39,410 nt of DNA from the NCBI GenBank assembly GCA_003251635.1, contig QKEW01000011.1:1-39410 (forward strand), read 5' to 3'. The notes under the pieces were generated by a model, which saw nothing but the letters and a program-made list of their open reading frames with translations, did no database searches and was not told the origin of the DNA. Of this stretch, positions 1-39,410 are shown piece after piece. The stretch is from a bacterium (GTDB taxonomy: Bacteria > Patescibacteriota > Minisyncoccia > Moranbacterales > GWC2-37-73). Numbering within the stretch: the stretch's first letter is position 1; the number at the start of each line of letters is the position of its first letter. A program made the position numbers and the translations under genes.

Positions 1-73
1 CAGTGACGCCGTCATTTTTGATACGATTGATGATTTGCTCCTTTAATTCAGGAGCGATTTTGTGTCTTTTCAT
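1..73 (-). CDS. Transposase-like HTH protein, 5' end only
   Basis: The minus strand from 73 encodes 24 residues before the window edge, beginning MKRHKIAPELKEQIINRI and continuing into KNDGV. This basic, helical start with a K-E-Q-I-I-N-R-I core resembles the N-terminal helix-turn-helix of IS3/IS911-type transposase subunits, which bind the ends of their element. Only this fragment is visible, so the catalytic part, the element borders and intactness cannot be judged. A plausible minus-strand promoter lies just upstream. It could also be another HTH regulator. Confidence 0.6.
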   Translation of the reverse strand, partial: MKRHKIAPELKEQIINRIKNDGVT

Positions 74-82
74 AATGCTTGT

Positions 83-111
83 ACATTAACTTTTCTTAAT
101 TAATTATACAA
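83..111 (-). promoter_or_regulatory. Putative promoter of the transposase-like gene
   Basis: Read on the minus strand, TTGTAT (111-106) and TAATGT (88-83) are 17 nt apart, and the -10 ends 9 nt before the ATG at 73. No Shine-Dalgarno is present. Moderate match only. Confidence 0.35.
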
Positions 112-221
112 GTATAGTGTTCAAAATTTGGGGGGAGGGCCAATCGGCCAAAGTGAAGATGGTGGATGTGGGGGAGTAGGTTTTGAGTGTGAAGTTGCTT
201 TTGTTTTTGGGCTTGCTATGC

Positions 222-250
222 TTGACAAAACCCTAATTTAAATTTAGAAT
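222..250 (+). promoter_or_regulatory. Sigma70-type promoter, TTGACA-17-TAGAAT
   Basis: A perfect -35 (TTGACA, 222-227) is followed after 17 nt by TAGAAT (245-250). Transcription would start near 257 and give a leader of about 80 nt before the Shine-Dalgarno-preceded ATG at 336. The stretch 74-335 otherwise holds no gene that I can see. Confidence 0.75.
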
Positions 251-335
251 GCAGCGTTGTTTTAGTTCTTTAATTCTTTATGTTCAGCTGGATTATCAAT
301 ACGGATTTTTTACTATCTCGCTGGGGAGGTTTGAT

Positions 336-791
336 ATGAGTGAAATTCTCAAAAGACTCTGGTCTATTAAATCGGAACTAGACACCCTAATTGAACGGGC
401 TATTAGTTCTATTGGCGAAGTCCAAACCTTGGACGAAGCATGCGAAGCATATTTCGTTTTAGACGATGTTTTTTTTCGGAAAAAATGTTTGGAAATTGCT
501 TTGGACCTTTGTTTTAACTTAGAAGACTTATTTTCTGTTTATCGCGAGGTATTTAATTGTGATGAACAATGGATGTTTCTGTCTATTGAAAAATGGCAAG
601 TGTTTCTTTTGGAATATATCAAAAAAGAACCCAATATTGATGTTGCATGTGATTATCTTTTGAAAGAAGTTCCATTTGATATATTAAAGATATTTGATCA
701 GGAATATAAAGCTGAAATGGCAGAATATATTTTTAAGAGATACAAGGGGGATAGAAAAGCGGATATTGAAATGCACATGGGTATCTGCTAA
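336..791 (+). CDS. Hypothetical protein, acidic, helical (151 aa)
   Basis: I do not recognise this protein. The start at 336 is chosen because GGGGAGGT (323-330) sits 5 nt upstream; an in-frame ATG at 249 lacks a ribosome binding site and overlaps the end of the -10 box. The product begins MSEILKRLWSIKSELDTLI and is rich in Glu, Asp, Leu and Phe, with no signal peptide or membrane segment. It looks like an all-alpha soluble protein made of short helical repeats (runs such as EACEAYFVLDDVFF near residues 33-46). It ends 19 nt before comEC and has its own promoter. Its strong Shine-Dalgarno contrasts with the core genes here. Confidence 0.7.
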   Translation: MSEILKRLWSIKSELDTLIERAISSIGEVQTLDEACEAYFVLDDVFFRKKCLEIALDLCFNLEDLFSVYREVFNCDEQWMFLSIEKWQVFLLEYIKKEPNIDVACDYLLKEVPFDILKIFDQEYKAEMAEYIFKRYKGDRKADIEMHMGIC

Positions 792-798
792 CTTCTGC

Positions 799-804
799 TA
801 TAAT
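799..804 (+). promoter_or_regulatory. -10 box (TATAAT) directly before comEC-like gene
   Basis: A consensus TATAAT ends 6 nt before the ATG at 811. Transcription from it would start at or next to the ATG, giving a leaderless mRNA. No good -35 is seen 16-18 nt upstream, and there is no Shine-Dalgarno. Confidence 0.5.
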
Positions 805-810
805 CCAAAC

Positions 811-2262
811 ATGACTAAGTCGAAAATTTTTTTAGTCGGAACAATTGTTTGGATCGGGGCGGTGGGGCTACAATCTTGGCGGGATTTTTCCTTTGGAAAT
901 TTCCCGCTTTTAATTTTGGCAATTTCCCTGGCGGCGGTCTTTTGGAAAAATAAGACCGCTTTTTTATTGGCCGGATTTTTGTTGATTTTTGTTTTGGGCG
1001 TCTGGCGAAGCGAAAACGCTCTTTCGGCTGCTCAGGAAAATTCTTTGAACGGTCAAAAAATTCAGGAAAAAGCCCGGGTCTTAAAATCCGAGAGAAAAGA
1101 AACCACTCAAAAAATCGTGGTCGAATTGGAAAAGAGTCGGAAGAAAGTTTTGTTGACTGAGAATTTGGCCCAGCAATATTCCTATGGTCAGGATTTGGAA
1201 ATCGAGTGCGTCTTGAAAACCCCGGAAAATTTTGATGATAATTTTGATTACCGAATGTATTTGGCCAAAGATAAAATTTACTATCTGGGCGACAAAGCTA
1301 AAATCATCTCGACTGACCGCTGGCAAGGCAACCGAATTTACGGCGGTTTTTTGCAAATTAAAAAAAGTTTGGAAAAAAATATTGACCGGGCCATTTCGCA
1401 GCCCCAAGCGGCTTTGGCCAACGGCATGCTTTTTGGCGGTAGCGGTGCGATGTCGGAAAAAATGCAAGAAGCTTTTTCGCGAACCGGCATGACACACATC
1501 GTGGCCGTGTCCGGTTTTAATGTGACCATCATTGCCGAGTATCTGGTTTTGGTCGGCATATTTTTGGGTCTGTGGCGGAATCAAGCACTTTGGGCAGCTC
1601 TGATTGGAATTTTTATTTTCGTGGCCATGATCGGTTTTCCGGCTTCGGCGGTGCGCGCCGGAGTGATGGGGGCGGTTTTGATTTGGGCTATGAAAAGTGG
1701 ACGACTGGCCAATTCACTCAATGCCATTTTTTTAGCTGGGGCGGTGATGCTTTGGTTTAATCCGCTGCTCCTTCGCTATGATGTGGGTTTTCAACTTTCT
1801 TTTTTGGCGACTTTGGGAATCGTGCTCTTTGCGCCATTGGCTGAAAAAATTTCTTTGAAAAAATATGATTTCGGCGGAATTGGAGAAATTATTTTCCTGA
1901 CGCTTTGTGCTCAGATTTTGGTCTGGCCGATCATTGCTTTTAATTTTCAAACGGTTTCTCTGATTTCTTTATTAGCCAACATTTTGATTTTGCCAGTCAT
2001 TCCCTTGGCCATGCTGTTTTCTTTTTTGGCGGCTTTGAGCGGATTTTTCCTACCAGATGGTTTGAATGCTATGGCCTGGCTGGCCTTTTTGATTTTAGAT
2101 TGGGAGATCAAGGTGATTGAATTTCTGGGCAGTTTTAGTTGGGCCAGTCGGGAGCTGGGAAGTTTTAGCGTGCTTGGGGTGGTTAGCTATTATTTGATTT
2201 TGGCTTTTATTTTTTTCTTGATAAAATTAAAAACAAAAATAAACGACAATGAAAAATCGTAA
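811..2262 (+). CDS. ComEC/Rec2-family DNA-uptake channel, membrane part
   Basis: ComEC forms the inner-membrane channel that carries single-stranded DNA into the cell during natural transformation. This 483-residue protein has N-terminal hydrophobic segments, a soluble stretch (about residues 75-200, the DUF4131-like region), then a multi-spanning Competence domain with the family motif THIVAVSGFN (His near 229). It ends after the membrane domain and lacks the C-terminal metallo-beta-lactamase domain usually fused to it. That domain is encoded separately by the next gene, which overlaps by 14 nt. The start at 811 is chosen because the family-like hydrophobic N-terminus begins there and a TATAAT lies just before it; an upstream start at 694 would lie inside the preceding gene. 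Confidence 0.9.
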   Translation: MTKSKIFLVGTIVWIGAVGLQSWRDFSFGNFPLLILAISLAAVFWKNKTAFLLAGFLLIFVLGVWRSENALSAAQENSLNGQKIQEKARVLKSERKETTQKIVVELEKSRKKVLLTENLAQQYSYGQDLEIECVLKTPENFDDNFDYRMYLAKDKIYYLGDKAKIISTDRWQGNRIYGGFLQIKKSLEKNIDRAISQPQAALANGMLFGGSGAMSEKMQEAFSRTGMTHIVAVSGFNVTIIAEYLVLVGIFLGLWRNQALWAALIGIFIFVAMIGFPASAVRAGVMGAVLIWAMKSGRLANSLNAIFLAGAVMLWFNPLLLRYDVGFQLSFLATLGIVLFAPLAEKISLKKYDFGGIGEIIFLTLCAQILVWPIIAFNFQTVSLISLLANILILPVIPLAMLFSFLAALSGFFLPDGLNAMAWLAFLILDWEIKVIEFLGSFSWASRELGSFSVLGVVSYYLILAFIFFLIKLKTKINDNEKS

Positions 2263-3118
2263 ACCGATTTATTTTTTAATTTTTGTTTTATTGGTCCTGG
2301 CGCTGATTTTGGCTGGGATTATTTTGGCAGTGGATCGCAAAAAACTGAAAGTAATTTTCTTTGATGTGGGTCAGGGCGATGCGATTTTGATTTCGCAGGG
2401 CAAAAATCAACTTTTGATCGATGGTGGCAAGAGCGAACAGGTTTTATTGGAAAAGATTGGGCGCTATGTGCCTTTTTGGGATCGGAAAATTGAAACGGTT
2501 TTGATCACTCATCCAGATTTTGATCACATCGGCGGTTTGCCGGCAATTTTTCGAGCTTATCAAGTTGATAGCGTGATCCAAACCGGGGCTCAAAGTGATT
2601 CAAAAACCTTTGGAGTTTTGGAAGATTTAATCAAACAAGAAAACAGCGTGCAAATTGAGGGCACAGTCGGAGTGGAAATTAAATGGCCGCAAGAAGCTCA
2701 GTTGAAAATAATTTTTCCCTTTGAAAGCGTTTCTGGCTCAATTAAAGACACGAATGGAGCCAGCCTAACGACCAAATTAACTTTTGGCCAAAACAGTTTT
2801 TTGCTAACCGGAGATTTGCCGTCGGAAAAAGAATTGGAAATTTTGAACAGCAACGTGGATATTGAGGCGGATGTTTTGAAAGTGGCTCACCATGGCAGCA
2901 AATATTCAAGCAGTGAGGAATTTTTGCAAAAAGTTCAGCCCCAGATCTCAATCATCTCAGTTGGCAAAAATAGTTATGGTCATCCGAGCCAAGAAATCTT
3001 GGAAAGACTTTCGCGCCTTGGCAGCGAAATTTGGCGAACCGATCAAGTCGGGGATGTGATTTTTGAATGTCCAGATCCAAATCAGGATTGTCAAAGGTTG
3101 AAAAGCGTGCTAAATTAG
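2249..3118 (+). CDS. ComEC-type metallo-beta-lactamase-fold hydrolase, membrane anchored
   Basis: This 289-residue protein corresponds to the C-terminal domain of ComEC, here a separate polypeptide. Residues 7-27 form a transmembrane anchor or signal. The fold's metal motifs are visible: FFDVGQGDAIL (38-47), HPDFDH (88-93), TGD (187-189), AHHGSKYSS (213-221) and GHPS (244-247). ComEC domains of this kind are thought to degrade the non-transported strand or to process DNA at the membrane; a nuclease activity is inferred, not shown. The gene starts inside the end of the channel gene (14-nt overlap), so the two are probably co-translated. The anchor would place the domain on the outer face, as expected for ComEC. 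Confidence 0.88.
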   Translation: MKNRKPIYFLIFVLLVLALILAGIILAVDRKKLKVIFFDVGQGDAILISQGKNQLLIDGGKSEQVLLEKIGRYVPFWDRKIETVLITHPDFDHIGGLPAIFRAYQVDSVIQTGAQSDSKTFGVLEDLIKQENSVQIEGTVGVEIKWPQEAQLKIIFPFESVSGSIKDTNGASLTTKLTFGQNSFLLTGDLPSEKELEILNSNVDIEADVLKVAHHGSKYSSSEEFLQKVQPQISIISVGKNSYGHPSQEILERLSRLGSEIWRTDQVGDVIFECPDPNQDCQRLKSVLN

Positions 3119-3152
3119 CCAATGAAATCAAATAATTAATTTTTAAAAAGTT

Positions 3153-3758
3153 ATGGAAAAACATCCTAAAAAAGAAAGAACTTTTGTGATCATCAAGCCG
3201 GATGGCGTGCAGCGGTCTTTGGTGGGCGAGATTATTGGACGAATTGAGCGCACGGGTTTGAAAATTACAGCTATGAAATTTTTGGTACCCAAAGAAGAAC
3301 AATGCTGGACGCACTATAATAAAGATGATAAGTGGTTTTTGGAAAAAGGCACCAAAATTGCCAAGCAAAGAGAGGAGCGCGGTTTGAAATTGGAAAAAGA
3401 ACCAATTGAATACGGTCGGGACATTATTGGGCAGTTGGTAAAATTTATGACCAGTGGTCCGGTATTGGCGATGGTAATTGAAGGTAATCAAGCAGTTGGT
3501 GTGGTGACCAAGTTGGTAGGCGGAACCGAACCGCTTTCATCCGATGTGGGAACCATTCGAGGCGATTTAACTTTGGATTCCTATGACCTGGCCGGCTTGG
3601 ATGAACGGGCTGTGCGCAATTTGATTCATTGTTCTGACCAACCTTCAGAAGCTGAAAGAGAAATTAAGATTTGGTTTGATGAAAGTGAAATTGTAAAATA
3701 CCGATCTTTACAGGAAGCCATTCTTTACGATGTAAATTTGGATGGAATTTTGGAATAG
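3153..3758 (+). CDS. ndk: Nucleoside diphosphate kinase with two insertions
   Basis: Ndk moves the terminal phosphate between nucleoside triphosphates and diphosphates through a phospho-histidine. The signature is clear: IIKPDGVQR (13-21, ATP-binding Lys15), FMTSGPVLAMVIEG (98-111), GTIRGD (133-138), and NLIHCSDQPSEAEREI with catalytic His159 (156-171). At 201 residues it is about 50-60 longer than usual. The extra sequence falls after HY (about 56-93, charged and helical) and between RGD and the active-site His (about 139-154), plus a C-terminal tail. Enlarged Ndk proteins occur in some CPR bacteria. A strong terminator follows. No Shine-Dalgarno is seen. Confidence 0.95.
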   Translation: MEKHPKKERTFVIIKPDGVQRSLVGEIIGRIERTGLKITAMKFLVPKEEQCWTHYNKDDKWFLEKGTKIAKQREERGLKLEKEPIEYGRDIIGQLVKFMTSGPVLAMVIEGNQAVGVVTKLVGGTEPLSSDVGTIRGDLTLDSYDLAGLDERAVRNLIHCSDQPSEAEREIKIWFDESEIVKYRSLQEAILYDVNLDGILE

Positions 3759-3783
3759 AATATTTGCAGAAAAATCTTATTTG

Positions 3784-3813
3784 AAAAACCGGTTTTCACT
3801 AGCCGGTTTTTTT
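3784..3813 (+). terminator. Rho-independent terminator after ndk
   Basis: The arms AAAAACCGG (3784-3792) and CCGGTTTTT (3803-3811) enclose a 10-nt loop, and the right arm merges into a T run. Confidence 0.9.
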
Positions 3814-3816
3814 GTG

Positions 3817-3845
3817 TTGACAGAAATTTTGAAATTGTGTATATT
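3817..3845 (+). promoter_or_regulatory. Near-consensus promoter, TTGACA-17-TATATT
   Basis: TTGACA (3817-3822), a 17-nt spacer and TATATT (3840-3845). The -10 ends 6 nt before an ATG at 3852, so the transcript would be leaderless. It lies directly after the ndk terminator and drives a short unit closed by another terminator at about 3987. Confidence 0.8.
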
Positions 3846-3851
3846 GGTCCT

Positions 3852-3935
3852 ATGAAGAATTACTCAACAAAATTGGCGATTATTGTTCTCGGACTCATTG
3901 GAGTGCGCCATTTTTTGCCGGGTAAAGTTTCATAG
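3852..3935 (+). CDS. Candidate 27-residue leaderless membrane micropeptide
   Basis: The ORF starts at the ATG where the promoter at 3817-3845 would begin transcription. It encodes MKNYSTKLAIIVLGLIGVRH followed by FLPGKVS: a short charged N-terminus, about 12 hydrophobic residues and a basic tail, like a micropeptide with one membrane segment or a truncated signal peptide. There is no Shine-Dalgarno. The whole transcript would be roughly 135 nt, from 3852 to the terminator near 3987, and could equally be a small regulatory RNA. I do not recognise a family. The promoter and terminator are strong; translation is inferred. Confidence 0.45.
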   Translation: MKNYSTKLAIIVLGLIGVRHFLPGKVS

Positions 3936-3961
3936 GAAATAAATAAAAATTTTCTTGGAAA

Positions 3962-3987
3962 GAACCCGGCAAAAGCCGGGATTTTTA
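3962..3987 (+). terminator. Terminator closing the micropeptide unit
   Basis: The stem CCCGGC (3965-3970) / GCCGGG (3975-3980) has a tight AAAA loop and is followed by ATTTTTAG. It is GC-rich against an AT-rich background. Confidence 0.8.
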
Positions 3988-4055
3988 GTTACTTAACAAT
4001 TTTATCAACTTAAAACTGACAACCCAATGAGTTGACTATATTTTAGGAGGGAATG

Positions 4056-4238
4056 ATGGATGATTTTCATTTACCAAATATAACTGCCAATTACCCGGTT
4101 ATTGTGAGGGATTTAGAGTCAAAATTACGAAATCCTGGTAACAATCCTGTAAAAAATTTTGTCGATTTTATGCTCTTGAATTCCCTGAAGCGTTGTTTGA
4201 GCGTAAATGGTATTAATAATTCAAGCCGAAGGAGATGA
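4056..4238 (+). CDS. Hypothetical small protein (60 aa), first of a peptide pair
   Basis: AGGAGG (4045-4050) lies 5 nt before the ATG at 4056 and 2 nt before an alternative ATG at 4053, so 4056 is preferred. The product, MDDFHLPNITANYPVIVRDL and on, is soluble with no signal peptide or membrane segment, and I do not recognise it. Its stop (TGA, 4236-4238) sits 2 nt before the ATG of the next small gene, so the two are almost certainly translated together. The pair is bounded by a terminator on each side (about 3987 and 4511). A possible -10 (TATATT, 4037-4042) would overlap the region just before the Shine-Dalgarno. Confidence 0.6.
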   Translation: MDDFHLPNITANYPVIVRDLESKLRNPGNNPVKNFVDFMLLNSLKRCLSVNGINNSSRRR

Positions 4239-4240
4239 TT

Positions 4241-4441
4241 ATGGGACTAAAAGGCGGAACGGGTAATGGGATTGAAGTAAATGCGACTAAAGAGAGTAGT
4301 TTAACGACAGTAGAAAAAACAAGCGGGGTTGTTTCTACTGCTGATCCTGCCAACACTAGCGTTGCTCAAGAAGAAAGAAGAGCATTTCAGGAAAGTCTTG
4401 GCTGTAACGGGGGTTTGTGGTGCAGGAGGGAAAATAATTAA
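4241..4441 (+). CDS. Hypothetical small Gly/Ser/Thr-rich peptide (66 aa)
   Basis: AAGGAGA (4229-4235) lies 5 nt before the ATG at 4241; an ATG at 4235 would have no spacing. The peptide starts MGLKGGTGNGIEVNATK, has a Ser/Thr/Val/Ala-rich middle, and ends with a Cys-containing tail, GCNGGLWCRRENN. A hydrophilic leader with a short Gly/Cys/Trp C-terminus is reminiscent of precursor peptides, but no double-glycine cleavage site, transporter or modification enzyme is evident nearby, so this is only a suggestion. It is coupled to the upstream 60-aa gene and followed by a strong terminator. Family unknown. Confidence 0.6.
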   Translation: MGLKGGTGNGIEVNATKESSLTTVEKTSGVVSTADPANTSVAQEERRAFQESLGCNGGLWCRRENN

Positions 4442-4470
4442 AAAACAGCCGTGACAAAATCGTGGCTGAG

Positions 4471-4511
4471 AGGGGACTGGTTACAATAATTTATTCCAGT
4501 TCCCTTTTTTT
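4471..4511 (+). terminator. Terminator after the peptide pair
   Basis: GGGGACTGG (4472-4480) pairs with CCAGTTCCC (4496-4504), one G-T wobble, followed by a run of seven Ts. A smaller hairpin, CAGCC/GGCTG, lies at 4446-4468 just upstream. Confidence 0.85.
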
Positions 4512-4573
4512 ATTCTCAAAAATGCCAAAATGATTGTTTTAGTATATAATAAAAAAGTTAAAATATTTTCACT

Positions 4574-5794
4574 ATGCCCAACTTTTTAAAAAAATTCTTT
4601 TTGTTTTTGATGAATCTGGCGATTGTGGCAGCCCTGATTTTGATTGGCTGGAAATTCCGTCAAATTTATCAAGATAAGCATGGTAGCTTGGATTCCCTGG
4701 ATGATGTTCCGGTTGAATTGCAAAAGGAAATTTCTCAGGCTCAGAAAAATTTTGTTGAAAATTTTCCATCCAAACTTTCTGACGGATCTCTAAGGACTTT
4801 TATTTGGCAATATGCCGGTAAGAAATATTCCGTCAATCAGACCCTTTATGCTTCGATCTATGAGTTTTATCAGGATCAGCCCAAGACCTATACCTACTTT
4901 AATGAACTGCCGGCAAACTGGGAGGAACAATATTATGGAATGTTTTTAGCAAAAAACGATAAGGATGATACCATTGAACAACTATTAAAGGCGATTCGCG
5001 TTCAAGGTTTGCAAAATGGTTTGTCTGAAGATGAATTGGTGGAATTGGTGGTAGCTTTTGTGCAAGCTATTCCCTATGATGAGCAAAAGGCGGCTAATAT
5101 TTTGAATCGTAGCAATGATGAGCTGATTAGTTATCCATATGAAGTTTTATACAACAATAAAGGGGTTTGCTCGGACAAAAGTTTCTTAGCGGCCGATCTT
5201 TTGCGCGAGCTGGGTTATGGAACGGCAATTTTTGTGTTTGAAAATGAAAATCATATGGCAGTGGGGGTCCAATGTCCGATGGAATATTCAAACTATTCCA
5301 GTGGATATTGTTTTGTAGAAACTACCAGCAACGGGGCTAAAATCGGCATTGTGCCTAATTTGAAAGCTGGGGTTGGTCAGGCTGCCGACTTGGAGGAAAT
5401 AGGTTCTTTCGACAAGAATGGATCGCAAAATTTGCAGATAAAATTAACGGATGTTGAAATTTTTCAAGAAACTTCTGGGCAAGAGTATGAAGGGATAATA
5501 AAAACGGTTGAGGTTAACCGAGAAATTGTTGCCTTGAAAGCCGAAATTAATGAAATGTCCGCAGAAATTCAGCAATTGAAAAAAGAAGTTGAATCATTGG
5601 AAGATTATTTGAAAGACAAAAAAGAGACGCTGGAGAAATATCTGGAGGATGGCAACATTGATAAATACAATGAGCGAGTAAAAGTTTACAATGAAAAACT
5701 GGAGGAGTATGAAGATGTGATAAAGGATTACAATAAAAAGGTTGGAGAGTTTAATGAAAAAGTTAATCGTTATAATTATCTGATAAAGCTTTGA
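4574..5794 (+). CDS. Membrane-anchored transglutaminase-like protein with C-terminal coiled coil
   Basis: This 406-residue protein has an N-terminal membrane anchor (about 7-26), then a domain resembling the transglutaminase/cysteine-protease-like fold: NNKGVCSDKSFLAADLLREL (Cys199), ENENHMAVGVQCP (His227) and CFVETTSNG, where the third catalytic position appears to be Glu249 rather than the usual Asp. The C-terminal part, about residues 315-400, is a long heptad-like Glu/Lys/Leu/Ile coiled coil. The domain would face the outside. Such proteins may cleave or cross-link peptides or wall material, but the substrate is unknown. A TATAAT lies at 4545-4550; no Shine-Dalgarno is present. The Cys-His pair is intact, so activity is possible. 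Confidence 0.75.
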   Translation: MPNFLKKFFLFLMNLAIVAALILIGWKFRQIYQDKHGSLDSLDDVPVELQKEISQAQKNFVENFPSKLSDGSLRTFIWQYAGKKYSVNQTLYASIYEFYQDQPKTYTYFNELPANWEEQYYGMFLAKNDKDDTIEQLLKAIRVQGLQNGLSEDELVELVVAFVQAIPYDEQKAANILNRSNDELISYPYEVLYNNKGVCSDKSFLAADLLRELGYGTAIFVFENENHMAVGVQCPMEYSNYSSGYCFVETTSNGAKIGIVPNLKAGVGQAADLEEIGSFDKNGSQNLQIKLTDVEIFQETSGQEYEGIIKTVEVNREIVALKAEINEMSAEIQQLKKEVESLEDYLKDKKETLEKYLEDGNIDKYNERVKVYNEKLEEYEDVIKDYNKKVGEFNEKVNRYNYLIKL

Positions 5795-5821
5795 TAATTT
5801 TTTAAAAACAAAAAAGAAACC

Positions 5822-6442
5822 ATGTCTAGAAAATTATTCTTGGATATTGAAACCATTCCAGCTGGGGAAGAAAGCTTGGAAAAACTGCAAAAAATATTCA
5901 GTAAAAAAGGAAAAGATGAAGAAAAGTTTGAGGATTTTGTGGCTAAAACTACTTTCGAAGGCGCTTTTGGGCGAATTTTATGTATCGGCTACGCGGTTGA
6001 TGATCAACAATCCCAAGTTTTCTATAATGAGAATGATGAAAGGAAAACTTTGCGAGAATTTTGGGAGTTAGCCAGGACCTGCCAGCTTTTTGTGGGACAC
6101 AATGTGATGGATTTTGATTTACGTTTTATTTATCAGCGTTCAATTGTGCACAATGTGCAGCCGTCAATCGAGTTGAATTTTGCCCGTTATCGCAATTTTC
6201 CGATTTTTGATACCATGCGTGAATGGAGCAAGTGGTCAATGGGCAGTGTTGGACTGGAAACTTTGGCTTTGGCTTTGGACATTCCGTCACCAAAAGACGA
6301 TGGAATTGACGGATCGCAGGTTTGGGAATTTTTTCAAAAAGGAAAGGTTAAAGAAATTTTGGAATATTGCAAACGGGATGTTGATACTACCCGGGAAGTT
6401 TACAAAAAAATGACCTTCCAAAATCAGCCAACTTTATTTTAA
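5822..6442 (+). CDS. Predicted 3'-5' exonuclease, PolB-proofreading-like
   Basis: A 206-residue DEDD-superfamily exonuclease of the type related to the proofreading domain of B-family DNA polymerases (PF10108-like). Exo I is LFLDIET (Asp8, Glu10), Exo II is VGHNVMDFDL (Asp97), and Exo III is EYCKRDVDTT (Tyr182, Asp186), giving the DEDDy set. No polymerase domain is attached and the length fits the standalone family. It would trim 3' ends of DNA or RNA in the cytoplasm; the substrate is unknown. It lies 27 nt after the transglutaminase-like gene and has no Shine-Dalgarno. Confidence 0.88.
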   Translation: MSRKLFLDIETIPAGEESLEKLQKIFSKKGKDEEKFEDFVAKTTFEGAFGRILCIGYAVDDQQSQVFYNENDERKTLREFWELARTCQLFVGHNVMDFDLRFIYQRSIVHNVQPSIELNFARYRNFPIFDTMREWSKWSMGSVGLETLALALDIPSPKDDGIDGSQVWEFFQKGKVKEILEYCKRDVDTTREVYKKMTFQNQPTLF

Positions 6443-6525
6443 TTAACTTATCTACAGTTTGGTTTTAAAATCATTATTTTTATGTTATAATTTGAGCGTA
6501 AGGTTTTTAATTAATTAAAAATAAA

Positions 6526-7065
6526 ATGAAACAAAAAACTCAAAAGTTTCTAAAAAAATCTTCTTACTGGTTGGGAATTATCATTTTTGGAGCTATCCTG
6601 GGTGTTTCTTTGCAGATAACCAAGGCGGCTTGGACTGAGCCAGCTCTTGATCCACCAAATGGCAATATTGGCGCTCCGATCAACACGAGTTCGGTTCCTC
6701 AGGTCAAAGGTGGTTCTCTGGGATTAACTGGGGATTTGGCGGTTGGTAGCAAGGCTATGATTGGAACATCCACAATTGCTAGTAATTTGACTACACATGT
6801 TGGCGGTAATGTTGGAGCGGCTGCTTATTGCGATGAAAATGGGGAAAACTGTAAGACGGCAGCTGAATTGGGTGGTGCTTCTTCAATCCCATCTGATTTT
6901 ACTTGTCAGTTTGTTGGCAAAAATAATTATGTGGTAAATGCCAGTGCCTGGGAGCAAACAACTATTTTGAATCAACTGGATCAGTGTGGTGGTTATTGGG
7001 ATGTTGTTTGTATGCCTTATGGTTTCCTTAGATATGAATATACTGAAGGTAATTGTGGTGGGTGA
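6526..7065 (+). CDS. Secreted CPR-type protein with WTEP...PPNGN...APIN motif
   Basis: The 179-residue product has a Sec signal peptide: basic start, hydrophobic core about residues 14-30, and likely cleavage after TKA near residue 34. It is followed at once by AWTEPALDPPNGNIGAPINT. That Trp/Pro/Gly/Asn start right after the cleavage site recurs in many otherwise unrelated secreted proteins of Parcubacteria; its function is not known to me. The middle is Gly/Ala/Ser/Thr-rich with short beta-like repeats (GDLAVGSKAMIG), and the end carries several Cys residues that could form disulfides. A TATAAT is at 6486-6491 and a strong terminator follows, so it is monocistronic. A surface or adhesion role is inference. 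Confidence 0.7.
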   Translation: MKQKTQKFLKKSSYWLGIIIFGAILGVSLQITKAAWTEPALDPPNGNIGAPINTSSVPQVKGGSLGLTGDLAVGSKAMIGTSTIASNLTTHVGGNVGAAAYCDENGENCKTAAELGGASSIPSDFTCQFVGKNNYVVNASAWEQTTILNQLDQCGGYWDVVCMPYGFLRYEYTEGNCGG

Positions 7066-7093
7066 TTGGCAAAACATCAGATGGCTTTAATTT

Positions 7094-7125
7094 AAAAAAG
7101 AACCTCCTGGAAGGTTCTTTTTTTA
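7094..7125 (+). terminator. Terminator after the secreted protein gene
   Basis: A 12-bp stem (7094-7105 with 7112-7123; core AGAACCT/AGGTTCT) with a 6-nt loop runs into a T tract. Confidence 0.9.
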
Positions 7126-7172
7126 TTTTCTTGGTTTTTTATGAAACAAATTTTTAAACAAAAAAACTTTTA

Positions 7173-7201
7173 TTGAGACTTTAAGAATTTTGTGTGATAA
7201 T
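7173..7201 (+). promoter_or_regulatory. Promoter of the DUF5654 gene, TTGAGA-17-GATAAT
   Basis: TTGAGA (7173-7178) and GATAAT (7196-7201) are separated by 17 nt, with a TG upstream of the -10. The leader of about 65 nt contains an AT-rich inverted repeat (TTATTTTA / TAAAATAA). Confidence 0.6.
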
Positions 7202-7273
7202 GGATTAGAGGCACTATTCGGTTAGAATCTTTATTTTAGATTTTTATTCTATAAAATAAGAGAATGGGTTTTT

Positions 7274-7567
7274 ATGAAAGGTAATTTGGAAAAAATTATT
7301 CAAAAAAGTGAAGAAGTTAATTTGGAGCTTAAAAAGCGGGCGGTTGGTTACATTACGGCCGGTTTTGGTTTGGTGGCAGGCTTAGCTTGGAACGATGCGA
7401 TTAAAACTTTTATTGAAAAATATTTTCCTGCCGGTAACAATACGATTCTGGCTAAATTTGCCTATGCGGTTTTGATAACTTTCATTCTGGTCATCGTTTC
7501 ATTTTATCTAACTCGCATTTTCAAAGTGGAGCAAAAGAAAGAAACTTCCAAAAAATCCAAAAAATAA
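7274..7567 (+). CDS. DUF5654-family membrane protein
   Basis: A 97-residue protein with an N-terminal amphipathic helix, two hydrophobic segments (about 25-44 and 60-83) and a Lys-rich C-terminal tail (KKETSKKSKK). The first segment carries the family-like motif GLVAGLAWNDAI followed by FIEKYFP. Proteins of this family are found in CPR bacteria and archaea; their function is unknown. It has its own promoter and shares a bidirectional terminator with the convergent rpmB. No Shine-Dalgarno. Confidence 0.8.
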   Translation: MKGNLEKIIQKSEEVNLELKKRAVGYITAGFGLVAGLAWNDAIKTFIEKYFPAGNNTILAKFAYAVLITFILVIVSFYLTRIFKVEQKKETSKKSKK

Positions 7568-7592
7568 AAAAAACACCTTGAGGTGTTTTTTT
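7568..7592. terminator. Bidirectional terminator between DUF5654 gene and rpmB
   Basis: The palindrome AAACACCTTGAGGTGTTT (7571-7588) is flanked by an A run on the left and a T run on the right, so it can end transcription from both converging genes. Confidence 0.85.
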
Positions 7593-7611
7593 GAAATCGA
7601 AACAGGAAAAT

Positions 7612-7779
7612 TTATTTAGAAAGAGTTTTGATGCATTTGGTGCAAACCTTCATTTTTTCTCCGTCAATCTTTTTGCTTTGAAGGTTTATTTTAAATTTTC
7701 TTTTGGAAGCTATATTGGAATGACTTCGAGAATTTCCAGCAACTGTTCCGCGTCCACAAACATCACAATTTTTACTCAT
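7612..7779 (-). CDS. rpmB: Large-subunit ribosomal protein bL28
   Basis: The minus strand from 7779 to 7612 encodes 55 residues that read as bL28: MSKNCDVCGRGTVAGNSRSH, then Lys/Arg-rich SKRKFKINLQ, ending KVCTKCIKTLSK. The start CDVCGRG, the NSRSHS segment and the closing C-x-x-C are diagnostic. Cys5, Cys8, Cys46 and Cys49 form a zinc-binding set, so this is the zinc-containing form. It binds 23S rRNA near the L1-stalk/E-site region. A plus-strand ORF over the same DNA is a shadow. It stands alone, convergent with the DUF5654 gene. There is no Shine-Dalgarno; an AT-rich leader precedes it. Confidence 0.93.
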   Translation of the reverse strand: MSKNCDVCGRGTVAGNSRSHSNIASKRKFKINLQSKKIDGEKMKVCTKCIKTLSK

Positions 7780-7920
7780 GAATTTAAATTTGAACGAGTT
7801 ACTAATTTAAGATAATAGACTCGTTTAGTCGGTTGATTTATTACGATCTCTATACTATCATAGTAATTGAGTTTTGGCAAGGGTTATTATTGAAAAATAA
7901 ATTTTTAGTTTAATTGATCT

Positions 7921-8622
7921 ATGGCTCATGAAATTATCCTAGTTGTATTTTATTTCGCAATTTTGCTTTATTCTATAATCTTGCATGAAGTGGCTCATGG
8001 TTGGGTGGCCTTGCGGTTAGGCGATCTGACGGCTAAGTATGCCGGAAGATTGAATTTTAATCCGCTCAAGCATATTGATCCTTGGGGCTCGGTTATGGTG
8101 CCAATCCTTATGCTTATTTTGACTGGTTTTCGTTTTGCTTTTGGTTGGGCTAAACCGGTACCTTATAACCCCTATAATCTGAGGGATCAAAAATGGGGTC
8201 CGGCTTGGGTGGCGGCTGGCGGTCCATTTTCCAATATTGCAGTAGCTCTAATCGCAGCCTTTTTGGCAAAAATAATCTCGTTGCCGGAGGCGTTGAAAAT
8301 TAGCATCATAAATTCCGTTAAATGGGCGGATTGGGCTGGTTTGGCTCAAGTTATTTCAGGCTCGGTTGGAGCAATTGCTTTTGTGTTTTTGATGATGATT
8401 GTTTTTTGGAATGTGATCCTAGCCTTTTTTAACTTGATTCCAATTCCGCCTTTGGACGGCTCTAAGATTTTATTTTCAATTATTCCGGTTAAGTCTGAAA
8501 CGATTGTGCTTTTGGAACAGTTTGGATTTGTTTTACTTTTGTTTGTAGTCTTTTTTCTTTCCGGGCCTTTGGGTAATTTCTTGAATTTGATGCTGACCAT
8601 ATTTTTTAAATTGTCGATATAA
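7921..8622 (+). CDS. Site-2-protease-like M50 metallopeptidase
   Basis: A 233-residue polytopic membrane zinc protease of the compact M50 type. Zinc ligands are in LHEVAHGWVALRLGD (HExxH at 22-26) within the first membrane helix and in NLIPIPPLDGSKIL (171-184, Asp179) in a later one. No PDZ domain is present, unlike RseP. Such enzymes cut within membranes to release transcription factors or clear signal-peptide remnants; the substrate here is unknown. It is followed by the promoter of the ribosomal block. No Shine-Dalgarno (AATTGATCT precedes the ATG). Confidence 0.92.
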   Translation: MAHEIILVVFYFAILLYSIILHEVAHGWVALRLGDLTAKYAGRLNFNPLKHIDPWGSVMVPILMLILTGFRFAFGWAKPVPYNPYNLRDQKWGPAWVAAGGPFSNIAVALIAAFLAKIISLPEALKISIINSVKWADWAGLAQVISGSVGAIAFVFLMMIVFWNVILAFFNLIPIPPLDGSKILFSIIPVKSETIVLLEQFGFVLLLFVVFFLSGPLGNFLNLMLTIFFKLSI

Positions 8623-8633
8623 ATTTGGAAATA

Positions 8634-8662
8634 TTGACATTTTTAGGAATGTTTTGTAATAT
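8634..8662 (+). promoter_or_regulatory. Main promoter of the str-S10-spc block, TTGACA-17-TAATAT
   Basis: A perfect TTGACA (8634-8639), 17 nt, then TAATAT (8657-8662). Transcription would begin near 8669, leaving a leader of about 138 nt before rpsL. The leader may hold regulatory structure, but I see only short stems (for example CCG/CGG near 8701-8717) and no clear attenuator. Confidence 0.8.
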
Positions 8663-8806
8663 TGCGTTACCGTAAGAAAAAGACTTTTGCCAAGGAGTTG
8701 CCGAAAGTTTGAGCGGTTTTTGTTTGGTTTGCATGCTCAATACCATTTGGGCTGTCTCAAGAAAGGAAATTCATTATTATTAGAAGTAAAAAGAAGCAGA
8801 AAAGTT

Positions 8807-9226
8807 ATGCCTACTATCAATCAGTTGGTCAAGAAAAATCGAAAATCGACTAAGAAAAAATCCAAGTCACCAGCGATGACTTTTGGTTTTAACTCCAAAA
8901 AAAATCGTTCAGTGGACTACAATTCTCCTTTTAAGCGAGGTGTTTGCGTGAAGGTTGGAACTACAACTCCTAAAAAGCCGAACTCAGCTCTTCGAAAAAT
9001 TGCCAGAGTCAAGCTTACCAATGGAATGGAAGTTACTTCCTACATCCCAGGAGTTGGACATAACTTGCAAGAGCACTCAATTGTGATGATTCGAGGAGGA
9101 AGAGTGAAGGACCTACCGGGAGTACGCTATCATATTGTGCGAGGAGTTTTAGATACAGCTGGAGTAGAAGGTCGCAATCGAGGACGCAGCAAATACGGAA
9201 GCAAGAGACCTAAAAAGGCTGAATAA
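8807..9226 (+). CDS. rpsL: Small-subunit ribosomal protein uS12
   Basis: uS12 sits at the decoding centre and controls fidelity. The 139-residue product starts [18 protein letters not shown] and carries the conserved [16 protein letters not shown] and [11 protein letters not shown] blocks, ending in a basic tail ([15 protein letters not shown]). It has about 15 residues more than E. coli S12, in the N-terminal region. The start at 8807 matches the family; upstream in-frame codons do not. The Lys-Pro-Asn block, where streptomycin-resistance changes usually occur, has the wild-type Lys. First gene of the block. Confidence 0.97.
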
Positions 9227-9312
9227 GTAAATAATTAAATTCATATATAATTTGTTGGACACATTGTTTGCATTCGAATGAATTTTGTTTGTAGGCAGTG
9301 TCAGGAATCTTT

Positions 9313-9780
9313 ATGGCAAGACGAGCAAGAACTTATCAAAAACATTGGAAAGCCGATTCTAAGTACGGCAATCTTTTAGTTGGTCGCTTTATCGGACAAA
9401 TCATGGACGATGGAAAAAGAAACGTAGCTGAAAGAGTGGTCTATCGCGCTTTTGATGTTATTCATGAAAAAACCAATAAAGGCGGTTTGAATGTTTTTGA
9501 ACAAGCTATTAAAAATGTTTCACCTCTTTTGGAACTTAAATCAAAAAGAATGGGTGGTGCTAATTATCAAGTGCCAGTTCAAGTTTTGGGCGAGAGACGT
9601 CAAACTTTGGCAATACGTTGGATTTTGGCCGCTTGTAAATCCAAAAAAGGCAAGGCAATGGCTGAAAAATTAGCTGATGAATTGGTGGAGGCAGCTAATA
9701 AGACAGGAGCAGCCATGAAAAAACGCGAAGAAGTTCACAGAATGGCTGACGCTAACAAGGCCTTTGCTCACTTTGCTTAA
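9313..9780 (+). CDS. rpsG: Small-subunit ribosomal protein uS7
   Basis: uS7 nucleates assembly of the 30S head and contacts the E-site tRNA. The 155-residue product begins MARRARTYQKHWKADSKYG, includes FIGQIMDDGKRNVAERVVY and NVSPLLELKSKRMGGANYQV, and ends with HRMADANKAFAHFA, as in the family. A weak AGGA (9303-9306) precedes the ATG. The 86-nt gap after rpsL contains a TATAAT-like box near 9245 and a CATTCGAATG palindrome, possibly regulatory; in E. coli S7 represses translation from this gap, but no matching structure is evident here. Confidence 0.97.
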   Translation: MARRARTYQKHWKADSKYGNLLVGRFIGQIMDDGKRNVAERVVYRAFDVIHEKTNKGGLNVFEQAIKNVSPLLELKSKRMGGANYQVPVQVLGERRQTLAIRWILAACKSKKGKAMAEKLADELVEAANKTGAAMKKREEVHRMADANKAFAHFA

Positions 9781-9888
9781 ATTTTTAATTTAAACTTAAA
9801 ATAATAATCAAAAATCCCGAATCGTTATCGTTAGCGAATTGAATTTTCTAAATCTTTCCTTAACGGAAATTCGGATAAAAAATTTCAT

Positions 9889-11976
9889 ATGTCCAGAAAA
9901 ACTCCCATAGAAAAATTAAGAAATATCGGAATTATTGCGCATATTGATGCTGGTAAAACCACCACAACTGAGCGTATTCTTTTTTACACCGGGATTAGCC
10001 ATAAGATTGGTGAGGTACATGAAGGGGAGGCTACCATGGACTGGATGGAGCAAGAAAGAGAGCGTGGAATTACTATTACTTCAGCGGCTACAACTTGTTT
10101 TTGGAAGGATCATCAAATCAATATCATTGATACTCCAGGGCATGTTGATTTTACAGTGGAAGTAGAAAGATCACTTAGAGTTTTGGATGGCGGAGTGGTG
10201 GTTTTTGATGGAAAAGAAGGCGTGGAGCCGCAGTCAGAAACTGTTTGGCGACAGGCTGACAAATATAAGGTTCCCCGAATTTGTTTTATTAACAAAATTG
10301 ATAAGGAGGGAGCTAATTTTGAAAACGCTTTAAATTCGATTTGGAATCGTCTAACTCCAAATGCGGTAGCCGTTCAATTGCCAATCGGAGAAAGAGGTGA
10401 GTTTTCTGGAGTTATCGATTTGATGAATATGAAGGCCTATACTTTCGAGGGCCAAATGGGAGAGACTGTAATTGAGGGTGAAATCCCAGCTGACTTGTTG
10501 GAAAAAGCCAAGGAGTGGCGAGAAAAAATGGTGGAAAAAATTGCTGAGTTGGACGATGCTTTGGCAGAAAAATATTTGGAAGGCAAAGAAATTAGTGTTG
10601 AGGAGCTCAAAAGCGCTTTGCGACAAGGTGTAATTGAAACCAGAATTATTCCAGTGTTTACAGGAACAGCTTTACGTAACAAGGGAGTTCAATTGATTTT
10701 GGATGCGGTAGTAGATTATTTACCATCCCCAACAGATGTTCCGCCGGTTGTAGGTATTTTGCCTAAGGACGGTTCGGAAGTTTTGCGTAAGTCTTCAGAT
10801 GAAGAACCTTTTTCTGCTTTGGCTTTTAAAGTAGCTACTGATCCTTTTGTCGGTCAATTGACTTTCTTTCGAGTTTATTCCGGAACCTTAAAAGCTGGAT
10901 CCTATGTGATTAATTCAACCAAAGGAGAAAAAGAAAGAATCGGCCGTATTTTGCAGATGCACGCTAATCATCGCGAAGAAATCCAAGAAATTTATGCCGG
11001 AGGAATCGGAGCCTTGGTTGGAATGAAAAATACTACAACTGGTGACACCCTTTGCGACGAAGGTTCCCAGGTGATTTTGGAATCGATTACTTTCCCAGAG
11101 CCGGTTATTGATATTGCAGTTGAGCCAAAAACTAAAGCTGATCAAGAAAAGATGGGCAGTGCTTTGAGAAAATTGGCTCAAGAAGATCCGACTTTGCGTC
11201 TTCGAACTGATGAGGAAAGCGGACAAACTATAATTTCAGGAATGGGTGAGCTTCATTTGGATATCATTATTGATCGTATGAAGCGTGAATTTAAGGTTGA
11301 GGCCAATGTTGGACAACCGCAAGTAGCTTATCGAGAAACTATCAAAGCTTCAGCTGAAGCTGAAGGTAAATATATCAAGCAATCCGGTGGTCGTGGTCAA
11401 TATGGACACTGTTGGTTGAAGGTTGAACCGCAAGAAGATAAGGAAAAAGGCTTTGAATTTATAGATGAAATCAAGGGAGGAGTTATCCCACAGGAATTTA
11501 TTCCAGCAGTTAATAAGGGAGTTAAAGAAGCTTTGAATAATGGAGTAGTAGCTGGTTATCCAATGGTTGATATCAAAGTCACCTTGTATGATGGTTCTTT
11601 CCATGAAGTTGACTCATCGGAAGCAGCTTTTAAGGTGGCTGGATCAATGGCCTTCCAGGAAGCAGTAAAACGAGCTAAGCCAGTTCTATTGGAGCCGATC
11701 ATGAAAGTTCAGGTTACTTGCCCAGAGCAGTTTATGGGAGATGTGGTTGGTGATGTTAATTCGAGACGGGGTATTATTAAAGATATTAATGATCGAGGAG
11801 AAGGAAATGCTCGAGTTAAAGAAATAAATTCGGAAATTCCGTTGGCTTCCATGTTTGGCTACGCTACCCAGCTTCGTTCTATGACTCAGGGACGCGCTAG
11901 TTATTCAATGGAATTCGGTCATTATAACGAAGTTCCGAAGAATGTAGCAGAAACGATAGCGGCTAAGGAGAAGTAA
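9889..11976 (+). CDS. fusA: Translation elongation factor G
   Basis: EF-G is the GTPase that moves tRNAs and mRNA on the ribosome. The 695-residue protein shows all five domains: G1 [14 protein letters not shown] near 17-30, switch I with [11 protein letters not shown]3 DTPGHVDF, G4 [10 protein letters not shown], domain II, domain III, and domain IV with GGRGQYGH and [10 protein letters not shown]. It is full length. The 108-nt gap after rpsG contains nested AT-rich hairpins (TTTCC/GGAAA near 9854-9872, and CCGAAT/ATTCGG around it), but no terminator. Confidence 0.98.
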
Positions 11977-11999
11977 AGGTTTTATAAGGGTAAGGGGTC

Positions 12000-12027
12000 T
12001 TGACAATAAAAAATATTCGTGTAAACT
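12000..12027 (+). promoter_or_regulatory. Promoter P1 upstream of tuf
   Basis: TTGACA (12000-12005), 16 nt, TAAACT (12022-12027). It lies 24 nt after the fusA stop and gives tuf a transcript separate from the rpsL promoter. Confidence 0.6.
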
Positions 12028-12066
12028 GGACAGGTACTTGATTTTTTGCTAAAAATCAACGTTTTG

Positions 12067-12095
12067 TTTGCAAAATTTCTGCATTATTTTATAAT
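12067..12095 (+). promoter_or_regulatory. Promoter P2 upstream of tuf
   Basis: TTTGCA (12067-12072), 17 nt, perfect TATAAT (12090-12095). The leader of about 110 nt holds a CCACT...AGTGG hairpin (about 12113-12128) and a CGTGGA/TCCGCG hairpin (about 12167-12192) near the start codon. Tandem promoters fit the high EF-Tu demand. Confidence 0.65.
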
Positions 12096-12212
12096 ATAGA
12101 AATAGAATAAAAAACCACTTTTTTAGTGGCAATAATAACATTAAATAATAAATAAAGTTTACATTGCGTGGAGCTTTGAAAGGGTTCCGCGATATGTGAA
12201 GAAAGAATAATT

Positions 12213-13406
12213 ATGGCAGCAGAACAATATTCACGTTCAAAACCTCATGTTAACATCGGAACAATCGGACATGTTGATCATGGAAAAACCACTTTGACAG
12301 CGGCTATTTTGCATGTGCTTAGCTTGAAGGGTTTGGCTAAAGAGAGAAAAGTTGATGAAATCGACAATGCTCCAGAGGAAAGAGAACGTGGAATTACTAT
12401 TGCTACTGCTCACTGTGAATATGAATCTGAGAAGCGTCACTACGCTCACGTTGATTGTCCAGGACATGCAGACTACATCAAAAACATGATCACTGGTGCT
12501 GCTCAAATGGACGGAGCTATCTTGGTAGTTAGTGCTACTGATGGTCCTATGCCTCAGACTCGAGAGCACATTCTTTTGGCTCGTCAAGTTGGTGTGCCTG
12601 AAATCGTAGTTTTCATCAACAAGGCTGATATGGTTGATGATCCAGAATTGATTGAATTGGTAGATGCAGAAGTTCGCGAATTGCTTTCAAAATATGAGTT
12701 TGATGGTGACAATGCTAAAGTTATTTATGGTAGTGCCTTGAAAGCTTTGGAGACTACCAGTGCTGACGATGAAGCTGCAAAACCTATTTTGGATTTGATT
12801 GCAGCTGTTGATGAAAAAATTCCAGAGCCAATCAGAGATTTGGAAAAACCTTTCTTGTTGCCAATCGAAGATATTTTCTCAATCGAAGGTCGTGGAACAG
12901 TAGTTACCGGTAGAATTGAAAGAGGAGTGATCAATATCAATGAGGAAGTTGAAATTGTTGGTCTTCGTGATACTCAAAAAACTGTAGTAACTGGAATTGA
13001 GATGTTCAATAAGTCTTTGGATCGAGGTCAATGTGGAGACAATGCTGGAATTTTGATTCGAGGAGTTAAAAAGGAGGATGTGGAAAGAGGACAAGTTTTG
13101 GCTAAACCAGGATCAATCACTCCGCACACTGAATTTGAAGGTGAGGTTTATGTTTTGACCAAAGAGGAAGGTGGAAGACATACTCCATTTTTCAAGGGTT
13201 ACAAACCACAATTTTATATCCGAACTACTGATGTTACTGGAGAAGTTATTCTTCCAGAAGGAGTTGAAATGGTTATGCCTGGAGATGCAGTTAAGCTTAA
13301 TATCAAACTTATTGCACCGGTAGCCATGGAAGACGGAATGAGATTCGCGATTCGCGAAGGAGGCCGAACAGTTGGAGCTGGAGTGGTAACTAAGATCATC
13401 AAATAG
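12213..13406 (+). CDS. tuf: Translation elongation factor Tu
   Basis: EF-Tu is the GTPase that delivers aminoacyl-tRNA to the ribosome. The 397-residue product has G1 [14 protein letters not shown] (about 20-33), switch [14 protein letters not shown]3 [14 protein letters not shown]4 NKADMVDD, domain [16 protein letters not shown], and domain [22 protein letters not shown] ending [15 protein letters not shown]. It is full length, and codons are cleaner than in neighbours, as expected for high expression. Two promoters lie directly upstream. A perfect 11-bp hairpin follows the stop. Confidence 0.98.
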
Positions 13407-13419
13407 TTGAGGGAACTTG

Positions 13420-13446
13420 GCAAGCACAACATGGAGTTGTGCTTGC
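13420..13446 (+). other. Strong hairpin between tuf and rpsJ, no T tract
   Basis: GCAAGCACAAC (13420-13430) and GTTGTGCTTGC (13436-13446) are perfectly complementary with a 5-nt loop, 13 nt after the tuf stop. It is not followed by Ts, so it is more likely an RNA-processing or 3'-end-protecting element, or a partial terminator lowering read-through into rpsJ. Confidence 0.6.
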
Positions 13447-13497
13447 AATCGTTCACTTAATAATAAGTGTATAAATTAAATAATTTTTTTGACATCG

Positions 13498-13830
13498 ATG
13501 GTAGCGAAAAAAACGCAGCAAGAATCTGGAAGCCGAATAAGAATAAAAATCAAGGCTTACGATAATAAGGTTATCGATCAGTCAGCTAGAAAAATAGTTG
13601 AGACTGCTGAGAGAACCGGAGCTTCGATAACCGGACCAGTGCCCTTGCCGACTGAAATTCATAAGGTTACAGTTAACAAATCAACTTTTGTACACAAGGA
13701 CTCTCGTGATCAATATGAAATGCGAGTTCACAAAAGATTGATTGATATATTGGAACCAAGTCCGAAAACGATTGAAAGTCTGACTAATCTCGAATTACCG
13801 GCTGGAGTGGATATTGAGATCAAGATGTAA
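13498..13830 (+). CDS. rpsJ: Small-subunit ribosomal protein uS10
   Basis: uS10 is part of the 30S head and, with NusB, of antitermination complexes. The 110-residue product carries [37 protein letters not shown] and [19 protein letters not shown]. The ATG at 13498 is taken as start; a TTG three codons upstream is less likely. The N-terminus has about eight extra residues over E. coli S10. First gene of the S10 part, separated from rplC by 201 nt of structured sequence. Confidence 0.96.
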
Positions 13831-13890
13831 ATAAGTTTTGGGTTGAAAAATAAAAAAACATTACTGTTAAAAAGAGCGCACTAGTTAAAG

Positions 13891-13969
13891 TCTTGCTTGC
13901 AAGATACTCAGCTAGCCAGGATGAAAAATCACGGATGATTTTAAAAGCTGGCTTGCAGGCCGGTTTTTT
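13891..13969 (+). promoter_or_regulatory. Candidate attenuator in the rpsJ-rplC gap (antiterminator/terminator)
   Basis: Seen in order: a small hairpin TCTTG/CAAGA (13891-13904). Arm A, GCTAGCCAG (13911-13919). An inner hairpin AAAATCA-CGGA-TGATTTT (13925-13942). Arm B, CTGGCTTGC (13948-13956), which pairs with A except for one mismatch. GCCGG (13959-13963), which pairs with CTGGC (13948-13952) and is followed by six Ts. Because B can pair with A or with GCCGG but not both, the first fold would prevent the terminator and the second would form it. This is the classic attenuation design. The ligand, perhaps an r-protein such as uL4 or uL3, is inference. Confidence 0.6.
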
Positions 13970-14031
13970 GTTAGAAAATTGAGATAGGTCAGAGGTTAAC
14001 TTAAGAAAGAATCAAAAGCTAGTATAAAAGT

Positions 14032-14592
14032 ATGAAATTTATTATCGGAAAAAAATTAGGAATGACAACCATTTATGACAAGGAAAAGGGAGCTTTGAAT
14101 GTTACCTTGATTGAATGTCAGTCAAATAAAGTTTCTTTTTTGCGAAATACTGAAAAAGATGGATACGATGCTGTTCAGTTAGAGGTTGCAAAAACTAAAA
14201 ACAAGGTTTTCAAAAAAGAATTTCGAGTTGAGAAGGTTGGTGATTTCCAGTTGGAACAAGAGATCTCAGTTGATGTTTTTTCTCTGGGTGACAAAGTGAA
14301 GGTTAGCGGAATTACCAAGGCTAAAGGCTTTCAAGGAGTTGTAAAAAGACACGGTTTTGCTGGAGCGCCAAAAACTCATGGACACAAACATGATCATCGA
14401 GCTCCAGGATCAATCGGGGCACAACAGCCACAGCATGTGATCAAAGGTAAGAGAATGGCTGGTCGCATGGGAGGTGTTCGAGCTAGCTCAATGAATATTC
14501 AAGTAGTTTACATTGATAAAGATAAGAATATTCTAGGTGTTAAGGGTGCGGTTCCGGGAGTGGCGGGAAGGTTAGTTGAAATCGTTGGATAA
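14032..14592 (+). CDS. rplC: Large-subunit ribosomal protein uL3
   Basis: uL3 binds near the peptidyl-transferase centre and starts 50S assembly. The 186-residue product begins MKFIIGKKLGMTTIYDKEKG and has the signature VVKRHGFAGAPKTHGHKHDHR, then MAGRMGGVRASSMNIQVV. It is about 20 residues shorter than E. coli L3. A TATAAA (14023-14028) sits 3 nt before the ATG, and no Shine-Dalgarno is seen. It lies downstream of the putative attenuator, so that element would control everything from here on. Confidence 0.97.
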   Translation: MKFIIGKKLGMTTIYDKEKGALNVTLIECQSNKVSFLRNTEKDGYDAVQLEVAKTKNKVFKKEFRVEKVGDFQLEQEISVDVFSLGDKVKVSGITKAKGFQGVVKRHGFAGAPKTHGHKHDHRAPGSIGAQQPQHVIKGKRMAGRMGGVRASSMNIQVVYIDKDKNILGVKGAVPGVAGRLVEIVG

Positions 14593-14649
14593 AATAAGAA
14601 ATTTTTCAAGATAAGATTTGCAAAAAAAGTTTTGAATAATAAGAAAAAT

Positions 14650-15291
14650 ATGAAGATCCCAGTATATAATTTAGAAGGAAAAAAAACACAGGAAATTGAA
14701 GTGGCCGAGGCGGTTTTCGCTTTGCCTTCCAATGATGATCTTTTGCACCAAGCTTACGTTGCGATTGCGGCTAATAAAAGATCAGCAATTGCTCACACCA
14801 AGGATCGTTCGGAGAGATCTGGTTCTGGCAAAAAACCTTGGCGTCAAAAAGGAACTGGAAATGCTCGCGTGGGTGAAAAGAGAAATCCGGTTTGGCGCAA
14901 GGGTGGAGTAGCTTTTGGTCCAACCAAAGACAGGAATTTCAGCAAAAACATTAATCGAAAAATGAAACAAAAAGCCATTTTGATTTCTTTGGCAGAAAAG
15001 ATCAGAAAGGAAGATTTGGTGGTAGTGGAAGATTTCAAGATTAAAGAGAAGAAAACTAAGGATTTTGCTAAGGTTTTAGATAGTTTGAAGATTTCTAATC
15101 GAGTTTTGGTTGGTTTTGATGAAACAGAAAAAGACATTCGTCTTTATAGTCGAAACTTGGAGAATGTTAGCAATATTTTGACAAGAAATCTTAATGTTTA
15201 CGATTTGTTGAATAATAAAAAATTATTACTTACCAAAACCTCAATGGAGTTTATCGAGAAAAGAGCTTTGGGTGAGCAACAGGTAAAATAA
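14650..15291 (+). CDS. rplD: Large-subunit ribosomal protein uL4
   Basis: uL4 lines the exit tunnel and in E. coli represses the S10 operon. The 213-residue product begins MKIPVYNLEGKKTQEIEV and has the tunnel-loop signature AHTKDRSERSGSGKKPWRQK followed by GTGNAR, then GGVAFGP. The ATG at 14650 fits the family; an upstream TTG does not. The C-terminal part is charged (FKIKEKKTKDFAK). It is a candidate regulator of the attenuator before rplC, by analogy only. Confidence 0.96.
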   Translation: MKIPVYNLEGKKTQEIEVAEAVFALPSNDDLLHQAYVAIAANKRSAIAHTKDRSERSGSGKKPWRQKGTGNARVGEKRNPVWRKGGVAFGPTKDRNFSKNINRKMKQKAILISLAEKIRKEDLVVVEDFKIKEKKTKDFAKVLDSLKISNRVLVGFDETEKDIRLYSRNLENVSNILTRNLNVYDLLNNKKLLLTKTSMEFIEKRALGEQQVK

Positions 15292-15308
15292 TTTAAATTC
15301 TAAGAAGT

Positions 15309-15725
15309 ATGGCTTTATTTAATAAGGAAAAAAAGAATAGCGAGATTGAGGAGAAGAAGGAAGAAGTGAAAAGTTCTCCAAAAAAGACCGAAAAAAAATC
15401 AGTCAAAAAAGAGGAGATAGTTTTTTCTTCAAAAAATTCCGAAATTGCTCAGAATGTTTTGTTGGAACCCTGGATTACTGAAAAGACTCATGGCTTAATT
15501 GCTCAGAATAAATATGTTTTCAAGGTAACTAAGACAGCTACGAAGAAAAAAGTGAAAATGGCAGTAGAGGGAATTTACGGAGTTTCAGTTGAGAAGGTAG
15601 CCATGGTTAAGATTAATGACGAAGCTAAGTATTTTGGACGGCGCAAAGGAGTTAAGTCTGGTTATAAAAAAGCCATATTAAGTTTAAAAGTGGGTGATTC
15701 GATAAAAATTTTTCAAGGAGCTTAA
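15309..15725 (+). CDS. rplW: Large-subunit ribosomal protein uL23 with Lys/Glu-rich N-terminal extension
   Basis: uL23 sits at the tunnel exit and docks trigger factor and SRP. The conserved domain begins about residue 50 with LLEPWITEKTHGLIAQNKYV and includes VEGIYGVSVEKVAMVKI and GRRKGVKSGYKKAIL. Before it come roughly 48 residues rich in Lys, Glu and Ser (NKEKKNSEIEEKKEEVK), not found in E. coli L23; total 138 residues. The extension is probably disordered and at the surface near the exit. Confidence 0.95.
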   Translation: MALFNKEKKNSEIEEKKEEVKSSPKKTEKKSVKKEEIVFSSKNSEIAQNVLLEPWITEKTHGLIAQNKYVFKVTKTATKKKVKMAVEGIYGVSVEKVAMVKINDEAKYFGRRKGVKSGYKKAILSLKVGDSIKIFQGA

Positions 15726-15767
15726 TAGTTTTTGATAAGTAAGCTATATAGGAATTAGAATAATATT

Positions 15768-16601
15768 ATGACAATTAAAGTTTATAAAAGGAATACGGCC
15801 GGACGAAGGAATATGTCTGTTATCAAACCGGACGAATTGACTGACAAAAAACCAGAAAAGAAACTTTTGGCCAAGCTATCCAAAAAAGCTGGAAGAGCTG
15901 GAGGAAAAATAGCTGTGCGTCATCAAGGAGGCGGACACAAGCGCCGATATCGTTTGGTGGATTTTCGTCAGGACAAATTGGATGTTCCGGGAAAGATTTT
16001 TGCGATCGAAAAAGATCCAAATAGGAGTGCTTTGATTGCCTTGGTTCATTATCAAGATGGAGACAAGCGTTACATTTTGGCTAGTGAAGGAATGAAAAAA
16101 GGAGTTGAAGTTGTGACCTCGGAAAATGCTGAAATTAAAAAAGGAAATAGGCTTAAATTGAAAAATATTCCTGCTGGAATGATCATTTCCAATGTTGAAT
16201 TAGTTGTTGGAAAAGGTGGTCAGATTGTGCGAAGTGCTGGAAGTGGAGCAACTCTGATGGCAATCGATGGAAAAATGGCTCAGTTGAAACTTTCTTCAGG
16301 CGAGATTCGCTTGATAAGTGGAGAGTGTTTTGCTACGATTGGTCAGGTAAGTAATTTTGAACACGGAGCAGAAAAGATTGGTAAAGCTGGAAGAGGTCGT
16401 TGGAAGAATAAGCGGCCAGCAGTTCGCGGAAGTGCCATGAACCCGGTTGATCATCCACATGGTGGAGGAGAAGGTCGCCAAGGAGTAGGTCTGAAGTATC
16501 CGAAGACTCCTTGGGGTAAGATAGCATTGGGCAAAAAGACCAGAAAGCAGAAGAAATATAGTGATAAGTTTATTGTAAAAAGGAGAACTAAAAAACGTTA
16601 A
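15768..16601 (+). CDS. rplB: Large-subunit ribosomal protein uL2
   Basis: uL2 is essential for subunit association and peptidyl-transferase function. The full-length 277-residue product includes RHQGGGHKRRYRLVDFRQDK, the conserved GRGRWKNKRPAVRGSAMNPV followed by DHPHGGGEGR with the catalytically implicated His, and TPWGKIALGKKTRKQKKYS. Its ATG is preceded by TAGAATAATATT, a motif close to those before rplN and rpsN, rather than a Shine-Dalgarno. Confidence 0.98.
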   Translation: MTIKVYKRNTAGRRNMSVIKPDELTDKKPEKKLLAKLSKKAGRAGGKIAVRHQGGGHKRRYRLVDFRQDKLDVPGKIFAIEKDPNRSALIALVHYQDGDKRYILASEGMKKGVEVVTSENAEIKKGNRLKLKNIPAGMIISNVELVVGKGGQIVRSAGSGATLMAIDGKMAQLKLSSGEIRLISGECFATIGQVSNFEHGAEKIGKAGRGRWKNKRPAVRGSAMNPVDHPHGGGEGRQGVGLKYPKTPWGKIALGKKTRKQKKYSDKFIVKRRTKKR

Positions 16602-16626
16602 GAAATAATTTTAAAAGAAGTTTGTT

Positions 16627-16959
16627 ATGGCTAGAAGTCTAAAAAAAGGACCATATGTCGATGAGAGGATTTTGAAGAAGGTGAAAAACGCCAAACCAGG
16701 AGAAAAGATCAAAACTTGGTCAAGAGCCTGTACGGTTTCTCCTGAAATGATCGGGTTTAATTTTGATGTTCACAATGGAAAAAAATTCATAGCTGTTTAT
16801 GTGACTGAAGAAATGGTTGGACATAAATTGGGGGAATTTTCACCAACCAGAACATTTAACCGTCATGGAGGAAAGATGCAGAAAGAATTGGAAAATGCTG
16901 CTAAACAAAAAGCTCAAGACGCCGCCAAGGCAGCCAAGGGTGAAGCTAGTAAGAAGTAA
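16627..16959 (+). CDS. rpsS: Small-subunit ribosomal protein uS19
   Basis: uS19 is in the 30S head and contacts A-site tRNA and uS13. The 110-residue product starts [19 protein letters not shown] and has [36 protein letters not shown] and HGGKMQ. It is about 18 residues longer than E. coli S19 because of an Ala/Lys-rich tail ([19 protein letters not shown]). Confidence 0.97.
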
Positions 16960-16995
16960 GGAATAAGCTAAATTATTTGGATTAGGATAAAAAAT

Positions 16996-17526
16996 ATGAA
17001 AGTGAAAGCCAGTTTAAAAAATTTAAGAGTATCTCCTCGAAAAGTTCGTTTGGTTACTAATTTAATCAAGGGAATGCAAGTTGAGAATGCTTTGGTGCAA
17101 CTCGAGAAAGCTCTGAAGGGTTCTAGTCGGGAAGTCTGGAAACTTTTGAAAAGCGCGATTGCTAATGCTGAAAATAATTTTAATCTAAATAAAGCAGATT
17201 TGATTGTTTCGGAAATAAAAGTTGGTGAGGGACCGACTTTGAAGAGATGGTTGCCTCGAGCTCATGGACGAGCCACTACTTTGCTAAAAAGAACTTCAAA
17301 TATTTATTTAACCCTGGAAGACCAATTGAATTCAACAGAAAAAAAGGCAGTTAAGGTTGAAAATACCGAGAAAAAAGTTAAAGAAAGTAAAGGGAAAGTA
17401 AAAAAAACCGAAAAGAAAGAACAATCGAAAGCCGAGTCGAAAAAAGTTGAGAAGAAAGAAGAAGTGAAATCAAAGACGAAATCGGCAGTGAAAGAAGAGA
17501 AATCTAAACTAGAAAAAAAGAAGTAG
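16996..17526 (+). CDS. rplV: Large-subunit ribosomal protein uL22 with long Lys/Glu-rich tail
   Basis: uL22 extends a beta hairpin into the exit tunnel. Residues 1-110 are the normal protein: LKNLRVSPRKVRLVTNLIKG, LLKSAIANAENNF and the hairpin RWLPRAHGRATTLLKRTSNI. Residues about 112-176 are a low-complexity tail dominated by Lys, Glu, Val and Ser (KKVEKKEEVKSKTKS). The tail is in frame, ends in a normal stop, and is probably disordered at the ribosome surface. Confidence 0.95.
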   Translation: MKVKASLKNLRVSPRKVRLVTNLIKGMQVENALVQLEKALKGSSREVWKLLKSAIANAENNFNLNKADLIVSEIKVGEGPTLKRWLPRAHGRATTLLKRTSNIYLTLEDQLNSTEKKAVKVENTEKKVKESKGKVKKTEKKEQSKAESKKVEKKEEVKSKTKSAVKEEKSKLEKKK

Positions 17527-17587
17527 ATTATTTTGATAAAAAATAAAATTAAGCCAAGAATAATTTTGTAATTAGTATAGAAAATAC

Positions 17588-18235
17588 ATGGGAAAGAAAG
17601 TTGATCCAACCGGACTTAGACTGGGAATTACCACCACTTGGAAATCGAAGTGGTTTTCGGGTCGGGATTTTGCTAAAAAATTGAGACAAGACGTGGAAAT
17701 CCGAGAATTTATTTCAAAGCGCTGGAAGAATGCTTCAATTGCTGAAGTTGGCTTGGAAAGATCAGCTAATACTGTTCGATTGGTAATTAAAACTTCCAAG
17801 CCAGGAGTTTTGATCGGTCGAGGTGGAAGCGGAATTGAGGATATTACCAAATCGGTTAAGGAGAAATTTTTTGCTAATCGACCAGTAGATTTGAAGGTTG
17901 ATATTCAAGAGGTTCGTCAGTTTGAGGAAAACGCTATGTTGGTTGCCCAAAACGTAGCTGAACAATTGGAAAGAAGAGTTCCATTTCGTCGAGTTCTAAA
18001 ATCAACCTTGGATCAAATCGAAAAAAATCGAAATGTAAAAGGAGTGAAAATAGAAATTTCCGGTCGTTTGGGTGGAGCTGAAATGTCGCGTCGCGAGTGG
18101 CTTTCGCGTGGAACTGTGCCACTTCACACATTGAGAGCAGATATTGATTTTGCCAGAGCCACTGCTTTTACGACTTATGGAGCAATTGGAGTGAAGACCT
18201 GGATTTATAAGGGGGAAGTGTTTAATAAAAAATAA
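17588..18235 (+). CDS. rpsC: Small-subunit ribosomal protein uS3
   Basis: uS3 forms part of the mRNA entry channel. The 215-residue product starts MGKKVDPTGLRLGITTTWKS, has the KH domain motif PGVLIGRGGSGIEDI, and ends with GRLGGAEMSRREWLSRGTVP and TTYGAIGVKTWIYKGEVF. It has the family's normal length with a shortened C-terminus compared with E. coli. ATAGAAAATAC precedes the ATG. Confidence 0.97.
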   Translation: MGKKVDPTGLRLGITTTWKSKWFSGRDFAKKLRQDVEIREFISKRWKNASIAEVGLERSANTVRLVIKTSKPGVLIGRGGSGIEDITKSVKEKFFANRPVDLKVDIQEVRQFEENAMLVAQNVAEQLERRVPFRRVLKSTLDQIEKNRNVKGVKIEISGRLGGAEMSRREWLSRGTVPLHTLRADIDFARATAFTTYGAIGVKTWIYKGEVFNKK

Positions 18236-18258
18236 AGATTTGAATAAGAGACAAGCTT

Positions 18259-18672
18259 ATGTTGATGCCTAAAAAAGTAAAACATAGAAAGATTCATCGA
18301 GGAGGTGAAATCCGTGGAATAGCAACTAAAGGAAATTTAGTGAGCTTTGGAAGTTTCGGTTTACAAGCAACCACTTCGGGTTTGATAACTTCTAGACAAA
18401 TTGAGGCTGCCCGTCGAGCCATGACCAGATACATCAAAAGAGGTGGAAAGGTTTGGATTAGGATTTTTCCAGATAAACCAATGACAAAAAAAGGTGATGA
18501 AACTCCGATGGGTAAAGGAAAAGGAAGTGTTGATCACTTTGTTGCCAAGACCAAGCAAGGCAGAATGCTTTTTGAGATGGATGGAGTGACTGAGGAGATA
18601 GCAAAGGAAGCAATGAGGTTGGCTGCGCATAAACTTTGCGTGAGGACCAAATTCGTAATTAGACAAAAATAG
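18259..18672 (+). CDS. rplP: Large-subunit ribosomal protein uL16
   Basis: uL16 shapes the A-site tRNA binding cleft. The 137-residue product starts [15 protein letters not shown], the usual start for this family, and carries [38 protein letters not shown], and the [15 protein letters not shown] loop. It is full length, 24 nt after rpsC. Confidence 0.97.
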
Positions 18673-18698
18673 TTTATAAATAAATTGGATTCAAGATT

Positions 18699-18899
18699 AT
18701 GAAGATTTCTGAAATAAAAGAAATGAAAAAAGAAGAGCTGAAGAAGTTTATAGCTGAACAAAAGGCTTTGACGGTCAAACTTCGATTTGATATTGCTGCT
18801 AAGCAAGCTAAAAATCATCAGCAGTACCGAAAAGTTCGCAAGGAAATAGCGCAGGCTTTGACTTTTTTGAACCAAATTGAAATTGAAAAAGAGCAATAA
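18699..18899 (+). CDS. rpmC: Large-subunit ribosomal protein uL29
   Basis: uL29 is a small two-helix protein near the tunnel exit, next to uL23. The 66-residue product begins MKISEIKEMKKEELKKFIAE, has LRFDIAAKQAKNHQQYRKVR as the second helix and KEIAQALTFLNQIEIEKEQ at the end. Length and position after rplP fit. Confidence 0.94.
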   Translation: MKISEIKEMKKEELKKFIAEQKALTVKLRFDIAAKQAKNHQQYRKVRKEIAQALTFLNQIEIEKEQ

Positions 18900-18922
18900 T
18901 TTAAATTATAAGTTTAATTGGC

Positions 18923-19159
18923 ATGGAAAAGGATAATAGTAAAAAAATTAAAAAGGGTTTAGTAGTCAGCGATGCGATGGACAAAACTGTTGTGGTGGAA
19001 ATCGAAACCCTAAAAACCCACTCGAAATATTTGAAAAAATATAGATCAACCAAAAAATATAAGGTTCATGACGAGGAGAATAAGTTTAAAAAGGGTGACA
19101 TGATAGAATTTGTTGAATGCGCCCCGATTAGCAAGGGTAAATCTCATCGAGTTTTGTAA
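18923..19159 (+). CDS. rpsQ: Small-subunit ribosomal protein uS17
   Basis: uS17 is a primary 16S rRNA-binding protein with an OB fold. The 78-residue product has KKGLVVSDAMDKTVVVEIET, the loop HSKYLKKYRSTKKYKVHDE, and the end FVECAPISKGKSHRVL. The length is normal for the family. Confidence 0.96.
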   Translation: MEKDNSKKIKKGLVVSDAMDKTVVVEIETLKTHSKYLKKYRSTKKYKVHDEENKFKKGDMIEFVECAPISKGKSHRVL

Positions 19160-19196
19160 TCTTAAGTTAATAGTAAATAAGGATTAGAATAAATAT

Positions 19197-19562
19197 ATGA
19201 TTCAGGCAGAAACAAAATTAAAGATTGCTGACAATTCCGGAGCTAAGATTATCAAATGCTTCAAGGTTTTGGGTGGAAGTCGCAGACGTTACGCTCAAAT
19301 TGGAGACATCATCATAGCTTCAGTAAAGTCAGCTGAACCGCGTGGAATGGTCAAAAAAGGAGATAAGGTCCGAGCGGTTATTGTTCGTCAAGCCAAGTCT
19401 TTGCGACGAAAAGACGGATCATATATTCGATTTGATGAGAATGCAGCTGTTATTATTGACGGAAAAGAACCAAAAGGAACTCGTATATTTGGACCAGTGG
19501 CGCGTGAATTAAGAGAAGGTGGATATAGTAAAATTGTTTCTTTAGCCCCGGAAGTTTTATAG
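19197..19562 (+). CDS. rplN: Large-subunit ribosomal protein uL14
   Basis: uL14 lies at the subunit interface. The 121-residue product begins [18 protein letters not shown] and has [41 protein letters not shown] and the closing [20 protein letters not shown]. Full length. GGATTAGAATAAATAT precedes the ATG, another copy of the operon's non-Shine-Dalgarno upstream motif. Confidence 0.98.
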
Positions 19563-19593
19563 AAAAAAGTTTGAATAATTATAGAAAATCGAT

Positions 19594-19902
19594 ATGAGGA
19601 TAAAAAAAGGAGATCAAGTAGAAATTATTGCTGGAAAAAGCAAAGGTAAAAAAGGCCAAGTCCTGAAGGTTTTTCCATCGTTGGAAAAGATTTTAGTGGA
19701 GAAGGCTAACTTGATTAAAAAACATGTTAAACCCCGACGAGAAGGTGAAAAAGGTCAGATCATGGAAATGCCGGCTCCTTTGGATGTGTCCAATGTTATG
19801 TTGGTTTGCCCTCATTGCAAAAAGAAAACCCGAATTGGTTATGTGATTGGCGATAAGAGTAAGAAAAGAATTTGTAAAAAATGTCAAAAAGAGATTAATT
19901 AG
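19594..19902 (+). CDS. rplX: Large-subunit ribosomal protein uL24 with C-terminal CxxC pairs
   Basis: uL24 initiates 50S assembly. The 102-residue product starts MRIKKGDQVEIIAGKSKGKK (the KOW motif) and has KHVKPRREGEKGQIMEMPAP. Its C-terminus carries CPHC and CKKC, a probable zinc ribbon found in many but not all bacterial uL24 proteins. Confidence 0.96.
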   Translation: MRIKKGDQVEIIAGKSKGKKGQVLKVFPSLEKILVEKANLIKKHVKPRREGEKGQIMEMPAPLDVSNVMLVCPHCKKKTRIGYVIGDKSKKRICKKCQKEIN

Positions 19903-19922
19903 ATTTGAGATAATATATAAAT

Positions 19923-20474
19923 ATGAAAGTAATTTCAATTAAAGACAAATACAGCCAAGTTGTTGCCCCTAAAATGGAGGAGAAATTTGCTTATGGCAAT
20001 GTGATGGCCGTTCCTAAAATTTCCAAAGTGGTTGTTAATGTTGGAGCTGGAAAATTAGTCAAGGAAGGCGGAGACAGAATGGGCGAAGTGCTTGAATCAC
20101 TAGCTATGATTACTGGTCAAAAACCGGTTGAAACTAAGGCTCGAAAAGCGATTGCTGGATTCAAAACTCGACAAGGTATGGTGATTGGTGCCAAAGTAAC
20201 CCTAAGAGGCAAAAGGATGTGGGCTTTTATTGATCGATTGGTTAACGTGACTTTACCTCGAACCAAAGATTTTCAAGGATTGAATTTATCAGTAGTTGAC
20301 AGTCGAGGTAATTTGAATGTAGGGATCAAAGAGCAGATTATTTTTCCAGAAATTTCCCCTGAAAAGGTTAAGACTCTTTTTGGAATGCAAGTGACTGTAA
20401 CTTCTTCTGCAAAAAGTCGAGAAGAAGGAATAGAATTATATAGATTATTGGGTTTTCCACTTAAATTGAAATAA
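19923..20474 (+). CDS. rplE: Large-subunit ribosomal protein uL5
   Basis: uL5 binds 5S rRNA and contacts P-site tRNA. The 183-residue product has NVMAVPKISKVVVNVGAGKL, ITGQKPVETKARKAIAGFK, LRGKRMWAFIDRLVNVTLPR and the end LYRLLGFPLKLK. Length is normal. ATAATATATAAAT just before the ATG resembles a -10 box, so a leaderless internal transcript is possible. Confidence 0.97.
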   Translation: MKVISIKDKYSQVVAPKMEEKFAYGNVMAVPKISKVVVNVGAGKLVKEGGDRMGEVLESLAMITGQKPVETKARKAIAGFKTRQGMVIGAKVTLRGKRMWAFIDRLVNVTLPRTKDFQGLNLSVVDSRGNLNVGIKEQIIFPEISPEKVKTLFGMQVTVTSSAKSREEGIELYRLLGFPLKLK

Positions 20475-20502
20475 AATAATAATAGGATTATAGAAAATAT
20501 TT

Positions 20503-20688
20503 ATGGCAAAATTATCAACTCAAGCTAGATCACTGAAAAAACCGAAATTTTCTACCCGAGAAGTTCGTCGCTGTTGGAGGTGTGGACGAAAGCATGGCTA
20601 TTTGAGAAAATTTGATATTTGCAGAATTTGTTTTCGCGAATTAGCCAGTCGAGGTGAAATTCCAGGAGTAAAGAAGAGTAGTTGGTAA
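20503..20688 (+). CDS. rpsN: Small-subunit ribosomal protein uS14, zinc-binding type
   Basis: uS14 helps assemble the 30S head. The 61-residue product is the short, zinc-binding form: CWRC (Cys24, Cys27) and CRIC (Cys40, Cys43) around [12 protein letters not shown], ending [11 protein letters not shown]. The start ([16 protein letters not shown]) and length match the type Z family. Confidence 0.97.
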
Positions 20689-20692
20689 ATTT

Positions 20693-20722
20693 TTGATAAT
20701 TGATTAAAATTTGATTTATAAT
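20693..20722 (+). promoter_or_regulatory. Internal promoter before rpsH, TTGATA-18-TATAAT
   Basis: TTGATA (20693-20698), 18 nt, TATAAT (20717-20722). The -10 ends 8 nt before the rpsH ATG, so transcripts would have almost no leader. It divides the block into two transcription units (rpsL/rpsJ through rpsN, and rpsH through map). Confidence 0.65.
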
Positions 20723-20730
20723 AAAAGCGT

Positions 20731-21135
20731 ATGTTAGATACAATAAGCGACATGCTTACCAGAATAAGAAATGCTCAACGAGCTGGACACTCGACCGTCG
20801 AGATTCCGTTTTCGAAGTTGAAATTGGCTATTGCTAAGATTTTGCAGGAAAATGGATTTATTGAAGATGTTTCCAGTCAAGGAGAAGGAATAGCTCTGAA
20901 AATTTTGATCGGACTTAAATATGATAAAGTTTCGAATAATCGTAAAGTTCCAGTAATTCAGGGGATAAAAAGAGTGAGTCGAGAAGGTCAGCGAATTTAT
21001 TCTAAGAAGAACGAAATTAAGTCAGTGAAGAATGGATATGGAATTTCAGTTATTTCAACTTCTCAAGGGGTGATGACCGGAAAGGACGCTTTCAAGAAAG
21101 GTTTGGGCGGAGAAGTAATTTGTGAAGTTTGGTAA
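20731..21135 (+). CDS. rpsH: Small-subunit ribosomal protein uS8
   Basis: uS8 binds the central domain of 16S rRNA and in E. coli represses the spc operon. The 134-residue product begins [20 protein letters not shown], with [17 protein letters not shown], and ends [20 protein letters not shown] followed by EVICEVW. Length is normal. It follows an internal promoter and has no Shine-Dalgarno, so it may be translated from a leaderless mRNA. Confidence 0.97.
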
Positions 21136-21182
21136 TTAAATTTTTTAGTGATAGTTTTAAATTTTGATTTATTTTTATTGAT

Positions 21183-21722
21183 ATGAGCAGAATAGGCAAA
21201 AAACCCATAGTGATACCGAGCGGCGTAACAGTCGAGGTTAAGGATGACCAAGTTTTGGTCCAAGGTCCTAAGGGTAAGCTTTCTTTTCAATTTAAAGATC
21301 GCGAAGTGGCGATAAGAATTGAGGAAGGAAATTTAACGGTTGATAAAAAAGGATCTTCCAAGGAAGCTGCGGCAATTTGGGGTACGACTGCTCGTATTGT
21401 TGAGAATATGATAATCGGAGTTACCGAAGGTTATCAAAAAAAGCTAGAGCTTAACGGAGTTGGTTTCCGAATGGCGGTAGCTGGAAAAAAAATAAATTTA
21501 GCTTTAGGATTTTCACATCCAGTTGAAGTTGAGATCGAAGAAGGGATTGAAGTAAAGATTGAAGGAAATGTGATGACAGTTGCTGGGATTGATAAGCATT
21601 TAGTTGGCCAATTTGCAGCTAATATCAAAAGATTGAAACCAGTTGAACCTTACAAAGGTAAAGGATTTAAATATGTAGGTGAATTTGTTAGGCGCAAGGA
21701 AGGTAAAAGATCAGCAGCCTAA
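21183..21722 (+). CDS. rplF: Large-subunit ribosomal protein uL6
   Basis: uL6 lies near the factor-binding site at the base of the stalk. The 179-residue product starts MSRIGKKPIVIPSGVTVEV, has ELNGVGFRMAVAGKKINLAL and ends with the hallmark VEPYKGKGFKYVGEFVRRKE followed by GKRSAA. Full length, 47 nt after rpsH. Confidence 0.97.
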   Translation: MSRIGKKPIVIPSGVTVEVKDDQVLVQGPKGKLSFQFKDREVAIRIEEGNLTVDKKGSSKEAAAIWGTTARIVENMIIGVTEGYQKKLELNGVGFRMAVAGKKINLALGFSHPVEVEIEEGIEVKIEGNVMTVAGIDKHLVGQFAANIKRLKPVEPYKGKGFKYVGEFVRRKEGKRSAA

Positions 21723-21751
21723 ATTTTAAGGATATATAAAACTCATTAGTT

Positions 21752-22102
21752 ATGAATAAGATGGATAAAAAACAATTAAGACTCAAAAGGCGCCGAAGGG
21801 TGAGAGCTAAAGTTTCTGGTACCGACAAGAGACCAAGGTTAAGTATTTATAAAAGCTTGACCAATATTTACGCTCAATTGATTGATGACATGGCTGGCAA
21901 AACGCTGGTTCAGGTTAATCTGAAAGAGATTTCCAAAGCGGGAAATAATTTAGAGGGAGCCAAGCAGATCGGAAAATTGATTGCTCAGAAAGCTCAAGAA
22001 ATGAAAATAACCGAGATTGTTTTTGATCGTGGTGGCTATAAATATCATGGAAAGGTCAAGGCTTTGGCTGAAGAGGCTCGAAAGGGTGGATTGAATTTCT
22101 AA
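21752..22102 (+). CDS. rplR: Large-subunit ribosomal protein uL18
   Basis: uL18 binds 5S rRNA together with uL5. The 116-residue product (or 113 from the ATG at 21761) begins with a basic arm, KKQLRLKRRRRVRAKVSGT, then RPRLSIYKSLTNIYAQLIDD and the end VFDRGGYKYHGKVKALAEEA. The family and length are clear; the exact start is not. Confidence 0.96.
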   Translation: MNKMDKKQLRLKRRRRVRAKVSGTDKRPRLSIYKSLTNIYAQLIDDMAGKTLVQVNLKEISKAGNNLEGAKQIGKLIAQKAQEMKITEIVFDRGGYKYHGKVKALAEEARKGGLNF

Positions 22103-22137
22103 AATAGTTAAACTGAGATTTAAATTTATTTATAATT

Positions 22138-22632
22138 ATGGTTAATAAAAATAGTAGAAAACCTAAGAAGAGAGAGAAGCCGGAGTTTGAGCAAAAACTT
22201 CTTGACTTGGCTCGAGTTACCAGAGTTGTTAAAGGTGGTCGTCGTTTTCGATTCAGAGCTACCTTGGTAATTGGCGATCGTAAAGGACGAGTTGGCGTAG
22301 GAGTAGCCAAAGGTACTGATGTTTCAGATGCGATTGGTAAGGCTTTCAATGATGCTAAAAAGAATATCATCAGCGTTCAATTGGCTCAAAACACGATTTC
22401 TCATGATGTATCCAAAAAATTGGGTAGCGCTAAAGTGCTTTTGAAACCGGCTACTGAAGGTCGGGGAATTATCGCTGGAGGAGCTGTGCGCGCCGTGGTT
22501 GATTTTGTTGGAATTAGAGATATTGTTTCAAAATCATTAGGATCCTCAAATAAATTAAACGTGGCTCGAGCAACGGTAGCAGCTTTGAAGGAATTGAAAG
22601 CTCCACGCGATGTTAAGCAAAAAGCCCAATAA
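22138..22632 (+). CDS. rpsE: Small-subunit ribosomal protein uS5
   Basis: uS5 lies at the mRNA entry channel and affects fidelity. The 164-residue product has VTRVVKGGRRFRFRATLVIG and GKGRVGVG-like DRKGRVGVGVAKGTDVSDAI, then GRGIIAGGAVRAVVDFVGI. Length is normal. In most bacteria rpmD (uL30) follows; here only 53 nt of AT-rich sequence separates it from rplO. Confidence 0.97.
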   Translation: MVNKNSRKPKKREKPEFEQKLLDLARVTRVVKGGRRFRFRATLVIGDRKGRVGVGVAKGTDVSDAIGKAFNDAKKNIISVQLAQNTISHDVSKKLGSAKVLLKPATEGRGIIAGGAVRAVVDFVGIRDIVSKSLGSSNKLNVARATVAALKELKAPRDVKQKAQ

Positions 22633-22685
22633 GATAATAATTTATCTTTTCAATTCCAAGCTGAAAAGATTGATTTCCAATAATT

Positions 22686-23123
22686 ATGCAAATTCACGAA
22701 CTTAAACCAAAAAATAGAAAAGCTCGAAAAACAATCGGTCGCGGTGGTAAACGCGGGACCTATTCTGGTCGCGGAAATAAAGGACAGGGAGCTCGCAGCG
22801 GAGTTTCACTTGATCCGCTATTTGAAGGAGGACGATCTTCTTTGGTTGACAGAATGAAGAAAATTCGTGGGTTCAAATCTATTCATCCTAAGAAAAAGAT
22901 TGTTAAATTGAGTGATTTGCAAGCCAAGTTTAAAGATGGGGACAAAATAGACACAGCAGCTTTGATTGAGGCCGGCTTGATTGAAAAAACCGATTTGGTT
23001 AGAGGGGTTAAACTTTTAGCTGATGGAAAAATTTCTAAAAAATTAGTTATCGACAAAAATCTTTTGATTTCGCAATCAGCCCAGGAAATGATTGAAAAGG
23101 CTGGTGGCAAAATTGAAAAGTAG
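22686..23123 (+). CDS. rplO: Large-subunit ribosomal protein uL15
   Basis: uL15 is a late-assembly 50S protein. The 145-residue product starts MQIHELKPKNRKARKTIGRG, has GKRGTYSGRGNKGQGARSGV and FEGGRSSLVDRMKKIRGF, and ends in a normal globular part. The uL30 gene usually found just before it is absent. Confidence 0.97.
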   Translation: MQIHELKPKNRKARKTIGRGGKRGTYSGRGNKGQGARSGVSLDPLFEGGRSSLVDRMKKIRGFKSIHPKKKIVKLSDLQAKFKDGDKIDTAALIEAGLIEKTDLVRGVKLLADGKISKKLVIDKNLLISQSAQEMIEKAGGKIEK

Positions 23124-23159
23124 TTTTTTAAATTCTTACTTTTTTAATCGATTCGATTA

Positions 23160-24431
23160 ATGTTGGAAAAAATAAAACAAATTCTTAAAATAAAAGAATT
23201 ACGAAATAAATTGCTTTTCATTGTGGCAATTTTGATCGTTTTTAGAGTGGCAGCCAATATTCCTTTGCCTTGGGTTAATCATGCTCAGCTGGAGCAGCTT
23301 TTCGAAGGCAATCAATTCTTGGGACTTTTGAATATGTTTTCCGGCGGTGGAATTTCCAACATCTCCATTGTCTTGTTGGGTGTCGGTCCCTACATCACCG
23401 CTTCAATCATCATGCAACTTTTGACCATGATTGTGCCAAGGATCGAACAGCTCTATAAAGAGGAGGGTGAAACTGGGCGGCAAAAATTCAATATGTGGAC
23501 TCGCTGGCTAACTGTTCCATTGGCGGTTCTACAAACCTTTGCCATGGTTACTTTGCTCAAATCGCAAAATATTTTCGGAGATTTGAATTTCTTCCAAATG
23601 CTTACCATAATCATCGTGGCTACAACTGGAACGATTTTCTTGATGTGGCTGGGTGAATTGATTACCGAAAAGGGAATTGGTAACGGAGTCTCCTTTTTGA
23701 TTTTTGCTGGAATCGTAGCTGGTTTGCCAACTTCGATAGTGCGGGTTTTTTCTACTTTTGATTCGACGCAATTTTTTACCTACCTGCTTTTGATAGCGGT
23801 TTCATTGATTACAATTGCTGGAGTAGTTCTGATTTCAGAAGGACAAAGAAGCATCCCAATTTCCTACGCTAAGAGAATTCGGGGCGGGAAAACTTTTGGC
23901 GGCTCAACTACGCATTTGCCGCTTAGGGTCAATCAAGCTGGTGTTATTCCGATAATTTTCGCCATTTCTATTATGCTTTTCCCAACCATGGCGGCTTCTT
24001 TCTTGGCCAGAGTTAATAATGAAACAGTGGTGGGGGTTGCCAACTTTGTTAATAACCTTTTTCAAAACCAGCTTTTCTATGGTTTGTTATACTTTATTTT
24101 AGTTGTGCTCTTTACTTACTTCTATACGGCGGTGGTTTTTGATCCAACTAAGATTGCTGAGAATTTGCAAAAGCAAGGTGGTTATATTCCAGGAATTCGT
24201 CCAGGTCAAGCCACTGGTGATCACTTGTATAAGATCATGAATCGGATCACTTTGACAGGCTCTTTGTTTTTGGGGTTAATTGCTGTATTGCCTTTACTAG
24301 TTCAAGGAATCAGCGGGATTAAAACTTTTACTATCGGTGGAACCAGCATCTTAATCGTAGTTTCAGTGGTGATTGAAACTATCAAACAGATTGAAGGACA
24401 ACTTGTAATGCGCGATTACGAAGGATTTTAG
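23160..24431 (+). CDS. secY: Protein translocase subunit SecY
   Basis: SecY is the channel of the Sec translocon. The 423-residue protein has about ten membrane helices and the family blocks FRVAANIPLPWVN, the plug region around GLLNMFSGGGISNISI, YITASIIMQLLTMIVPRIEQ, EGQRSIPISYAKRI and the cytoplasmic loop GGYIPGIRPGQATGDHLYKI. Length is slightly short but complete. It carries secreted and membrane proteins such as the pilin and the 6526 product. No Shine-Dalgarno (CGATTCGATTA precedes the ATG). Confidence 0.97.
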   Translation: MLEKIKQILKIKELRNKLLFIVAILIVFRVAANIPLPWVNHAQLEQLFEGNQFLGLLNMFSGGGISNISIVLLGVGPYITASIIMQLLTMIVPRIEQLYKEEGETGRQKFNMWTRWLTVPLAVLQTFAMVTLLKSQNIFGDLNFFQMLTIIIVATTGTIFLMWLGELITEKGIGNGVSFLIFAGIVAGLPTSIVRVFSTFDSTQFFTYLLLIAVSLITIAGVVLISEGQRSIPISYAKRIRGGKTFGGSTTHLPLRVNQAGVIPIIFAISIMLFPTMAASFLARVNNETVVGVANFVNNLFQNQLFYGLLYFILVVLFTYFYTAVVFDPTKIAENLQKQGGYIPGIRPGQATGDHLYKIMNRITLTGSLFLGLIAVLPLLVQGISGIKTFTIGGTSILIVVSVVIETIKQIEGQLVMRDYEGF

Positions 24432-24464
24432 GGACATTTTTATCAAGATCTAAAAATAAGATTA

Positions 24465-25118
24465 ATGAATATTTTATTATTCGGGCCACAAGGAAGTGGC
24501 AAAGGAACACAAGCAGCTATTTTGGCTGAAAAGTTTGGCTTGAATCATATTGAAACCGGAAAAATTTTTCGTCAAATTTCAACAGAGGATAATGAACTAG
24601 GAAAAAAAGTTAAGGAATTTAACGAAGATAAAAAACTAGTACCGGATGAAATTACTTTGCAAATTTTGGAATTTTATTTGGCTAAAATCCCGTCAACTCG
24701 AGGATTAGTTTTGGATAGTGCTCCGCGAACCCAAGGACAAATCGAAGGAGTTGAGAAAATTTTCAATGATTTGAAAAGAGATATCGACGTGGCACTCTAT
24801 TTGACTTTGCCTTACGAAGATTCAGTTACTCGAATTGCCAAGAGATTCGTTTGTCAAGGCTGTGGAAAGAATTTTATTTTAGGTCAGCATATTCAAGCCG
24901 AGGACAAATCTTGTCCGGAGTGTGGCGGGGTGATATCGCAGCGAGTGGATGATAGTGAAGAAGGAGTCCGAAAAAGATTGGATGATTTTTATCAAAAAAC
25001 AATTCCAGTCATTGAACATTATCGAAAAAAAGGAATTTTAATTGAAGTCGATGGTCGCGGAAGCATTGAGCAGGTGACCGCTGAAATCATTGATAAAATT
25101 GAAAATCGTCATGTCTAA
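24465..25118 (+). CDS. adk: Adenylate kinase with zinc-finger LID
   Basis: Adk interconverts ATP, ADP and AMP. The 217-residue product has the P-loop GPQGSGKGT (7-15) and the LID domain with four Cys (CQGC 130-133; CPEC 150-153) that bind zinc, followed by QRVDDSEEGVRKRLDDF. The usual D-G-F/Y-P-R motif reads DSAPRT (84-89), a mild deviation. It sits between secY and map as in many bacteria, and its last 8 nt overlap map. Confidence 0.96.
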   Translation: MNILLFGPQGSGKGTQAAILAEKFGLNHIETGKIFRQISTEDNELGKKVKEFNEDKKLVPDEITLQILEFYLAKIPSTRGLVLDSAPRTQGQIEGVEKIFNDLKRDIDVALYLTLPYEDSVTRIAKRFVCQGCGKNFILGQHIQAEDKSCPECGGVISQRVDDSEEGVRKRLDDFYQKTIPVIEHYRKKGILIEVDGRGSIEQVTAEIIDKIENRHV

Positions 25119-25884
25119 AATATTCGTAAAAGACGAAGCATCCAAAGCGATTATGCGCGAAGCCGGAAGCCGGCTTTGTTTTGTAATGGAGAAATTGGCT
25201 GAAAAAATTGAACCGGGAGTCTCTACTGCTGAGTTGGATGAGCTGGCCGAAAAATTGATTTTAGAAAAAGATAGTCGCCCAGCTTTCAAGGGTTATGGTG
25301 AAAAATTCAATCCTTTTCCATCTACAATTTGCGCTTCAATCAACCAGGAAATTGTGCACGGAATTCCCAGTGAGAAAAGAATATTAAGGGAAGGGGATCT
25401 CTTCAAGATTGATATCGGCTTGGAGTATCAAGGATTTTTTGCGGATATGGCCAGAACTTTTCCGGTTGGAAAAATTAGTCCCAAAGCTCAAGACTTGATT
25501 GAAAAGACCGAGAAATGTTTTTGGTCGGGAGTTAATCGGATCAAGGAAGGGGTGCGGCTTAGTGAATATTCCAAGGGCGTGGAAGAATGCATAAAAAAAA
25601 CTCCCTATTCGATTGTGCGGGATTTGGTTGGACACGGTATTGGGCGCGCCTTGCATGAAGATCCTCAAGTGACAAATTATTTCGAACCTCAGATGCCTGA
25701 TCCGATTTTACGTGAAGGAATGGCTCTGGCTTTAGAGCCAATGATTAATGAGGGAACTTGGAAAACCAAAATGAGCAGGGATGGTTGGGTTTTTGAAACT
25801 GCTGATGGCAAACTCTCGGCCCACTATGAAAACACTATCTTGGTAACAAAAAAGGGAGTGGAGGTTTTGACGGTGAAAAAGTAG
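25111..25884 (+). CDS. map: Methionine aminopeptidase type I
   Basis: Map removes the initiator Met from new proteins. The 257-residue product contains the metal ligands in FKIDIGLEYQGFFADMARTF (two Asp), VGHGIGRALHEDPQV (His), LALEPMIN (Glu) and AHYENTILVT (Glu), and the substrate-site EIVHGIPSEKR. The start at 25111 (MSKIFVKDEASK) overlaps the adk stop by 8 nt. A strong terminator follows, ending the ribosomal block here rather than continuing to infA. Confidence 0.96.
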   Translation: MSKIFVKDEASKAIMREAGSRLCFVMEKLAEKIEPGVSTAELDELAEKLILEKDSRPAFKGYGEKFNPFPSTICASINQEIVHGIPSEKRILREGDLFKIDIGLEYQGFFADMARTFPVGKISPKAQDLIEKTEKCFWSGVNRIKEGVRLSEYSKGVEECIKKTPYSIVRDLVGHGIGRALHEDPQVTNYFEPQMPDPILREGMALALEPMINEGTWKTKMSRDGWVFETADGKLSAHYENTILVTKKGVEVLTVKK

Positions 25885-25913
25885 GTGCAATTTTTGGTTA
25901 GAGGAAAGAGAAA

Positions 25914-25948
25914 AGCCCAGACGCTGTTGACGGCGCTGGGCTTTTTGT
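25914..25948 (+). terminator. Terminator at the end of the ribosomal block
   Basis: AGCCCAG and CTGGGCT form the base of a hairpin (about 25914-25942), with a nested CGC/GCG in the loop region, and a T run follows. Confidence 0.9.
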
Positions 25949-25969
25949 TTTGAGAAACTCAAAGAGGAT

Positions 25970-26170
25970 TTACCACTTAAATATTACAGTGGCCTCATCG
26001 AATTCTCGAAGTTTTTCCTTGTTCTGTTCTGTCGTATCTGTGAATACGAACAGAAGAAGAGCAAGGAAAAGTATAAAAAAGAAAATGAACGCTGCAGTCT
26101 CTCCATTCATTTCCTTTCTTTCCTCTTTATCAGTTATTGGATTTGTAAAAATTCTTGAATTTGTTTGCAT
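25970..26170 (-). CDS. Hypothetical single-pass membrane protein (66 aa)
   Basis: The ATG at 26170 is preceded on the minus strand by GGAGGGAG, an excellent Shine-Dalgarno 8 nt upstream, so this start is preferred to a TTG further up. The product begins MQTNSRIFTNPITDKEERKE, has one very hydrophobic segment rich in Phe and Leu (about 29-45), and ends with a charged tail (TEQNKEKLREFDEATVIFKW). I do not recognise it. It is transcribed towards the map terminator. Palindromes at 26212-26225 and 26271-26288 upstream may be control sites. Confidence 0.65.
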   Translation of the reverse strand: MQTNSRIFTNPITDKEERKEMNGETAAFIFFFILFLALLLFVFTDTTEQNKEKLREFDEATVIFKW

Positions 26171-26211
26171 TGTCACTCCCTCCAATAAAACGGTTAATGG
26201 AATATGTATAA

Positions 26212-26288
26212 GCGCTAGTTAGCGCGAATTTTAAATAACAAAAATTATCCTTTCAAGTACGAAAAACAGAGCAAAATGCCTATTTTGC
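26212..26288. promoter_or_regulatory. Two palindromes in the divergent region before ruvX
   Basis: GCGCTAGTTAGCGC (26212-26225) is a 6-bp inverted repeat with a 2-nt centre. GCAAAATGCCTATTTTGC (26271-26288) is a 7-bp inverted repeat with a 4-nt centre. Both lie between the divergent minus-strand peptide gene and ruvX, where operators would be expected. Function is inference. Confidence 0.4.
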
Positions 26289-26305
26289 GCGTTTCAAAGG
26301 GTAAT

Positions 26306-26333
26306 TTGACAAAATTTCAATTTAATTTACCAT
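26306..26333 (+). promoter_or_regulatory. Putative ruvX promoter, TTGACA-16-TACCAT
   Basis: A perfect TTGACA (26306-26311) is followed after 16 nt by a weak TACCAT (26328-26333), about 23 nt before the ruvX ATG. Confidence 0.45.
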
Positions 26334-26356
26334 TAAGTTAATTGTAGCATAAATCT

Positions 26357-26797
26357 ATGAAAAAAGCAAGGCTTGAGCCAGAATTGGCTCAAACAGGAAA
26401 ATCTCTGGGAATCGATTTTGGCCGAAGTAAAATCGGGCTGGCTTGGGCTGAAAATGAGACCAAGATAGCTTTTGTTTTGGATGTGTGGAAAAATGATGAG
26501 AATTTTTGGAGCAAACTAAAAAATTTTTGTCAGCAGGAAGTGATAGGGCGGATTATTGTTGGCTGGCCTTTTGGTCAAAATAATCCTAATCAGAAAGTTG
26601 AGGATATTTCTCGATTGGAAAAATTTCTGGAAAAAGTTGAGCAAGAGACTGGGATTTTAGTCGAAAGGGAAAATGAGATGTTTACAACTCGCATGGCGCA
26701 AAACAATTTGAGGGAGCGGGGTGATAAGAAAATTTCTCAAAAGGACGATGGGGAGTCAGCTCGGATAATTTTGCAAAGTTGGCTGGATAGGCATTGA
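26357..26797 (+). CDS. ruvX: YqgF/RuvX-family Holliday-junction resolvase-like nuclease
   Basis: The family has an RNase H-like fold and is linked to Holliday-junction resolution or, in E. coli, 16S rRNA 5' processing. The 146-residue product has SLGIDFGRSKIGLAW (Asp20), IIVGWPFGQNN and QKDDGESARIILQSWLD, matching the three acidic motifs. About 14 extra residues precede the first strand. It ends in TGA. No Shine-Dalgarno. Confidence 0.9.
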   Translation: MKKARLEPELAQTGKSLGIDFGRSKIGLAWAENETKIAFVLDVWKNDENFWSKLKNFCQQEVIGRIIVGWPFGQNNPNQKVEDISRLEKFLEKVEQETGILVERENEMFTTRMAQNNLRERGDKKISQKDDGESARIILQSWLDRH

Positions 26798-26802
26798 TTT
26801 AT

Positions 26803-26832
26803 TGTAGGAATTTTTGAAATTTATGTTATAAT
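26803..26832 (+). promoter_or_regulatory. Promoter of first glycosyltransferase gene, TTGTAG-18-TATAAT
   Basis: TTGTAG (26803-26808), 18 nt, TATAAT (26827-26832). The leader of about 70 nt contains a weak hairpin ending in a T run (about 26858-26885), possibly a partial attenuator. Confidence 0.5.
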
Positions 26833-26910
26833 GGGATTGTAAATGATTAATTTTTTCTACCAGACCAGTTAGTGGAGGTTTTTTCGCGAATTGGTTGAAT
26901 AATAAAAATA

Positions 26911-27666
26911 ATGGATAATCAAGGAATTTTTTTGTCAATCGTTATTCCAGCTTACAATGAAGGTGGACGCAAAGGTGATGAATTTAGAAAAAACTTTCAA
27001 CAAATTGCAGACTATTTCGAAAAGAAAAATCTCAGTTACGAAGTGATTGTGGTCAATGATGGATCCAAGGATAATACCGCTGAATTTGTTAAGGGTATTG
27101 CGCCGATTGTGAAGAATTTTCACTTGATTGATCGCAAGGAGAATCGCGGTAAATGGTTTTCAGTGCGAGAGGGATTTTTGGCGGCTAAAGGAAAATTTGC
27201 CCTGTTGACTGACGCGGATGCAGCTACGGCCATTGATAATTTGGAAGGTTTTTTGCCTCATCTGGAAAAAGGGGAGGATGTGGTTATTGGCTCGCGAGAT
27301 TTGAAAGAGGCTAAAATTGAAAAACATCAGCCAAAATGGAAAGAATTTTTGGGCGATGCTGGAAATATTTTCATTCAATTCATAGTTGGTCTGCGAGGCA
27401 TTGAAGATACGCAATGCGGTTTCAAAACACTATCGAGAAAAGCAATTGAAAATATTGTTCCGATGATGAAGGTTGATCGTTGGGGTGGTGATTTTGAAAT
27501 GTTGATGTTGGCCAAAAAATTCAAATACAAAATCACAGAAGTGCCGGTAATATGGGTGGACGCTGGACAGAGCTTGGTCAATGTTCGCGCCTACATAAAT
27601 ACATTCAAAGAATTGTTTCAGGTTAGGTGGCGAATGATGACGGGTCAATATAGATTAAAAAAGTAG
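26911..27666 (+). CDS. Family 2 glycosyltransferase, polyprenyl-phosphate-mannosyltransferase-like
   Basis: A 251-residue GT2 enzyme of the dolichyl/polyprenyl-phosphate sugar transferase type. It has SIVIPAYNEGGRKGDEF, VIVVNDGSKDNT, the Asp-rich LLTDADAATAI for metal and nucleotide-sugar binding, VVIGSR, and the late block DTQCGFKTLSRKAI. No C-terminal membrane domain is seen, so it would act at the inner face of the membrane, loading a sugar onto a lipid carrier for surface glycans. The next gene is a paralogue. Sugar and acceptor are unknown. Confidence 0.88.
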   Translation: MDNQGIFLSIVIPAYNEGGRKGDEFRKNFQQIADYFEKKNLSYEVIVVNDGSKDNTAEFVKGIAPIVKNFHLIDRKENRGKWFSVREGFLAAKGKFALLTDADAATAIDNLEGFLPHLEKGEDVVIGSRDLKEAKIEKHQPKWKEFLGDAGNIFIQFIVGLRGIEDTQCGFKTLSRKAIENIVPMMKVDRWGGDFEMLMLAKKFKYKITEVPVIWVDAGQSLVNVRAYINTFKELFQVRWRMMTGQYRLKK

Positions 27667-27793
27667 TTTTTAAAATTATTCCAAAAGATGCCTTAACATT
27701 GTTTTCAGATTTGAAAATATTTGAATATAAAATTGTGAAAAGCTAAATTTATTGGAATTTTTGGGTGGACAGTAATTTTTATTCAGATGAAAT

Positions 27794-28570
27794 ATGACGC
27801 CATATTTATCAGTAATTGTTATTGCATTTCAAGAGGGTGAGTTGATTGGAAGAACATTGCTAGAAATCGATCATTATTTGCGACAAAAAGATTATTTGTA
27901 CGAAATCATAATTGTAGTTGATGGAAAAAGCAGTAAAAATACAGGCGAAATTGCTAAAAATTACGCTCAAAGAATAAATAATTTGAAAGTAATTGAAAAC
28001 GATGGCAATAATGGAAAGGGTTACGGGGTTAGGCGGGGACTACTGGAATCAAAGGGAAAATTTCGAGTTTTTTTGGACGCGGACGGCTCAACTTCAATTG
28101 GACATTTGGATAAGTTTTTGCCGGAATTGGAAAATGGTTCAGATGTTGTGATTGGATCGCGTTATTTGAAGGATTCTTTTATTCAGGTTCATCAGCCTAA
28201 ATATCGAGAATTTCTGGGTATTGTTAGCAATTTTATTATAAGATTAGTTTTGGGACTTTGGGATTATCCGGATACTCAGTGTGGATTCAAGGCTTTTTCC
28301 GAGAAAGCAGCTAAAGAAATAGGTGAGAAAACGGTGGTTAATAGGTTTGGTTTTGACTTCGAGTTGATTGCGGTTGCTAAAATTTTGAATTTAAAAATTA
28401 AACAATTACCGGTGCGTTGGCTTAATGAAAGTAATTCTGCAGTGAAGTTGATTGGTCCAAATAGTTTTTTGCAGGCACTGGGAGATTTAATGAAAACCAG
28501 ATGGCGCATTTTTCGAGGACATTATAATAGTGAGCAAATTAAGAAAATTCAAAAAAATAAAAATAAATAA
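27794..28570 (+). CDS. Family 2 glycosyltransferase, paralogue of the preceding gene
   Basis: A 258-residue GT2 enzyme aligning end to end with the 26911 product. Shared blocks are IIVVDGKSSKNTGE, FLDADGSTSIGHLDKFLPEL, VVIGSRYLK, HQPKYREFLG, DTQCGFKAFSEKAA and a common C-terminal MKTRWRIFRGHY. The two have clearly diverged, so the duplication is old and they may use different sugars or acceptors. A 127-nt AT-rich gap separates them with no obvious terminator or promoter. It ends in a Lys/Asn-rich tail. Confidence 0.87.
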   Translation: MTPYLSVIVIAFQEGELIGRTLLEIDHYLRQKDYLYEIIIVVDGKSSKNTGEIAKNYAQRINNLKVIENDGNNGKGYGVRRGLLESKGKFRVFLDADGSTSIGHLDKFLPELENGSDVVIGSRYLKDSFIQVHQPKYREFLGIVSNFIIRLVLGLWDYPDTQCGFKAFSEKAAKEIGEKTVVNRFGFDFELIAVAKILNLKIKQLPVRWLNESNSAVKLIGPNSFLQALGDLMKTRWRIFRGHYNSEQIKKIQKNKNK

Positions 28571-28617
28571 GGTACGTTTTAGTCTCATTTTATGGGCTTA
28601 AATCGACTTAAAAAAAC

Positions 28618-29730
28618 GTGAATATAAATGTGGTAAATGCTGATTCTTCTAAAAACGAAGCTGATTCGTTAAAAGAAGAAAAAAATAAAAATCAAACAAT
28701 CAAGGAGGATGATAATAAATCGGTTTCTGAATTGAGGCAGGATTTGGTTACTGGTGATTGGGTGGTCATAGCTACTGGACGAGCCAAGCGACCAGATGAG
28801 TTTGCGGCCTTTGAAAGAATAAAGAATGATAGCGGAATTGAAAAATGTCTATTTGAGGATCCGGTGGCTAGTGGACAGGAACCGGACACGTTGATTTATT
28901 ATAAAGAGGATGGAGATTGGACTTTACGGGTTTTTCCTAATAAATATCCATCTTTTTCTCGCGGTAAGCTACCTAAAAAAATCGAAAGTGGTCCCTATTT
29001 TGCCATGAATGGAAGCGGGTATCATGAAATTATTGCAACCCGAGATCATTATCATCATTTGCAGGAAATGGAAGATTTTGAAATTGCTGAGGTTTTCGAT
29101 GCTTTCCAAGATAGATATTTGGATTTGATGAATCGAAAAAGTGTTAACTACATTGTTATTTTTCATAACTATGGCAAAGAAGCTGGGGCTTCCATTGCTC
29201 ATCCGCATTCTCAATTAGTTGCTATTCCGGTTATTTCACCCTATATCAGTCAGGAATTGCAAGGGTCAGAGATTTATTATAAGAAAAACAAACACTGTGT
29301 TTATTGTACGATGGCTGAATATGAAAGCGAAAAGAAAGAACGAGTTGTTTTTGAAAACGATGAATTCATTGCTTTTTGTCCTTTTTCTTCACGAGCAGCT
29401 TTTGAAGTTTGGGTTATGCCAAAAAAACACCAACCTTATTTTGAAAGAATAACCAATTCGGAAAAAATAAAATTGGCTGAAGTTTTTGGTAAAGCGCTTA
29501 ATTCGATTTGGTTGGCCTTGAAAGATCCTCCTTATAATTTTTATATCCACACCGCCCCTTGTGACGGAAAAGATTACCCACGCTTTCATTGGCATATTGA
29601 AATTTTACCGCACACTTCAACTTGGGCTGGATTTGAACTGGAAACCGGGATTGAAATTTCCACCATCCAACCTGAAGTGGCCGCCCAATATCTAAGAGAT
29701 ATTATTAATAAAAAACAAAATGAAAATTAA
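28618..29730 (+). CDS. galT: Galactose-1-phosphate uridylyltransferase family
   Basis: GalT exchanges UMP between UDP-glucose and galactose-1-phosphate (Leloir pathway) through a uridylylated His. The HIT-fold active site is SIAHPHSQL (His195, His197, Gln199); DLVTGDWVVIATGRAKRPDE, GYHEIIATRDHYHHL and the C-terminal HWHIEILPHTSTWAGFE are family blocks, and CVYC is a possible metal site. The open frame starts with GTG at 28618 and has a Lys/Glu/Asn-rich lead of about 36 residues before the conserved region, so the true start may be later. Related nucleotide-phosphorylase activity cannot be excluded. It may supply UDP-sugars to the GT2 enzymes. It overlaps the pilin gene by 11 nt. Confidence 0.82.
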   Translation: MNINVVNADSSKNEADSLKEEKNKNQTIKEDDNKSVSELRQDLVTGDWVVIATGRAKRPDEFAAFERIKNDSGIEKCLFEDPVASGQEPDTLIYYKEDGDWTLRVFPNKYPSFSRGKLPKKIESGPYFAMNGSGYHEIIATRDHYHHLQEMEDFEIAEVFDAFQDRYLDLMNRKSVNYIVIFHNYGKEAGASIAHPHSQLVAIPVISPYISQELQGSEIYYKKNKHCVYCTMAEYESEKKERVVFENDEFIAFCPFSSRAAFEVWVMPKKHQPYFERITNSEKIKLAEVFGKALNSIWLALKDPPYNFYIHTAPCDGKDYPRFHWHIEILPHTSTWAGFELETGIEISTIQPEVAAQYLRDIINKKQNEN

Positions 29731-30214
29731 TTTGATTGAAAAAAAGATTCAAAATAAGAATGGTTTTACTTTGGTTGAGTTGATGGCGACCATTGCTATT
29801 ATTGGAATTTTAGCGGGGATAATTTTGGTCAGCGTTAGTTCAGCCAGAGAGAGAGCTAGGGATGGGGCGGCTTATGTCACAATCGCCAGCACCCAAGGAG
29901 CGGCTTTTAAATGTTTAACCAGTGGTAATTCAACAGCTGCCCTAAAAAGTATTCCGGCTCCATCAGCTGGAGGTTCTATTTGTACGGTTACTGGTTATCC
30001 AAAATGGCCAAGTCTTGGGACTGGCAGTGATTGGGGCTATGCAGATTTTTCTTGGTGCTTGCTTTCGGATGAAAGTGATTGCTCTGTTTATAGCGATGGA
30101 ACTTGCGGGGGAAATAGGGCTAATGGACATTTTTGTTACAGATTTGAAAACAGTGCTGATGAAAACCGATATGTGACTTGTACTCAAAGTGGTTGCGTGA
30201 AGAGCGGATTTTAA
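29720..30214 (+). CDS. Type IV pilin-like protein (prepilin)
   Basis: A 164-residue prepilin with the class III signal NGFTLVELMATIAIIGILAG: cleavage after Gly15, Phe16 first, Glu20 at position +5. The mature domain has several Cys residues (near SICTVTGYPKW, SWCLLSDESDC, GTCGG, FCYRF, TCTQSGC) that could form disulfides. Pilins build type IV pili, used for attachment and DNA uptake, which fits the ComEC proteins in the window, although no other pilus gene is here; PilD, PilB and PilC must be elsewhere. It overlaps the galT end by 11 nt. Confidence 0.88.
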   Translation: MKINLIEKKIQNKNGFTLVELMATIAIIGILAGIILVSVSSARERARDGAAYVTIASTQGAAFKCLTSGNSTAALKSIPAPSAGGSICTVTGYPKWPSLGTGSDWGYADFSWCLLSDESDCSVYSDGTCGGNRANGHFCYRFENSADENRYVTCTQSGCVKSGF

Positions 30215-30251
30215 ATTATAGTCTAAGAAAAAAAGAATTAAGTTGAACCGT

Positions 30252-31019
30252 ATGGATAAATATGTTATTGGAAATTTGAAAATGAACTTGTTGACTCAGG
30301 CGGAGCGCGATCATTATCTTAAATCTTTTATTGATGAAGTGTATAAAGCTGGAAAATTCAAAAGTCGGTTGATTATTTGTCCGCCGTCTTTTCATTTGGA
30401 GAAATTTATTGATTTTTTCCGCGGAAAAAAAGTTTCCGTCGGTGCTCAAAATATTTACTTTGAGCAAAGAGGTTCTTTTACCGGAGAAATTTCAGCTTTG
30501 ATGATAAAAAGTTTTGGCGCAGAGTGGGTAATTGTTGGCCATAGTGAAAGGCGGAGGCTTTTTGGAGAAACTGACGAAGTTTGCAATTTGAAATTAAGAG
30601 CGGCGCTGGAGGAAAAAATAAAACCTATTTTGTGTGTGGGTGAAAATTTGGATCAACGTAAAAATGATCTGACTTTTGAAGTTGTTTCCAGGCAAATCGA
30701 ATCCGCCTTGAAAGAAGTGGTCAGTACTCAAATAGATAAATTAATTATTGCCTATGAACCGATTTGGTCAGTCGGCAGTGATGAGATTCCAAGCAGTGAT
30801 GAGGTTATGCAAGTTAAAATTTTAATTCGAAAAAAAATATCCGAGCTTTACAGTCCGGTTTTAGCAGAAAAAGTCCCAATTCTTTATGGCGGTTCAGTTA
30901 AGCCTAAAAATGTTAAACAGCTTTGCCTGGAAGCGGGAATGGATGGAGTTTTGGTTGGAAGAGAAAGTTTGGTTCCGGGAGAATTTTTAAAAATTGTTCA
31001 AAGTATTGATAAAAATTAA
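30252..31019 (+). CDS. tpiA: Triosephosphate isomerase
   Basis: TpiA interconverts DHAP and glyceraldehyde-3-phosphate. The 255-residue product from the ATG at 30252 starts MDKYVIGNLKMN (Asn8, Lys10), with GHSERRRLFGE (catalytic His), YEPIWSVGS (catalytic Glu) and LYGGSVKPKN (phosphate loop). All catalytic residues are present. An upstream TTG is less likely. Followed by fba after 45 nt. Confidence 0.96.
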   Translation: MDKYVIGNLKMNLLTQAERDHYLKSFIDEVYKAGKFKSRLIICPPSFHLEKFIDFFRGKKVSVGAQNIYFEQRGSFTGEISALMIKSFGAEWVIVGHSERRRLFGETDEVCNLKLRAALEEKIKPILCVGENLDQRKNDLTFEVVSRQIESALKEVVSTQIDKLIIAYEPIWSVGSDEIPSSDEVMQVKILIRKKISELYSPVLAEKVPILYGGSVKPKNVKQLCLEAGMDGVLVGRESLVPGEFLKIVQSIDKN

Positions 31020-31064
31020 AAAACTGATTGCCGTCAGATAATTGCCGGCTAGGTTAAATTATTT

Positions 31065-31931
31065 ATGATTACCTCAGTAAAGGAAATTTTGGTTAAAGCC
31101 AGAAAGGAAGGTTATGCGGTTGGGGCTTTTAATACTGTTAATTTGGAAACAACCAGAGCGATAGTGGAGGCGGCCCATGAATTAAAAGCTCCAGTTATAA
31201 TTCAAATCACCGAAAAGACCATGGAGTACGGTGGTGGTCGAGGCATGTTTCATTTGGTAAAAAATGATGCTGAATTTTATGCCCCGGAAATTCCATTGGG
31301 AATCCATTTGGATCACGGAAAAAGTTTTGAACTTATCGAACGCTGCAGTGAAATTGGATTTTCTTCGGTTATGTATGACGGCTCTCGAAAGGAATATGTT
31401 GATAATTTGATGATGACGAAAAAAATAGTAGATTTTTGTCATTCGCGCAACATTGATGTTCAGGGTGAACTCGGTAGCGTCCCTTATCTAGGGGAATTTG
31501 AAATGAAGGACGAGGATTGGGATCAATATATGACTGATCCGGATCAAGCGCAAGACTTTGTCAAACAAACGGAAATTGATACTTTGGCAGTGGCAATTGG
31601 AAATGCGCATGGTTTCTTCAAAGAAAGAAGTGAGCCTGATTATGATCGCTTGGAAAAAATTTCCAAAAAAGTTTCCATACCTTTGATTTTGCATGGAGCT
31701 TCTGATTGGGAAGCGGAGAGAGTTCGTCAAGTTGTTAAGCGGGGAATATCTTGTTTCAATGTTGATACGGCAACTCGTATCGCCTTTATTAATTCTTTGA
31801 CTAAACAAATCAAGAGCCAGGCCGGAGGAGCATCTTTTGATGTCCGCAAGCTTTTAGGACAATCACGAGATGCGGTCAAGGAAGTTGTTAAGCAAAAAAT
31901 TATTTCTTTTGGTAGTGAAGGCAAAGCTTGA
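31065..31931 (+). CDS. fba: Class II fructose-bisphosphate aldolase
   Basis: It splits fructose-1,6-bisphosphate into the two triose phosphates. The 288-residue product has the zinc and catalytic motifs GIHLDHGKS, SVMYDGSRKEYVDN, GELGSV, AIGNAHGFF, LHGASDWE and FNVDTATR. Because the insertion GEFEMKDEDWDQYMTDPDQA lies between GELGSV and the second metal site, it resembles the bacterial GatY/KbaY/Fba class II group. Co-directional with tpiA, its metabolic partner; a terminator follows. Confidence 0.95.
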   Translation: MITSVKEILVKARKEGYAVGAFNTVNLETTRAIVEAAHELKAPVIIQITEKTMEYGGGRGMFHLVKNDAEFYAPEIPLGIHLDHGKSFELIERCSEIGFSSVMYDGSRKEYVDNLMMTKKIVDFCHSRNIDVQGELGSVPYLGEFEMKDEDWDQYMTDPDQAQDFVKQTEIDTLAVAIGNAHGFFKERSEPDYDRLEKISKKVSIPLILHGASDWEAERVRQVVKRGISCFNVDTATRIAFINSLTKQIKSQAGGASFDVRKLLGQSRDAVKEVVKQKIISFGSEGKA

Positions 31932-31975
31932 TTTAATCGGCCTGCTTTGAATGACTCTAAAATTCTAGTTTTCTC

Positions 31976-32006
31976 AAACCCGTCATTTTTAGGCGGGTTT
32001 TTTGTT
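31976..32006 (+). terminator. Terminator after fba
   Basis: AAACCCG (31976-31982) pairs with CGGGTTT (31994-32000), followed by TTT and more Ts. Confidence 0.88.
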
Positions 32007-32085
32007 TAAAAATATTTTTATGTGTAGAGAAAATTTTTAGGATTAAAAAATATTTTTATTTTTTTCTGTGGATAACTTTTTTGCA

Positions 32086-32113
32086 TTGCTTTTTTAAAAA
32101 AATAAATTATAAT
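32086..32113 (+). promoter_or_regulatory. Promoter of the H1-like gene, TTGCTT-16-TATAAT
   Basis: TTGCTT (32086-32091), 16 nt, TATAAT (32108-32113). Transcription would start near 32120, leaving a leader of about 230 nt before the ATG at 32353. Confidence 0.6.
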
Positions 32114-32194
32114 TAACGTAGATAAAAAATATTTTTTTATTGAAACAAAATAAAAATTAAAATAAATTTTTTCAACAAAATTATTTGTTTGAAA

Positions 32195-32306
32195 AAACGG
32201 CTGTCGATAAAGTGTGAGAGTGTCGGCGCTGCGTCTTTTTTTGATAATATTTCCAAAACAAAAACCAAAACAAAATTTATCGAAAAAGACGCGGGGCTAA
32301 CCGTTT
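32195..32306 (+). ncRNA. Candidate structured leader RNA of the H1-like gene
   Basis: The leader contains GCGTCTTTTT (32231-32240) fully complementary to AAAAAGACGC (32283-32292), extended inside by GATAA (32243-32247) with TTATC (32277-32281), giving a stem of about 15 bp. The enclosed loop is an A/C-rich stretch (32248-32276). An outer AAACGG (32195-32200) pairs with CCGTTT (32301-32306), so the whole could form a closed two-level structure. It ends about 30 nt before a perfect Shine-Dalgarno. It has no terminator, so translation or RNA stability would be the likely level of control. I do not recognise a known riboswitch. Confidence 0.5.
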
Positions 32307-32352
32307 CGCGCTTTGAAAAAAATCGGACAGTATTTAGAAGGAGGTGAATATC

Positions 32353-32526
32353 ATGGCAACTAGAAAAGCAACTAAAAAAGCTCCAAAAAAAGCTGCTAAA
32401 AAAGCAGTAAAGAAAACTACCAAGAAAAAAGTAGCCAAGAAACCAGCTAAGAAAACTGCTAAAAAGAAAGTAGCTAAAAAAGCAGTTAAGAAGACTACTA
32501 AAAAAAGAACAACTAAAAAGAAATAA
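32353..32526 (+). CDS. Histone H1-like Lys/Ala-rich DNA-binding protein (57 aa)
   Basis: The 57-residue product is almost entirely Lys, Ala, Thr, Val, Pro and Arg in degenerate repeats of the type A-K-K-A-V-K-K / T-T-K-K, starting MATRKATKKAPKKAAKK. It resembles the disordered C-terminal tail of eukaryotic histone H1 and bacterial H1-like proteins (Hc1/AlgP-type), and would bind DNA or RNA nonspecifically through charge. There is no globular domain. GAAGGAGGTGA (32337-32347) is a near-perfect complement of the 16S 3' end, 5-6 nt before the ATG, among the best ribosome binding sites in the window. A terminator follows. Confidence 0.85.
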   Translation: MATRKATKKAPKKAAKKAVKKTTKKKVAKKPAKKTAKKKVAKKAVKKTTKKRTTKKK

Positions 32527-32550
32527 TTTTCTTTTATATAGTTCAAGACA

Positions 32551-32575
32551 AAAAACCGCCAAGAGGCGGTTTTTT
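32551..32575. terminator. Bidirectional terminator between H1-like gene and prmC
   Basis: AAAAACCGCC (32551-32560), loop AAGA, GGCGGTTTTTT (32565-32575). It is A-rich on the left and T-rich on the right, so it can serve the minus-strand prfA-prmC transcript as well. Confidence 0.9.
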
Positions 32576-32602
32576 GTTTGGGTAGTTTTTATATTTTGTG
32601 GA

Positions 32603-33520
32603 TCAAAGATTGATTTGGGCGATTCGCCAAAGTCCAGATAAATCCTTTTGAAAATCACTTTGGCTTTCGGGGAGAATTTTTTTGATCATCTCTTGCAGGT
32701 CCTGCTTTTGTTCCGGACTATATTCAATCAAGACAGTGATTGGTAATTTTGGATTATTCAAATGAATTTTTTGGATTTGATTAAAAAGTTTTTCGTAGTG
32801 TCCAAGTCCTTTTTGTGGACTGAGAAGGGCTGATTCGGGTTCGAATTTTTTGACATCGACCGAGGCGCTTTGCAAAATTTCTTGGGAAAGATAAGGCAGG
32901 TTAGCGGCTATTATTATTGAAGAAAGATTTTCTATTTGGGATGAATATTTTTTGATAAACGGTTTTAGTAAATCGCCTTGAAGGAATTTTATTTTTTGAT
33001 CAACTTGATGTTGATGGGCATTTTTTCGGGCGATTTTTAAGGCTTGGCGACTTTGGTCAATGGCTAAATATTGAATTTTTGATTTTTTTAAATTTTTGGC
33101 GGTGGCCATGATGATGTTGCCGCTGCCAGTTCCGATGTCGATCAAAATGGAATTGCTTACATATGTACTTACATTCGTTTGGTTGTGTTTGGAGTTTTTT
33201 TGTTGTCGATTTTGGCCTAGTAGTCTTAGAACATTTTCAACTAGCAATTCGGTTTCTGGTCGGGGAATCAACGTGTGACGATTGACTTGAAAATCCAGAC
33301 CATAAAATTCTTTGTGACCAGTTAGATAGGCTAGTGGCTCATGTTTTATGCGGCGAGAAATTAAACTTTTTATTTTTATCAGTTGAAAAAAACCCAAATG
33401 CTGTTTAGGGTTTGTCAGAATAAACTCTCGGTTTTTTTTCAAGACGTGGGCAATGATCAGATCTAAATCGAGTCGATCAATGCGATTGAAATATTTTTTT
33501 TGAAGATCTTGCAGTGTCAT
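32603..33520 (-). CDS. prmC: Peptide chain release factor N5-glutamine methyltransferase
   Basis: PrmC methylates the Gln of the GGQ motif in RF1 and RF2. The 305-residue product has PLAYLTGHKEFYGLDFQVNR, TLIPRPETELLVE, the SAM site DIGTGSGN and the catalytic loop NLPY. The usual motif is N-P-P-Y; here the second residue is Leu. It starts directly after the prfA stop with no gap, so the substrate and its modifier are co-translated. The middle contains a short polar insertion (RQQKNSKHNQTNVSTYVSNS). Confidence 0.93.
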   Translation of the reverse strand: MTLQDLQKKYFNRIDRLDLDLIIAHVLKKNREFILTNPKQHLGFFQLIKIKSLISRRIKHEPLAYLTGHKEFYGLDFQVNRHTLIPRPETELLVENVLRLLGQNRQQKNSKHNQTNVSTYVSNSILIDIGTGSGNIIMATAKNLKKSKIQYLAIDQSRQALKIARKNAHQHQVDQKIKFLQGDLLKPFIKKYSSQIENLSSIIIAANLPYLSQEILQSASVDVKKFEPESALLSPQKGLGHYEKLFNQIQKIHLNNPKLPITVLIEYSPEQKQDLQEMIKKILPESQSDFQKDLSGLWRIAQINL

Positions 33521-34591
33521 TTATTTGGATTGGGAGGCCATTTTCAATTTCTTGTCTTCTTCTTTCAGAGCTTCGATAATATCTTCCATTTTGCCTTCCA
33601 AAATGCCCTCCAGATTACTCCAAGATTGTTTGATGCGGTGATCGGTAATTCGATCTTGCGGAAAGTTGTAGGTGCGAATTTTTTCACTGCGGTCTCCGGT
33701 GCCGATTTGATTGCGTCGGGCATCCCCCAGTTCTTTGGCAGCTTTTTCTTGCTCCATTTGCAAAAGACGCGAACGCAAAACTTTCATAGCCTTGTCCTTA
33801 TTTTTGTGTTGGGATTTTTCATCTTGACAGGAAACAACCAGGCCAGTTGGAATATGAGTAATGCGGATGGCTGATTTGGTAGTGTTAACTGATTGTCCGC
33901 CGGGTCCGGAAGAGCAGAAAGTGTCGATGCGCAAATCATTTTCGTTGATTTTGAGTTCCACTTCTTCGGCTTCTGGCAAAACGGCCACGGTGGCAGTGGA
34001 AGTGTGAACTCGTCCCATTTTTTCAGTTTCCGGAATACGTTGAACGCGGTGAACACCGGATTCATATTTCATCTGACCATAAACTCCGGATCCTTTGATT
34101 TCGAAAATAACTTCTTTGAATCCACCAATGCCAGTTTGGTGGGAATTAAGCAGGGAAACGTTCCAACCTTGATTTTCACTGTAACGTGAATACATGCGAA
34201 AAAGATCACCAGCAAACAAACCGCTTTCATCGCCGCCAGCCCCGGCTCGAATTTCGATGATCACATCTTTGTCATCATTAGGATCGCGTGGAATCAGATG
34301 GAGTTCCAATTCTTTTTCCAAGGCGTCTTTTTGTTTGGCTAGCTCAATGTTTTCTTCACCGGCCATTTGTTTGATTTCGGCGTCGTTGTCGCCGTTCATG
34401 ATCTCGGCGTTACCTTTCATGTCGGCGGCAGTTTTTTCCAATTTTTCAATCAAGGCCATGGTTTCAGCCAACTCGGCTTGGCGCTTGGCCAGTTTTCCCA
34501 TTTTTTGGGTATCGGAAAGGATCTCGGGCGAATTGAGCTCGGCGCTGATTTGGGCGTATTCTTTTTTAATATCTTCAACTTTTGGATTCAT
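33521..34591 (-). CDS. prfA: Peptide chain release factor 1
   Basis: RF1 ends translation at UAA and UAG. The 356-residue product has [19 protein letters not shown], the stop-reading tripeptide region [18 protein letters not shown] (Pro187-Glu-Thr189, the P-x-T form typical of RF1 rather than the S-P-F of RF2) and [19 protein letters not shown] (GGQ 231-233). RF2, needed for UGA, must be elsewhere. Its promoter is in the 63-bp direct repeat upstream. Confidence 0.95.
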
Positions 34592-34621
34592 GGCTTTAAA
34601 TTGTGCTTTATTGCTGATTTT

Positions 34622-34650
34622 AGTATAATAAAAACAAGGTAAATTATCAA
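34622..34650 (-). promoter_or_regulatory. prfA promoter (minus), TTGATA-17-TATACT
   Basis: On the minus strand, TTGATA (34650-34645) and TATACT (34627-34622) are 17 nt apart, about 30 nt before the prfA start. It lies inside a sequence duplicated at 35141-35203. Confidence 0.65.
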
Positions 34651-34684
34651 TTCATTATAGGGAAATTTGAGGAGAAAGTCAATT
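34622..34684. repeat. Direct repeat copy 1, contains prfA promoter
   Basis: This 63-bp segment aligns without gaps to 35141-35203 (constant offset 519), with identical cores such as TATAATAAAAACAAG and TTATAGGGAAATTTGAGG. Mismatches are scattered. Both copies lie upstream of minus-strand genes. Confidence 0.8.
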
Positions 34685-34761
34685 AAACTTTAAGATATGA
34701 TTTGGTGGCTTTTTTGATTTACTATTGGAATTTTCTTTGTTGATTCTGCTGAAAAAGTAAA

Positions 34762-34801
34762 ACACCACCTCCCATTTTGGTTGGTTGGGTAGGTGGTGTT
34801 G
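34762..34801 (-). terminator. Terminator of the 80-aa minus-strand gene
   Basis: AACACCACCT (34762-34771) and AGGTGGTGTT (34792-34801) are perfectly complementary, with further CCC/GGG pairing inside. On the minus strand the sequence after the hairpin is T-rich. Confidence 0.8.
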
Positions 34802-34837
34802 TGTGGACCGTAGCTTTTTTTATCGATCTGTATCATC

Positions 34838-35080
34838 TTAACCCAGATTTATTTGGTTTAGATAATCCCTAAGATTTTTCAATGTCTCTCTGGGTATGCT
34901 ATACCTTATTTCTTGTGCCCTGGGTTTTATGCTGTAGATAACATCTATGGTTATACGTTTGCTCCAAGGCTCTTCATCGGCGTTAAGCGGGACATCTATA
35001 CATTCAGATGTCCCAGCGCCAAGAACAAGTCTTATTAATAATTTATCCGGATCTATCTCTCCTTTTTTATCTCCAGTCAT
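34838..35080 (-). CDS. Hypothetical protein (80 aa)
   Basis: The ATG at 35080 follows AAGGAG with 7-nt spacing on the minus strand. The product begins MTGDKKGEIDPDKLLIRLVL, has mixed alpha/beta character (RITIDVIYSIKPRAQEIRYS) and ends in an amphipathic helix (KNLRDYLNQINLG). No signal peptide, membrane segment or recognisable motif is present. Transcription could start from the repeat copy at 35141-35203 (TTAATA-17-TATATA on the minus strand). A terminator follows. Family unknown. Confidence 0.65.
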   Translation of the reverse strand: MTGDKKGEIDPDKLLIRLVLGAGTSECIDVPLNADEEPWSKRITIDVIYSIKPRAQEIRYSIPRETLKNLRDYLNQINLG

Positions 35081-35140
35081 AGTCTTGCTCCTTTCTGGCG
35101 TGGGGTTTTAGGTACTAAGTTGTTTTTTGTTTTTGGTTTT

Positions 35141-35203
35141 TATATAATAAAAACAAGTTTTATTATTAATTTATTATAGGGAAATTTGAGGGGAAAGTCA
35201 ATT
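35141..35203. repeat. Direct repeat copy 2, promoter region of the 80-aa gene
   Basis: Second copy of the 34622-34684 segment. It retains the promoter layout on the minus strand (TTAATA 35169-35164, TATATA 35146-35141), weaker than copy 1. The rest of 35081-35394 holds one 17-nt repeat copy (35220-35236) and an inverted repeat, and no gene that I can see. Confidence 0.8.
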
Positions 35204-35341
35204 TAAATCGAAACGTCCTATAATTTCGCATAAAAATAAGTTCAATGAATAAATTTTTATCTTGGTGGTAATTTAGGATTTGTGCATTAAGCTACAACGA
35301 AAATTTGATTTTTTTATTTATTTTATAAAGGGGCTTAAGGT

Positions 35342-35373
35342 GTCTTTTTTGCTCCTGGAATCGCAAAAAAGAC
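35342..35373. promoter_or_regulatory. 11-bp inverted repeat over the -35 region of the methyltransferase gene
   Basis: GTCTTTTTTGC (35342-35352) and GCAAAAAAGAC (35363-35373) are perfect complements with a 10-nt centre, TCCTGGAATC. The right half covers the -35 position of the -10 box at 35384-35389. It may be an operator; the T-rich left arm makes a terminator less likely. Confidence 0.5.
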
Positions 35374-35383
35374 GGATAAACAT

Positions 35384-35389
35384 TATATT
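35384..35389 (+). promoter_or_regulatory. -10 box (TATATT) 5 nt before the methyltransferase ATG
   Basis: TATATT ends 5 nt before the ATG at 35395, implying a leaderless transcript. The -35 is poor and lies within the inverted repeat, as for a regulated promoter. Confidence 0.45.
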
Positions 35390-35394
35390 AGCCT

Positions 35395-36225
35395 ATGCAA
35401 AATTCATCTGAAAAATTTCCTTTTTCAGGAATGAAACAAGATATTGAAACTGCCAAACGTGCAGCCGAAGGAAAAGGTAAAGCGCTCGAACAACTCTACG
35501 GTGGTTTTTTTGGAAGTCGAGAAAATTGCGAATTATTTGCGCAGAATGTACCCGATGAATTATACGAGATAAAAAATCCTACTATTGTTGATGCAGGATC
35601 AAGCCAAGGAATTTTAGGAAACTATATTAGAGAAAAATTCAGGGAGAAAGGAAGTGAAGCTCAATTGATTATGATTGACACAAACAAGGTGGCAATGGAA
35701 GAAAGTCCAGTTGAAGCAAATAAAGTCGTTGGTAATTTAATAGAAAATCCGCTTGAAAATGAATCAGCCGATGTCGTTATCTTGCGTAGTGTTTTTCAGT
35801 ATGTTGAAACCAAGGATCAAATCAGAATCCTTAAAGAAATATATCGCATTCTTAAGCAGGATGGTTATTTAATCAGTCAATTCGGTTCATTCGAAAATCA
35901 AGACCAAGCAAACGCTTTTAATAAAATTTTTAGCTTTGCAAAAAGAGCTGTTAATTTTTGTGGAGAAAAAGAAGGCATCGAAATGCATGAAAAAATTTTT
36001 GACAAGATTAGCAAGGTGAACAGTGGCCCAACAATTTTTGAAACATTCGATGAATTCTTTACTGTTCGCATCAACGCTCCAGCGAATCAAATCGGAGAAG
36101 CAAAGAAATACATTGGTGAGCATGTCAAAGAGTTGGGCACAGCCTTAACAAATCAAACTGATCCATATGGTTGGAAAATCCCTTATACAATTATAACTTG
36201 TAAAAAGTCTAAAGAAATACAATAA
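35395..36225 (+). CDS. Class I SAM-dependent methyltransferase, unknown substrate
   Basis: A 276-residue protein with a Rossmann-type methyltransferase core: motif I IVDAGSSQGILGNYI, motif II with the acidic end LIMIDTNKVAME, a post-motif ESADVVILRSVFQYV, and motif IV-V region ILKEIYRILKQDGYLISQFG. The arrangement matches the Methyltransf_11/25 group. The substrate is unknown; small molecules and lipids are typical for the group. There is no Shine-Dalgarno. It is followed by a perfect 15-bp inverted repeat. Confidence 0.85.
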   Translation: MQNSSEKFPFSGMKQDIETAKRAAEGKGKALEQLYGGFFGSRENCELFAQNVPDELYEIKNPTIVDAGSSQGILGNYIREKFREKGSEAQLIMIDTNKVAMEESPVEANKVVGNLIENPLENESADVVILRSVFQYVETKDQIRILKEIYRILKQDGYLISQFGSFENQDQANAFNKIFSFAKRAVNFCGEKEGIEMHEKIFDKISKVNSGPTIFETFDEFFTVRINAPANQIGEAKKYIGEHVKELGTALTNQTDPYGWKIPYTIITCKKSKEIQ

Positions 36226-36230
36226 GGAGT

Positions 36231-36279
36231 TTTTGATTTTGGGCATTCACCCCTTACCCCTCTGCCCAAAATCAAAAAC
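36231..36279. repeat. Perfect 15-bp inverted repeat after the methyltransferase gene
   Basis: TTTTTGATTTTGGGC (36231-36245) and GCCCAAAATCAAAAA (36265-36279) enclose a C-rich 19-nt loop. It starts 5 nt after the stop. The sequence after the right arm is not T-rich, so it is not a standard terminator for the upstream gene, although it could stabilise the mRNA 3' end. Confidence 0.75.
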
Positions 36280-36413
36280 AGAAATCAAATTTTCTATTAG
36301 TAGTATAAAGATTAGTTTAATAGACAACGAGATAAAAAATTTACATCGTTGAATACGGCATATCTAGTTCAGAAAATTGACTCAAATATATTTTAATGGA
36401 CTGTCATTTTTCT

Positions 36414-36459
36414 TCCGCCCAAATTTTCATCCATTGTCTTTGATGAAAATTTAGGCGGA
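36414..36459. repeat. 18-bp inverted repeat, one mismatch
   Basis: TCCGCCCAAATTTTCATC (36414-36431) and GATGAAAATTTAGGCGGA (36442-36459) pair with one C-A mismatch around a 10-nt loop. There is no ORF and no T tract. The right arm shares TTAGGCG with 36574-36580. The stretch 36226-36613 contains no gene that I can see. Confidence 0.75.
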
Positions 36460-36539
36460 GTGCATTCAAGATAATTTTTTCAATATAAAGTGAGTGCGTT
36501 TGCAGTGCTGCATAATTTTGCATAATAGGCAATATTGTG

Positions 36540-36569
36540 TGATTATGTAATCATAATTTCGCATAAAAA
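36540..36569. repeat. Palindrome plus 17-nt direct-repeat copy before the ppnP-like gene
   Basis: TGATTATGTAATCA (36540-36553) is a perfect 14-nt palindrome. It adjoins ATAATTTCGCATAAAAA (36553-36569), which is repeated exactly at 35220-35236; related GCATAAT units lie at 36510 and 36520. The spacing to the ATG at 36614 suits an operator or repeat element. Confidence 0.6.
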
Positions 36570-36613
36570 CGAGTTAGGCGAAATGCATTTTTTCAACTAT
36601 TAAAACAAATCTC

Positions 36614-36874
36614 ATGAAACACAACAGTTATGCAAATGGCGGTTTTCAAAACATCGAATTTAATGACAATGGAATTGATAAATCCATTGGTGTCGTTGAG
36701 ACGGGGGTTTATAGTTTTACTACCGAGCGGCAGGAGACCGTGCGGTGTCTCACTGGTTTGCTGGTAATCAATGGAAAGGAATGTTCTCCAGGTCAAGAAA
36801 TTACCATTGGCAAAAATGAGAAGTTTACTATCGAGGCTAAACAAACCTCAAGCTATATTTGTTTGTATCGGTAG
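36614..36874 (+). CDS. ppnP: PpnP-like pyrimidine/purine nucleoside phosphorylase
   Basis: An 86-residue cupin-type protein resembling PpnP (YaiE, DUF1255), which cleaves nucleosides to base and pentose-1-phosphate. The match is in the layout: an N-terminal FQNIEFNDN strand, GVVETGVYSFTTERQETVRC, LTGLLVINGKE, a Gly/Glu turn and the closing SSYICLYR, like the family's P-T-S-Y-L-C. It is a little shorter than E. coli PpnP (about 94). The symbol is tentative. No Shine-Dalgarno; it could supply salvage of nucleosides in a cell with poor nucleotide synthesis. Confidence 0.75.
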   Translation: MKHNSYANGGFQNIEFNDNGIDKSIGVVETGVYSFTTERQETVRCLTGLLVINGKECSPGQEITIGKNEKFTIEAKQTSSYICLYR

Positions 36875-36875
36875 G

Positions 36876-36884
36876 TGATATAAT
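36876..36884 (+). promoter_or_regulatory. Extended -10 promoter before the 103-aa gene
   Basis: TGATATAAT (36876-36884) is a TG-n-TATAAT extended -10. The -35 is weak. The start site would be near 36891, about 33 nt before the ATG. Confidence 0.5.
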
Positions 36885-36923
36885 CTTGATTCTTTAGGGA
36901 GTAAAAAATTAAATTTTAAATTT

Positions 36924-37235
36924 ATGGAAAAAATACCAGGAATTGAATCAATGGACAAAAGATTAAGTCCAGAGGAATTGGGTGAAAAGTTTAATACGGA
37001 AGATACCTGTTCTTTCGAGAGATACTTGCGCCAACAAGTAAAAGTTGATCCATCGATTCGTTTTAATATTGTTGCTAATTGGCTTGACGTTGGGAAAGCG
37101 CGGGCAGCAAAAGGACTTTTTGAGGGTTGTTCATCTAAGTATAATATTGATTCTTTCTCTATAAAAGCTACTCGTTCTCAATACGAAGAGGATGTGAATG
37201 CTTTTATGTCTGGCGTTAGGTGGATAGAAATTTAA
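36924..37235 (+). CDS. Hypothetical protein (103 aa)
   Basis: I do not recognise this protein. It begins MEKIPGIESMDKRLSPEELG, is soluble and mixed helical (KVDPSIRFNIVANWLDVGKA, SQYEEDVNAFMSGVRWIEI), with no signal peptide, membrane segment or metal motif. It lies 11 nt before the isochorismatase-like gene, on the same strand, so the two probably share a transcript. No Shine-Dalgarno. Confidence 0.6.
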   Translation: MEKIPGIESMDKRLSPEELGEKFNTEDTCSFERYLRQQVKVDPSIRFNIVANWLDVGKARAAKGLFEGCSSKYNIDSFSIKATRSQYEEDVNAFMSGVRWIEI

Positions 37236-37246
37236 TTTCAATTTAT

Positions 37247-37768
37247 ATGTCTAAAGCACTTATTTTAGTAGATTTTGAAAAAGAATGGACTGATGAAAAT
37301 TCAGATTATTTTGTCGGCGATATTTCCGAGTTGATTGAAAAAACCAATCGACTTATTGAATATTGCAGGAAAAATAACTACAAAATAATTTTTACCGTCC
37401 ATGTTGAAAAAGATTCTGACCAAGAATTTGCTCCAAATTCAAAAAATGTTCAAATAATTGACGAGATTCAAAAACAAGACTCAGACGTGGTCATTGTTAA
37501 AAACAAAATCAGTCCGTTTTATAAAACTAATCTTGAAAAAGAATTGGAAGGTGTGGATGAAATTGTGCTTGGTGGAATTTTGACCAATTTATGTGTCCGA
37601 AGCTTAGCTCAAGATGCCTATGATCGAGATTTTGCAATCACAATTATTCAAGATTGTTGTCGAGCTTTCGATGAAGAGACTCATAATTTTACAATCAAGG
37701 ATTTGAAAGCGACCAGGGAAGAAATTGAGTTTTTGGATGTGGATGAGTTTGTTGAGCGAAATTTTTAG
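37247..37768 (+). CDS. Isochorismatase/nicotinamidase-family cysteine hydrolase
   Basis: A 173-residue alpha/beta hydrolase with the family triad: ALILVDFEKEW (Asp9), VIVKNKISPFYKTNLEKEL (Lys85) and GGILTNLCVRSLAQDAYDRD (Cys116). The family includes nicotinamidases, isochorismatases and ureidoacrylate hydrolases; which reaction this does is unclear. NAD salvage by nicotinamide deamidation would suit a host-dependent cell, but that is inference. The ATG at 37247 is preferred over an upstream TTG that overlaps the previous gene. Confidence 0.88.
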   Translation: MSKALILVDFEKEWTDENSDYFVGDISELIEKTNRLIEYCRKNNYKIIFTVHVEKDSDQEFAPNSKNVQIIDEIQKQDSDVVIVKNKISPFYKTNLEKELEGVDEIVLGGILTNLCVRSLAQDAYDRDFAITIIQDCCRAFDEETHNFTIKDLKATREEIEFLDVDEFVERNF

Positions 37769-37826
37769 TAAAATTATTGAAGTTAATTCGGCGATTTGCC
37801 AGAGGGGGTGGAAATTTTAAAAAAGT

Positions 37827-38333
37827 ATGGAATTAAAAGAAAATTATAATTCAGAAAAAACTGATTCGAGAGAATTGCGAAGCAAGTTGATTTTTTTTGG
37901 AGTCGATTTGGATTCTTGGGGTAAAAAAGGAGCCAAGACTTTGGATGAGTTGCAAAAAGAAATTGAAGAAGGTGAGTCGGTCTTGGTTGAGGAAAATGGA
38001 GAGTTGGTCAGAAAAGTTGAATCAGCAGTCATTGGAGTTTTTTATGAAGATTTGGAAGGTCATAAATATAAACTCAAAGAAGACCGGCAGGTTTTTGCCG
38101 ATGGAAATGTTCGCTACCGAAATTTTCCCCAAGCCGTTTTGGAAAAAATAAAAAGAGGCGAAAATTCACTTCAAGCGGCTCAACGAGGCTTAAAAGAGGA
38201 GTTGGGAATTTTGGATGAATTAAAATTTAAAGATCAAGGTGGGGTTTACAAAGAGAAAGAGTCTGTGAGTTATCCAGGTTTAAAATCAGCCTATACTCAG
38301 CATAAATTTTCAGTTTATTTGAATGATGAGTAG
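37827..38333 (+). CDS. Nudix-like protein with degenerate box, probably C-terminally truncated
   Basis: The 168-residue product has a Lys/Glu-rich N-terminal region (TLDELQKEIEEGESVLVEEN), then a sequence with the shape of a Nudix box: GENSLQAAQRGLKEELGI. The usual R-E is R-G here, so the catalytic Glu pattern is incomplete. It is followed by KSAYTQHKFSVYLNDE and a TAG stop. After the TAG the same frame reads FNSNGYVETTDSKK and then loses sense, while another frame resumes a charged, gene-like sequence. A nonsense mutation (perhaps from CAG) and a frameshift are likely. Hydrolysis of a nucleoside diphosphate derivative cannot be claimed. Confidence 0.6.
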   Translation: MELKENYNSEKTDSRELRSKLIFFGVDLDSWGKKGAKTLDELQKEIEEGESVLVEENGELVRKVESAVIGVFYEDLEGHKYKLKEDRQVFADGNVRYRNFPQAVLEKIKRGENSLQAAQRGLKEELGILDELKFKDQGGVYKEKESVSYPGLKSAYTQHKFSVYLNDE

Positions 38334-38500
38334 TTTAATTCGAACGGTTATGTTGAAACAACTGATTCAAAGAAACACTCGAGGATTTTGGAAAATGTCG
38401 TTTGGAAAATATTATTTGGGGCGGGAAAGTTAAATTTAAGCTGGCTTATTTTTTGGAGAATATAAAAAAGAATCAGGAAGAGCAGTATTATTTTGATTGA
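38334..38500 (+). pseudogene. Decayed C-terminal remnant after the Nudix-like gene
   Basis: Downstream of the TAG at 38331, the original frame continues FNSNGYVETTDSKKH. From about 38366 a second frame gives 44 residues ending at TGA (38498-38500), including LENIIWGGKVKFKLAYFLEN. Both read like coding sequence (Lys/Glu-rich, same base usage as the upstream part) but are not continuous. The simplest view is one ancestral gene broken by a stop and a frameshift; a second unrelated remnant is possible. Confidence 0.45.
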
Positions 38501-38597
38501 ATATAATTGAGTAATGGGGCTTAAGTTAAATTCAGTAGTTTCTTGTTTTTTATATTTTTGATAAAATTTTACTTTAATTTATAAAATCTTAAAAAGT

Positions 38598-39002
38598 ATG
38601 AAAATTCATCCAATCAGATTTAAGTCCAGCGAAGACTTGAGAGGTTCAATTGAGAAATATGCCAGCGAAAACAAGATTAGCGCAGGTTTTATTTTGAGCT
38701 GTGTTGGAAGCTTGAGCCGTGTAACTCTTAGGATGTCAGGTGGAACCGATTTAAAAACTTTTAAGGGTAAGTTCGAAATAGTTTCGTTGGTAGGGACTTT
38801 GTCGGTCAATGATTGTCATTTACATATGTCAATGTCGGACAAAAATGGAAATGTGATTGGAGGACATTTGAAAGAGGGTTGTATTATTCATACAACTATT
38901 GAAATCATAATTGGCGAGGCTGAAGATTTTATTTTTAACCGTGAAATGGATGAAAATACTGGTTTTGAAGAACTGACAATCAAAAAGCAAATTAATCATT
39001 AG
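38598..39002 (+). CDS. PCC/PPC (DUF296) domain protein
   Basis: A 134-residue standalone PPC domain, the fold found fused to AT-hooks in plant DNA-binding proteins and alone in many bacteria. Family blocks are FILSCVGSLSRVTLRMSGG, FEIVSLVGTL, HLHMSMSDKNGNVIGGHLKE (His74, His76, His90; conserved polar cluster) and HTTIEIIIGE. The domain trimerises; its biochemical role in bacteria is not established. Length is normal. No Shine-Dalgarno, AT-rich upstream region. Confidence 0.9.
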   Translation: MKIHPIRFKSSEDLRGSIEKYASENKISAGFILSCVGSLSRVTLRMSGGTDLKTFKGKFEIVSLVGTLSVNDCHLHMSMSDKNGNVIGGHLKEGCIIHTTIEIIIGEAEDFIFNREMDENTGFEELTIKKQINH

Positions 39003-39115
39003 CGGCAATTTATATATTTAATTTAGGGGAATAAAAAATAATAAAAATAAGTTTCCTGAAAATATTTTTCAACCCCATAAATACTTGACAAGATATTTTT
39101 TCTTGCCAAAAAGTG

Positions 39116-39124
39116 TGCTATAAT
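39116..39124 (+). promoter_or_regulatory. Extended -10 promoter of the HU gene
   Basis: TGCTATAAT (39116-39124) is a perfect extended -10. TTGACA at 39085-39090 is too far (28 nt), so the extended -10 probably compensates. The leader is about 50 nt and contains no Shine-Dalgarno. Confidence 0.55.
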
Positions 39125-39180
39125 CGGGACAAGCGCGAAAGCCAAACGCGCAGTAATCAATAATTAACAAAAAAAACGTT

Positions 39181-39410
39181 ATGGCAAAAATGACGAAGTC
39201 ACAGATTGTGACAGCTTTGTCTGAAAAAACAGGCTTTGCAAAAAAAGAAGTGAGTGGTTTCTTTGATGAGCTAACAGTCTTGGCCTACAAGGAAGTGAAG
39301 AAGAATGGGGAATTTGTTTTGCCAGGATTTGGTAAAATGGTAAAAGCTAAAAGAAAGGCTCGTATGGGAGTTAATCCAGCTACCGGTGAAAAGATCAAGA
39401 TTGCTGCTAA
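39181..39410 (+). CDS. HU/IHF-family DNA-binding protein, 3' end cut by window
   Basis: The visible 76 residues begin MAKMTKSQIVTALSEKTGFA and include KKEVSGFFDELTVLAYKEVK, FVLPGFGKM and RARMGVNPATGEKIKI, the DNA-binding arm. This is the HU/IHF fold, which bends DNA and organises the nucleoid. The last roughly 15 residues lie beyond the window. With the H1-like protein it suggests two types of chromatin protein. Confidence 0.95.
   Translation, partial: MAKMTKSQIVTALSEKTGFAKKEVSGFFDELTVLAYKEVKKNGEFVLPGFGKMVKAKRKARMGVNPATGEKIKIAA

Follow-up and report, generated by a model that had tools for sequence, protein, structure and literature searches.

The 201-nt gap between rpsJ and rplC was analyzed within a 39,410-nt stretch of DNA (the window) from a member of Candidatus Moranbacteria (Moraniibacteriota), an order within Patescibacteria, with a genome of 0.9 Mb. 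The genes, as named by NCBIfam, follow the order fusA, tuf, rpsJ, the 201-nt gap, rplC, rplD, rplW, rplB, rpsS, rplV and rpsC. Most other gaps of the operon measure about 17-61 nt, and the length of this one had been singled out in an earlier reading of the letters alone (the sequence-only reading), which proposed a transcription attenuator there. The product of rplW (L23; window 15309-15725) carries about 45 additional N-terminal residues ahead of its conserved domain. The flanking genes and the features of the gap are as follows.

13498..13830, + strand: rpsJ (uS10), the upstream gene; NCBIfam equivalog PRK00596 and TIGR01049 above cut-off
13875..13919, + strand: aptamer-like domain as a whole; match to covariance model R1, 49.8 bits, E 1.6e-8
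13881..13886, + strand: P1 stem, 5' strand (CTAGTT); pairs with 13910-13915 and covaries in relatives
13887..13892, + strand: core, 5' strand (A AAGT C), AAGT nearly invariant in alignments of relatives
13893..13902, + strand: P2 stem-loop (TTG CTTG CAA), variable in sequence and length, with double-sided changes at pairs
13903..13909, + strand: core, 3' strand (G ATACT C), ATACT nearly invariant in alignments of relatives, with a 2-nt bulge
13910..13915, + strand: P1 stem, 3' strand (AGCTAG), also part of the antiterminator; at least 2 bases pair with the terminator arm or loop in 97/116 relatives
13911..13919, + strand: antiterminator, 5' arm (GCTAGCCAG); pairs with 13948-13956 at 8/9 positions, and the arms appear to coevolve
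13925..13942, + strand: inner hairpin AAAATCA/TGATTTT within the antiterminator loop; variable in relatives
13948..13956, + strand: antiterminator, 3' arm (CTGGCTTGC), which is also the 5' arm and loop of the terminator; from the fold and arm coevolution
13944..13969, + strand: intrinsic terminator AAAGCTGGC / GCCGGTTTT with U-tract; -10.9 kcal/mol
14032..14592, + strand: rplC (uL3), the first gene that would be controlled; NCBIfam naming of ORFs

The motifs named in the sequence-only reading lie exactly where it had placed them: GCTAGCCAG at 13911-13919, CTGGCTTGC at 13948-13956, GCCGG at 13959-13963, six Ts at 13964-13969, and AAAATCA/TGATTTT at 13925-13931/13936-13942. Its two arms were correct, but only the 3' half of the element had been seen and the conserved 5' half, at 13881-13910, was missed. 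Folded as a single sequence, the gap does not stand out (folding z-score -0.46), and the case therefore rests on comparison with relatives; the hairpin was also absent from the list returned by a generic terminator scan of the window. A match to rplC was found in 138/142 relatives, and the rpsJ-rplC gap was taken from 130 loci. Judged by these compared sequences, the gap element stands out far more than chance would allow.

The putative sensor is a single long hairpin (13881-13915), upstream of the arms noted earlier, which consists of P1, an asymmetric core and P2 and starts about 50 nt past the rpsJ stop codon in the window. In the core, A-AAGTC faces GATACT-C and forms A-U, G-C, a two-base bulge, U-A and C-G. 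The consensus for the order reads [C/T]TNGTT-N-AAGTC, a variable hairpin, GATACT-N-AACNAG-C, a variable stretch, the terminator arm, and a hairpin with a T-run. In a seed alignment of 25 sequences made by MAFFT without structure, 96.6% of cells are paired, and covariation is 0.382, against 0.166 when shuffled and at most 0.12 when slid. Model-based alignments are biased towards the structure; in one such alignment of 90 sequences, 96% of cells are paired and covariation is 0.312 (0.145 shuffled, at most 0.10 slid). For 67 sequences covering both orders in which the element occurs, covariation reaches 0.437 (0.193 shuffled, at most 0.13 slid). The element has a conserved secondary structure with covariation support, as is required of a ribosomal-protein leader, and the compensatory changes that the sequence-only reading had made the test of its proposal are present and strong in both P1 and P2. 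The pair 13892:13903 is fixed as C-G in the first order and is G-C, A-U or G-U in the second, thus AAGU and AUACU remain as the near-invariant bases.

The element is widespread within a narrow range of organisms. A second covariance model, R2, matched 117/122 loci of the window's order and 14/16 of a second order of the same class, counts that include the sequences on which the model was trained; a count by eye of gaps with the element was similar. None of the 8 loci from further orders was matched by R2. In genomes sampled evenly from the class (286) and the phylum (380), significant matches are confined to the two orders, bar one chance match in coding sequence; a weak match in another class (G587, L207), located in what seems to be coding sequence and not near rplC, was taken as chance. 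The model R1 has a single match in the whole window genome (E 3.8e-7), the sole significant one in the window as well, and the surveys returned one aptamer match per genome, always between rpsJ and rplC. No true aptamer copy away from this gap was found in the window genome or the surveys. An exact pattern searched over about 85,000 genomes occurs in 57 stretches, 38 of them in Patescibacteria and all of these beside rpsJ or rplC. The other 19 lie in other phyla, none near rpsJ or rplC, a number close to the chance expectation of about 14 according to a hand estimate from the size of the pattern. The gap was thus found to be conserved in relatives in the sense the sequence-only reading had asked for, with the element kept between rpsJ and rplC, and its placement in cis upstream of ribosomal-protein genes is consistent throughout.

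The first arm of the sequence-only reading, GCTAGCCAG, coincides in part with the P1 3' strand, therefore P1, the antiterminator and the terminator are predicted to be mutually exclusive: P1 shares bases with the antiterminator, and the antiterminator with the terminator. The exclusion of the last two through the shared arm CTGGCTTGC had been claimed before and is recovered in the folds computed for the window and its relatives. Among the 116 relatives with a callable terminator, the segment from the P1 3' strand to the terminator loop folds as an antiterminator hairpin with a mean z of -3.2 against dinucleotide shuffles; at least 4 long-range antiterminator pairs are found in 102 of them, and in 97 of these at least 2 lie inside P1. 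The terminator hairpin is at -6 kcal/mol or better in 101/116. As had been proposed, the second fold has the sequence of an intrinsic terminator, a G+C-rich hairpin followed by a T-run, and the AAAATCA/TGATTTT hairpin sits within the antiterminator loop, its sequence varying among relatives. In many relatives, e.g., L002 (AACTAGCCAG with CTGGCTCGTT), it is the loop of the terminator that is complementary to the P1 strand. In L108-L112, L120 and L124, which are part of one family, the terminator is laid out differently and an antiterminator is not evident.

If the two antiterminator arms pair with each other, then arms from the same genome should fit better than arms exchanged among genomes. 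Own arms give -10.0 kcal/mol and permuted arms -8.4 kcal/mol (sd 0.17), a difference reached in 0 of 5000 permutations, and the result holds on 40 cluster representatives (p<1e-4). A cruder first version, with inconsistently extracted arms, gave no signal and was superseded by this test. The arm-swap result supports coevolution of the antiterminator arms. In the window, the transcript up to the terminator loop is computed to fold as the antiterminator and the full stretch as the terminator, which suggests an expression platform exclusive with the sensor fold, as expected of a ribosomal-protein leader. On this comparative evidence for structure, conservation, location and three-way exclusivity, we regard a structured attenuator as very highly probable.

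The computed energies of the two states in the window are similar, -18.7 kcal/mol for the off state (aptamer and terminator) and -19.3 kcal/mol for the on state (P2/core and antiterminator). This is compatible with an attenuator that has no ligand and provides fixed read-through, or responds only to polymerase speed, NusA or the translation of rpsJ, in which case S10 and EF-Tu would be made in excess over the rplC group. The short distance from the rpsJ stop codon to the element (median about 48 nt) and the 60/136 gaps with no room for a separate promoter fit such an arrangement as well. It would leave unexplained, however, why AAGU and AUACU are invariant across two orders despite freely changing helices, and we consider it improbable. 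The best sigma-70-like scores in the gaps are overall no better than those of shuffles (mean z 0.06); because of this, and of the gaps that leave no room, a dedicated promoter is not claimed. A promoter-like block, GGGCTTGCAT..TTTAATATAGATAAGTT, lies just upstream of the aptamer in L004, L006, L011, L012, L015, L016, L026, L027 and others. It is common to relatives of the same family, with TATAAT in L026, but was not seen in the window and does not occur throughout the order.

Other elements were observed in the gaps of this operon. The tuf-rpsJ gap (window 13409-13463) holds a conserved bulged hairpin, with TTGAG.GAAC / GTTCACTTAA as outer stem around an 11-bp variable stem and with no T-run; similar hairpins occur in most relatives read (65 loci), and another family has the variant TATTCTTT..TATAGAGTA. 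This hairpin may be another leader, that of rpsJ, or a site of processing. Since it is conserved, several RNA elements may take part in the control of the operon. It also shows that structured boundaries are common in the operon, and could be taken to mean that the rpsJ-rplC element too serves RNA processing or mRNA stability at an intercistronic boundary, its T-run hairpin being the mark of a 3' end and not of regulated termination. Such a role, which is very unlikely in our judgment, would not call for antiterminator arms that have coevolved and pair into P1. Within the rpsJ-rplC gap, L007, L028 and L214, from three families, share a similar insert of more than 100 nt downstream of the terminator, with long inverted ends (CCCGC...ATCGCC[T]GCGGC...GCGGGATGCTCAT...CTCGCAG), which resembles an interspersed mobile repeat. 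Repeats of the ACGAATTACGAA type occur in runs in the gaps of L010, L013, L022, L026, L029 and others.

The reading we favor, and believe to be probable, is that of a ribosomal-protein leader that acts by transcription attenuation inside the str-S10 transcript, with an effector most likely encoded downstream, L4 in the first place. RNA polymerase moving past rpsJ would transcribe the aptamer (P1, core and P2). When the effector is scarce, the later CTGGCTTGC arm would capture the 3' strand of P1 and form the antiterminator, and transcription would proceed into rplC-rplD-rplW-rplB and beyond. Effector in excess would bind the core and keep P1 closed, which would block the antiterminator, let CTGGC pair with GCCGG, and stop transcription at the T-run near 13969, before rplC. 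A bound effector that holds P1 closed should free the terminator arm, therefore the expected response is repression by excess effector, as in known ribosomal-protein feedback. Termination in vivo, this direction of response and the ligand are inferred. A lineage-specific leader ahead of rplC, as the sequence-only reading put forward, agrees well with an element that is conserved, shows compensatory changes, occurs in two orders only, sits before rplC alone and has exclusive folds; its ligand would be a ribosomal protein.

That the element sits before rplC and nowhere else, whichever genome is considered, suggests that the effector is a product of the S10 operon, and we hold a ribosomal protein to be likely, to about the same degree as the leader itself or slightly more. 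Among the proteins encoded downstream, L4 (rplD) is ranked as most likely, followed by L3 (rplC). L4 is favored because it is the best-documented controller of the S10 operon (PMC10931766); as a specific assignment made by analogy it is tentative, and we put it at slightly below an even chance. It is possible, though rather less so than L4, that the aptamer senses a ligand never shown for a ribosomal-protein leader, such as uL3, another protein of the S10 operon, the upstream S10 (NusE) or a small molecule. In that case, the ancestor of the two orders of Patescibacteria would have evolved a new sensor class, which would have taken over the rplC group from control at the usual position before rpsJ.

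Counterparts of the core were sought in the organism's own rRNA. A motif scan of the 16S and 23S rRNA for AAGU/AUACU in helical context found no convincing counterpart, nor did a search of the rRNA loci with the covariance model, filters off, find a convincing match; a short likeness, GATAGCGAACTAG, in domain I of the 23S rRNA lies in a junction, not a helix, according to a partial 23S alignment. Ribosomal-protein leaders commonly, though not necessarily, resemble the rRNA binding site of their ligand; that no such likeness was found at the level of sequence or model speaks against the favored reading and is one point for a riboswitch in a ribosomal operon, i.e., the same switch with a small molecule, an ion or a tRNA-like signal as effector. 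The compact domain, the strictly conserved asymmetric core and the P1/antiterminator/terminator layout typical of riboswitches are others. Known riboswitches, however, usually recur before several genes of one pathway. The association with metabolic or transport genes that marks metabolite riboswitches was not found in any of the surveys: in every genome surveyed the element occupies one site, before rplC, and never precedes a metabolic gene. Eckert and Weinberg (2020) noted that some cis-regulators of ribosomal-protein genes may bind no ribosomal protein (PMC7247131). All considered, a riboswitch seems unlikely, and a ribosomal protein remains the preferred effector.

Bacterial L10, L19 and L20 leaders consist of an aptamer-like domain followed by a mutually exclusive antiterminator and terminator. 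The Patescibacteria element resembles these attenuation-type leaders of Rfam in the same succession of an aptamer-like domain and exclusive folds; unlike them, it matches no Rfam 15 family, neither at the gathering threshold in the window nor at a permissive E-value in the gap and in eight relatives. In the S10 operon of E. coli, control by uL4 acts partly via premature termination in the leader (PMC10931766). The two systems are alike in that structures upstream of an intrinsic terminator control the S10 operon (PMC10931766). The E. coli leader, however, precedes rpsJ, is long, uses NusA and also exerts translational control, whereas the Patescibacteria element follows rpsJ and has a compact hairpin sensor, an invariant core of its own and a clear antiterminator. 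The sequence-only reading had set its candidate apart from the E. coli-type position upstream of rpsJ, rightly so. In Archaeoglobi, a candidate L4 leader ahead of rplC-rplD-rplW-rplB was rated borderline by its authors (PMC7247131). It is likened here by description only: it shares with the Patescibacteria element the position before these genes and an assignment to L4 by precedent, and differs in being archaeal and borderline. Eckert and Weinberg (2020), who assign ligands by L4-type precedent, warn that precedent can fail (PMC7247131). A search of the main text of open-licence papers yielded no published RNA element at rpsJ-rplC in Patescibacteria; an earlier report is possible. Sequence comparison thus offers a candidate new RNA family of attenuation-type ribosomal leaders.

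Little is known of how ribosome synthesis is balanced in Patescibacteria, which are small uncultured cells with reduced genomes. The element provides a sharply defined, covariation-supported candidate switch on their main ribosomal-protein operon, widespread in two orders. It is also a concrete RNA on which binding and transcription can be assayed without the organism in culture. Should L4 prove to be the ligand, the element would be one more case in which RNA has solved the same feedback independently; otherwise, a new ligand would be added to those of ribosomal-protein leaders.
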